DNA from: Lytechinus variegatus
Lineage: Eukaryota; Echinodermata; Echinoidea; Temnopleuroida; Toxopneustidae
Length of the DNA: 64,000 bases
Reading direction: 5' to 3'
NCBI RefSeq assembly: GCF_018143015.1
Contig: NC_054750.1
Coordinates: 6,493,501 to 6,557,500, forward strand
The position numbers and the translations under genes are program-made. Positions 1 through 64,000 of the stretch are shown here, in pieces. Every line of letters starts with the position of its first letter. Position 1 is the first letter of the stretch. Under the pieces are notes generated by a model, which was not told where the DNA came from, did no database searches, and saw only the letters and a program-made list of their open reading frames with translations.

Positions 1-16
1 TGGAGGAGTGGACACT

Positions 17-470
17 CTGTGGCCTGTACTCTGAACTCTGGTTTAACTTAAACTCTGGTCTAATTTTTTTTTAAACTACAGGTATCTTTAACAGTATAAA
101 ATCAATTTATCAAATAATTTTACATTCATAGCCAACACAGAATAATAACTGCAAAAGAACTCTCCATCGCTAAAACATAAAGAAGGAGCCAAGTAAAGAA
201 AGGAAACATACAATGTAAATAAAATGTTGACACGTTTGGCTTCCCATAACTATAGTATAGAGTTAGACCACAATCTTATTCAACCCATCATTCATAGCCA
301 ACACAGAATAATAACTGAAAAAGAACTCTCCATTGCTAAAACATAATGGAGTCAAGTAAAGAAAGGAAACATACAATGTAAATAAAATGTTGACACGTTT
401 GGCTTCCCATAACTATAGTATAGAGTTAGACCACAATCTTATTCAACCCTGAGTTCAGAATACAGGCCTG
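17..470. mobile_element. Miniature inverted-repeat element with an internal 166-bp tandem duplication
   Basis: The left end reads GGCCTGTACTCTGAACTC and the right end is its near inverse (GAGTTCAGAATACAGGCC). Inside, a block of about 166 bp beginning TTCATAGCCAACACAG occurs twice in tandem (about 123-288 and 289-450) with few differences, so the duplication is younger than the insertion. No protein is encoded. It lies in the SCPx intron after the last exon visible in the window. The superfamily is not determined. Confidence 0.65.
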
Positions 471-1202
471 TAAGTCTACACTTTTATAAGCAGTTCCAAA
501 CTGTAAAGCCCAACGCAAACTCTAAGACTCCTTGTGATCAGAATTTCAAAGAAATTGTAATAACATTTGATATTAACATTCCAACCAATTAAACCTTGGT
601 GATCAGATTTCAAAATGGTGGTAGGACTACTAAAATCTAAATTAAGTCTAGTTCGAGCCTCCCTGTAGGTACAAACTCAAATTCAATTCCAAATCGTAAT
701 GACGTCATCATCAGCAATGACCTGGAGGCTGATTTGGACTTTACTTTGACCACAGGGCTTGACACAAAGCAAAAATGTGTTTTTATTATTTCTAACATTA
801 TGGCGAACATCGAATAAAATAATTTCACCTCTTGGAACTTTCAAATTTAATGCAAAATCTGATGTATTAAAAAAGTGTGTCATATAGGACTGAATAGTGT
901 GCGCTGGGATTTACACTTTTATAAGCAGTTCCAAACTGTTGATGAAAGTTACATGCATATCTCTACAGAGACTGATGGTTATCAAGACTGGATTTGGATT
1001 ACTGCTTACCATAAAATACAATATCAGGATACTGCGATATTTTACCCAATGTGAGCTGATAAACAATGTGATAATTAATTCATATTGGTATTAATATCAT
1101 CATTTCCATATAATCAAACTAACTAAATTATGCCCATCAACATAAGTATACAAAAACGCAATAAAATGTTGCAATCATCAATATGTTTTTCTTTAGTCTC
1201 AC

Positions 1203-4200
1203 CTGTGGCTCCGAGAGGATGGCCCTTAGAAATGAGACCTCCACTTGGGTTGACGACAAACTTTCCTCCATACGTGTTATCACCACTGTCTATGAACTCT
1301 CCAGCTTTACCTGAAAATACAAAATAAATTTACTTTTAAATTGAGCTTTTATAGACTGCAAGGCTAGGAAATTTTCACAGTAGTTTACATCAATATCATT
1401 TGTCACATACAAGTCTTCCAGAACAGCAATTTTCACAGATACATGTATTATGTTGGTAGTAATAATCTTCTTCTTCCATGTCCATCATCTAAAACTATAA
1501 ATAAATGTCAGATATATAGCCAGAACTTTGCACATTGTACGCCATTCCTATTTGCAGCTATCAAGTATTCTTGACTATATTCCAGTAACAATAATATTTA
1601 GCTTTTCTCATCTAAGATTCACTTTATTAGAGGTCTCTAGTGCAATGCAGAAGAGTAACCTTGGGTTAAGCATTACAGATGTTCTCTTTAACTTTTTCCA
1701 AGCTCAATATTGCTGGCAGTACATTTACATTTGCTGGTGGTGAATTTACTTGAAACAGAATTCAGTCAGTCCAAAATCTAATGCTTTATACCCTTTTTTT
1801 AGAGGCGAAAGTTTCCTTTACCCCAAACTATAAGTGTGGCTAAATGGCCTGCAAAATAGCAGGGTTAGCCGGCAATTGCGGTGTTAAAAATGAAAGTCTG
1901 GGGTTGATATTTATTGTGAGAAAAATAAACCCGGCCAAGCTAAGGACCATGTACATGGATGCCCTAGCAGCAACATAACCAGCCCTGTTGTCCAATCAGA
2001 GCTGTAAGCGCTCATGAATGGCTACCACTAGTCTGGGATGAGTTTTGTGTGAGAAAAGCAAGCATTTCCTTAGCTAATGATAGGCAGAAAATTTGGCCCG
2101 TTCAAAAAGGAAAAAAAATGCAGTACAGGACTCATGATAGTCCGGAATTAAGAAAACATTGTGAGAAAAAGGGTGTTGGATCCAGATATGTCCAAGTTAA
2201 CAGGAAATGCTCGATCTAGTTCACTCCCAGTGACTATCTACCCCATCCCAATTCAGTGTATCTTTCATCTCTGACCTAACCTTTCTAACTCTTCTAAAAC
2301 CCTCATTTCATTTTTGAATATTTTGCATACATGGTATCAATCTCAGAATGAAAGTGTAAAATGTAATTGAGCAATTGTATACTTCATTCACAAATGAAGT
2401 CAAAATGTAATTGCAACTAACTGTCCAGTAAAGTCCGAGGGGGGAGTAAATGAAAAATGGCACTTTCTTATCCCCTCCCCCCCCCGGCCAAAAACCCCAA
2501 ACTCACAAAATATTGTCCTTTTTGCTACAAGCTTAAATTTTCAGCTACATTTACCTTCATCACAGAGTCCCAGTGCTTCGTACGTGATAAGTTCATTGGC
2601 TGCGAAACAGTCGTGTAGTTCCACCACATCTACGTCACTAACACTAGCTCCCGTCTTGCTGAATAGAGTCTCTGCTGCTCGCCTAGTCATGTCATAACCA
2701 ACCTACATAAAACATGAGTCAGTCAGAATTGAGGTAAATTATAATTTACATACATGTCTACACTTTTCAAGTGCCTTGTCTCTTTTTAGAAAAAAATGCA
2801 ATAAGTGGATTGTTTATGATTTCAGACATATTCCACATGTTTGCGAGTTGTGTCATACATGTAAATGACTTTGTTTTTGCTTTAATGAGCAGCGGACATA
2901 CTCAGAAATCAAATTTCATACCAATTTTTTTTGTAAAAACATGAAATGACACATTTGATCAAAATCTTTCAAAAGGTATCATTCACTATTAATTAAATTT
3001 GATTTTTTTTTTGGGGGGGTGAGTGACTGACTTTACAATATTGTGCTCACACTGTAATATAACAGTTAACATTCCATCCCCTCCCCCATCCCTCCACTCT
3101 GTGAGATGGGTCCAAATAATCGGACACTACTAGGGTTAATCGCAGTCTCAATCTCATCATGTATGAATACCACAACCAGCTGCTGTTTACCACAGGGGAA
3201 TTCCCTTCAACAATAAATCTTTCACCGTACCACAACAGCCTACATTCAATTCATTCCAGTAGGCTTTATGGGATGATACACTAGGGGCACATTCTAAAAA
3301 AAAAACATCCAGTGGTGACTTTTAAGAAAAAATACAAATACATAGATATGGAAAAATCTAAGTTCATTTTTGTCACCACTTCAAGGATTTGGGCATTTCT
3401 ATCACTTTTTTGTTCTTCATTTAAATAAATAAAGGCTTACTTTTCAAAGTGATTGCTGAAATTTCTATTTTAATTCAAGCTAATTTATATTATACTTAAC
3501 ATTTCTGCAGAACATATGTTGACTTTAATGTACAATTTTACAATTTTTCAAATTTTGTTTTCACAGATATCTAGGCACCAGGAAAAAATAAACATATCTT
3601 CCCCTAATCACAGCATACATTCTTACTAACACTACTACTACTATGAATAGTAATGGTAATAATAGTAAAAGCACCATTCATAAAGCACTTCATACATTGT
3701 TTCTAAAGCGCAACATATTATCACCCCAGCTTTAGCATGGCTATCCTTATCAGGAGCTTGAGCTTCCAAGGAAGTTCTTAGTACCGGGTACTCATTTATT
3801 ATACCTGGGTGGAGAGTGGCAAATGTAGATAAATGCCTAGTACTAAGACTTACTAGTTTCATAGAGCTCTTATCTTCAAATGTGTTTGGTTTATCTGTTT
3901 TCATCGTCATGCCAGCGATCTCGACAGCCTGATTCTGCAAGCCATGATTGATTACAAACTCTTCATTGCACAAGATGGCCGCTGCTGCTCCATCAGATGT
4001 AGGACTAGAGGAAATAATAATTTGAAAACTTTGTCCATGAAAACTTTGTCAACTTGAATCTTAAAGATGGCTGCCGCTGCTCCATCAGATGTAGGACTAA
4101 GGGAAATAAGAATTTAGAAACTTTGTCAGATTAAATTTCAAAGATGGCCGCCACTGCAACATTGGATGGAAGACCAAGGAAATAATTTAGAAACTTTGAC

Positions 4201-7200
4201 AATTTGAATTTGAAAGATGGCTGCCGCTGCTATATCATATAGAAGATTAAGGAGATAAGAATTTAGAAAAATTTAGAAACTTGTTCAGTTTAGATTTTAA
4301 AGATGGCCACTGCTGCCCCCTCGGATGGAAGACAAAGTACAAGTTCAATTAATAAGCTCATTTGGCACTCAACTGATGAATAAATGACTGGGAGTAATTT
4401 CTGCATAGTTCTCTACATCATTACAACAGGAGGGAGACATAGAAAGAGACAAGATCCCTGAATTGAACCAGACTTCATAATACAGACCTCTGTGTCTGCC
4501 GAAAAAATAATGGGTGATGTGAAAAAAAACATACATTTATGAACTGTCTCGAAAACTAGCACATGAATCTTACCAGCATTCCAATTTTGTAAGTGGTTCA
4601 TAGACTTTTGGTGAGTTCCTTATCTCATCCATAGAGTATTCCTTTTGAAATTGAGAATTCCTAAATAAAAATGAAATATAATATTAATTAGCAGGATTTA
4701 ATTTGTGTTATATTTACATGTAAGGATAGAGGCCCTATATTATTACTAAACAATCATGTAAAAAAAATCAAGTTACTGACATTAATACAGATATCTTTAA
4801 ATTCAGTGTTTAAAAACCTTTTCTGTGTGATTGAACTTAACCATTCATTTAGCTCCTTTCAATTCAATTTCATTCATTTTAATATTGTACATACTGTCTG
4901 TTAATGTCAGTTTTCCTAAATGGCAGTTTTCACAAATTCAATTGTCTGATTTTAGACAATGTACATGTAAATATAATTATTTAACACTAAAAGTACCAGT
5001 ATAGAATACATCACATGAATAATTCACTTCAAATATGAGCGTGACTATATCATCTACTAAAATGAGAAAATGGATCAATTAGCTAGCCTAAAATCTAAAG
5101 AAACCCAAATACATCATTACATTTCATCCATACTTAACAGGGCAAGGGTAAACTTTGTATACAAGATGCTCTAAGGTACAATATTAGCCTTACATAAATC
5201 CTTGTAACACCAACTGTAAATTCTAAAGTGAAGCTAATCACTGAACCTATTTATACTTACGGGTTGTTAGTTGAGTGCTTGTGGTTCTTGTAAGCGATCT
5301 TGGCCAAATGTTCTGGTGTGGTTCCTAGTTATAGCGTACAAAGAAACATTAACTTTAAAAACAATAATAAATCATAAAACGGCATCATTTATATCTAAAT
5401 CTACCAACATCCAAGAAAAGTAGATGCTTAAAAGCGCCTGTATGAAACAGTATCATTACCCAGATCTTTCTGTGTTTGTAGCAAGACAGGGTTTATTTTC
5501 TACTATATGATACCCATATAATTAACCCGAGTGGAGAGGGGCATTAAAAGATAAATGATTTGAACAAAAATTGCTCCACCAAGGCAGGATTTGCACCACA
5601 ACAGTGGCATATGATAATGATCATGGGAGGTTTTCATGAAGGCAATAAGTTTCTATGACATTGTTCTTAACCAATCAGATGCAAGGATTCAGTAGATTAT
5701 GTAGATCAGAAAGTAACAGCTGCCAGTGAAAATTACAAGACAAAATAAAACTTCCCCAACAACCAAATACTGTACATGTACCAGAATTTTATAGAATACA
5801 AATTTCTTAGATGAGAGTGCTTACTGTAACAAACACCGATGTCATATATGTACAATTTCTTGATACACAAATTATTGTTTAATTATGAAGCACTGAAACA
5901 ATACTTCAATTTCATCTGAAAGAGTGCATTTGATATTCTTAGGATGCATGATGTAGTATTAATTACATGTACAATGGATGGATAATAGGTGTATTTTTTT
6001 TCTTGAAAGTTGGCACTTTTCTTTTAAAAATGACTGTAAAGTGTTGACATGTAAACCTACATGTACAAGTATAAAGAAGTGAGATAGCTAATTGAACACT
6101 GAACCCACTATCAACCTGAGATTAAGTTTTTGAGATAATATAACTTGAACAAGAGATACAGGCACAAGGGGTCACAAAAATAGCCATGAAAGGACAATCA
6201 TAAAGAAAAAAGATAAAGAAATCTGATAATCCTTTTTTTCCATTAGAAATTCTATTGAGTAAACACATGCAGAGAATAAAAAATCTGTGAATACAATTCA
6301 AACAAGTTTGACATAATTTTTACAATATATACACAGAATAACTTTGAATTTAATAATCAGACGTCATTGACATACACAGATATCTAAGTGACATATTTTC
6401 AATCACCATTGGAAAAGCATGAACATGTGCTTTATTACAAATGAACTGAATATTTGACAATCTAAAATCTGCTGGTATTTTCTTGTCTTTATATAGTATT
6501 ATTGTTCCAATTTTATTTGTTTTATTCATTAATAATAACAAATTTATGTATTTATATGAACATAAAAACACATCAATTTGTAAATATGAATGAATAAAAA
6601 TTAAAGTAAAACATTTTACTCTTAAGTTTTTCTATTTCTCTGATAGTTTGTTTCCACTAGAGGGATAGGTCACCAGTAATAATCATCATTCATATCGTCT
6701 TAATCCATTCATGTTTGTGAACTGTATTCAATATCGAGTGTTTTCTTACAACTCAATCCATTAATTAATTTATTCCTCATGCAATCAAATAGTCAATACA
6801 TTCTGCCACTCATGAATTCATCCTTTCGTCAATCCATCCATCAAGTTTCTTTAATCAATAAATCAACCAATAAACAAATTGTAAGGCTTTGTCCCACTGC
6901 ACTAACAGATACAAAGAGGATGTAACACGTAAAAAAATCTTGCCATTCGTTGAAAAACGTTATGCATCAGTTGTGTACTCTTTGCATATGTGTTTCATAC
7001 GCTCTGTATCCATTGAGCAACCGTTCACTGTGATTTCATTTTTAACCAATTTTGTCAATTTCTGGAGCAGATGAAAACCGATGGAGCCATCCCTAAATTT
7101 TGATCGTCCACTCTATCATTTATGCATATGCTTTGTGTCCTCCAGCCAATGGGACTGGACTTTTACTCACTTCTCTATTACTCCCTTTATCATTTATTTT

Positions 7201-10200
7201 CATCTTTCTACCTTTTCAAAATCATTTGAAAAAAAACACAAGAAAATAAAAGTAATAATTACCAAATTTCTGCATGTGCTCTCTTCCAGCATTTCCGAAC
7301 AGCTGAGCAGCCATCGGGGATGGAGTAATATCATGAAGTTCAGACATCACTTCAACAAACTTCTCCATAGGATTAGCACGATCTTGGAACTATAAGAAAA
7401 AAGTGAAATGGTTTAGAGTCAGCAATCATATATCAAGATTGAGAACATTTGTGACCATCCCCCCCACTCCCAAACCATCAATTAAGTCATAGAGGTGTTG
7501 TGGCTCAGTGGATAATTCTCCAGACTTTGAACCACAAGGTCCAGAGTTCAAATCCCACCACAGCACTTGCATCCTTTGGCAAGGCGTTTATCTACATTTG
7601 CGATTCTCCACCCAGGTGTAGTAAATGGGTACCCGGTAGGAGGAAATTCCTTGAATGCTCAAGCACCCTATAAGAGAAGCCATGCTTAAGTCGTGGTAAT
7701 AGTATGCAGCACTTAGAAACATCGTATTAACACTGTATGTTGCATATTATTATTATTATCAATGAAGTCACCAGGATAGGTTGTCTGTAAATATCTACAA
7801 TAGTTACTTGGTCATCAAAAAGCAAAAATTAGAAAACTGGCTTACAAATCTGAAAGAGTAATTCTTCTTCGTCACATTGTGAAAATTTGAAGTTGTCAAG
7901 TTATATATTAAAAAAAAAAGATACACGAGTTTCTTTGACACATATTTTTGCAAACTGCTTGAATGTCTCACCGCAACTGCACAGTGTGCACATCCCATGC
8001 TTGAGTGCACCCTAAACTTCAAACCTTGTTTTCTCCTTATTATTTGAAGCTCTCACAGAATTACTTTATACATTCAATCAAGTACTTGTGAGATTTATTG
8101 TTCATTAATTATGACAAATGACATATCATTTTAAAGCTTAGGACACAGTCTTTCAAGGTCCATAAAAATCTCAAAATTCATTTCAGGGGACATTTTGGTT
8201 TTGGCATGGCTGCTCACAATGTTTTATTTATGAAAAAAAGTGCATCCAAGAGACAAGTCCTACCTGGGGAGTATTCATGAAATAATTAATATTATTGATT
8301 ATTGGTTCTATCCTTGCTTCTGATTGGCTAAGAACAAAATTGGAAATTAAAAATAACTGACTTTTCATTTTATGAAATGTTCCCCTCTAGAGAGGAAAAA
8401 TATAATCATAATTCATCATCATTTAAAGAAATGTACATGCATTTAAGCATTCACTGAACTCTCCCCCTGAAGTTATTAAACACAGTTATAGGGGCTTGGG
8501 TTTTGGGTGAGGGTAGTGGTATTCTTTTACAAAATATGTGATGAATTACTCCATTCATATTTGATTAATAAAATCAACATAAAATCAACATAAAATCAAC
8601 ATAAACATTCATATTTGATTAATAAATCAACATAAACATTATGAGAATTCTGATGTGAAAAAATCAGCAAATTAACCATCTGGCTTTAAATGGTATAATT
8701 ATTACCATTACTTTCATGAAGCTGAACCATAATGCATACTGTATGGTGAATAATGATGAAATACAATTTCTTCCATACTGAATAAATTTCTGTATCCATC
8801 ACTAACTGGCAACCTCATCCTGATAAATACAGAAAATAACATCTTCCCTGTTTACATTGGCTTTAAATTATATGAATAAGTTTGGTTTTATGAGACCCTC
8901 AAATTTCACAAAACCTTCTTGATATGGATGTTCATGTACACAGGTTGCATGGGTGATATTTGACATTGTAAAACGCCTACTTAGCTTGTTGTACGCCAGC
9001 AAATGGTAGACTGAATGTAAAATATTTGTACCGTTGCACTCACAACGTACCATCCAAAATGCACCGTTGCACAGCTTTAGGAGGTGACATCACAATACGA
9101 TTCAATTAATTGCGCTCAGTAAAAAAAGGAGGTGAAATATAGTAAGAATATAGCCTTTTGGCTAAAAACACAATGCTGCCCGAGGTCAAGTGCGCTTGTG
9201 GAATTTTGCTTTTGGCTTTCAATATTTTTGCTCCCCTTTCATAATTACTGCAGGGAAACTTTGAGGCGTTGTACAACACAAATAGCGAATATTCTTATTC
9301 CTGCAATGGTGCGAGATTTCGCATTCCGTGAAAGAAAAAGACACTATTCGACTCGGCTAATGCCTTGTTGAATAGAGCATCTTTCTTTCACCTCATACCA
9401 TCGCACTCATTCCTTTTTGCTATTTGTATACAATTATACAAATGAGATGTTTTGAACACAGTCTACAGTATTACCTGACTTTTGCTTACTTTCAAGAGCC
9501 CAAAAATCTTGGTTTTTTTTGCCTAATTGATTCTGTTGAATGTATGACAATTTCTGTACTAATGTGCACACTGATTAGCAACCAACAGAAACACATGTAT
9601 ACACATATGTATTTGTAATCAAATACAGTTGCATATAAAGACATGCACATCTTATGAATATTTTTTTTAAACTCCCCACCCCTCGAAAAATGCAAATGGG
9701 TTTACTATGCAAAAAAGTTTATGACATACCTGTGTAGTTAAAGAGCCTCGCTGCATCTTTTCAAAACCCAACGCCATGACGCAGTTTGCTCTACCGCCCT
9801 CTACCAGCTGCTTGGCCAGGAACAGCGCAGTGGATCCTGTGGCACAGGCATTGTTAACCTGATAGAAAAATATCAAAAACAATGATTAAGATACAAGGCG
9901 ATTCCATGCTAGAAAAATCAGCCATTTTCACATTTTCAACCTGCTGTCCAAACAAACAAATAAATTTGATTTGCTTTGTAATAATATTAAAGTACTACAA
10001 GGTAGACATGCAAAAACTGACAACCAACAAAAATATGTTGTCCGTAGGTGAATTAGAGCTTAAAATGTTCACATTTTCACCTATAATTTACCCATAATCA
10101 AATTTGTTTGTGTTGGCTATTAGTTTTTTACATGACTATCCACTATAGCTTTATCATTGAATGACAAAAAAGAATATTTTATTGGTCAAGCATTCGGATA

Positions 10201-13200
10201 GGAAACAAAAAATTGTTGTCAAAATGTCCCGTATGACACATATGGAATCGCCAACAGTAGACCCTGCTAACATATAAGTCAACTTTTAATGAATCAGTTA
10301 AAATCCTAAGTCAACACATAGGCCTTTTTTCAGACCAGAATATGCAATGTGATATTGGTTATCCACATTTTTTTGCCTGTTAGTCAAAAAGATTTTTGTC
10401 ATCTCAAAAGATTTGACTGTATGTGCATTGTAAATGTACACATTATTACTGGAGAGATTTTGTACATCATTAAACAAAACAAATATGTTTACAAAATATT
10501 CAGACAGCACTTAAATGCATAAGTAACATTAGTTTTGTTGTTATGGTCATCAATATTCCAATAATAATAATAATCATATTATTGTTATTGTTTATCATCA
10601 TATTAACATACTAGTTTTGTTTCACCAGTATTTGTACTAAGATGGTTAAAGAAAATGAAAACAAGATTTTGCAATGTCAGGAATCCAAATAAAACTCACA
10701 TTGTAAATGGGGATTCCAGTCATACCAATCTCATACACTGCCCTCTGTCCACACGTAGTATCCCCATAGACATATCCGCAGACGGCCTGTTCCACTGCAT
10801 CGAAGGGGAGTTTGGCATCCTCTAGCGCTGCCTGGCCCGCTTGCTTGGCAAGGTCATGGAAGTCCCCAAAAGCTTTGCCAGGCTTGAAGAACTTGAAAGG
10901 AAAAAAAAAACAAATGATTTTTTTTTTCTATTTCTAATGTATTTTAAGTAGATTAGCCTTTGTCAAGGCTTTTTATTGTTCAACCAGACAGAACTTAAAG
11001 GGGAAGTTCACCCTAAAAAATGTTTATTGTAAAACTAGCAGAAAAAATAACAAAATATACTGGTGAAGGTTTGAGGAAAATCCATTAAAGATTAAGAAAG
11101 TTATTAGAATTTAAAATTTTGGATTACTGACGTCGTAAACGAGCAGCTGCCCCATATGTTACAGTTACATGTATGTAATATTAAATTTGTTGAAACGGGT
11201 GAGAAGTGATTTGTGTATTGATATACTGAAGGTAGAGTATAAAAAACATTTCAATTTTCTGAAAAAAATGACATTTCATCGATATATTACCACTAAATAC
11301 ATGATTTTACAACTAATATAAGATCATCCATGGAGTAACTCAACTTGACTTAAATAATTATGCCACAAGAAAAATAACAAGATAGAAGATCGCATGATGA
11401 ACTGTATGACGTCACTTCAAAGTTCATCGCAACTACCCAACTGGCTGATTCCTTCTTCCCTGAAGCAATCTCCCACTGGAATAGTCTCACAGCCGATATG
11501 GTATCCTCCAAAAGCACTGACATACTTAAGTAAAACTAAACATGCAAAACCTGCAACAAAGCAAAACAGAGTAATAATACTCCCACTCTCGTCAGCCCTG
11601 AGTTACCCTTCCTGGTGGAGGACTTCAGGGAATGGAACTAGACGGTACAATGTATGTATGAAAGCTGGTTGCATATGACGTCACAAATCAAGTAAGCTTC
11701 TAATAACTTTTATTTATTCTTTGATAGGTTTTTCTCAAAGCTTTGGCAACCTTTTTCTGCTATTTTTACAATAAACTTTTTGTCAGGGTGAACTTCCCCT
11801 TAAGGGGTACAAACTACACTGAAAAAATAGTATCTGGGCCCCATGACACAAAAGTTCTCATGAAATGGCCTATCAAGATCATCGTTGCAGGTGCATTTTG
11901 CTCTGTAGACTGACTAAGAACCAATCAGAACTTTTTTTTTTTTTTAAATTAGTGACTAGGATCACTAATCCTTCTGTGACGCTGCACAAGAGAAATGTGG
12001 CTAAATCATTTAATTTAAGCCTGAAGTATTTCCTTTAAGAGAGTTCATCAGTTGGCCATTCTGCATTGAATACAGACTGGGAAATGGTTTTCAATACTAT
12101 TACAACTGATCTGAAAGTAAATGCCAGTGAAACATCTTGGAAAACGATTGTTGGAATCACGTTTCTTCCATCATCTAATGCTATGGGGTTTGCACTAAAA
12201 TTACTTATGCTAGAAGAAACAGCAGCTTCTAGTTTTTAAAAGATCATTGAATTTGAAAGCTTTTAACTCATCAAACTCTTTATAAACCACAAAGAATTTA
12301 ATTTATGGAATTCATCAGGGAATAATTTTCCTGGTATCACATCACAATTTGCTCCACATCTTTGCAAGACTGCTATGCATAAAATCTTTTGTATAGCATA
12401 TTTTTTACAAGTCATAGGACTGTACATTACTTAGTTGAGAGCTTTTCTCTTATGACCAAAAATGGTATTCAATTTTGTAAAGCAAAATTATTCTGTTCAT
12501 AATTACTACTCAACTCAATCCACTTGACAACAGAACGTGTGTCTGCACAAAATCAAAGATTTGAAAATTCATAACTTCATCAGCTTTTGAGAGATTTCCC
12601 CTAAACTTTAATTTCTTGAAATAACATATTATGGTAATTATATATTATAGCCTCTTGTAAGATCTTGTGTCCTGAGCAATGTCAGCTCAGTGTAGACTTC
12701 CCTTAATTGTAAAAGGACTGCCATTCGAACGATCAAGCCGAAATTTGGCACGCACATTCCTTACCACATAAACTACCAAATAGTATAAAAAAATATTCTG
12801 AAAATGATTATTTTTTAATTATTATGAATAAAATATGCAAATTTATTCATGAAATACATTTGATTATTTAACACCCAATTTCACTTCAAATTTTCTTCTT
12901 TTTTTGCAGATCTCATCTTTGTAATCTAATTTAAAGGTTTCCACAAAGAAAAATTGTGAAAGCCATTTTTTCCTGACAAAATGTATTTCTTTGTTTTTAC
13001 AATTTATTATGTATTTCTTTGTTTTTAGAATTTCTTATGTATTTCTCTGTATTAAATCTTTTGTTTCTCATTGTTTCTTTCAATGGAAATTATTACAGAC
13101 CATTTAACAATTAAATTAAACCCTAAATTAATTAAGCAGACCATTTAGAATGAAAAATAATCCCCATTTATGAATTTCATCTCCCATAGACTTTGTACAC

Positions 13201-16200
13201 AAAATATAAATAAGTGCGATTTTCGGCATGACATTGTCTCTCCAGGACAGCGTGTAAGCTTTTTGGAAGAGTGCTTCTTCAAGGTTCAAGGTCTTGTAAA
13301 AAGTCATGTGACGTTGCGATACTACCAGTATACAAATTTCGTCTCAAAAGTTGCGTGATACTTCAAAGAAAAAGTCATAAAAGTTTGCGGCCCTAACTTT
13401 TTGCATTTTGGAAATATTGCGCGAAGCGTCGAGGGGGGCCATCATGCCCCCCCCCACTCCTTTTTTATTTAGGGTTAATACTCAATTTTATAATAATGCC
13501 CAGGGGGGAGGGCCACTTACATTGACGAGTGGATACCATGCGCGGCCAAAAAACACATAAAAAGAAGGCAGTGTATACAGCCACACGCGTGTGTCTTTAC
13601 CATCCAGCCACACGCGTGTGGTTATATCCAGAACACCTATCTGTGGATACCGCCACACGCCGCCAGTAATAACAGTAAAACGCGTATGTAGGTCTGACCG
13701 TCTATATCACGATCAAAATAACCTCATTTCTTCATTAAATTCTTACATTCTAAACCACTCTGATTTCTTTAAATCATTTCAATTTCATTCTCACCGTCTT
13801 CTCTCCTTGCTTTTCTTGTCTTATTACAAAAGGCCGCCTGTTAAATAGCAAATTCTCTTTTTCTACTTGTGTCGATTCTGGCTTCCTTCGCGGCGCGGTG
13901 GCAGACCCATATACAGCGTTAGCGCAGCGCAGTAGTAGACATACACAGTTTGGGTTTACGTTTGGTACGAATTATGAATATTCATAACTTAGTAGTACGT
14001 CTTGGTAGTGCTTGCATGAATATGCATGATTTCATTTTTACGATCTCCTGCTAACGATATCGATAGCCTCAGGAGATGAAATGAAAACGAATACTTAGTA
14101 GATGGATAGACAGATAAAATTTAGATAAACAGGAAACAGAGTGATAGACATATAGATAGATAGATAGATAGAAAGATAGATAGATAGATAGAAAGATAGA
14201 TAGATAGACAGAGACACCGGGGATAGTGGACAGATAGATCTGACAGAAAGACAGAATATATAGGCCTGGCATTAGAATGAAATATGAAGAAAATAAATGA
14301 ATCTATAAGTATTAGATTTATGGGTACCTACATTACTACTAAAACAAATGATTGGATAAATAAATAAATGAAGAAGTAGACCTAGGTAAACTTAGACTTC
14401 TGGTGATGGGAGAGGGTCATAATGTATATATCATAACCACTGGCGTAGCCAGGAATTTTCAACAGGAGGGGGGGGGGGGGGCAAGGAGAATGTAAATTCA
14501 AAATTCCTGGCTACGCCAGTGGTTATGATGTATACATTATGACCCTCTCCCATCACCAGAAGTCTAAGTTTACCTAGGTCTACTTTTTCATTTATTTATT
14601 TATTTATCCAATCATTTGTTTTAGTAGTAATGTAGGTACTTATAAATCTAATACTTATAGATTCATTTATTTTCTTCATATTTCATTCTAATGCCAGGCC
14701 TATATATTCTGTCTTTCTGTCAGATCTATCTGTCCACTATCCCCGGTGTCTCTGTCTATCTATCTATCTTTCTATCTATCTATCTTTCTATCTATCTATC
14801 TATCTATATGTCTATCACTCTCTGTTTCCTGTTTATCTAAATTTTATCTGTCTATCCATCTACTAAGTATTCGTTTTCATTTCATCTCCTGAGGCTATCG
14901 ATATCGTTAGCAGGAGATCGTAAAAATGAAATCATGCATATCTATGCAAGCACTACCAAGACGTACTACTAAGTTATGAATATTCATAATTCGTACCAAA
15001 CGTAAACCCAAACTGTGTATGTCAACTACTGCGCTGCGCTAACGCTGTATGGGTCTGCCACCGCGAAGGAAGCCAGAATCGACACAAGTAGAAAAAGAGA
15101 ATTTGCTATTTAACAGGCGGCCTTTTGTAACAAGACAAGAAAAGCAAGGAGAGAAGACGGTGAGAATGAAATTGAAACGATTTAAAGAAATCAGAGTGGT
15201 TTAGAATGTAAGAATTTAATGAAGAAATGAAGTTATTTTGATCGTGATATAGACGGTCAGACCTACATACGCGTTTTACTGTTATTACTGGCGGTGTGTG
15301 GCGGTATCCACAGATAGGTGTTCTGGATATAACCACACGCGTGTGGCTGGATGGTAAAGACACACGCGTGTGGCTGTATACACTGCCAATAAAAAGAATG
15401 TCTTTATCAAGATAGGGCACGTTACATACGTAACATGATAAGGGTGTCAAAAACACAAAAATAATGAAAAAAGGGTGTATCTATTTCGCTAGGAAAGCTA
15501 CGTGTTTAGGGTCGAATTTGCGGGATGATAAAACAAAATTAAAATGTTTTAAAAAGGATGTCCCTTTTCCCCCAACACTACATGTTTAGAGTCCAATTTG
15601 CACGAGGTGTAGGTGGCGCCGTATACTAAACCAAATGGTGTGTAAAGGTAAAACAGACGACCGACGGACCCGTGAAATAAAATATCGCTGTACTTGTTTA
15701 GGGGTTCATTTCTGGGGAATACTTGCCAAGAGTATCGCTTTATTTCCAATACTTGTTAAGGGTAGGGTTTCAGACGCTAATACTTGATAAGGGGTGCATT
15801 TTCCGAATATGAAAATACGTGTTTAGGGTGCTTTTCGAGACCCCATGGTCGCGCATGGTATCCACTCGTCAATGGAAGTGCCCCCCCCCGGGTAATAATG
15901 TCATAATAAAAATAGTCTCTAAGAAATTTTACAGAGATGCAGATCTAATAACTGAACATAAAATTATCAAACATGTCAGTTAGCCAAATTTTTTATACCT
16001 GAATTCTTCATATTAATTCTTCACTTAAATTCTTCCTCCTCCACCACCTCCATGACGTATGTATGACCTCCATCTTCTCCGCCTTCTCCTTCCCATTTTT
16101 CTTCTTCATCATATCATAACTAAGTTCATGTTCTTCTTCTTTTCCTTCTTCTCCTTCAAGAAATTGTGGGCTTTATCAATATCATATTCATTTCGAGAAG

Positions 16201-16447
16201 TTATGATACAGATATAAATTTATGAAATCACAAATCTAAATTCTAACTTGGTTTTCAGTAAATGGGCAAGGACGGACATGGACAGTCTATAATAATGCAC
16301 CGCAGATTAAAACAAACAAGAGTCAAAGTCAGTCAAGTCTTCAGACTTCAGTTCAAGACAAGACTACAAAAAAATATGTTTTAACCACTAATCCCTTACC
16401 TTCGTCATACCTACTCCAACAACATATACTCGCTGAAGATTCGACAT
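1203..16447 (-). CDS. SCP2: Sterol carrier protein x (SCPx) 3-ketoacyl-CoA thiolase, 5' nine exons; 3' end outside the window
   Basis: This is the thiolase that, in vertebrates, cleaves branched-chain 3-ketoacyl-CoAs in peroxisomes during bile-acid and pristanic-acid oxidation. Exons in gene order are 16447-16400, 10891-10700, 9858-9730, 7389-7263, 5324-5261, 4660-4574, 4004-3854, 2702-2555 and 1310-1203. All have GT-AG borders and phases that join without a break, giving 351 residues from [16 protein letters not shown]. Thiolase landmarks are intact: NNACATGST with the nucleophile Cys85, [16 protein letters not shown] (Cys298), and [16 protein letters not shown] with His346. The rest of the thiolase domain, and the SCP2 lipid-transfer domain if this gene has one, must lie left of position 1. 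That cannot be checked here, so a thiolase-only form is possible. Intron 1 is long (5.5 kb) because of a palindromic transposon. Confidence 0.95.
3640..3840 (-). mobile_element. 5'-truncated tRNA-derived SINE beside the exon 7 splice donor
   Basis: Read on the minus strand this matches the body of the SINE at 7492-7762, with the shared segments TTTATCTACATTTGC, CTCCACCCAGGT and GTACCCGGTA, and ends in an ATT-rich tail. The tRNA-like head is missing. The homologous part begins only about 13 bases after the donor of SCPx exon 7 (exon end 3854), in the same orientation as the gene. Confidence 0.7.
3972..4345 (-). repeat. Five tandem copies of the SCPx exon 7 acceptor and exon start
   Basis: Units of about 75-90 bp, each containing a form of AAGATGGCYGCYGCTGC (minus strand GCAGCRGCRGCCATCTT), repeat from the true exon 7 edge outward into intron 6. 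The unit covers the polypyrimidine tract, the AG acceptor and the codons for [11 protein letters not shown]. Copy 1 (3972-4010) is the functional exon edge. Copy 2 (about 4064-4140) keeps a usable AG at 4098-4097 followed by nearly identical coding bases. Copies 3 to 5 (about 4140, 4213 and 4299) are more diverged. Using the copy 2 acceptor would add 92 nt and shift the frame. Confidence 0.8.
7492..7762 (+). mobile_element. tRNA-derived SINE, near full length
   Basis: The head resembles a tRNA gene: TGGCTCAGTGG at the A box and AGTTCAAATCCCACCA at the B box, with GTGTTG able to pair with CAGCAC as an acceptor stem. A unique body with CTCCACCCAGGT and GTACCCGGTA follows, then an ATT-repeat tail. 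Related copies on the minus strand lie at 3640-3840, 58940-59065 and 59880-60050. It sits in SCPx intron 3. Confidence 0.8.
10999..11799. mobile_element. TTAA-flanked miniature element, family 1, copy A
   Basis: Both ends are bordered by TTAA (10995-10998 and 11800-11803). The termini AGGGGAAGTTCACCCT and AGGGTGAACTTCCCC are inverted, and the similarity extends inward for about 90 bp (TTTACAATAAACTTTTTGTC on one side, GTTTATTGTAAAACTAGC on the other). No transposase is encoded. TTAA target use is typical of the piggyBac superfamily, but the ends do not start CCCTAG or CCCWTT, so that assignment is tentative. Relatives lie at 42276-42772 and 59108-59262. Confidence 0.8.
13499..15892. mobile_element. 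Palindromic (foldback-type) transposon with 8-bp target duplication
   Basis: Identical flanks TAATAATG (13491-13498 and 15893-15900) enclose a near-perfect inverted repeat. The arms meet at about 14458-14510, around a G-rich spacer bordered by CTGGCGTAGCCAGGAATT and its inverse. The outer ends read GGGCCACTTACATTGACGAG and, inverted, GGGCACTTCCATTGACGAG. The right arm carries about 450 bp (15390-15845) absent from the left arm, with seven variants of TACTTGTTAAGGGT. Each arm also carries a GATA/TATC microsatellite (14150-14215 and 14755-14815) and paired CACACGCGTGTG palindromes. Short open frames of 85 and 116 codons in the arms mirror each other and look non-coding. It is inserted in SCPx intron 1. 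Confidence 0.85.
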
Positions 16448-16589
16448 CACTGCTGCAATATTCTGTAACAACTAAAATGAAGATATCCAGGAAAAATCCA
16501 ACTTGATGCGAGAAGACAAACAGTAGTTGGCTAGGGCTGTATGATGCGGCAGGAAGGCACTCAACGTACGGTAAACGGCCGGCTGGCTG

Positions 16590-16740
16590 GCCTGGCTGAA
16601 ACAACCCGAGTACTGTGCACTGTGCCTGCGCAGACCAATACTAGGGCCATAACTAGGGCCCTGTTGTCACGTGATACACGGGGGAGGGGCGGGGTGTGAC
16701 TGAAATATGGGGCGGGGCCGGGGCTGGGTTTTGTTGGTTT
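16590..16740 (-). promoter_or_regulatory. GC-rich putative promoter of SCPx
   Basis: About 150-300 bases upstream of the SCPx start codon the base composition turns GC-rich. Visible motifs are an NRF1-like half site (CCTGCGCAG at about 16627), an E-box TCACGTGA (about 16668) and two GC boxes (GGGGCGGGGTGTG, GGGGCGGGGCC, 16686-16725). No TATA box is apparent, as expected for a housekeeping gene. The transcription start was not located. Confidence 0.45.
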
Positions 16741-16778
16741 CCGAGTTTGTTATGGTATTAAATGTACAAACATAGGCT

Positions 16779-16986
16779 CAGGAGCGGATCCAGGCTTTTC
16801 CAAAGGGGGGAGGCAAATTTTTCGGAGGAAAAAGCAAAAAAAAAAAGTTTTCAACCACAAATTAAGGATATTTCGTACCCGAAAAAAACTGACAAGCAAA
16901 AAAAAAGTCTTCATTTAAAAAAAGAGGGCATTATTAAATTACCAAAATGGGGGCACCTGTGCCCCCCCCCCTCGGATTCGCGCCTG
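16779..16986. mobile_element. 208-bp hAT-like MITE
   Basis: A perfect 8-bp target duplication CATAGGCT (16771-16778 and 16987-16994) flanks termini CAGGAGCGGATCCAGG and, inverted, CAGGCGCGAATCCGAGG. The CAG...CTG ends and 8-bp duplication fit the hAT superfamily. The 90-codon open frame inside is a by-product of the A-rich core and not a gene. Confidence 0.75.
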
Positions 16987-17293
16987 CATAGGCTACCAGA
17001 CTTTGAGAAAACATACCAGGAGTTTACTGAATAAATAAGTCATGACGCGATAGTACAGAATCAAATAACATCGCAAAGCTTTGTACCGTTGTAGCCTATA
17101 GATCTTCTCTAGAAACGATATCGGAAAATCTTGCCATTTTTTAAAGAACTTAGGCCTAAACTTAATCATTGCATCATTCTCTAAAGCAGCTGCTCGATGT
17201 CGGAAAAGTTATTTTATATTTACTATCATGCCCAATACTTATATTGCCTCTGTTTATAGTTCAATAAACAAATCCCAAGGGAACAAATCCAGG

Positions 17294-17440
17294 AACCCGT
17301 TTCATAAAGAGTTACAACCGTTGTAACTTTGCCATTATAGCAACTACCATGGTAACCTTGATTCTGATTGGCTGCTGGACCCTGTTGCCATGGTAGTTGC
17401 CATGATGTCGACAGTTGTAACTCTTTATGAAACGGACCCC
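17294..17440. repeat. TTTCATAAAG-type hairpin repeat
   Basis: CCGTTTCATAAAGAGTTACA at the left is inverted at the right as TGTAACTCTTTATGAAACGG, with a second inverted pair (CAACTACCATGG) inside. It belongs to a group of hairpin elements with similar ends seen at 26118, 31031, 31430, 35566, 35841, 43993 and 53554. Confidence 0.7.
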
Positions 17441-17564
17441 AGATCGTTCAATTATTTATTAATAAGGCTCAGTATTTTGTTTTTACTGTGAAACATACCA
17501 GAAAGGTCTAATTTAATTAACATTTCCATGCTGAAAGCAGGGGCCACGGAACGGTTTTTTTTAA

Positions 17565-18385
17565 ATAGGGCCTTTTCACACGTGAATCTTGAAATATCAT
17601 TCTAATGATAATTGTAATTCATCTTTAGAATCATTAGAACTTAAACAAGGAAAATTTGTACCATAATTTGAGTGAAACCTTTGTTTCGCACAAATTAAAT
17701 CACGGTTTTCGAGAGAGCGTGTGAATTAAAGGGATGGTCCGGGCTGAAAATATTTATATCTCAATACATAAAGTAGAACTGAGCAAAATACCGAAAATTT
17801 CATCAAAATCGGATTACAAATAATAAAGCTATTGAAGTTTCAAGTTTATCAATATTTTGTGAAAACAGTCGTCATGAATATTCATTAGGTGGCCGCTGAT
17901 GATGTCACATACCTACTTGTTCTTTTGTAATTTATTACATGAAATTAGGTTTATTCAATATTGTTTTCCTCCAAGAACTAGAAAAATTGGATTGACAACT
18001 GATTTAGTGCATTAGATGTTTATTGCTGCAACTTATTTCATTATAAGGGAGACATATTATTCACACAAGTATGAAATAATGAAAAAAATATGACTTTATG
18101 TAATAACATAAAAAAAGGAAAGTGGAGATGTGACATCATCAGCCCACCTAATGAATATTCATGACGACTGTTTACACAAAATATTGCTAAATTTTAATCT
18201 TCAATAACTTTATCATTTGTAATCCGATTTTGATGAAATTTTCGGCATTTTGCTCAGTGAATTCTACTCTATGTATTAAGATATAAATATTTTCAGCCCG
18301 GATCATCCCTTTAAAGGTCCGATGATTCTAAAGACGAATTGCAGTCACAATGATGATTCAAGATTTACTTGTGAAAAGGCCCTGA
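17565..18385. mobile_element. Inverted-repeat element interrupted by a TTAA element
   Basis: The outer left sequence GGGCCTTTTCACACGTGAAT and the right end (inverted GGGCCTTTTCACAAGTAAAT) match for about 70 bp, including ATCTTTAGAATCAT. The two halves are separated by the complete family 2 element at 17730-18310, so this is the older host insertion. It lies in the SCPx/FDX2 intergenic region. Confidence 0.7.
17730..18310. mobile_element. TTAA-flanked miniature element, family 2, nested
   Basis: TTAA (17726-17729 and 18311-18314) flanks termini AGGGATGGTCCGGGCTGAAA and, inverted, AGGGATGATCCGGGCTGAAA. The inverted similarity continues inward through AATATTTATATCT and a 40-bp block near the middle (CATGAATATTCATTAGGTGG and its inverse). 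It is non-coding and 581 bp long. It split an older inverted-repeat element. Confidence 0.85.
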
Positions 18386-18966
18386 ACGTAACTGTTACCC
18401 CTTACCCACAACCCGTACTATATAGCAAAAAACAAAACAAATCACCCTTTTGTCTTTTTGGACCAGTGTATATTGGAATTCCCGACCCATCAACGACTTA
18501 AAGAATCTCTAAGCATTAATGTCACTAAAATATTCATTAAAGTTTAACCTTTTACTATTAATAAATTTGTCAAATATTAGTCTAAATAATGATGCTACAT
18601 GCCTATAATCATCATCATCATCATCATTATTATCAATATCATCACCATCCTCATCACCATTAATTTTCTGGTATTTTTACTACAAACTTTTCATCAGGGG
18701 TGCACTTCCCTCGGATTCTGAAACGACTATAGCTCAATAAAATTTCGGATTAACCAATTTCCGACAAAAACCTCCTAACAGTTAGGTGTACTTTGTCATT
18801 TAGTAATTTCTCTGTTCTCAAATCCTGTCCGTCGCCAAGTGAAAACTCCCTATTTTCTGATGTTGCCCGGGGATGTTGCAAAACCAATAAAACTATGCCT
18901 CCCAAGGGAAGTCCCAAGGTCCCAAGGCATCGAGCTCCCTCTTCGTCGAACTCGTCTAGTTTCAAG

Positions 18967-21900
18967 ATGGCGCTGCCCATGAAGCAACTTGTCTGCCAGT
19001 TTCATAAGATTTTACCAGTTATCATACGCTCGTTGTACACAAAACCAGCGAATATAACTCAATTTCAATCGATCAGAAGCAATAGCCACCCGAAGATCAC
19101 CCGTTCTGTGGTTGGTTCACGACATATTCATGCTTCTATTGGTACGTATTTCTGCCTTTTTTGTATGAAAGTTCGATCGTGTCCCAACCATAGGAATTGG
19201 TGTTGGGTTTACTTTTAGTACGACCTTTCACCTCTTTATTCCAGTGCAGTGCATAGATTATCGTGAAATAATGAGCGATAGGTCAAATACCCATCAAATA
19301 TTATTATGTTATTTTAACTGAGAATATTATCAGTAGACTAGTAGAGACTATGAGTGACAAGAAAAGAAAAGTCATGCTTCATAGTTCATCAAAAAAAAAA
19401 TTGTCATTGTTGTTGTTGACTTGTAAACATTTTTTTTTTCGTTTATTTTTGTACTTTTATTAGCTGGTGGACTAAGGCACGGCGATTACGAGTATCAAGA
19501 GCCAAAGTCTCCTGAGGATATGTAAGTTTACCCAATACTTACTTGATGTAGTAATCCCTACATGCCCTAGTATGAGTAAGAATAAGATTTCCCTTCCTTA
19601 GGCTTTTTACAGAAATCATCCCATTCCAGCAGACTAATGCCATTCCATGGCATGGGTTGATGAAGTATTTCTTCTTATAAAATTCTAAATGAGAGATTCA
19701 TGTACATTTTAGTTCAGGGACAAGAATTCTACAGCTAACTCATGAATAAAAGGCATATTGCTCAATAAGTTAGCCCATCACATAAAAGATAAGAGCCTTG
19801 AAGTTGTTTTCTTTTATCTAGCAGAACAAACACAATAAGCAAAGGCAAAAAATAACTATACAGCATGAAGATCAGTAACAACAATTACAAAAGTATATGA
19901 TAAGAATTGCAAACCACTTCATTTAATTTTAAAGACAGGGATGGTGACTTGTAGACTTAAGTCTGAATTCAGACTTTTTAAACTTCTTATCAGCCATAGA
20001 AAAAAATTGGGTCATCATTGTAGATGATTTTCAGACATTTTCATCACTTCCAAGTGGCATCATTTCACAGATGAATATGAATAGCCTATTAACTCCCAAG
20101 ACCAATTGCATCATTATTTTTAGTATGAACAAATTCATTTTATTCATATTTTAAAAACATTTCTTTTGCAAGAAAAATGTGTAGATGATAGTTTTGATTG
20201 CTGCAACTTTGTACAATTATCGTACACAAAAATCAAAATGTCAATATGTGACATGGCATTTTTATATTCAAATGATTATTAATCAAATAATGGATTATTC
20301 ATGTGAACAAACATTATATAATTGTAAGTATGAATTTGAATTTATCAACACACTTCATTCACTTGACATGAACATTTTACAATATATACAGTGATAACAT
20401 AAATGTAATGTTAGATGCTTAGAATAATATAAAATACAATGTTTTCTCTGCCCTTATAGAGTGAATATCACCTATGTGACAAAAGATGATGAGAGGATAG
20501 AAGTGAAAGGAAAGGTTGGAGACAATGTCATGTATTTGGCACACAGATATGGTATTGAAATAGAAGGTGAGATTTTAATGCCTTTTTATTAAGGGCATCC
20601 TGACTATAGGGTGATTTTAAGAAAAGCAGAAAAAATAAGGAAAATAGTTTTTAGATTTTATGAAAATCTATAAAAGAGCTATGAAGTTTTTAAGTTTTTT
20701 ATTTTTGAAATCATATGCGAGCAGATCTCCCATAATTTGTGTCTATTTTTTAATGGGTCATGATGAATAAAAATATTTCTCTCATAGAAGGTGATATTAA
20801 TTGATGATTTATTCATAGCAAAAATAAAACCCCCTTCAATTTTTTTTTAGAAAATGGCATTTTGGGATATTTATATCTCACATATGCAGTCGTTGCTTGT
20901 TTGTGACTTCACAAAAAACATAAATAGCTCAGTTATTCTTTGACAGATTTTAATTAAACCTTCACCAATATTTTTTTGTACTTTTATTGAAACCAACATA
21001 TTTTCAGGGTTTAGTTCCCTTTAATTATAATCAAGAGATGAGATTGTATTTCTGTTTAAGCAGGTCTTGCCTTTCATTGTCATTGTAAATTTGAAAGAAA
21101 ATTAAAATCCTTTGGAAGTTTGAATATTTCCATGGTTGAACTAAGGATTGCCAGTGAAGGAAAAGACGGAAACATAGATGGAAATAAAGACCAGTGGAGT
21201 TTTTTAAAATTGTTTAGGGGCTGAATCATGAATATTTGGTACACTATTTCTTAAAGATTGCAGGTGAGTAATGATACGATTGTGCTCCAAGATATTGATA
21301 TTTCAAAAATTTCATCATAGATGTATGAATGTAAGAGTCTAATTGATGAAATATTGCAGGAATTTTGTTATTAGACTGTGAAATACAGTGATTTTTTTAA
21401 AGAACACAAATAATTTTTTTTCTATTGGTGGGACTTGGACTTAAGTTCTAAACCCTCATCTACTTTCAGAATTCTAATTTGATTTTTCCTTTTGAATTTT
21501 CTATCAGGTGCCTGTGAAGCTTCTCTTGCTTGCTGTACGTGTCATGTTATCTTACCAGATTCATATTATGATATGCTACCTGAATCAACAGAAGAGTAAG
21601 TTGACAACATTCTCACCTCGTTCTAAATCCATACATTATTATTAATGAAGTTATATTATAAGTGGATATAGTTTCAGGGTGCCAAAGAGTTCATTTTAAT
21701 CATTTATGTTCAATAGATCTGTGTGATCTGATATTTCTTGCTTACTTTTTAAATGGTAATTATTTATGACAACTTAAAAGCTTACAAGAAATGACAACTT
21801 CATGAAATCAGATATAGCATCAAAGCAAGAGGTATTACATGCAAACCTTGTGTATTTCAGCACTGCGATTTGCAAATATAGGGTTACCTATACTAAATAG

Positions 21901-23250
21901 ACTACGAAATAATGATTTTTTTCTGTAAAAATCATCATATTTAACTTTCTAAAGAATAAATAAAAACTAGTGTAGTAGGGTTCACGGTAAACCATGTATC
22001 TTTCTTGGGCAAGTGTTGGTCCTGAAAAGGACCACCCAAACTAGTTTAAGTTAAATTTTCTTTGAATTTTCTTCAATTATTTTGTTCATCATAATGATCA
22101 TATATAAGCTGTTTTGCAGACATAATATAATTGCTCCTGGCAAGATTAGAAAATGTTGCTAAGTAGCTATAATAATTATGTAATGTTATTTTTTTCAGGG
22201 AGGAAGACATGTTGGATCTGGCCCCTTTTCTAACATCAACATCAAGATTAAGTAAGTTGCCAGCAATCACCTTTAATAGTGTAGTATAGAAAAAATGAGT
22301 CTTCAAAGTTTGAAAGGCAGAAATTAACCATGATTTGACTTTAAAAATCAGAGCTAAAAGGTACTACTTGTCACCTATGTCGGTGATATATCATGAAAAA
22401 TTAAGCCCAGGAAAAAAATTACACCCCAAAACCGCCCTTTACTGATTAAAAAGGTTAAAAACAATTACTGAAAACACCATCTTAATTTCATACCATACAC
22501 TAATATGTGTTGTATTAATATCAAGAGGCGTCGATCCTGGGGGGGCAGGGGGGGGTGATCGCCCCACCAATGAAAATATTGCGGGGGGGCAAACATATCA
22601 TTTTGCCCCCCTAATAATTCCGGATATGCATTTAAAAAAAAAACAAGATTGTAATGTTCAGCAAGCGAGATTGAGATACACAACTCGTTCTTTATTTAAA
22701 ATCGTGCTCAAAATGTCCGCTTTTCAGATTGGAATATAAAAATTTTCAGCCCGCGCTTCGCGCTCGCATCATTCTGTAGCAATAACCCATACTTTTCATG
22801 ATTAAATAGGTGAATGTAATATGTCCCGTTTTCAGTTCTAAGCCTCAAAAGAACTCCTGCTTTGATTTGCAATCATCTTTTCTTGGATATATATCTTGTT
22901 CTTTATCAAAAACGTCCATTAAACTGTCATTTTTTCAGATCGAAATATCAAAATTTCGGCAGCTCACGCTTCGCGCTCTCATCTATTCTTCTCTTAGATA
23001 CAAATCTTAATCATTGGTACCAAAAATGCTTAGAATATCAAGTTTTCAGGTCAGAATATAAAGAAATTTCAGCTCACTCTCGGCACTCGTACTATCTGTG
23101 TAGTGAGACATGTATCCTCCTCATGAGTTACTAGAAACTGTCCCTAAACAGGCACACTTTTCCTGTCAGTATACTAAAAAAAATCAGCTCGCGCTTCACG
23201 CTCCCATTAATTTGTTGGTGAGATACGTGTCTGTGTCTCATAAGTCATAT

Positions 23251-23284
<34 letters not shown>

Positions 23285-24080
23285 ATGTATGTATATATAT
23301 ATATGTGTGTGTGTGTGTGGGTGGGTGTTTTGTACGATCGAGCGCCTTTGGATCGTTAATGATTTTGTCCCCCCCAATCTGAAAAATGGATCGACGCCCC
23401 TGTTAATATCTCAAGGAGATCCAATAAATGACTTTTTTTTTCAGTCACAACTATCTTGAAATTGTCTGCATGAATTTCATTTTTCCTGGGAGTTTTTTTC
23501 ATTCATAAATGAAAGTTCAGTATTTATTTTAATTAAGACCCTTGATATGAGATACATGTATATGTCAAATTTATTGGTACAAGATACTTGTAATCAAGTG
23601 TGGCCTTATATTTTCTGACCATTTTCCTATTTCTTATCATATAAATGACAATTTGTCTACAACCTGAGTGCTTGAGTTTGAAGAAAGCAGTATTATGTAG
23701 GAGATATCATTATCAGAAGTTCTTAGTCGAAGTGAATTGAATTGAAAATATTTATTGTCCATTAAAGAAGTTCATTTCACATCAGGTTTTCACATTACAA
23801 AAGCACATTATAAATAGATATTGTGCTGCAAAAATTGCAATTTTTTGAGAGTACAAATATATTTATCACTTTTGAAATCAAATTTTCCCTTGAAAACATT
23901 TTTGTGTGTTGCTATTTCTTTCTTTCATTCATTCTTGCTTGCATGCGTGCCTTCCTTCTTTCTATCAATGCTACAGGCTGTCAAATTATTCTAAGCAAAG
24001 AGCTGGAGGGGATGGAGGTCCAGCTTCCGAAGGCAACAAGGAATTTCTATGTTGATGGCCATGTACCCCAGCCTCATTGA
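18967..24080 (+). CDS. FDX2: Mitochondrial [2Fe-2S] ferredoxin, FDX2 type, complete
   Basis: FDX2 supplies electrons to the mitochondrial iron-sulfur cluster assembly machinery, receiving them from ferredoxin reductase. The six exons are 18967-19141, 19464-19521, 20460-20566, 21508-21595, 22199-22251 and 23977-24080; all phases join, giving 194 residues (human FDX2 is about 185). The first 58 residues are rich in Arg, Ser and His with almost no acid, as in a mitochondrial presequence. Cluster ligands are Cys116, Cys122, Cys125 and Cys162 (C-x5-C-x2-C...C). The C-terminus RNFYVDGHVPQPH is diagnostic of FDX2 over adrenodoxin (FDX1). The start at 18967 has a good context (AAGATGG); an in-frame ATG at 18895 would add 24 residues. 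Intron 5 carries a hAT-like MITE. Confidence 0.95.
20593..21020. mobile_element. Probable diverged TTAA-flanked element
   Basis: TTAA occurs at both edges (20589-20592 and 21021-21024). The interior resembles family 1 elements (AAACCTTCACCAATATTTTT, and a GTGACTTCACAAA segment like GTGACGTCATAAA), but the terminal inverted repeats are badly eroded. It lies in FDX2 intron 3. Confidence 0.4.
22523..23402. mobile_element. 880-bp hAT-like MITE with GCGCTTCGCGCTC internal repeats
   Basis: An 8-bp duplication TTAATATC (22515-22522 and 23403-23410) flanks termini AAGAGGCGTCGATCC and, inverted, CAGGGGCGTCGATCC. The interior has at least four degenerate units of roughly 115-140 bp, each holding a form of TTTTCAGATCGGAATATAAA followed by CAGCTCGCGCTTCGCGCTC, then a TA/TATG microsatellite at 23245-23320. 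It has no transposase. It lies in FDX2 intron 5. Confidence 0.8.
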
Positions 24081-26117
24081 CCTTGACTTCTTGTTTGACC
24101 TTGAGGCTGATGTTTAGAGGTCGTTCAGGGTTCATGTGAACAGGGCAGGATGCAAAGGGTGCTTCATGTTGAACAGATTGACTTTTATATGGATGTTTGA
24201 GAACACAGAGACCATCCTGGTGTGTCTTGGTGCAAGAACCTAAAAAGACAGGTGCTTCAGCTGGTTCTTGACCATGTGGGACCTCATGTGTGGGATCATT
24301 AATGGAGTATTTTTCTCTGTTCTGCTAAAACTGTCTGATGGTTCCATCCTGCACTTTATCCTTCATGCTTAATATTCTCATTTGTAACACCTACGTGTAT
24401 GTCATGACCGCAATAAGCCAGAAAGTGCATCTTGAGCCATTATGATACCTAATTTTTTTCCAGAAATGGTGTGATTAAGTTGCAATTTATTATAACATGC
24501 CTGCCAGCAATTCTCCTTGGTCAGAGTGATCTGAGTTATATCTGATGAAGAACCAATTTTCTTTGAATGAATGGATGGATGGATGAATGAATTTATGGAC
24601 AGATGAATGAATGAAGAAATGAATGAATGTGTTACTGTTTTTTTATCTCTTAATGATACAAATGTCATATTAGTTAAAGACATAAATGTCCACTTTTTCA
24701 TTTAGGATGTAATGGTCAGCAAGTGTAATGACACCAAAATTAATATTTCAGAATTGATTTTAAAAATTCAACCACGAAGATGATACTGAGTAATACTAGT
24801 TGTCTTAAATTTAATATCCATAGTATTGATACACAGGGAAAATTCTGGTAAAATTGGAATAGTTAATGAAAACTTGCTTAGAACTTATAACGTGTAAACA
24901 TGTGATGTACCATGCAATCCTACAGGAATTTGATGATCTCTGTATTAAGCATATAATATAAATTGATTTGTCAACAGGTCATGTTTTATCTTATCAAAAA
25001 ATTGATTACTTGACTGTGTGCTACTGGAGAGATTGTCTAGTTTTCAAACATATTTTTGTGAGTTTATCCATAGAACATTGAAGAATGGATACACATTGCT
25101 AGGTATGATTTTTTAGATTTGTCTAAATGTCCATTATTTTCCCAATAAAGGAATATAAGGAATAATATGAATATTGGAAACCTTAATAAAACCTTATATC
25201 TTGGTTCACATAATCTGATTTCAAAGTTTGCTTTGACTACAGAAAATTTTGTAAATGATCAAATACCTGGGAACACATTATCTCAGATAGAAATATGACT
25301 AGAATCGGCCAAGTATTATACTAATGGAAGGTCAACCTGTCAACGTTGACTTTACACAGAGTAAGCTTAGCTTTCAAGCAGTATCTCTCACCAAATAAAA
25401 AATATTGAATGAATTATTCTGAAATTCCAAAGAAAGAATAATTGTTTAGACCTTGCTCAGATATAGTGCATCTGGATGTATCCCTCCATCCTTCTCTATC
25501 TTTTGCTGAAAATCTGATTGAACTGCCTTGAATATCATGGTACTTGATTATCATCAATTACATACAGATAAATTTGCATGAGTCAGTCTTCTGTAAGTCA
25601 AATAATTGCCTCAGTCGAAGTGATTTCAGTCCAGAATGTATGTAACATGATTATTGACATATAAATTGAACAGATTTCTGTGACTTTAAGAGATTCAATG
25701 GCTAATGGCAGATTCATGTAAAGCAGTTATCATGGTAAGGTACAGAAGTACAGGGAAAAGGTTGAGGCTGGAGAAATAGGCGAATTAGACAATCATTTTG
25801 GGGAGTTTTTAAAGGAAAATATAGTACTTTACACAATTAAACAGAATACAACTTAATATAACATTAACTAAGCCCCTCCCCTCCCTATTAACAAGATAAA
25901 AGATAATGTATAGGTATTATAACTTCCCTTTTGCTGATTTTATGCTTGTATGATCCTTATCTAAGATGTATCAACAATTTATATTTCTTCACAGTTTTAT
26001 TAGAGATGATATACCTTGTCATAATCGATCCTATCGTAATTTCTTCATCAAAGTTGTAAGAGTTGTCTTATTGAAATATTATTCGGATGATGTGAAATCC
26101 TATTCCTGATTCAGAAG

Positions 26118-26242
26118 AGCATTTCATCAATAGTTGTTGTCTGACAACTTATCAGATCTGACTAACTTTCCTTGATTTTGATTGGTTTAGAAGCACAGGT
26201 ACTATGGTAACAGTCGACAAGCCATTTCATGAAACACATCCC
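26118..26242. repeat. TTTCATGAAA-type hairpin repeat
   Basis: GCATTTCATCAATAGTTGTT at the left and TTTCATGAAACACATCC at the right bracket TTGATTTTGATTGGTTTAGAA and CTATGGTAACAGTC. These internal segments recur in the hairpin at 53554-53715 (GATTCTGATTGGTTAAGAAG, CTATAGTAACTGTCGG), showing common ancestry. Confidence 0.55.
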
Positions 26243-27837
26243 TGAAATTATAGTTTGAACATTACATATATTTTTTATATATATATTCTCTCAAGGTTCT
26301 GTGTTGCTTCCAACCTACCAGTGAATATAAAAGTAGATGATTTTTAACTTGGTCATTTTTAATCTAGAGCTCATTGCCATTTTAATGCATCAAATATTGT
26401 TATTGATTGTCGGACAAATCATCAAATTGAATACCATAGTGTACTATCAGTATTAATGTAGTGACATCACCTCCCATTGATCTTCTGTGATCTTGTGTCC
26501 ATTCATTGAAGCCGCTAATTGATCAAAATGAAGTAATAGGCACCGTAATCTAAGAATTGTGATCGGCTGCACTTTTCAAACAATACTGGTTGGTTACTTA
26601 TTTAATTTGTGAGTGAAATATGCATGCAACAATGATTGTAATAGGCTATGATTGATCACTACTACTTTTTTTCTAAAAGTGCCCTGATTGTGCAATCACT
26701 TAAGTGTAGATAGTTGAAATTATCATAGAAATGTATGCAGGATTTAAGAAGGTTCTTTCATTGTGAATACACATGAACTTGATCTTGTACTAGTACTAAA
26801 CTAAATTTGAAACGCACAAATAATATTCTTGTGAAATTACACTTTAATCATAATTTGTTTAAGAGGAGATTTTAATTCATATTGAATTCTAAATGTGGGA
26901 TTTTCTAGACATGTACTCCAATGGATATAATTGGTTATATGTGTATTTTGTTCATTAAACACTCAAGCTGTGAATCCGATATGATTATATATTTTGAATG
27001 TTGGAAAATTGAAACTACAGCATATTAGAGGATAGCAAATCAAATAAGTTTTTTTTCATGAGTAGGATCCTAAGAAAATTGAGATTATAAATAATGTATA
27101 AAATAGACCTATGATGTTGACAATATTATACTTTTTCCATATCAAGACAATTTCCATTTTTGTTCTCTATAAAAAGTAAAACCATTGTTTTGATTAATAT
27201 GTAGCCATAGATAAATCCCTTATAAGAATAGACAAAACATCAGTGATAATAATAAATCATTAGTGATTTGATAAATTCCCTGCTATTTGAAAGTCTGTGA
27301 TCAAATTTATTTTTGTGAAAAGCATCATAAAAACGGTGCTATATATCAGATGGCCAATAAAAAAATGGGGAATATTCATGCAAATTACATGTATAAGATT
27401 TCTGTTATTACAAAAGAATCAAATGATAAATTATGTTGGTTCTGATGTCCTAGTGTTCATCAGGTTTTAAAACATTTTTTTAATGAATGTGTCTTATGCA
27501 ATGTATCATAAATATATATGTGAGAGAATAAAATATGAGCAAGGATTTAGTACTGTGACAGTTGCACTGGTGTTATTTCTGTCTTGGATGTTATCATTTT
27601 CCCCCTTAAATTGCTCTTAACCTGCAAATGAATGAAAGTGATTGATTGATGTTACTGACAAAATATTTTATACAGTATAACACTAACAGTCAAATCATTA
27701 GGCTTAAACAGGATAACCCACAAAAGCTTGAAAGCTCATTTCCAGGGGGCTCCTCAAGTATAATTGTAATAATGATAAAATGTAAAATCTTTTTACAGGA
27801 TTGTCAAATGGTAAAATATTTTTCACAACTGGTACGA

Positions 27838-28060
27838 GAGAAAAAAAGAGGGAAGGCCCGGGACAGGAGAGACAGAGAATGAGAGGGGACTGATGGGGGG
27901 GGGGGCAGAAGTGATGAGAGAGCAAAAGATATGAAGATGGTTTTAAAAAAGAGTAAGGGGAGAAAGAAAAAAAAACTGTAGGTGCAAAGAGAAATTAAGG
28001 TGCAATTAAGAGAGAAATATCTATGATAATTTGTTAAAAGGGTAGAGAAAGTTAGGAGAA
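27838..28060 (+). repeat. Purine-rich low-complexity tract
   Basis: About 220 bases in which the plus strand is nearly all A and G, with runs such as GAGAAAAAAAGAGGGAAGG and a run of more than ten G at about 27895-27906. It lies about 0.5 kb upstream of the ALG2 start codon. Confidence 0.7.
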
Positions 28061-28382
28061 AGGGTGTATGTTTGCATGCAATTTTTTTAATTACTCTTCA
28101 TTCCTTTTAAATTACTAGGCAGTAGGCACGTAGTTCTATTTGTTTCTCAGTTTCAATTCTTTTATTCGGAATTGTCGTTATGTAGCCATTAGAAGTGAAA
28201 AATTGGTTTCTATGTCTTCAAAGTTCAAATTTGGCAAAATAGTTGGAAATATCCATGTGTACAGCTTTCATGAATCTGTTAAGAAATTACCTGCAAATTG
28301 TGTGGGCCGCGGGATGGGCCGAAACCATTATTTATCTACGGTAGATTTCTTCTTTTTTCTGATATCAGCTGCTTGCGTGCGC

Positions 28383-28390
28383 TGACGTCA
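28383..28390 (+). promoter_or_regulatory. Perfect CRE palindrome (TGACGTCA) upstream of ALG2
   Basis: TGACGTCA, the full consensus for CREB/ATF-family factors, lies 196 bases before the ALG2 ATG in a locally CpG-containing stretch (GCTTGCGTGCGCTGACGTCATC). ATF6/CREB-family control would suit an ER glycosylation gene, but this rests on position and consensus only. Confidence 0.4.
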
Positions 28391-28585
28391 TCACTGCAGA
28401 GGTGCACGCACGAGAGGAGGGTGAGCTGATTTGAATTAATTTGTCTCCAGGCAGACACTTATTTGTAGCTTTGTCTTTCTGAGAAATTAAACATTTTCAG
28501 ACCAAAAAGCAAAATTGTGGCTTCCTTTACGGGATTTCATCGATCATTTATTTCAAAACGCCCTAGTTCCCTCGCAGAATAGAGC

Positions 28586-31500
28586 ATGGTGCGGGTGATT
28601 TTCTTGCATCCCGATTTAGGAATTGGAGGAGCGGAGCGCCTGGTCGTTGATGCAGCTCTAGCCCTGCAGACCCGGCGACATTCGGTGAAGATTTACACTG
28701 CCCACCATGACCCTTCCCATTGTTTTAAGGAGACAGGAGATGGTACACTTGAGGTAATCAATGAGCATAAAAACTTTTATGATTTTGAAAGAGAGTGTGT
28801 TGAGAATATTTGTGAAAGGCGAACAATATTGGAATAAGTAATTTTTCAATTGCTCAGTCCCAGATATTGATTTTTATGTATGATCATTGCCCCTGGCCCT
28901 GCCCATGTTTGTCTGCGATGCGCAGACTAAGCTAAATTAGGGATTCTAAATTTTTTTTGTTCTTAGTCATAGACAAAGAGAAAAACTAAAGAAGACACAC
29001 ATTGACCTCGAGGTTTGATTTAACCTGCAATACTATAGATCGACAACATGATCAAGACAAGTTCATCAGAGCCAAAATTATGTATTTTACAATTTTTAGC
29101 ATGTGTAGTGTAGTTCATGTAACTTCTTTAGACTAATAAATGCAGCTTATTCACCAAAAAATAATAAAGTGAATAGGAGTGCAGACAAGGGACACCATTT
29201 TTTTTCAATCTGAAATGACTGGCCAAGTTTTAATCCAAGAAAATCATTAATTTTAATCAATATTTTGGGCAAAGTTGGGATTAGGACACATTACCACTGA
29301 GCCTGGGTCTGAGGTGAAAATGGCTAATTTTAAAAGCAGAAACTACTTGAATATGATTATGAATACGGTCTTATATATCATTCCAATGGTGATGAAATAT
29401 TTAAAATTCACAAGGGAAAATGTGTGCATTCTGTGTTGCTTACTGTGAGTACAGAGTCAGAAATCATGAATAAAGCGCTATATAAGATGCCAATTATTAT
29501 TAATTTAGCCGCAACTGCATGTATGCTACCATTTCCCATTTACTGCGAGCATTTTGACATAAGTAGGTTAGGGAGTTAACACAACAGCGATATCATAAAT
29601 TACCTTTCCAGATACATTTGAATTCTCCTTTCAGGTAGTGACAGCAGGTGACTGGCTTCCTAGAAGTCTTTTTGGATCTTGTTATGCGCTTTGTGCTTAT
29701 ATCAGGATGATATATGTCGCTCTCTATCTGCTCCTATTCAGCCGTGAGCCGTATGATGTCATCATCTGTGATCAGATTTCTGCCTGTATTCCGTTCCTGA
29801 AGTTGGGTAGATCCAAAGTAAGTGCACTTTCAAAAGATTATTAACGATAACCCTGGGAATACAAAATTTTCTTTTCAAATTTACAGAATAGAGTTCAAAA
29901 CATTTGAAATTGACACTCATAAATGATTTAGGACATGTATAAGTGGACCTTCCATTAATAAGATATTTGTCTATATCAAACACATTTATGTGGCCCCAAA
30001 AGATTTGATATCGTAAAAGTTACCAGTGGGCAGTGTTTGTTCATTTGTTTGCTCTTTTGTTGTTGTTACAAATCAATAATGTTTGAAACTTGTTTTTCAT
30101 AATCTTGGCATTGATATGATCTACTGGAAGAATAATAATAAAAGCTATGTTTATCTAACACTTTTCCAGAGGATACAAAGAGCAATTCATATAAATTTAT
30201 AGTAACCACTAACAAAATCTTGAGGTGTTGATGTTTGTTGTTGATATAATTTACTGAAGAAATGTTATGAAATGATATCTTTGGATTAGGTGCTGTTCTA
30301 TTGTCACTTTCCGGATCTATTGCTGACGAAAAGACAGAGTTTCCTCAAGAAACTCTACCGCACCCCTATAGACTGGTTAGAGGAGAAAACTACCGGCATG
30401 GCCGATTGCATTGTTGTCAACAGTAACTTCACTGGTAAGTCAAGGATATAACTTTTCCAAGTAATGCCTGAAAGTTTCATGCACAAGAATTTGTTGAATT
30501 AGACTTTTTGTGTATGAAATAGATGCATACTTGTTGTTTATTAATCTATGTTATCAACTGGTGACTTTGGTTGAATGTGTATGTGGGGACGAATGTTTAT
30601 AGAAAAAGTTAATGGATAAAATTCATGTCACTAACTGTCAGCAGGAGTACCAGCATAAATCATTTTATTTGAAGGATATTGATGAGAAATCTGGATTCAT
30701 AGTGTTTCTCATAAACAGGCCTAGACAGTGTGTGCCATAGACAGCTCACTGTAGAACTTTCTCATTATATTTTGGCAAGTAAAAGCCTCGTATTACAAAC
30801 AATCTTTGAATTGATTTTTTTAAATCTCAATCATAGCATATTTCTATGCTTTATGTTGTTGGTCTTTGTTCTGATGATGCTCTCCAATCAATGCCAAATT
30901 AAAGCTTAGTTGATGATTGCTCATGAAAAATCTGCACAATAATCCAACAAACACTCACATCAACTGAACCCTAACCATAATCTTAATTCTTACAGTTTGA
31001 AGAACATCCCCCCTTCCATGTATCAAAACTGGTGGGTGTTTCATAAAGCTGTTTGTAAGTTAAGACGACTGGTGATCCTTTCTTGTGGTAAATGATATAT
31101 CCATTGGCGATGGTTAAGCGCGTAAGAAAGTATCACCAGTCGTTCTTAAAGTTGCTCTTAACTTAAGAACAGCTTTATGAAACGGCTCCCAGGTACTCTA
31201 ACCCTAGATCTTCAAAGAATTTTTACAGGAGCCAATGTGATTGATCCAATCAATCTCAATTATAGAATGCTAGCATCTGATCAAAGTGTATGCTACACAC
31301 CCATGCATGCATCATCGTCTTGACTTATCATTGTACATTCCTTACTTGCAGAATTATAAAATTGATGAGTTTCCAAATGGTTGAGCTTGAATGGATCAAT
31401 CAAAGCCCTTTGTAAGACAGATGTGGGAGGGGGGGGGTGTTTCACAAAGATTTAAGTATGACTTGGAGTCACACTTACAAGCCGAATCATACATGGTGTG

Positions 31501-33588
31501 CAATCTTATTGATCAATACACAGAAGTGCGCGTCCTTGCATGATCTGACCAATGCAGTCATGCCTTTAATACCACGCGCAGCTAGGCATTGAAGTGCGAT
31601 TCTAAGTCATACTTCAATCTTTGTGAAACACCCCCCTGGTCACCCAGTGCAGCAATGATCTTAAACTTTAATCACTTCACCCATGTTGAACTTTGACCCC
31701 TCAGCGGATACATTCAAGCAGACTTTTACAACCCTAAAGGACATCCAGCCCGACGTCCTGTACCCATCCCTCAACTTCAGCGCCTTCAATGCCAGCGTGG
31801 AGCCTCCAGGCGACCTTATACCATCAGGGGTCAAGACTCTCTTCTTGTCTATCAATCGCTATGAAAGGAAGAAGAACCTTGTTCTGGCAATAGAGGCTAT
31901 GGGTAAGTATTACGGTCTATATTAACTCTGTCTACAACAGGGGCTGCAGAACCAGTCCCCCCCCCCCACCAATTTTTCCAAAACTGTGTCAAAAAAAGAC
32001 CATCTGATTGTGATTATTTGCATGGTCAGCCCCCGTTCCACTTTCGGCTCAGCCCCCCCCCCCACTTTCAAAACCATTATGCAACCCCTGTACAAGCAGT
32101 TGGTCTCCTCAGATAGTCTATTACCACATGGTCTAAATCCATTTGGTCTAATTGGCATTAGGTCTACAGTACACTTAATCTCATATCCATTTACCCAATT
32201 AGCCTATTTAGTCAAATACCCAGTTGGTCTAATTTCCACTTTTTCTACTTATTTTTTTTCTTTGTCAAACAAAAATTTGGTTTATAAACAATTCATGTGA
32301 CCATATGGACCAAATGGTGTTAGACCAAGTGGGTATCATTGAATGAAGTGTGTACAGCCTAAATACAAATAAGACAAAATGGTAAATGGACTAAATGGCA
32401 TTAGACCAAATGGTTAGCAAACTGGTTGAAGACAAACTAGGATTAGACCATGTGAGATAAGACAAAATGGAAAGTAGACCAAGTGGGTGTAGAACAATCA
32501 GCAATGTAGCAGTGATATTTTTAGTTATGGTTGATTTTCTGCTAGTATATAATGAAACTGATGTGTCTTTTTACACTGCCAAGTACATGTATCATTGTGT
32601 ATGTGTCTAAACTGTGGATCAATTGGGAAACTAAAGGTTGTAATTTTAGAGCTTGCTTATGCCAGAAATGTGTGCATATTAATTATTAACATATCATGGT
32701 GTATGATGCATTTATTTTGCAATTAATGAAGATTTTTTTTTAGTGTAGAACATTTAAAGAGAATTCAAGAAAATTTTAACAAGTGGATTTTATTTTGTTC
32801 CCAAAGATGCAGGATAACCAGGGTTATCATCATCCACTGATGATTTCAGTGAAATACTTTGATTGGTGAAGCACTGTTACAATAGACTCATTGATCACTG
32901 CCTTCATGAAACAATACACCTGTTCCAGTTCCAAGGGTTAAAATCCTGGAAAATACCCCATTTTCAAATGATTTTATGGTGAACAGTTAAAGATACATGA
33001 TATTCTGAAATGTCGAATTTATATATAAATACCGAGATTTGTACCTTTTCAGATATATGTTCTCTTGCACAATTAGGTGAATTGAAATCCAAACTCTCGG
33101 AGGACGAATGGGAGAATGTACACCTTGTGATGGCAGGAGGCTACGATGACCGCGTTACCGAAAACCGGGAGCACTACGAAGAGCTTGTACAACGTGCCGA
33201 GGAACACAAGCTGGCCGATCACGTGACCTTCATCCGTTCCTTCACCGATGCGCAGAAACTCACACTCCTTGATAGCTGCACGTGTCTTCTCTATACCCCA
33301 TCAAATGAACATTTTGGTATCGTCCCTATAGAGGCCATGTACATGTACCGACCAGTCATTGCGGTGAATAGTGGGGGACCACTGGAAACCATCGCTCATA
33401 AACAGACAGGGTTCCTCTGTGAGCCATCGGCAGCCAGCTTTGCCCCAGCAATGGAGCGTTTTGTGCGGGAGCCAGATCTAAAGAACAGACTAGGAAAAGC
33501 AGGGAGGGATAGAGTTATTAATAATTTCTCTTTTAGAGCATTTGGGAATAAGTTAGAGAAGTTGGTTAAAAGGGTTCACAGATTGTAG
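28586..33588 (+). CDS. ALG2: ALG2 alpha-1,3/1,6-mannosyltransferase, complete
   Basis: ALG2 adds the second and third mannoses (alpha-1,3 then alpha-1,6) to the dolichol-linked oligosaccharide on the cytosolic face of the ER, early in N-glycan assembly. The five exons are 28586-28753, 29635-29817, 30290-30434, 31705-31902 and 33077-33588, all GT-AG with matching phases. They give 401 residues (human ALG2 is 416). The N-terminus [20 protein letters not shown] is the family's first glycine-rich loop. [34 protein letters not shown] and AGGYDDRV follow. The GT4 motif EHFGIVPIE supplies the E-x7-E pair (Glu309, Glu317), and NSGGPLETI closes the donor site. The hydrophobic stretch in exon 2 ([11 protein letters not shown]) is the usual ER membrane segment. 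Confidence 0.97.
31031..31192. repeat. TTTCATAAAG-type hairpin repeat in ALG2 intron 3
   Basis: GTGTTTCATAAAGCTGTTTG is mirrored by AAGAACAGCTTTATGAAACG; inside, GACTGGTGATCCTTTCTTG pairs with AAGAAAGTATCACCAGTCGT. The whole element can fold into one long hairpin. It is the same group as 35841-36013. Confidence 0.75.
31430..31637. repeat. TTTCACAAAG-type hairpin repeat in ALG2 intron 3
   Basis: GGGGGTGTTTCACAAAGATT at the left is inverted at the right as AATCTTTGTGAAACACCCCC, with AGTATGACTTGGAGTC paired to CTAAGTCATACTT. It begins about 240 bp after the previous hairpin and lies about 70 bp before ALG2 exon 4. Confidence 0.7.
31938..32090. mobile_element. Short C-rich MITE in ALG2 intron 4
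   Basis: CAGGGGCTGCAGAACC at the left and the inverse of CAGGGGTTGCATAATGG at the right, flanked on both sides by TACAA. The ends look hAT-like, but the full 8-bp duplication is not preserved. Two poly-C runs lie inside. Confidence 0.5.
32100..32520. repeat. Inverted array of a TTTGGTCTAAT minisatellite
   Basis: The left half repeats variants of CATTTGGTCTAATTGGCATT roughly every 20 bp. The right half (from about 32305) repeats the reverse complement (AATGGTGTTAGACCAAGTGG, ATTAGACCAAATGG and so on). The whole therefore forms two arms of short tandem repeats facing each other around an AT-rich centre. Confidence 0.65.
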
Positions 33589-33768
33589 ATAGATATGATA
33601 GTATAGGACAATTAACTTATAAATTCAAAATGCTTAATTTAATCTTCTATTCACATTGAATGCTATTTGCGATTGCTTTGATTATTAAATTTCACTACAA
33701 AGAGAAATTTGTTCGAAGGTGAAAATAGATGCAAAATTTTGTGAAGTTCATAATATATACATTCCAAA

Positions 33769-33774
33769 AATAAA
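33769..33774 (+). terminator. Putative ALG2 polyadenylation signal
   Basis: A canonical AATAAA hexamer (CCAAAAATAAAAGCC) lies 180 nt downstream of the ALG2 stop codon. It is a candidate only; a GT-rich downstream element is not obvious. Confidence 0.4.
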
Positions 33775-35565
33775 AGCCTTAATGCACAAGAGTTACTGTA
33801 GCATGACAAAAATTATGAAATAATTAGTTTAGTAAAAATGTGATGTCGTAGTACATAGAGTGGTGTATTGTGGTAAGAATAGTACTTTTTCTGGGGTCTT
33901 CCCCCATTATTTTAATAGTTTTTTTTTAATGAAATTACACAATATGCCAGTATCACTCTTCCAGTCCTGGGAGATATATGTTTTTCATGTAAATCTATAT
34001 TAATTAACAAATCATTATTTTTATCGTGTTCAGCTGGTGCTCAAAATATGGTAGTAATTTATTTTAGATATAATGTACTTTGACAACTTTAAGCCATTAT
34101 GACTGATATTCTGTTAATCTTGAAAATGGCAAAGAAAAGGAAGAAGCGTGAATGACTTGCATGTGGAAGCGATAACTTGATTTCTCCTTGTCTGTTTCCC
34201 CTAATAAAGTGAGATATACAATTCACATAGAAATTTACCATTTCAAGTGATTTTGAAATCTTTGTTAAAATTTGACATGTTTGGTACATGTATTGCCATT
34301 CTTGATTTCAAGGTCTTCAATGAAACTTTACTTACTCAAAACAGATATTGCTTCACATTCACTGTATTCTATAGCAAGATTCAATAAATTTAAATCAGAA
34401 AAGGAAATGTAAAGGGATAGTTTGACACAAGAACAGAATCATATCTGAATTTACCCTTGATTTATTCTATGCTTTTGAATTTGTGATTTGTTTTTTCTTC
34501 CAGTCTCCACCCATCTTTTAATTCAGTGAAGTCATTAACAATAGATTATCTTAAATATTTTAAACCTCTTCCATGCCTTTGATGTGCTATTAAATGTATT
34601 TTTGGTCAGCTTTGGGAAAGCTTGATTTTTAAAGTATGGCAAAAGTGACAACCTTTTTTGTTTTGCCTAGAAAGAATTCTCGACAGGAATTAGGAGAGCG
34701 TAATCAGACAATATGAGGTTGCCACAATATCATATTCCTAAAATACAACTTTTTTTAGTTGCCCTCAAAATCTATATATTTTGAGATATGAGGTTTGAAC
34801 AGCCCAGCAACAATACATCGTAAAGCAAAGCTGGCAGTGGAAATGATTTGTATATGTTGCTTATTTATGATGGAATTATTTTTGTAATTTAGATTATGTA
34901 TACTAAACGTGATATCATATATATACTTATTTTTTAGATGGTGAGGATACATGGGTTTTGAAACAAAGTATTTGAAGCTTTTTTTTACTTTTGGACTTTG
35001 AGATATTTTAATATTTTAAGTTAATTTAACAGTATTTTTGTTCAACGGAGAATAAACAACTACTGATCAAGGCCCTACGCAAGTGAGCACCAAAAAAATG
35101 TGGTCACAATTTGTGTGTTTCATATTATATCTAATGATTATAATTATAATGATAACGGTATTTACCCAGGGTAGCCACTTCAGTCCCGAACACATGTCTC
35201 ACAGGAGGCCTTGGCTATTATTAATACATATCATTACCAAGATACTTGTGGGTCAACCACATTACCAATAGGCTTTTAATCACTTTGAAAGAGAAACAAT
35301 TGACTAATGCATGGTGCTGAGTACACTGTTGTTGTCAACCAATCTCTCTGGATTAATGCAAATCAGTGATGACAAAATATAGGTCACATTGTGTGCATGT
35401 ATTAGGATACACACACATTGCCACAGTTATGTAGAGAGAAGCTAAGCAAGTAAATCATTCAGCAGTTGAAAAATACATACAATTAAATCTGCCTAAGTCA
35501 ACCTTATACAGGTATATATTACATAATAGGCTAAGATTGAAAAAGAAATCTTTTTTTCAGACTTG

Positions 35566-35728
35566 GGTGGTGTTTCACAAGTTGTTTGTGAAGTTAAGCA
35601 CAGCTGCAACATCTTCTTAGGTGCAAAGTCAGCTACATAGGGATGTATCACTCGGCACAAGAAAGGGTCTCCAGTCAGGCGTAAAGTCATTCATGAATTA
35701 TGAACAGCTTTATGAAATGGCCCCCAGA
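35566..35728. repeat. TTTCACAAG/TTTATGAAA hairpin repeat
   Basis: GGTGGTGTTTCACAAGTTGT at the left pairs imperfectly with ATGAACAGCTTTATGAAATG at the right. This is an eroded member of the hairpin group. Confidence 0.55.
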
Positions 35729-35840
35729 ACATGCAAAGCATGCATCATTTATTTGTTCTTAGTTTAATTTAGCCCAAATCAAACCGATTTCTGTGGCCCG
35801 AATTAGATTAAACTTTATATATTAATTCTTTCTCCCACTT

Positions 35841-36013
35841 GGTGGGTGTTTCATAAAGCTGTTCATAAGTTGCAAATGACTGGCGAACCTTTCTTAGACA
35901 CTAAATCAATGCAAATAGAAATCTGGTGTGTATCACTCGCCACAAGAAAGGATCACCAGTCGTTCTTACAGTCGCTCATAACTTACACAAACAGCTTTAT
36001 GAAACACCCACCA
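35841..36013. repeat. TTTCATAAAG-type hairpin repeat, well preserved
   Basis: GGTGGGTGTTTCATAAAGCT at the left is exactly inverted at the right as AGCTTTATGAAACACCCACC. Inside, GACTGGCGAACCTTTCTTAG pairs with AAGAAAGGATCACCAGTCG. At 173 bp it is the cleanest example of its group in the window. Confidence 0.75.
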
Positions 36014-36599
36014 GGTTTGTCAGTTGCAATACATCACTAACTTTTATCCTTTGTTAAACTTTGACGACTTGTTTTAACCTTTATTCTGTTTGGTCCTGTG
36101 TCTTTAATTACTTACCAATAACAAATGCTATTCTGTCACAAATTTTCCAATAGCCAATTGAATTACACTATTTCAGTAGCCTTTAAGTCACTTGTAATCA
36201 AACATTAATAACATGCTTTACGAAACTGGGCTCAAAACTTTTTCATTCTTGTTGGAGTTGTCGGGGTTGTTTACTTGTTTGCTTATAATGTATTTGTGAA
36301 AGAATGCAAAAAAGGCACAAACTGCTTAAAACCATATTTATTTCATGCAATGTTATGGGAAGATCTAGGTCAAGATGCAAGCTCGCTTATCATTATCGTG
36401 TAGAGTCAATGGTGATCTTTATGTGCAATGTAATGCTAATGAAATTGTCCCTGATGCATTATCAAAGTAAATTAAATTGAAAGTACACATACTGTATGTA
36501 TGTACTATTGTTCAAACACAGAAAATCCATTGTTATTGTTCTTCACTCATTAAATGGTCAATGTGTATTTTAGTGGAAGATGGCGATTATCGTTAGTCT

Positions 36600-36880
36600 T
36601 AATCTCCATCATCATCACTTTATCACAACCATCATCATGTACATTATCATCATCATCACAATCATTACCACCACCACCATCAATAACACTACCATCATCA
36701 TCATAAATCATTACCATCATCATAAATCAATACCATCATCATAAATCATTACCATGGCATCATCATCATAAATCATCACCACCATCATCCGATTTATACC
36801 ACCCTCACCCTATCCTCATCATCACCATCATCATCATCCTCGTCAACACCATCATCAACACCATCGTCAATGGAATCATC
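36600..36880 (+). repeat. CAT/CCA-rich microsatellite
   Basis: Almost 280 bases built from CAT, CAC and ATCATCATAAATCATTACC variants. It is a low-complexity sequence that has partly formed a longer unit (CATCATCATAAATCATTACC, repeated about four times). Confidence 0.85.
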
Positions 36881-37842
36881 AATGAACTCTGTCCAATTCT
36901 TGTTTAGTCTAATCCCACCAGGAAAAACTGGTCGAAAAACATTGCATGGCCAAAATACATGTACCACGCAACAAAGATACCCAAAGTTTCAGATGTTTGA
37001 GCAAAGTATTTCTAGTAGGCCTAGTTATAGTTTTGGGAAATATAAAATTTACATCAAAATGTAATAAAATGTACTTGGATCGTACAGGTTACTAATCCTT
37101 AGACGAATCAATTGGGACCAGAGATATCTGACTTTGGAGCAATTCCACCTCAAAGAAATGGTTTGCATAATATGGTCTCCAAATTGCTTTGAATTAATTT
37201 TGTTAAAGAAAGGGGGGATGTTGCCCACAGGAGAGAAGAAAAACTAATATTTAAATAGAAAAATTACAAAATGCATTTGCATCATCAATTTTGATTTTAT
37301 GGGGATATGGATGCAGATGGTGAAGGGTAAAAAGAGTGCACATGTACAGAGATGAGGGCATTCACTTTAAAAGAATGTTAAAAAAAATTCATTCATATCT
37401 ATCATTCATATAAAATAATTTTATTGCAAAAATATTTACATGATATAAATACAAGTAGGTCAAACAAAATTGAATTGAAATTAATAAGTATGACAAAGCA
37501 CATTGCTATTCCAATTATTACACTTGTGTATTTGTCATCATAATCAATTTCAAAGAAACTTTCCTGAAATATATACTGGCCCATAATCTGACCTCCAGTT
37601 TAACTTGCTATAGATGCTAAAAATTTGTTGACACTGCTCATGTTTTTGTGAATTTACCTGGTACTGCATCTTTCCTGTTTTAATGTAGAAGAAAACTGTT
37701 GTATTAATCATTTCAAGATGCTTAATGATTTGAGCCCCAAATGCCATATATTTTTTTTTTTAATCTAGTCAAGGATATTTGCATCAGATTTGACTACATA
37801 CATGTATAATTACACTACACCTATAGACAATAGTTCAATTAA

Positions 37843-38431
37843 AGTACAAGTCCATCCCAACAAAAGTTTATTTGAATAAAAAGAAAAATCAGACAAGCAC
37901 AATGCTGAAAATTTCATCAAAATCGGATGTAAAATAAGAAATTTATGGCATTTTAAAGTTTCGCTTCATTTCACAAAACACTTTTATGCACATCTCGGTC
38001 AGTATGCAAATGAGGGAACTGATGACATCACTCACTATTTCTTTTGTACTTTATTAAACGATATATTTTGATTTTCTTGTCATTGTCATGTGAAATGAAC
38101 TTTCATTCCTCCCTGAACACGTGGAATTCCATTATTTTAACATTTTGTGGTTCAGGCAAGGAGGTCCTAATCGTCAAATTCGTAAAAATTAAAATATTGT
38201 ATAATTTAAACAATAAAAAACATAAGAAATAGTGAGTGAGTGACATCATCGACTTTCTCATTTAGATGTAACTGGCTCGTTCATATAAACATTTTGTTAA
38301 AAATAAGCGAAACTTTGAAATGTCATAACTTTCTTATTTTACATCCGATTTTGATGAAATTTTCAGCATTGTGCTTGTCTGATTTTTCTCTATTGATTAA
38401 AATCAACATTTTTCTGAGATGGACTTGACCT
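37843..38431. mobile_element. TTAA-flanked miniature element, family 3, complete copy
   Basis: TTAA (37839-37842 and 38432-38435) flanks AGTACAAGTCCATCCC and, inverted, AGGTCAAGTCCATCTC. The inverted similarity is long: TTTCATCAAAATCGGATGTA near the left end recurs inverted at 38343-38362. Other copies are at 51219-51787 and 62990-63618, with a fragment at 56147-56252. It is non-coding, 589 bp. Confidence 0.85.
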
Positions 38432-38639
38432 TTAACAAGAATGTATAATATGGGCCAATATGTTTTTTTAAATGATACCCAAAGTGTTACTGATCACTGC
38501 CCAAAAGTCCTTATGAAGGATCAACATGATTGCAACCCTCGGGTCTCTCGTCCAAAATATGACTGATTTGAGGATTGCAGGTTGATCCCTAGCATTATAC
38601 TGAGGTTTCCCACTGACTTCCACACTTGGACATTTCACT

Positions 38640-39290
38640 GACGAAAAGAAAAAATTATATGGTGGTGTAGATGGTTTCAACCGACTATTTCTATTCTTAA
38701 CTGCAGCAGATAATAATCGGTCACAAACCGTTCTCACATCATTCACCGAGGCTGCAGCCACTTATGGGATTCCATCAAGAGTCAGATGTGACTTAGGAGA
38801 AAACAATGACGTCTGCATGTTAATGGAAGTTGTGTGAGGAGGTGTGAGGGGAAGTGCCATTAGGGCTACAAGTACACATTACCAGCGGATTAAGAGATCA
38901 TGAGTAGACATGTGGTGTGGTGTCACAAATATGTATTATGATTTGTTTTCTTTTTTAGAGGCAGAAGAACAGTTGAATGTAGATAATGCAGTACATATTG
39001 GGCATTAAATTACGTCTTCTTACCTAGGATCAATCAAGACCTAAGTTATTCATGGGTCAGTGGAATAACCATGGTTTGCGAACGGAAGGAAACTGGACAC
39101 CACTGCAGTTGTTTGTGCAACATGTCCTACGGCTTCAAGGTAGCAATCTTACAGCCATTCAGGATATGTTTGGAGAGCCTGCACTTCAGGAGATGGCTCC
39201 GCCAGAAGTCCTTGATCTTGAGAACCTAGTTGACGTGCCTCCTGTAGATTGCCCAATCAAAGGCAAAGTAACATTGTGAAATTCTACCAA
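38640..39290 (+). mobile_element. Fossil of an integrase-core (RNase H-fold) transposable element
   Basis: Several stretches on the plus strand match a family of integrase-core proteins found in many copies in animal genomes: TYGIPSRVRCD near 38750, a THYQRIKR block near 38876 (compare THNQRIERLW in the family), and WNNHGLRT with WTPLQLFVQHVL at 39059-39130. The order is that of the catalytic core followed by the C-terminal region. The copy is old, has several breaks and cannot be functional. Whether the parent was an IS3EU/Ginger-like DNA transposon or another integrase-bearing element is not decided here. Confidence 0.55.
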
Positions 39291-39660
39291 CATTCAGTGT
39301 TGGAGATTGTCTCTGCTGCAGAGACATTCCAGAGGTTGCAACAGAAGGGGGATTGTCCCTGTTGCAAAGAAATCCCAGAGGTTGCAAAAGAAGGAGAAGC
39401 AAGTGGCGTGGAGTGCATCACTCAAGATTTTCTAATGTGTGCTTACTTTTACAGACGCCAGTGTGGTAATGTGAAATTCTACCTACATTCAATATTAGAG
39501 ATTGTCTCTGTTGCAGAGAAATGCCAGAGGTTGAGAAAGAAGGGGAAACAAGTGGCATGGAGTGCATCCTTCATGTTTGGGATTTTGATCCTGCTGTACT
39601 CAACCCTGCAACACTGTACATTGCTTGGCAATATTTCACAGAAAAGTGGCCAAGGTAGGC
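39260..39660 (+). repeat. Imperfect duplication around GAGATTGTCTCTG
   Basis: A block starting GTGAAATTCTACCAACATTC at 39276 and containing GAGATTGTCTCTGCTGCAGA recurs at 39470 (GTGAAATTCTACCTACATTC). A third partial copy lies between (GGATTGTCCCTGTTGCAAAG, 39349). All end in AAGTGGCGTGGAGTGCATC-like sequence. It lies immediately after the integrase-like fossil. Confidence 0.6.
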
Positions 39661-40044
39661 AAGAGCATTGGTGATCAAATGAATGATTACAGTAACTCAA
39701 TAAATTGTAGAGGTTGGAGAATGTTCAAACACTGCAGATTATAAATGACATTGCTTGATGATGAAGGGTGAAAGAAGCCATCCAAAAGAAGCATGTTCAA
39801 GAAGAAGCCACACAAACGCCGAATGCATATGCCACAAATCGTACGAAGACTGGAGATGGACGGTTTAAAGTGAAGCCAAGGCAAAACATGGGGTCCGTAG
39901 CAAGGAAACAAAGACTGGGGCATCCGAACAACCGCTCTCAAAGAACAGCGGCCTGTGCCATGCTGACTGAAATGGGCAAACCCCGAGGAGGAGGTTGAGG
40001 AGTTGGTCAAGGAGGCATCCAGGGAAGAGGGGGTCCAGGAGATC

Positions 40045-41800
40045 ATGCAGGACGCCTAGCATAAGAGAAGGTGTTCTGTCCGTTACGACCGGCACACAGA
40101 ATAACAGAAGCATCTGCAGCAAGTTCAGCAGGAGACGCTCAGAGCACAGCAGGCTATGCTGCATACCTTTGATAACATACATGATGTTTTTAAAGAGATA
40201 AGAAATTGTACGCACCAGTTTATTAATGGATATCAGTAGTTATTCTGGACAACAAAACTTCCTCTGAATTATTTTAGTTTTGCATTTAACCACTGATTCC
40301 CATATATTACGACAGTAACTACGGCCTGTATTTTGAGTTACTCTTGCATAATTTTACAGCAGGCATCAAATAATTATCCAGCTATCCAGTAAGCCTTAGC
40401 AGGGCAGGCTATCATACATTTAAAATTACTGCAGAAAGAGAATGGAATAATGTTGTCTGACGTGGTTGCCAGAAAGGACGTAATCATTGGTCCCATTTCA
40501 TAAAAGGAGAGCATCAGCGTAAAGTCCCAAAACAGCATCAAATTCTCACTTGCAGGGTTAATTTTAATATTTGACGCTGGATCGTCAAATAGGTTTAAAT
40601 ATTTGACGCTGGTCATGGAGGAGCATCAAGTTGACACTGTAAAGGATTTTTCAATGTCAAGTTCATGTTAAGAACTTGCTGTTTGTAGTAAGGAGAAGCA
40701 GGTACAGACTCTCTAGGGCTTGACGCGACGTACATAAAAAAGCTCATCATTTGCAATGGTGTCTAAAGTAGTTTCCAAACCATCAGTCTTTTTTTTTGAA
40801 AGAGCGAGAACAAAAATAATGAGAATGGAAGGATATAGACCTGAGATTCCAAGTCCATAGCCCCGGATCTGCCTAACGATCGTGACCAGACTGCTTATTC
40901 ATCTGCATGTACATGCAGGATGCCTAGACGTCCAGCATAAGAGAAGGTGTTCTGTCCGCAATGACCGGCACACAGAATACCAGGAGCATCTGCTGCAAGT
41001 TCAGCAGGAGACGCTCAGAGCACAGCAGGCTATGCTGCATACCTTTGATAACATACATGATGTTTTTAAAGATATAAGAAATTGTTTGCACCAGTTTATT
41101 AATGGATATCAGTAGTTATTCTGGACAACAAATCTTCCTCTGAATTATTTTAGTTTTGCATTTAACCACTGATTCCCATTTATTACGACAGTAACTACGG
41201 CCTGTATTTTGAGTTACTCTTGCAAAATTTTACAGCAGGCATCAACTAATTATCCAGCTATCCAGTAAGCCTTAGCAGGGCAGGCTATCATACATTTAAA
41301 ATTACTGCAGAAAGAGAATGGAATAATGTTGTCTGACATGGTTGCCAGAAAGGACGTAATCTTTGGTCCCATTTCATAAAAGGAGAGCATCAGCGTAAAG
41401 TCCCAAAACAGCATCAAATTCTCACTTGCAGGGTTAATTTTAATATTTGACGCTGGATCGTCAAATAGGTTTAAATATTTGACGCTGGTCATGGAGGAGC
41501 ATCAAGTTGACACTGTAAAGGATTTTTCAATGTCAAGTTCATGTTAAGAACTTGCTGTTTGTAGTAAGGAGAAGCAGGTACAGACTCTCTAAGGCTTGAC
41601 GCAACGTACATAACAAAGCTCATCATTTGCAATGGTGTCTAAAAGTAGTTTCCCAATTATCAGTCTTTTTTTTTGAAAGAGCGAGAACAAAAGTAATGAG
41701 AATGGAAGGATATAGACCTAAGTGAGATCCCAAGTCCATGGCCCCGGATCGGCCTAACGATCTTGACAAGACTGCTTATTCATGTGCATGTACATTTACA
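40045..41800 (+). mobile_element. Tandemly duplicated 876-bp block derived from a PIF/Harbinger-type element
   Basis: Two copies (about 40045-40920 and 40916-41800, offset 876 bp) are nearly identical. The 5' part of copy 2 encodes an acidic, Gln-rich helix ending VFKDIRNCLHQFINGYQ before a stop (41113-41115). This resembles the C-terminal tail of the Myb/SANT-like DNA-binding protein of Harbinger elements. The 3' part of each copy contains CAGGTACAGACTCTCT followed by RGGCTTGAC, which reads YRLSRA or YRLSKA and then a stop where the transposase motif YRLSRARRVVENAFG would continue. The block is a relic and encodes no full protein. Confidence 0.55.
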
Positions 41801-41854
41801 TCTACAACTCAAAAAAAATCATCAAAAAAGAAGACATCAAGCAAGATAAAAGTA

Positions 41855-42118
41855 AAAGGAGAAGCAATTACAGATTCTCAAGACTCGACAAGTTGTTGAA
41901 AATGCTTTTGGAATTTTAACGAATAGGTTCAGAATCCTTCTGTGAAAAGCAATTACAGACTCTAAAGGGCTTGACAAGTTGTTGAAAATGCTTTTGGAAT
42001 TTTTGCTAATAGGTTCAGAGTCCTTCTATAAGGAGAAGCAACTACAGACTCTTCAAGGCTTGAAGTATTGTTAAAAATGCATTTGGCATTTTGGTAAACA
42101 GGTTCAGAGTCCTTCTCA
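41855..42118 (+). repeat. Three tandem copies of a PIF/Harbinger transposase motif
   Basis: Units of 86-89 bp (about 41855-41943, 41944-42028 and 42029-42118) each encode parts of NYRLSRA and VVENAFGILTNRFRILL, the hallmark of the C-terminal catalytic region of Harbinger transposases. In unit 1 the two halves are out of frame by one base; in unit 2 the first half has in-frame stops; unit 3 has further changes (TTGTTAAAAATGC for GTTGTTGAAAATGC). It is a dead, locally amplified piece of a plain DNA transposon. Confidence 0.75.
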
Positions 42119-42275
42119 CAACGTAGCACTTGAACCTAAGAAAGTTACTACAATAGTTCTGAGCACCTGTGCATCACATTACTTCCTAAGCTTACACAAG
42201 ATGGCAACTAAGGCATAGGCCTATATAATTAAAAATCATCTTGTGGAAGGCGATTAAACACAGAAGACTGATTAA

Positions 42276-42772
42276 AGGGGAAGTTCACCCTGAAGAAAAC
42301 TTTGTTGTAAAAATAGCAAAAAAAAATATAAAAAATATTGGTGAAGGTTTGAGGAAAATCCGTTCAAGAGTATGAAAGTTATTAGTGTTTTAAGTTTTGG
42401 ATTTGTGACGTCATAAACGAGCAGCTGCCCCATGTGTTATGCAATATAAAATGCATGAATTTCAAATTTTGTATGGTTCCTGATGACTTAATTTTGTTTT
42501 CTATTCATGATCGGGTGCGAAATGATTTGTCTATTGATATACAAAAGGTACAGTGAAAACCGTTTTCAATTTTTTGAGAAAATGACATTTCATTGATTTT
42601 TTACCATTCGCTATGTAGGAATGTTGCTCGCATATGACGTCACAAATCAAATAATTGAAATTTTAATAACTTCTGAATTATTTGATGAATTTTTCTCAAA
42701 CCTTTGGCAATATTTTTTATTATTTTTTCTGCTATTTTTACAATAAACTTTTTGTCAGGATGAACTTCCCCT
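42276..42772. mobile_element. TTAA-flanked miniature element, family 1, copy B
   Basis: TTAA (42272-42275 and 42773-42776) flanks AGGGGAAGTTCACCCTGA and, inverted, AGGGGAAGTTCATCCTGA. Interior blocks shared with copy A include GTGAAGGTTTGAGGAAAATC, GACGTCATAAACGAGCAGCT and CATATGACGTCACAAATCAA. Confidence 0.85.
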
Positions 42773-43424
42773 TTAAGTACAGTACCTCCCCTGATTTTTT
42801 TTTTTTGGCAACAACCCCACTTCAAGCATTAGGCTAAAAAAGTTTGTTTTTTTATTTAAATTTGATTTGGAAAAAAATGTGAAGACCAACTCTAATTTCA
42901 TTGTTTTCCCTACATCTTTCTTCTTTTATTTTTTTACTGGCGCATAATGCAATAGAACACCGTCCATATAATATTATTGAACATAGCGTGAGCAGAGGAC
43001 TCAATTTTCTGGAAAGAAACCTCACTCGCCATTTGACTACACTATATTGTTCGAGTGAGCACGTTTATGTGGGTGTGTATATATGAGGAGTTCCTGATGC
43101 ATGCACAAACTCTGTCCAAGTGGGAGAAGTCAGTGGGTTTCCCCCTATATTTAAAGGAATGCTTCAGAGGGTTGTGTGTAAGAAAAGGGGAGTAAATAGA
43201 ATTTGACATCCTATCCATGGGATTTTTCAACATAACATGTGTCTACAAAACAACATAGGGACACAAAGTCATTGGGTAACCCCTTAAATTAAAATGAATA
43301 TCAAAGAGGACTCTTATGGTGTAAAAGAAGTTACTTTCTACTTCAAAGGAGTTTCTGTTAACATCCTATCCATGGGACAGAGTACTGTCCATTGTCACCT
43401 AACCTGAAAAAATGCAGACATGTT

Positions 43425-43615
43425 AACAAATGTTCGCCTAAGTCATCCACCTGGATCGGATACGAACCACTTATCTTTTAGTTCTTCTTCACATCTTAAG
43501 GCAGACATTTTATAGAATGAGCTAACCAAGCTTATCCTGAGCTTATTCTTCACATCTTAAGGCAGACATTTTATAGAATGAGCTGACTGAGCTAATCTGC
43601 TATCTCTTAGGGTTA
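43425..43615 (-). mobile_element. tRNA-derived SINE-like sequence with duplicated A-box half
   Basis: On the minus strand, AGATTAGCTCAGTCAGCTCA resembles an A box and GTGGTTCGTATCCGATCC contains a B-box-like core. The segment GCTCATTCTATAAAATGTCT through CTTAAGATGTGAAG occurs twice, about 59 bp apart, so the tRNA-like head is internally duplicated. It lies just beyond the WDR70 stop codon, probably in the 3' UTR, in gene orientation. It is not a functional tRNA gene. Confidence 0.55.
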
Positions 43616-43668
43616 ACATGTATCTGTCGTTTTTGTCCTCCGTCCTAGTCCTAGCTAGAAATCAGTTG

Positions 43669-46600
43669 TCATTTCTTGGAGGCGGAGTCCAGTTTTGCTT
43701 TCTTGGCCCAGCTGGGTCCCCCCTCCTCCTCCTCTTCTTCTTCATCTGATTCATGGAATATGGGGTTGGGCTGAGTACTGTAAAAAAAAATAAAAAAAAA
43801 AATTCGAAGTTTGATAAAGCAGTACAGTGCATTTGTGTATTTATGTGAAATTTTAAACTAAGATGGAGTTCTCCATTTTCATCTCCTAGAGACCCAGACT
43901 ATAGATTACACATGTAACTTGAATCCTGGAATAGACTCAAGTCCTAGACTACTGAGTGTGTATACAAGTCCTGCATCCAAGTCCCAAGTCCAGGGGACCG
44001 TTCTATGAAAGTTGTCTTTCTCCGACAGTAACCATAGTAACAGTAAGAGACCATTGTCTCTCAGCCGATCAAAACCAAGGATTTCACTAAAATAGTCAGC
44101 ACTGACAATTTAGTCAGTGCTGACAACTTTCATGAAACATCCACCTGGACTTGCATTTATGGGTCTGATTGCATGACCGAGCCCAGACTCAAGCCCAACT
44201 CTTACTGAACGGACTCCCATCTCCTTCACGTACTCATGCCATCACATGACATCTACGAACCATTAGAAACCCATATTGAATATCACTCACTGTTTGTAGG
44301 CTGGCGCAATCCACAAAGGATTCTCCTCCGCATCCTTGGCATGTCTCAAGATGGCGTCCCGAGCACTGATGTTAGGATCGACCTTCTTCGTGAGGGCGAT
44401 ATTGATGGCAACGTAGCGTGACAGGGTGCTACCTCCAGCCGCGATTCGACCTCCTTGACCTGACGAGGGTTAAAAATAAGAGAAATATTGTAGACCGTTC
44501 AACAAACCTGAATCAATCTATAAAGCTGTCCCAAAACTTACCCACAACTTTACAACTGGAACATGTTCTTATTTATAATTCGGCTAGAAATGGATATATA
44601 ATTTAGGCAAGAACAGATCACCGGTTGTGTGTAGTATTTGTAACTTATAAACACCTTCATGAAATACCACCCATTATCTGTGGCATTTCGTTTGACTACA
44701 ATTCCTAGGGCCAATCTTACAAACCATAGGGTTATAAAATGCATGTTTGTTCAAAATATTTTCTAGATATGAATGCATATTCATAAAATCTTTGATTTCT
44801 TGACAAATTGGTGTGTTCTCCTTTGTTTACAAAGGACATTTTGCAAATTTCCTGTAGAAAAAATTGACACTGATGGATTTCCATAGAGTTACGATTGATT
44901 GGATCAATCATAACTCTTTGTAAGACAGGGCCCTGAAGTTCAATAAGTTTTAAATCCTAACATAAGTGTGATACATGTCAATTACAGATTCGTGTAGACA
45001 GCACCTAAAATGTCTTAATCATCACTTTCCTATTCACATGCTAATATGCTACAGTGTACACAGAAAACTGAGTCCGACAGCCCAGGAGGTTTATTCAACC
45101 GAAAGCCGGACAAGCAAATGACCCCATAGCTGGATGGCATGGACCTTGAAGTTTACAAAAATGCATTGCTGCCGGGTTCTATGCGTGGTCTTCCCTCCGA
45201 AATGACGTAATATATGACGTCACTACAAAATGGCCCTATTTCACCATTTTTCAGACATTGTACACATATCAAGAAGTCAAGGGAGAATATCTCAGCCAAA
45301 TCATGCTTGTTTTGTATGAAACTTGCACAATGTATTGTTCGAGTAGTGCACAAGAGATATGCAAAATTTCACGAACAGAAATTATTGTTTACATATGCAA
45401 ATTACGTAATGAAATTTGCATATCATTAGTTTTGGAGATTTCTCGCATAAAAAATTGTCAAAAATCGATTTAGAAATTTATTTTCTTTTGTAGTGTACTT
45501 TATTTGATATTTTTTCTCTCAAGCATAATATCATTGTCTTTATCTATATCTCTACTTTAAGAAAATATATAACAGTAATTGAAAAAGACATTATAGACTG
45601 TGATTTCAGCCCCCTTTCCAATATGGTGCGCACGTAGAAATTGTGCGTTTTTGGCCTATTTTCACCATATGGCTGAGGTGTGCGAACGATATGCCTACTT
45701 TATTGATGTTTCCTGCATTTTGCATGATATTAAATCTTCCAAACAACATATTTTCTTATTCATTATGTCTCTGGTGATCAATCAATGATTTCAGCAAAAA
45801 TTGATTGCCCACTGGGCACTCTATAGGCTACGTTTTCAGCCTAGTTTTCAACAACGAACCTATACAATGTAAGACTGCATCGTTGTAGTCGAGTCGGATA
45901 AGAGGTTCCTGTACATGTGTACCATCAAAATATTTTTCACTCAATTTTTCAATCAACGTTTTGGTATTTGTCTAAACTGTCTCGTTAATGAATCTTGATG
46001 TTCCCTTCCCAAAATCGTGTCCAACGGGGTTCAAAATTGATATCTTTGGCGGCCCTCTTGGACTTTTTAAAAATGAAAATATATTATTTTAATATTTTAT
46101 TGCACAGAGTCAGACAATGGGACAATCTTTTAATCAATACGCATTTCTCTATGATTGGGATAGTAGAAATCGATTTAATTCGTTTCTGATGATATATTTT
46201 GAAATAAAATTTATCCCGAAATGGGCATGATTTTGGTCAAAAATTTGCATGTGCATTGATATCTATCTGTTCAATCCTTAACATCAACAACTATTTCAAA
46301 ATATCAGCATTCGACACGAAAGAGGATATAATATACCGATAATACTGTAACGCTTCATGACAATATGTATGTCTTTATTTGCTTAGTTAAAGGGCAAATA
46401 CCATTATTACCCATTTATTGGAAAATATGCCACTTTGGAGCCCATATTAAGGCAAAAAACGTTTCTGATATGGAATAAAGCCACTTTCATTCTTTTTAAA
46501 CTACATGGAGATAAGAAGGGTAGAGTTTCCTCTATCTGCTACTAGCATACTGAAGCATACCCCTTCAGGGAGCGTCGAAATCACCCACCCTTTTTCATAT

Positions 46601-49600
46601 TTTACCTATTTGTGGGAAAATATGCTTTTTCAAGCCCCATTGAGGCAAAAAGTGTTGCTGCTATGTAGTACGGCCACTTTCATTGTTTTAAACTATGTGG
46701 AGACAAGAGTAGAGTTTTTTCTATCTGCTACAAAAAAAGGTGTGCTGTTACAGCAAAGCCTACCCCCTCTGAGGACTGCTAAAGTTACCCGATAATTATA
46801 CGTATTTTGCCCATTAATGGGAAAATATGCTATTTTCGAGCCCCCATTTGGGCAAAAAGTGCTTCTGCTATTTAGTAAAACCACGTTTATTATTTTCAAA
46901 CTATATGGAGACGAAAGAGTAGAGTTTCTTCTATCTGCTACATATAAAGAGGTGTTGGCATATTGGAACATACCCCCTTAGGGGGTCTCCGAAATCACTT
47001 ACCCTTTTTCCATATTTTACCTATTTATGGGAAAATATGCAATTTTCGAGCCCCCATTGAGGCAAAAGTGTTTCTGCTATGTAGTAAGGCCACCTTTATT
47101 TTTTTCAAACTATATGGAGACGAAAGAGTAGACTTTCTTCTATCTGCTACATATAAAGAAGTGCTGGTACAGTAAAGCCTACCACCTTTGGGAACTGCCA
47201 AAGTTACCCGCCCCTTTTACGTAATTTGCAAATTCATGGGAAAATGTGCTATTTTCGAGCCCCCATTGAGGCAAAGGTGTTTCTGCTATGTAGTAAAACT
47301 ACTCTTATTGCTTTTAAACTATATGGAGACGAAAGAGTAGAGTTTCTTCTATCTGCTACATATAAAGAAGTGCTGGTACCATAAAGCCTACCCCCTTTGG
47401 GAACTGCCAAAGTTACCCGCCCCTTTTACGTAATTTGCAAAATCATGGGAAAATATGCTATTTTCGAGCCCCCATTGAGGCAAAAGGTGTTTCTGCTATG
47501 TGGTAAAACTACTCTTATTGCTTTTAAACTATATGGAGACGAAAGAGTAGAGTTTCCTCTATCTGCTACATATAAAGAGGTGTTGGCATATTGGAACATA
47601 CCCCCCTTGGGTGGTCGCCAAATTCAACTACCCTATTTCATATTTTAACTATTTATGGGAAAATATGCTATTTTCGAGCCCCCATTGAGGCAAAAGGTGT
47701 TTCTGCTATGTAGTAAAACTACTCTTATTGCTTTTAAACTATATGGAGACAAAAGAGTAGAGTTTCTTCTATCTGCTACATATAAAGAAGTGCTGGTACC
47801 ATAAAGCCTACCCCCTTTAGGAACTGCCAAAGTTACCCGCCCCTTTTACGTAATTTGCAAAATCATGGGAAAATGTGCTATTTTCGAGCCCCCATTGAGG
47901 CAAAAGGTGTTTCTGCTATGTAGTAAAACTACTCTTATTGCTTTTAAACTATATGGAGACGAAAGAGTAGAGTTTCCTCTATCTGCTGCATATAAAGAGG
48001 TGTTGGCATATTGGAACATACCCCCCTTATGGGGTCGCCAAAATCACCTACCCTTTTTCATATTTTAATTATTTATGGAAAAATATGCTATTTTCGAGCC
48101 CCCATTGAGGCAAAAGGTGTTTCTGCTATGTAGTAAAACTACTCTTATTGCTTTTAAACTATATGGAGACAAAAGAGTAGAGTTTCCTCTATCTGCTACA
48201 TATAAAGAGGTGTTGGCATATTGGAACATACTCCCCTTGGGGGGTCGCCAAATTCACCTAACCTTTTTCCATATTTACCTATTTATGGGAAAATATGCTA
48301 TTTTCGAGCCCCCATTGAGGCAAAAGGTGTTTCTGCTATGTAGTAAAACTACTCTTATTGCTTTTAAACTATATGGAGACGAAAGAGTAGAGTTTCCTCT
48401 ATCTGCTACATATAAAGAGGTGCTGGTACCATAAAGCCTACTCCCTTTTGGAACTGCTAAAGTTACCCGCCCCTTTTACGTAATTTGCAAAATCATGGGA
48501 AAATGTGCTATTTTCGAGCCCCCATTGAGGCAAAAGGTGTTTCTGCTATATAGTAAAACTACTCTTATTGCTTTTAAACTATATGGAGACGAAAGAGTAG
48601 AGTTTCCTCTATCTGCTGCATATAAAGAGGTGTTGGCATATTGGAACATACCCCCCTTATGGGGTCGCCGAAATCACCTACCCTTTTTCCATACTTTACC
48701 TGTTTATGGGAAAATGTGCTATTTTCGAGCCCCCATTCAGGCAAAAAGCGTTTCTGCTATATGGTGAAGCCAGTTTCATTCTTTTGAAACTACATGGAAT
48801 TAAAGGAGTAGACTTTCTTCAATCTGCTGCTAATAAGTGGTTGCACAGCAAAGTCTATCCCCTCCGGGGGTTCCGAAAGTCACCCACCCCTTTTCCATAT
48901 TTTTTCCAATATGGGGAAAATCTGCCAATCTTGGAGCCTCTGAAGAAGGTAGCAGTCGATGTACCGCACTTTTTTTTTTACATGTAGCTGATAGATAAAA
49001 ATGCCTCTTCTTTTATTTCAAAGTGGTTTCCAAAATCAAAGCTAGCTTTACTATATAGCAGAAATGCCCTTTTGTCTGAATGGGGGCTCAAACATTGCAT
49101 TTTTTTACAATAAAGAATGAAAATAGACATATGTAACTGATAAAGAAGATCCTACTTTGTCATCTTTATGTGGTTACAAAACAAAAACAAGGGCTTTACC
49201 GCAAGGCAGAAACACTGTTTGCCTCAAAATGACTAATTTTCCGAGAAACTGGCAAGATACGAAAAAAGATTGGGTGACTTTGGCAGCCCCCTGAGGGTTA
49301 GGCTTTGCTATGCCCCAATTTCTTTATATGTAGCTGATAGAGAAAAGTGATTTAAAGGAAAAAATTACATACTCAAAACAAAATGTTACCACAATAGGGG
49401 CTCCGAAAAGCACGATATCATAATAGTCAAGGTATGGATAATGGTATGGTACTGTATGTAACATTTTACTGGTTCTTGTGGGACTATGCTTTAAGGTGCC
49501 CGAGAGTAATTGCATGCAAAATGAAAATGCAGAGCAATGCCTCGAACTTCTATCTTTTTCAAGAGATTTAATTATCATAAAAATTGCTTTGTGTAGAAAA

Positions 49601-52600
49601 TGCCTTTTACCCTCATACACATGATACAAGTAATACATACCTTTCTATCGATCGCTAAGTACGTTATTTTCTGCATGTTAGGCACATCAACAAAGGCGAT
49701 CGGATGCAAGATGAAACAGATAGATGTCAATGCACTTGAACATTTTGGTTCAAAATTTTTGATGAATTCTTTTTTTAATATATTAACCGGACTATTCAGA
49801 AAACAATTTCAACCGATTTCTACTATCCAAATCCTAGTGAAATGCGTATTGATTTAAAATTTCCCATTGTCAGACTTTGTGCAATAAAATATGAAAATAA
49901 TTGATTTTTATTAAAAATGTCCAAGAGGGCCGCCAAAGATATCAATTTTGAACTCCGTTGGACACGATTTTGGGAAGGGAACATCAAGATTCATTAACTA
50001 GACACTTTAGGCAAATACCAAAACATTGAGTGAAAAATGTTTTGATGGTACATAGAAACCCCCTTATCCGACTGACTAGAACGATGCAGTCATACATGGT
50101 ATAGATTCGTTGTTGAAAATTAGGCTGAAAACGTAGCCTATAGACTACCCAGTGGGCAATCAATTTTTGCTGAAATCATTGATTGATCACCAGAGACATA
50201 ATGAAGAAGAAAATATGTTGTTTGGAAGATTTAATATCATGCAAAATGCAGGAAACATCAATAAAGTAGGCATATCGTTCGCACACCTCAGCCATATTAT
50301 GGTGAAAATAGGCCAAAAACGCATGATTTCTACGTGCGGACCATATTGGAAAAGGGGCTGAAATCACAGTATATAATGCCTTTTTCAATTACTGTTATAT
50401 ATTTTCTTAAAGTAGAGATATAGATAAAGACAATGATATTATGCTTGAGAGACAAAATATCAAATAAAGTACACTACAAAAGAAAATAAATTTCTAAATT
50501 GATTTTTGACAATTTTTTATGCGAGAAATCTCCAAAACTAATGATATGCAAATTTCATTACGTAATTTGCATATGTAAACAATAATTTCTGTTCGTGAAA
50601 TTTTGCATATCTCTTGTGCACTACTCGAACAATACATTGTAAAAGTTTCATACAAAACAAGCATGATTTGACTGAGATATTCTCCCTTGACTTCATGCTA
50701 TGTGTACAATGTCTGAAAAATGGTGAAATAGGGCCATTTTGTAGTGACGTCATATATTACGTCATTTCGGAGGGAAGACCACGCATAGAACCCGGCAGCA
50801 ATGCATTTTTGTAAACTTCAAGGTCCATGCCATCCAGCTATGGGGTCATTTGCTTGTCCGGCTTTCGGTTGAATAAACCTCCTGGGCTGCCGGACTAAAC
50901 TGAGTTATATTTGTTTGTTTGCTTTTATTTCTGCATTCAAAATAATTCATTTCAAAATGTAATATGTGTTTACATACACAATAACGCACAATGTGATTTA
51001 TAATTAACTGCAAAAGGTATTTCATTTTCATGGTGCAAGCTCCCTACCAACAAACCGCCAACTAGATTGATCATGATAATTTAAACAACAGCTTCATCGA
51101 ATAGCTGGCAGAAAGGTGGTAGATGTACATATGCTCTAATATTCAATACATGTGTAGCTGGTATAAGGGTACTGGCTCAAGCATGTGCTAGGTCATATGT
51201 ACATGTACAGTGCCAGCAAGGAAAAGTCCATCCTACAAATATTCTTATTTGAATCAATAGAAGAAAATCAAACAAGCAAAGTGGTGAAAATCTAATCAAG
51301 ACGCTGGTGACATTTTACAATTTTGCATATTTTTCACAAAATAGTTATATGCAACACTCAGAAATATGCAAATGAGAGTCAATAGTATCCCTCTCTCACC
51401 TTTCCTTTCTTTTTCATTGTTCATATTATACAATATTTCAGTTTTTACAGATTTTACAATAATGCCAAACTGACTGAACCATAAAATGTTGAAACAAATT
51501 ATGGTAAATTGCACATTTAGGGATGAATTAAACTGTTCTTCAGAAGACGTGGAGAAGATTTTTTTTTTATTTCATATAATAAAATACAAAAGGAATAGTA
51601 AGTGGGTGATGTCATCAGCCCCCTCATTTGCATACTGACCAGGATGTGCATATAACTGTTTTGTGAAATTAAACTTAAATGTCATAATTTTCTCATTTTA
51701 AATCCAATTACTATAAGAGTTATGCTTGTTGGATTTTTTTTTCTCATTTAATTAAAATCATATTTTTTTATTCGGTGGACTTATCCTTTAATGACATTTT
51801 CCCTGACCTACAGGAATGGAAATTTATGTAGGCATAAATACTACAGCCCTTCTGCCACCAGGCAGAGACATCCCCTATGACTTTATGACTTTCCAGGACA
51901 TACCTTGTTTGATGGGTAGATCAGGTTTCCTTGATTTCACAGGATCTTGCCTGTCTTTCATCTGTTTCTTGTAAGCCATAATCTCCTGAGGCTCCTCCCT
52001 GTTACGATGTCTCCCTCTCCTTGACATGACAGCTGAAGAGAGATATAAGAATGATAATATCAATTAGAACATCTGTTTCTTATAAGCCATGATTTCCTGA
52101 GGCTTTTCCCTGTTACGTCTCCCTCTCCTCGACATGACAGCTACAGGGAGAATAACTGTTTAAATCAGAACAGAACCCTGTTGTAAAAAAAAGTTTTCCC
52201 ATTGGGTTTGTACTTGTGGTACGGTAAGATCAAAGCTTGTACCGTCTTGAATTCTGTGCGACTGAATCGTCGATATCCATACGCTGGATTGGAGCAGTTT
52301 AAGCTGCTGCATGCCTGACCTTGGAGCAAAGGAAAAGTACTGGAAGTACACAAATAACAGTATATGTAGGGCCATACCATTGCATAAGGTACTCCACATG
52401 TAATGTATGGACACGCACACGTAATAACAAATTGTGGAACTCTGTGTGCCTTTTGACTTTTTTCATTACTTTTTTTAACCAAAACGAGCACGTTGTAGCT
52501 CTATCCACCAACTGATATCAATGAATTGAACAGGCTGGGATCTAACAAACATATTTCTTATGTCAATTGGACTCAAACAGTGGAACACCATCGTAGATTG

Positions 52601-55600
52601 TGGTATAATCATTTTTTCTAGTGATACTCAATGAAGACAATTAGAAACCTGTAGAGCAATTATTATGAATCGTAAAGCTTGATTCCAATCTAAATGAGCT
52701 ATTGCCTATTGGTATCAAAGTCAAAACAAAAAGTGATGCAAAACCACCTTCAATGAATTAAATAATAATGATCAACAAGATACATGTATGATCCTTTCAC
52801 AACAAAGAGTGCTTAGAGACCTGTGATACGATTGTCGATTAAGATGTCCATATGCAGGACTTTCCTCAAATGATCATCTCCTATTTGTGCTTCATATGTC
52901 AATGTGAAATGCTTTCAAATAATAATAATAATAATAATAAAAAATGGGGATCAGACATACAGAAAGGCTGATTTTTTTTTACAGAATTACCAAAATGGAG
53001 TTCAAATAAACAGTTTAGTCTTAGGTGAGAAAAGTTTCAGAATACTGTAGTTCTTGAGCTCACTCTCAGCAAATCATTATGTCAAGAGCAGGGTTTTTTT
53101 TTATTACAGTGTACATATAGCTTATAACCCATAACTGATACAGAGTTTAAAATTTGGTTCAAGTACAAAGGGTGACATAAAGTAAAGGCTTCTACACACA
53201 GTCAGCACAGAAGTACAGTTCATAGGATTTGTCTCTACTGTTTGAAGACTGTTCACACCACTCATTTATTTTGTCAGGGAAGCAAAGAATAGCCTGGAGC
53301 CAGTAACACAAAGCTTCGCATTCATTGTAGAAGAGTATCTCTATGATTGATTGCATAGAATACAATGTCCATTCAATCATGAATATCAAGCATATGATCA
53401 GTTGCTAATGTTTGTGTTATGGGACCCTGAAGAGTTATTGAGCACCCGTTGAATGAATGATACTGTTTTGGTCATAGTTTGCCAGACTGTGTTCGGTGTG
53501 CATGTACCTGAATTGTAGCATCAGCATGTGTCACACCATCCTTTTCCCGTTTCCTGGGGGGCGTTTCATCAATATTTTCGTCTGACAAGTTGTCAGATCT
53601 GACAACTTTCCTGGATTCTGATTGGTTAAGAAGCACTGTTACTATAGTAACTGTCGGATAAAACAGGACTTGTCGGATAAAACGTCCGACAAGTCCTTTC
53701 ATGAAACGCTCCCCTGATGTATTAAACTACCGGTAAAATCTGATATCAAACTTACGAGCAATGATGTGTTCACTCTTGACAATGTCAGGCTCCACCCTCT
53801 TTCTCCTCTTCTTGACCATGCATAGCTTGGCTCCTCTGCAAAAAGCAGTATTAATATTGAAGACAGTAAGATATTGAAGTATCAAGTATCAATAATAAAT
53901 TTACACCTTTTTTAACCACATTATTTTCATATAAAATAACTACCACAAGCATTAATTTTAAAAAAACTTCTAAAACCAAAACTATGTGGTATATTATACA
54001 ACACAATATATTTTCTTCCTCTAACATTAAGGCACAGGTTTACATTACAATGGTCTTATTTTTCAAAAAATCCTGAACTTTGATTCATGTTGTATTTAAT
54101 ATGGCTCATATGGATGAAAACACACCCAAGAAAAAAACATAATGAAACCCGTGCTGGTTCCAAGATGTCTGTGAATAAAAATCATCATAAAAGGAAAAAA
54201 AGCCATTGCTGCTTGTTTTGAGGATAATACATTCATCCATGTAACATAATCAGAATAAATCGATCTTAAAAACGCTTTATAAGATAATTATAATGTAAAG
54301 GTATTCACATACCTGTGACTTCTGTTAGGATCATAGAAGACCTTTGCGAGTCCACTGCCAGAGCCGATGATGATCTGATTTAACTTTGGATGCCACATAC
54401 ATCGCACTACACTCTGTAATCATAGACAATGTTTGTTCATTTATTAACAACGATCATGTGCTGTGATTACAAGATAGTTGAATGTACAGAATCATGTTGT
54501 CCCAATGTACATAATTCATGTCATTAAGTAAAGTAGAATAACATTCAATATCATACAGTATATGATAACTAATCATCAATCACGTAAAGATTCTGAAGAA
54601 TCTTTCAGATTATTTTTGCAATTCTGAGAGAAAACTGAATGGAAAGGAATATTCATAAAAATATGGAGAATGGATTAATATGAATTAAAAGTTGAATGTA
54701 AAAATACACTTAACCAGAAATATGAAACCACATTTTCATGATTTTCTCTTTGAACATGCACCCGATGGATGGCTAGTTCGACATGAATATGCATATCACT
54801 ACAAAATAAAAATTTCATTTTTTTTCTTTTTTTTTTCACATCCTCAAACCTCTCCCCAACATCACTGATCAATACCTTGCACAAGACTTCAGCCATATTT
54901 CATACAGCTTAAGTCAATAACATGTTCTTAACAAATCATTGCCCTGATTTAAATAAGTTTTAAAAGCAAGTAATAACTTTATAAAAACGTTTTCATGAGA
55001 CATGGCATTGGAAGTGAGATATTAATGTGATTCTTACCCCTTGTCCACATTCTAATTCTGTAATTTTCTTGAAGGTGTGTCTGTCATAGAACATTAATTT
55101 TCCTTCTTGTTCCCTCCTTACCGACTGACCGGCTAAAATCATCTTATCATCTGGACTGAAGCAACAGTCCGCTCTGTGAACGAAAAGAAGTACATTTTAT
55201 AATAAAGCATATGGATAATAATACAACAATACATTGCTGGCAAAAATTAGCATGTGGAAATTGACAATTTTGAAATACAACACTTTGAAATTTGTATCAT
55301 TCAAACAGTTCTAGATGAATTTAATATATTTAATATAATACTCATTTTCTGTGATCATCAATTATCAATCAATCAAAAATAAAACATAAACACATATTTA
55401 CAGATTTCATCACAAAACACACTTGTGTTAGATCAGAGCAATGACGGGTCTGACATGCATGTGTAAAATTATGTTTAACTTATGGAACCACAAACCCGGT
55501 TATCACAAGTCTGAGAAAGTGACTCAAAGCAATAACATTACTTAACGTTGCAGTAAGATCTTTTCACATTACAGATTTCTCACAAAAAATGTTGAGGGGT

Positions 55601-58600
55601 CTTTTAGATCCCACTCTAAAATATTTGCTAGGATTGTACATTTGCAGAGTGGATACAACAAATTAAAAAAAAAATTTAATCATTATAATATATATCAAGA
55701 TGTGAATTAATACTCACACTGGATAAAAGCTTTCAAGACCAGTCACAACATTAACTGGTCTCTTGAAGTTTCTAAGATCCCAGGATTTCATCGTGTCATC
55801 ACCTGTAGAGAATTTGATAAAAAGAGAAAAATATGTGTAACTTCTGAAGGTTTCCATGGCAAAGAAGAAGAGTGCAGTGGTTTCATGGTACACCATGTAT
55901 TCTTTCTTGGGCAATTGGTGGTCGTGAAAAGGACCAGCCAAACTCGATGTTTCAAGAAGTGGGTTCTTGTCGTCTTCAGGAGAATGGGGCGAGTTCGGGT
56001 GGTCCTTTTCATGACCAACAATTGCCCAAGTTCCTCTTCACCCGATAAAGAATACATGGTGTATCATTAGACAAGAATATACTTTTCCAGGGTAAGATAT
56101 ATGATTTTCATAAATCATCTTTTACTTAAATTATTAAGAATTGAAGTTAAACGTCAAGTCCACTCAAGAAAAATATTGATTTGAATTGATAGAGAAAAAT
56201 CAAACAAGCTTAACGCTGAAAATTTCATCAATATCAGAAAAAAATACTTTCAAATCCTGAATGAAGTCATAACAACCCTTTAATAGGTTGTCTATACTAC
56301 TTACCACCTCTTGTAATGAAGATCTGATTATCATATGAGAATGTAATGCAGGATGTATCAGTACCCATGCCATGAGCATTCTTTAGTTGATAGGTCGGTC
56401 TTACCTGCCATACAAACATGATAATACATGAAGCAAAGTTTTACACTGTCTAGAGTTTATATATTTACATCAAAGAGTTCCAGGAAAGTTATATTAACAC
56501 ATCAAACAGTCTCAGATAAATAACACAGCACATACAAAGAGAACACTTTAGTATATATAGGAGAATGACTTATTTTACATGGTAATTCTTTTCAAGTAAT
56601 TAAAAAAATAAATACAAAATAAAAGAGTTGCAAATGATCCGATCAATCGCAACTATGGAAAGCCAGCAAAGTCAACATATAGAATGCATGTTTGCTAAAA
56701 AAAAATCTAGATATGAATGTATATCCATAATTTTATTGATTTCTTAACAATTTGGTCTGTTCTCCTTTGTTTACAAAGGACATTTTGCAAATTTCCTGTA
56801 GAAAAAATTGACACTGATGAATTTCCATGGTTACGATTGATTGGATCAATCATAATTCTTTGTAAGAGGGGGCCCTGGTTGGAATTCTACGATACAAATT
56901 ACAAGCAAGATACATTAGCCTCATTATTACCCTCTTAAACTTGAAGTAATGTCTTAGCAAAGGTCTCTTCATATCCCAAAGTTTTATACTACTATCTTGA
57001 CACCCTGCTCTGATAAGCTCGGCATCTCTGCTATATAGGCAAGCATGTAAGATTGATTTTTTATTATTATTATTATCATTATTATTAGTCTCTTAAATTT
57101 GAAGTTAACAAATATCTTACCAAAGGTCTCTTCATATCCCAGAGTTGTATACTGCCATCCTGACACCCTGCTCCAATAAGCTTAGCATCTCTGCTGTATA
57201 CGCAGCAGGTCGGATTGGTCTTCTGACCCCCTTGACCTCTGAACTTGATGACCTGCTGCTGCTTCCACGCCTGGTTGACGTCCCATAACCTCACTGTGCT
57301 GGAAGGTTAAATTGATCAAGTGAAAACAATGGCGATTGAAAGTGACAATATGAAACAGGATATTTCTTTCATCACATTCTGCTTTGTAAACAGAAAATAC
57401 TTTGTCCCTTAACCAACTCTCTGTCTAAGCAGAATGTTATGGCACGATTCCCCCAGGCGACAACCTTCACAGGAGTGAAAACGATTCCATGACATTTGCT
57501 CTGGTGACGATTGCTACGATGGTAAACAACCTAACCTCCAAAAATAAATTAACCTAATCATTACCTTTACTTCATTCTGAACCTTTATTCTTTACTCTAT
57601 TACAACCTTAACTCTAATCCTAAGCCCTCTGAGATATTAAGACAGAAGCATATGTCGTGTCACTGTGAAAACATGATACCCTAGAAAATCAACAAAACAG
57701 AGGCATGTTTGTCTTACCCATCATTTGCACAAGTGATGAATTCTTCTTTTACTTTCGGATTCCAGCAGCCCCCATTTAACATTGCAGTATGTCCCTGAAA
57801 AGATAAACAAATAAATAATACTCTCACATCAAATAATAATAACACAAAATAGTATAGTACAGACATTAGGTTTTGATGGGTTTCCAGTGAAACTTTGATG
57901 CTCATTGGGTGATCACTTAATAAGAGGGAAGAAAAAAATGAATTACAACATTAGTAACCACATTTCAAGTGCTTGACACAAGATTAATTGTTCATAATTT
58001 TGCTGTCATATCTTTTTTATACCTTTAACAGAAAAAAATAATAATTTGGATAATTCAGTATATGGGAAACTTGTTTTAATTTGCAACATTTAATTATACA
58101 GCAACTCTATTAAAGCTATCATAAAGATGACATAACATTTGCTAGGGGGCATTGCTCTTGGCTATATTTCATATAAGATATAGGATTAGGGTTGCAATAG
58201 GGTTTTATGTTTAGTTTAGGGTTAGGTTTAAGGTTAGGTTTGAGGTTAGGTTTAGGATAGGGCATAGTGTTAAATCTAGGGTTGAAGTTGGTCATTCCAT
58301 TAGTGTGTGGAATTTACAGCGGAGCAAAAGTCGCTAGGGCAAATAACATTAATCCATCTTAAAAGTCAGCCCAAGAAATTAATTGTATTAAAGAGTACCC
58401 CACCTTTGTCTTGGCCATGTCAACGATGTACTGGTCACCTCTGACACACTCCATGACCTCAAAGCCGTCCCGGTCAACGACCTTTGCCTGAGGTTTTGCT
58501 GCCACCATGAGTATCCTGTCTCCTGTGATGCTGTACTGTAAAGTTCGAATCTGATGGCTAAGATGGAGAAAAAAATAGAGTTATATAGCACTTATTACAT

Positions 58601-61600
58601 TCTGTTTGTAAGCCATTTACATTGCAATTATTATGACCTTGGTCATCAGATGATGACATGCCCACACACAATGTATGCAGTTCCATGACTTTTCTCCAGT
58701 GGAAAATCTGCACGTTGAGCTAAACCTAAAACTTAACCTCCTAGTCCAAATAAAACCTAATCCTTACCTTTACATTATTCTGAGTCAACAACTCTATTAC
58801 AATGCTAACTTTAACCCTTTGCCCTCTGAGATTAAAAACACAGCAAATGTCACAGGAGCAAATGTCGGGTCACAATGTATGCACCTCTCCACTCCCTGGG
58901 GAGCATTCAAACAAGACTCAATTGCTAGGCATACTAAACAGGCTTTCACATCCTACCGGGTACCCATTTAACATCTTGGTGGAGAGTGGCAAAGTGTCAA
59001 CTGCTGCCTTGCAAAAGGATGCTAGGCCATGGTGGGATTCGAACACGACCCTCTAATTACAAGGTGAGAATATGAACTGCTACATAAATAAGGCTTGTAT
59101 AGACATTGCAACATGCAACAAAGTATATAAAAAAAATAAACTTCTGATAACTTTCTTTAATCTTTGATGGACTTTCCTCAAACCTTCACCAATATTTTTG
59201 GCATGATGTTTTTTTTGTATCATATTTTGCGTTTTAACTTTCGTTAGGGTGAACTTCCCCCTAAAACCATGGTCAAAGTTAGCCTGCATATACAAACTCA
59301 AATTTGACACTTTACCAAAAAATCTGGGGAATGTTTCATGAAAGTTGCCAGCACTGAAAAGTTATCATCTGACAGTTACCAAAGTAACAGTCAGGCAACT
59401 GTAATTCTCAGCAAATTAAGAACATGGATAGCTATCAGATCTGCCATCTTGGGCCTGTTGTAGAAAGAATTCAGTTTAAATGCAATTAAAAAAAATCAAG
59501 TGCAAGGCCTGAATGAGTGCTTTTAATTTGTTGAAAATTAAGTTGCAATTGATTTTTGGAGCTGCGTTTGATTATAACTCTTTACGCAGCGGGCCCCATG
59601 TCAGATGATGAATAATAACTGAGTGACCATCAGAATTCCATTTTTTTCCATAGGCTGGCTTACCATTCGAAAGGTTGGAAAGACCTGAAGGAGTTAAGTG
59701 AAGGATCCATAGCAGCAAAGTCCCAGAAACGCACATCAAAGTCATACCCACCGGTCACAAGCCTAGAACCTGATGGATCCAGAGCTACAGCAGATACCTG
59801 TTCAGGAGGCGTAACACAAGCAGATAATAATAATTATGATAATCAACATGCTTAATACAATGTTTTGTATTTACTATGCATTATTACCCGACTTTAACAC
59901 AGCTACCCTGATCGGGAGATCGAGCATTCAAGGAATTCCTTTCTACTAGGTACCCATTTACTACACCTGGGTGGAGACTGGAGAGTAAGGCAAATGAGGA
60001 TAAACATCTTGCCAAAGGATGCGAGTAATACAGTGGGATTTGAAAGATTCTAATTGATTCCAATTTTTTTGTACATGGTCACACTGATTAGATGACTGAT
60101 ATCTGAAATTATTCCAGTGTCCACTTCCATGAAAAAAACCTTCAGACTTCAATACACAGATGTGTCATAGTTCAGTCATTTGTATCCCTTGACTGAACAC
60201 ATATCCAGTCAAAGGTCATGGTCAAATGTCACGTAAATTTCAACTCTTCCCAATCAAGGGGTTTCACCATTGCACCAATCTTAAAACAATATGACTCCGA
60301 ACAAGCAAAGATTTGCATCTTTTCACAATCTATTTGTTACCCTGTTAGCTTTCTCCTACTGGTTTCTGCAGGCTTCTTCAGGCTACCACTGACTCACTGT
60401 AGATGGTCATGTCTGCAGTGCGACAGTCCGAGAGAATCAGAATGTACGTAGGAGATCATTCATATTGCCCACCATCTCTGTTCATAGAATGTGCCCGGCT
60501 CATCTGCATTTGCTTCCTTGGCAATGTAATACATTCCCATCGTCTCCGATTGTTGCACTGCCAATACTCAATCTACCTCACCTACAGCAAGTCAGCATTA
60601 TCTTGAAGAAGCATGCAGAAACCAGTAGGAGATAGCTAACTAAGTAACAATAAATTGATCGCAAAAAGAAGATATTCTCTGCTTGGTAGAACATCATCAA
60701 CCTGATGACTTAGAACCTAGATAAATTATACTCACAGATTTATTGCCGTGATTCAGCACTATCTCATGGGTTGCAGGAATCTTTTTCTCTGGAGGCTTAA
60801 AAATTACAAGAAATAAAAATAAAATGCAAAATGCAAATACTTCAAAGCTTAAACTGAATTTGTTGATTTATTCATTCATTGCGACCATCACAGTTGGATT
60901 ATTGACAATAATAAAAATGGCACAATTAGATACACAGTCACACATACAATTTACAGGCAAAATACAAATTGTGTTGCACAATATTTATGTTCTGAAATAG
61001 TCCCATCATAAAGTCATTGAGGTTATTATTCATTGTGTCTAAATTCATAGAGACCTACATATCAAGATTCTACAACTAGCAGATGGTCTAATTCTCGGAT
61101 CTTCTAAAACCAACATGGCTAAACCACTTCGTCTACCTTGACAGGTACCATGGCAACAACTACAAGTACAAGAATAAAAACTATCAAGGATCTAGCTGTT
61201 TTTACAATCATTTCAAAGATATTGGTCTCACCAAGTTGTCTTCATCATCATCTTCGTAATCCTCATCGTCGTCATCATCATCGTCATCATCACTCTCTGT
61301 GGCGGCTTTGTTTGAGGTCGAAGGTCGGCTAAACCCTGGAGGTAATGGTGGACCTAGGTGAAAATTCAATTGGGTGGATAATCAGAGACAGAAAGCAAAA
61401 CAGATCATATCTAAATGCTGCCGATTTTTTCTATCTATCAATTACAAGATGATTTAATAAAGTCAATCTGAGTAACAGAGAAATCAGAGAAAAGGTCATA
61501 CATTGTTGGATTCACATTAACTGAGAAGACATGCTTTAATTTTTTTTCTATGAAAAATAAATACCTTGGTCACAGCATACAATTAAAAAGGGTATGATCA

Positions 61601-62881
61601 TAAAGTAATTTATCTTACCAATCATGTCATCATCATCATCATCTCCATCACTGTCAGCTTGCTTCGATTTATTTGCAGTTTTCTGGACAAATCGTTTCGT
61701 GGGGTCATCCACTTCAGCATCACTATCATCATTGTCTCCACTATCAACCTTGCTTTTACTCTTAGAGATTTCTTGTGCTGTTCTTCGAGTTTGTTCAAAC
61801 ATTTTGTCAAGATCGAATGTTCTTGCTTTCTTACCTACCAAGAAAATGAAATATCAGAGAGCATCTTTATCAGTACCAATTTTTCATGGCTATATGTGAA
61901 TGATTGAATGAATGGATGGATGGATGAATGCATTAATGAATGAATTTATAATCCAAAAGCATCAAAGAAAGGATATGTGACCATGCACAGCAAAACCCAC
62001 AAAAAGTTGCCAGAAGTTGATTTGCAGTTAAATATCCCTCCGGAAAGAGGGGATTTCTTACCTTTAGAATTTAATTATAAAACTCACTAGTATATAACTT
62101 GCTAATATTGAATAGCCCTCATGACAAAGAGAAGTACATGTGGTACATGTGCACATTCATAGAATGTTACTTTTGAGAATAGAGAGAGAGAGCAAAGTTG
62201 ACAACTTTTGTGGGTTTTTGCAATGCCTGGACACATATGTTGACAATTTCTATCACATCTTCAGAAATTTATTTTTATATATACCTGCTCCTAGAGTAAA
62301 CAAATTGAATTAAAACTGACCTTAGGTAAAGTTATTAATTCATATCACTAACACAAATAATTATGAATTATTGACAGCCCACGCAGTAAGCCATTAGAAG
62401 GGCGGGGCAAATATCTGGAACAGTAGAAGTAATGCCAGTAATACAGAAATTTTAGGGCAGTGAGGCATTTTAGGTGGGCACCCTCAATAAATTTATCTTG
62501 CACTAACGTAAAGGCCGATTATCAGTAAGGTATTTTCCTTTATTACAACTTTCACCATATCAATTTAAAGTATTATATCATAGTGACTATTAGACCAGTA
62601 AAAAAGAAAAGAAAAAAAGGGCATTATATGTACTAGTACCATGACTAATAGTTTAAGCTAATACAGGTAGGTCTAACTCTGCTATCAGTATGATTCTACT
62701 TTGGATGTTTCCTTACCAAATCCTGAAAATCCCATTAGTTTGGCCATGTCTGGTTCCTGAGCGTGAGATCCTTCTGAGCTTGAAGAGGCATTTTGTCTTG
62801 AAGTTTGCATATGAGAAGAAGACAGCTTTTCTGCAGACTTCTTTTCTGCAGATGCCTTTTTCTGCTGATCCCAACGTGCAG
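43669..62881 (-). CDS. WDR70: WD repeat-containing protein 70 (WDR70), sixteen exons, N-terminus unresolved
   Basis: WDR70 is a nuclear WD40-propeller protein; in yeast and human it has been linked to CRL4-dependent H2B ubiquitination at DNA breaks. Exons in gene order are 62881-62717, 61834-61619, 61353-61232, 60795-60736, 59797-59664, 58557-58404, 57794-57718, 57298-57121, 56404-56305, 55802-55718, 55173-55038, 54413-54313, 53835-53756, 52032-51904, 44459-44291 and 43777-43669. Phases join throughout and give 670 residues plus stop (human 654). GFSGFGKKARTFDLDKMFEQTRRTA is the family signature (split here by an intron after GFSGFG). An Asp/Glu-rich linker follows with GPPLPPGFSRP, then the propeller (SGSRLVTGGYDFDVRFWDF, QDGSIQLWDM, GGDDTMKSWDLR, VVRCMWHPKLNQI). 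The C-terminus is acidic then basic (WAKKAKLDSASKK). The first exon listed opens in mid-codon, so an upstream exon exists. The intron before the last two exons is 7.4 kb, inflated by a 5.8-kb element. Confidence 0.95.
43993..44148. repeat. TTTCATGAAAG-type hairpin repeat
   Basis: CTATGAAAGTTGTC at the left is inverted at the right as GACAACTTTCATGAAACATC; inside, GTCAGCACTGACAATTTAGT is itself palindromic with TCAGTGCTGACAAC. It lies in the last WDR70 intron. Confidence 0.6.
44707..44936. mobile_element. MITE with TTACAAAGAGTTATGATTG ends, copy 1
   Basis: The right end inverted reads CTTACAAAGAGTTATGATTG; the left is the eroded CTTACAAACCATAGGGTTAT. The core contains TTCTCCTTTGTTTACAAAGG and CATTTTGCAAATTTCCTGTA, both repeated exactly in the copy at 56625-56877. 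Confidence 0.65.
45071..46180 (+). repeat. Left inverted arm of the 5.8-kb element
   Basis: It matches the inverse of about 49790-50896. Conserved blocks include ATATATGACGTCACTACAAA, GCATATCATTAGTTTTGGAG and CAAAATCGTGTCCAACGG. The arms differ at scattered single bases, indicating that they have diverged somewhat since insertion or since their last homogenisation. Confidence 0.85.
46390..48960 (+). repeat. Array of about twelve 210-bp units in two variants
   Basis: The anchor TTTTCGAGCCCCCATTGAGG recurs at 46833, 47043, 47252, 47461, 47671, 47881, 48091, 48301 and 48511, with diverged forms at about 46430, 46627 and 48722. The spacing is 210 bp for the central units and 204-211 at the edges. 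After the shared half, each unit carries tail A (CTGGTACCATAAAGCCTACC ... ACCCGCCCCTTTTACG) or tail B (GTTGGCATATTGGAACATAC ... CCATATTTTACC). The order, left to right, is B A B A A B A B B A B A. Inner units are nearly identical and edge units are diverged. Confidence 0.9.
48965..49360 (-). repeat. Two inverted, diverged array units at the right side
   Basis: Here the unit appears on the opposite strand: TATAGCAGAAATGCCCTTTT with GAATGGGGGCTC, and a second at about 49200-49345 (AGGCAGAAACACTG, TATATGTAGCTGATAGAGAAAA). The inverted arms of the element therefore originally included array units on both sides, and only the left side was amplified. Confidence 0.75.
49790..50896 (-). repeat. Right inverted arm of the 5.8-kb element
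   Basis: It is the inverse counterpart of 45071-46180. Open frames of 60-70 codons occur at mirrored places in both arms because of the inversion and are not evidence for a gene. Confidence 0.85.
51219..51787. mobile_element. TTAA element, family 3, copy 2 (left end eroded)
   Basis: The right end GGTGGACTTATCCT abuts TTAA (51788-51791). The left end begins near AAAAGTCCATCCTACAAATA with no TTAA preserved. It shares CATATGAGAGT/CTCATTTGCATACTGACC and the CATAATTTTCTCATTTTA block with the complete copy at 37843-38431. Confidence 0.7.
52068..52143 (-). pseudogene. Broken partial duplicate of a WDR70 exon (5' part)
   Basis: It repeats the first 60-65 bases of the exon at 52032-51904: a plausible acceptor (CCCTGTAG) then CTGTCATGTCGAGGAGAGGG and the codons for CAGGAAATCATGGCTTATAAG. 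Three bases are missing (GACGTAAC versus GACATCGTAAC), which keeps frame, but there is no splice donor. Inclusion would run on into intron sequence. The functional exon is the downstream one. Confidence 0.75.
53554..53715. repeat. TTTCATGAAACG-type hairpin repeat
   Basis: GGGGGGCGTTTCATCAATAT at the left, ACTTGTCGGATAAAACGTCC and TTTCATGAAACGCTCCCC at the right. The core TCTGACAAGTTGTCAGATCT is a perfect short palindrome. It lies beside the WDR70 exon 53835-53756, about 40 bp from its donor. Confidence 0.65.
55886..56068. mobile_element. Inverted-repeat element with TACACCATGTATTCTTT ends
   Basis: TACACCATGTATTCTTTCTT at the left is mirrored by AAAGAATACATGGTGTATCA at the right; GGGCAATTGGTGGTCGTGAA pairs with TTCATGACCAACAATTGCCC. 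A related single arm lies at 21985-22050 (AAACCATGTATCTTTCTTGG). It begins about 85 bp upstream (in gene sense) of a WDR70 exon. Confidence 0.7.
56147..56252. mobile_element. Fragment of TTAA family 3
   Basis: TTAA is followed by ACGTCAAGTCCACTCAAGAA, then GAAAAATCAAACAAGC and GAAAATTTCATCAATATC, matching the left third of the family 3 element. The remainder is absent. Confidence 0.6.
56625..56877. mobile_element. MITE with TTACAAAGAATTATGATTG ends, copy 2
   Basis: AAGAGTTGCAAATGATCCGA at the left and its approximate inverse (TTGGATCAATCATAATTCTT) at the right; the core matches the copy at 44707-44936 over about 150 bp. Both copies are in WDR70 introns and in the same orientation. Confidence 0.7.
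56935..57048 (-). pseudogene. Broken partial duplicate of a WDR70 exon (3' part)
   Basis: It repeats the last 90 or so bases of the exon 57298-57121 plus adjoining intron, 163 bp away. GGTCTCTTCATATCCCAAAG, GACACCCTGCTCTGATAAGC and GGCATCTCTGCTATATAGGC match with several substitutions. The donor GTAAG has become CTAAG and no acceptor is present, so it cannot be used as an exon. The real exon keeps an intact donor and matches WDR70 (GCQDGSIQLWDM). Confidence 0.8.
57436..57670. repeat. CCTAACC-containing repeat family, copy 1
   Basis: It contains ACATTTGCTCTGGTGACGAT, AACAACCTAACCTCC, TAACCTAATCATTACCTTTA and CCTAAGCCCTCTGAGATATT. The same order of blocks recurs at 58640-58880, and a reverse-oriented relative at 58140-58345. 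Confidence 0.6.
58140..58345. repeat. CCTAACC-containing repeat family, reverse copy
   Basis: A run of TTAGGGTTAGGTTTAAGG-like units on the plus strand ends in GGAGCAAAAGTCGCTAGGGC, the counterpart of the CAAATGTC end in the other copies. The degenerate TTAGG units superficially resemble telomere repeats. Confidence 0.55.
58640..58880. repeat. CCTAACC-containing repeat family, copy 2
   Basis: AACTTAACCTCCTAGTCC, AACCTAATCCTTACCTTTAC and TTTGCCCTCTGAGATT align with copy 1 at 57436-57670, followed by CACAGGAGCAAATGTCGGGT. Confidence 0.6.
58940..59065 (-). mobile_element. tRNA-derived SINE fragment
   Basis: The minus strand carries GTGTTCGAATCCCACCATGG (a perfect B box, GTTCGAATCC), then TTTTGCAAGGCAGCAG, CACTCTCCACCAAGA and GGGTACCCGGTAGGATGTGA, in the order of the SINE at 7492-7762. 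The A-box part is not clear. Confidence 0.65.
59108..59262. mobile_element. Fragment of TTAA family 1
   Basis: TAATCTTTGATGGACTTTCC, CAAACCTTCACCAATATTTT and AGGGTGAACTTCCCCCT match the right end of family 1 elements; the left part and the terminal TTAA are lost. Confidence 0.6.
59880..60050 (-). mobile_element. tRNA-derived SINE, truncated
   Basis: The minus strand carries CATCCTTTGGCAAGATGTTT, CCACCCAGGTGTAGTAAATG and GGTACCTAGTAGAAAGGAAT, the body and 3' part of the SINE at 7492-7762. Confidence 0.7.
60347..60643. mobile_element. 297-bp element with 36-bp inverted ends
   Basis: TTAGCTTTCTCCTACTGGTT with TCTGCAGGCTTCTTCA at the left is inverted at the right as TGAAGAAGCATGCAGA with AACCAGTAGGAGATAGCTAA. 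The interior is unique in the window and non-coding. Confidence 0.75.
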
Positions 62882-62989
62882 CTAAAATGAGAGGTACATA
62901 TACATCATTTTTTTTTAATATAGTATCAGAGTTTGAGGGGAAAATAACTTTGCAATGAAACAGGGAATTCAAAAGCTGTAATTTTCATC

Positions 62990-63618
62990 AAATAAAAGAG
63001 AAATAAGAAGACAATAATAAAGGCTGACATTTTTTGTAAATACTTGATAAAGTACACATCAGACAAAATGTAAGAATAATACAGCAAGGAATTAAAATTA
63101 AAATCGGATGTAAAATAAGAAAGTTATGACATTTCAAAGTTTCGCTTATTTTTAACAAAATAGTTATATGAACGAGCCAGTTACATTCAAATGAGAGAGT
63201 TGATGATGTCACTCACTCACTTTGTCTTTTGTTTTTTATTGTTTGAATTATACAATATTTCAATTTTTATGAATTTGATGATTAGGACCTCCTTGCCTGA
63301 AGCACAAAATGTAAACATAATGGAATTCCACTTGTTCAGGGAGGAATGAAACTTCATTTCACATGACAATGATGAGAAAATCAGAATATTTCATATTTCA
63401 TATAATAAAATACAAAAGAAATAGTGAGTGATGTCATCAGTTCCCTCATTTGCATACCGACCGAGATGTGCATTTAACTGTTTTGTGAAATGAAGCGAAA
63501 CTTTAAAATGACACAACTTTCTTATTTTACATCCAATTTTGATGAAATTTTCAGTGTTATGCTTGTTGATTTTTCTCTTTTCATTCAAATCAAGTTTTTG
63601 TTGCAGTGGACTTGTCCT
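62990..63618. mobile_element. TTAA element, family 3, copy 3 (left end eroded)
   Basis: The right end GCAGTGGACTTGTCCT abuts TTAA (63619-63622). Internal blocks shared with 37843-38431 include AAAATCGGATGTAAAATAAG, CAAAGTTTCGCTTATTTTTA and AACGAGCCAGTTACATTCAA. The left terminus is lost. It lies upstream of the first recognised WDR70 exon. Confidence 0.75.
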
Positions 63619-63817
63619 TTAAGCATCACAATATCACCATTTTGTAAGCAGAAATCATCAAAAATGTGACTTAAATTTTGTACTGATTCCATAGCATTTT
63701 GCCATCAATCTGATATAAAATTGGCATTGAGTTTTTGTTTAAATCTCCACAAAATCTTTGGTGGCGAAATTAGGTCACACTTTTTCTGAACGGTTTACCA
63801 GCACAGCCCACATTCAC

Positions 63818-63900
63818 CGATCAGAATAGAATTTTGAGATCGCAATACCGGCGAAAGCCGAAACCCCTTGTCCTTGACCTACTTTTACATTTTCGTCCAT
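63818..63900 (-). CDS. Candidate first exon upstream of WDR70 (uncertain)
   Basis: On the minus strand an ATG opens a 27-codon frame (MDENVKVGQGQGVSAFAGIA...) ending at a GT donor (GATCG|GTGAAT). Its position suits a WDR70 first exon. However, it ends after two bases of a codon, while the next WDR70 exon (62881-62717) needs one, so the two do not join in frame as written. Either the true first exon lies beyond 64000, a one-base sequence error exists, or this frame is chance. Confidence 0.25.
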
Positions 63901-64000
63901 GATTTTATAGTTTACGATCTTGCCGCACCGTCAATATTTCTTGAAATGGTTTTGTATAAATTATTAATATTTTGTGAACAAAATTAAGCATGATGAATAT

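What the first reader, a model, noticed from the sequence alone, without database searches (positions are those of the whole stretch)
45071..50896. Long-arm element carrying a satellite array between perfect 6-bp target duplications
Directly visible: AAACTG on both sides, AG...CT termini, arms of about 1.1 kb, and a tandem array as the only cargo. Known long-arm classes (Polinton, foldback/Galileo, Mutator-like) differ in duplication length; AG termini with 6 bp are the Polinton pattern, yet no protein-coding part is seen. If correct, this is a non-autonomous derivative in which a satellite replaced the coding core, a possible route by which satellites spread to new sites.
Basis: partly seen in the sequence, partly recalled or inferred. 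Interest (0 to 1): 0.8.

Follow-up and report, generated by a model that had tools for sequence, protein, structure and literature searches.

The report
Sea-urchin-like transposon carrying a satellite array
This is one of over a hundred recent copies of a gene-less, cut-and-paste mobile element that carries a 210-base satellite array inside it; it is not a Polinton, and it is a clear new example of a known way in which satellites spread.

Summary
Window 45071-50896 is a long-armed element (arms about 1.2 kb) without a recognised coding part, with a 210-bp array (46588-48828) and AAACTG on both sides. The same 870-Mb genome has 144 + 143 ends of this family. In 94 end pairs, 78 measure 4.0-8.3 kb, in steps of about 210 bp. 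The Polinton reading fails. Of 53 copies whose two flanks could be compared, 47 show a 3-bp duplication around TAGTCCGG...CCGGACTA; only the window copy shows 6 bp. One copy has two uninterrupted paralogues that confirm a precise 3-bp duplication. None of 49 Polinton-polymerase matches lies inside the 94 pairs. The array travels with the element: two copies at different sites match unit by unit at 98-100%. Array length also changes in place: two duplicates of one insertion differ by 8 units. Degenerate inverted units in the right inner arm suggest that the array grew from inner-arm sequence. No autonomous partner was found, so the superfamily is unresolved. The nearest described case that I found is the Drosophila element Tetris.

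The parts
45071..50896 (.). whole element, AG...CT frame; by the family frame it includes 45070 (G here, T in 147 of 150 ends with printed flanks) and 50897 (A)
45065..45070 (.). left AAACTG (target duplication of this copy; equally readable as 4-bp AACT at 45066-45069 plus an end base T changed to G)
50897..50902 (.). right AAACTG
45071..46271 (+). left arm (terminal inverted repeat), 1201 bp; over the outer ~750 bp left and right arms differ by about 1% or less (mean of 28 copies)
49715..50896 (-). right arm, 1182 bp, 91.1% identical to the left arm
46407..46542 (+). diverged partial unit just before the array (80% to the unit)
46588..48828 (+). 210-bp tandem array, 10.7 copies, two unit types in this copy (order BABAABABBAB)
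48977..49346 (-). degenerate inverted units of the same satellite (65-73% identity, one 26-bp stretch 92%) in the right inner arm

Best explanation
The element is a member of a young, non-autonomous, terminal-inverted-repeat DNA transposon family. Its copies are moved in trans by a transposase encoded elsewhere that makes 3-bp target duplications (the supply in trans is inferred; the 3-bp duplication is shown). The whole unit, arms plus ordered 210-bp array, is copied to new sites (shown for close relatives). The array then grows or shrinks in whole units after insertion, by unequal exchange or slippage (the length change is shown; the mechanism is inferred). The array most likely began as a repeat inside the inner arms that amplified on one side only (inferred from inverted relics on the other side).
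For: There are 144 + 143 ends genome-wide, with 0 for the reversed control. Of 244 listed exact ends (of 245), 188 form 94 convergent pairs; 78 of the 94 measure 4.0-8.3 kb, and these sizes are quantised at about 210 bp (Rayleigh z 18.5 at 210, peak 18.9 at 211-212; 0.1 at 150). A 3-bp duplication is seen in 24 of 28 copies read in full and in 27 of 31 pairs from end flanks; the union after removing 6 overlaps is 47 of 53. Two uninterrupted paralogues of the L025 site, 99.7 and 99.5% identical over 397 bp, carry one CAC. In L029 and L037 (different sites), units of the same position match at 0.98-1.00. L013 and L029 share flanks (98.3 and 99.7% over 300 bp) and outer parts at 99.4-99.6%, but have 19 versus 11 scored units; the extra block is a copy of existing units. 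Of the best-scored array places, 39 of 40 and 38 of 40 lie inside an end pair or within 8 kb of a single end.
Against: No autonomous partner was found. A search for other ends sharing the first 12 bases gave 9 matches, fewer than its control (35). Over the whole family, arm and array distances correlate only weakly (rho 0.09-0.15; from 37 of 1000 to 446 of 2000 permutations reach it), so array order is inherited in close pairs but is reshuffled over longer spans. Six of 53 copies lack an exact 3-bp duplication. No empty site was found for the window copy. Of the 94 pairs, 12 exceed 8.3 kb and 4 are under 4 kb; apart from a partial read of one of them (L033) their interiors were not read.
Confidence: 0.87

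Rival explanations
1. It is a non-autonomous Polinton derivative in which a satellite replaced the coding core.
For: AG...CT ends and a perfect 6-bp duplication in the window copy. Polinton-type polymerase genes are present in the genome (49 DNA_pol_B_2 matches). Polinton duplications are stated as 6 bp in PMC10045372 (passages).
Against: 47 of 53 copies have 3-bp duplications, and the outermost pair is T...A. 0 of 49 polymerase matches lie in the 94 end pairs; the nearest paired end is 157.4 kb away and the nearest single listed end 33.8 kb away, the latter belonging to copy L022, which was read in full.
Confidence: 0.02
2. It is a foldback or Mutator-like element (Tetris, Galileo or the sea-urchin TU kind).
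For: Long arms, a tandem repeat next to the inner arm, inverted relics on the other side, and a repeat length near the ~220 bp of Tetris TIR-220 (PMC4079207). In the AG frame L022 shows a 9-bp duplication.
Against: 3-bp duplications in 47 of 53 copies, against 8-10 bp for Tetris. TRF lists no tandem repeat in the arms of the window copy.
Confidence: 0.06
3. It is mobilised by a transposase of a superfamily with 3-bp duplications, such as PIF/Harbinger, Zator or Academ. This refines the best explanation.
For: The 3-bp duplication. PMC10045372 (passages) gives 3 bp for Zator and 0-4 bp for Harbinger and relatives; Academ at 3-4 bp is recalled.
Against: No transposase was found or, beyond XPG_I, searched for genome-wide. 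The 4 XPG_I matches are all outside the 94 pairs, which speaks mildly against XPG-bearing Academ (XPG content recalled). The duplications (TAT, CAC, AGT, CAA and others) are not restricted to TWA, the Harbinger pattern (recalled).
Confidence: 0.6

Closest known systems
Tetris (Drosophila virilis foldback transposon with TIR-220 repeats), PMC4079207
   Same: Apparently non-autonomous; long inverted repeats with ~220-bp internal tandem repeats of variable number; no apparent coding capacity; allelic copies differing by a whole unit; the repeat seen as building block of a satellite.
   Different: Tetris has 8-10 bp target duplications, repeats placed within its inverted repeats, and kb-size satellite-like arrays. 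Here the duplication is 3 bp, the array is on one side with only relics on the other, there are 287 ends, and among the 40 places scored in each of two searches I saw no long array away from family ends.
MITE-like elements with satellites or tandem repeats (Xenopus Xstir, bivalve BIV160, oyster HindIII; listed in the review PMC6947457, passages)
   Same: A MITE-like element is linked with a tandem repeat or satellite.
   Different: Here the arms are 1.2 kb and most paired elements 4-8 kb, so it is not miniature.
Polinton/Maverick
   Same: AG at the ends in one frame (Polinton end letters recalled); 6-bp duplication in the window copy only.
   Different: 3-bp duplications in the family, no polymerase in the 94 pairs, no coding part seen in the window copy.
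TU elements of the sea urchin Strongylocentrotus (Liebermann 1983; cited in PMC4079207, details recalled)
   Same: Long inverted repeats in an echinoid (host identity here is inferred).
   Different: TU arms have short tandem repeats in the outer domain and 8-bp duplications (recalled); here no tandem repeat was listed in the arms and the duplications are 3 bp.

Membership tests
Polinton/Maverick | 6-bp target site duplications | tested here: not met
   3 bp in 47 of 53 copies; 6 bp in 1 of 53, the window copy
Polinton/Maverick | family B DNA polymerase within elements with these ends | tested here: not met
   0 of 49 PF03175 matches inside any of 94 end pairs
Polinton/Maverick | retroviral-type integrase of Polinton kind in elements with these ends | not tested
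   28 copies were checked for frame length only (longest 206 aa) and ten frames of the window copy against Pfam. Members over 8.3 kb were not scanned, except one long frame of L033, a reverse transcriptase.
Foldback/Tetris kind | long inverted repeats with internal tandem repeats | tested here: met
   1.2-kb arms, array inside them, inverted relics
Foldback/Tetris kind | 8-10 bp target duplications (Mutator-like) | tested here: not met
   3 bp in 47 of 53
PIF/Harbinger | 3-bp target duplication | tested here: met
PIF/Harbinger | TWA target preference (recalled) | tested here: not met
   Duplications include CAC, AGT, CAA, TTG, TGT, ATG and CTG
PIF/Harbinger | Harbinger transposase in an autonomous partner | not tested
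Zator | 3-bp target duplication (PMC10045372) | tested here: met
Zator | Zator transposase in an autonomous partner | not tested
Academ with XPG nuclease (content recalled) | XPG nuclease gene in an element with these ends | tested here: not met
   The 4 XPG_I matches found in the genome are all outside the 94 pairs
IS3EU/GingerRoot | TA..TA ends with 6-bp duplications (PMC10045372) | tested here: not met
   TA..TA ends are present, duplications are 3 bp
MITE | small size (recalled, under about 0.8 kb), no coding, many uniform copies | tested here: not met
   Of 94 pairs, 78 are 4.0-8.3 kb and the smallest is 1320 bp

The most novel reading that the evidence does not exclude
The array is a working part of the element, for instance as extra transposase-binding or pairing sites as suggested for Galileo and Tetris (PMC4079207). 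Selection for transposition would then have kept it (it is in 28 of 28 copies read), and the two arms would be kept alike in their outer 750 bp by conversion, so that the satellite spreads as a functional organ and not as a passenger.
Probability: 0.15. Interest if true: 0.55.

Novelty: new member of a known kind. Interest (0 to 1): 0.32.

Why it matters
The family has 287 ends, and each of the 28 copies read carries an array whose units can be told apart by sequence and order. That makes it a good natural experiment on how satellites are dispersed by a DNA transposon and how arrays change length after landing. It also shows why one perfect duplication at one site should not be used to assign a superfamily.

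Tried and rejected
Autonomous partner: the members of 20.5 kb (C2) and 20.8 kb (C4) looked promising, but both carry the array at a family position (C4; C2), so inserted DNA is the simpler reading; their interiors were not read. L019, with one end only, loses similarity 1.35 kb from its end and continues into sequence whose long matches are nearby on C19, with only short 76-82% matches elsewhere; it is read as a broken copy. L038, upstream of it, holds a Gypsy-type LTR element. L033 holds a nested reverse-transcriptase fragment.

A search for other families sharing the first 12 end bases gave 9 matches against 35 in the control. The joined flanks of the window copy found no empty paralogue: only the two halves themselves and an interspersed repeat in the left half. 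Of the other spanning matches, only L032 against L024 was inspected: 69% identity, compatible with an old empty site but too diverged to count; the script stopped with an error before the rest. Family-wide correlation of arms with arrays was weak or absent in both versions tried. Rfam gave nothing at 44000-52000. Literature: a search for Lytechinus with tandem repeats, inverted repeats and transposable elements gave 3 papers; in the one opened, PMC11457506, the passages shown describe nothing like this. The search for sea urchin + satellite DNA + transposon + TIR + tandem repeats gave only Tetris. Searches meant to find Academ end sequences gave nothing usable; the AcademH paper is not held.

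Rows dropped: L019, L033 and L038 are outside the 28 copies read with both ends (the L033 site is among the 31 end pairs). L013 was left out as a duplicate of the L029 insertion; L011 was left out in half. Counting duplicated insertions once (L013/L029, and C9:19193844/C9:19429845), the duplication figure is 45 of 51. In one search some anchors were missed (for example a 412-bp 'unit' in L010). In one search only 24 of the 49 polymerase places were entered; one search repeats the test with all 49. One of 245 exact ends was not listed.
Full report
WHAT IS THERE. It has no open frame over 128 aa and no Pfam hit above a family cut-off in the ten frames scanned, of 42 frames of 55 aa or more.

THE FAMILY. 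The window lies in an 869.6-Mb assembly of 33 contigs. By size and chromosome number this looks like Lytechinus variegatus; that is recall, not a test. A 30-base end pattern with up to 3 mismatches has 144 forward and 143 reverse matches, and the reversed control has none. An exact 16-base end with flanks gave 75 + 69 + 101 matches, of which 244 places were listed. These form 94 convergent pairs and leave 56 single ends. Of the 94 pairs, 78 measure 4.0-8.3 kb, and their sizes are quantised at about 210 bp (Rayleigh z 18.5 at 210, peak 18.9 at 211-212, 12.7 at 200, 10.3 at 220, 0.1 at 150, 0.7 at 300). The other 16 are four of 1.3-3.1 kb and twelve of 9.1-35.1 kb. So most members differ mainly by whole satellite units.

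TARGET DUPLICATION. In the AG...CT frame few copies have a matching duplication, of mixed length. In a frame one base wider (TAG...CTA) 24 of the 28 copies read in full have an exact 3-bp duplication, and 27 of the 31 pairs for which both end flanks were printed do. The union is 53 copies after removing 6 overlaps: 47 with 3 bp, 6 without. The six are L018 and L024 (none), L022 (7 bp, or 9 in the AG frame), the window copy (6 bp, or 4 in the wider frame with its end T changed to G), C1:26784937 and C8:38175704 (none). The outermost base is T at 147 of the 150 ends with printed flanks. Copy L025 sits in a locally repeated unit. Two uninterrupted units, 99.7 and 99.5% identical over 397 bp, carry the site with a single CAC, which shows a precise 3-bp duplication. 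The 6-bp duplication is therefore an exception of this one copy, not the rule of the family.

NOT A POLINTON. The genome has 49 matches to the Polinton-type polymerase family PF03175, many in long open frames. None lies within any of the 94 end pairs; the nearest paired end is 157.4 kb away, and the nearest single end is 33.8 kb away and belongs to L022, which was read in full. The sibling duplications contradict the 6-bp rule for Polintons (given in PMC10045372, passages). The integrase was not searched genome-wide.

THE ARRAY TRAVELS AND CHANGES. All 28 copies read carry the array. Of the 40 scored places for the first array units, 38 lie inside an end pair or within 8 kb of a single end; for an inner dimer, 39 of 40. 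The tool scores only the best candidates (40 of 658 and 40 of 701), so other free arrays cannot be excluded. L029 and L037, at different sites, have the same 11-unit order, and units of the same position are 0.98-1.00 identical while different positions are mostly 0.71-0.97, apart from near-identical units 5 and 6. L013 and L029 share flanks (98.3 and 99.7% over 300 bp) and outer parts (99.4-99.6%), so they are duplicates of one insertion, by segmental duplication or by an assembly duplicate. L013 has 19 scored units and L029 has 11, the excess being a block copy of existing units. Two further same-flank copies on C9, 236 kb apart, differ in size by exactly 210 bp (5387 and 5597). Against a simple picture, arm and array distances correlate weakly over 26-27 copies (rho 0.09-0.15; from 37 of 1000 to 446 of 2000 permutations reach it). 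My reading is that arrays reshuffle faster than arms record.

HOW IT AROSE. The right inner arm holds degenerate inverted units (48977-49125 and 49129-49346, 65-73% identity over the long stretches, E down to about 1e-16), and a diverged partial unit precedes the array (46407-46542, 80%); the arms themselves show no similarity to the unit at E 1e-3. The simplest history is a longer palindrome with this repeat in both inner arms, amplified on one side. That differs from a satellite replacing a coding core, though neither is proven. Left and right arms of one copy differ by no more than left arms of different copies over the outer 750 bp (about 1%), but by 5-20% further in, where left arms of different copies still differ by only 0.6-2.2%. 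The inner divergence therefore predates the spread, and the outer arms were homogenised or kept alike. The mean left-left difference is 1.2% among the 28 copies, which were chosen from the 40 best matches to the window's end, so the spread is recent in relative terms at least for these.

MECHANISM AND PLACE. Most likely this is a non-autonomous TIR transposon moved in trans by a cut-and-paste transposase with a 3-bp stagger. No autonomous copy was found. PIF/Harbinger, Zator and Academ (3-4 bp, recalled) are candidates; the XPG nuclease matches (4 in the genome) do not co-locate. Tetris of Drosophila virilis (abstract, sections 10 and 19, and passages read) is the closest described case that I found: ~220-bp internal repeats in long inverted repeats, allelic unit-number change and no apparent coding capacity, but 8-10 bp duplications. 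The general link between MITE-like elements and satellites is in print (review PMC6947457, passages). Hence: a new member of a known kind, well documented here, of modest interest.

Noticed in passing
window 44771-44940: The left flank is part of a short interspersed repeat (91-93% to 38 other places of 40 candidates scored, 2772 in the first look) that ends about 130 bp before the element.
   Followed up: partly
window 13567-13762 and 15192-15388: Inverted pair of a repeat that also flanks copy L034 (99.5 and 98.5% identity).
   Followed up: no
G000:C6:24382120-24417184: Two family ends 35 kb apart share the duplication TTA, as if one element had grown to 35 kb; the interior was not read.
   Followed up: no
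L011 (G000:C12:10207598-10213480): The arms are 99.3% identical over 1053 bp and one of them is 7% off the window's right arm, as if one arm had overwritten the other.
   Followed up: partly
G000:C10:18857015, 18867163, 18878887: Three left ends in the same orientation with the same 8-base flank at 10-12 kb spacing, as from a tandem segmental duplication carrying an element end.
   Followed up: no
G000:C1:23871954(+)/26786283(-) and C6:30087376(+)/31332140(-): Ends 1.2-2.9 Mb apart in opposite orientation share the same 8-base flank, as expected for inverted duplication or recombination between copies; AAAGCTTT is itself a palindrome.
   Followed up: no
L038 305-7263: A Gypsy-type LTR retrotransposon: direct repeats of 300 nt at 100% identity and two long stop-to-stop frames (881 and 682 aa) with integrase and reverse transcriptase domains.
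   Followed up: no
window 33001-33588: Open frame with a group 1 glycosyltransferase domain (E 3e-28), probably a host exon.
   Followed up: no
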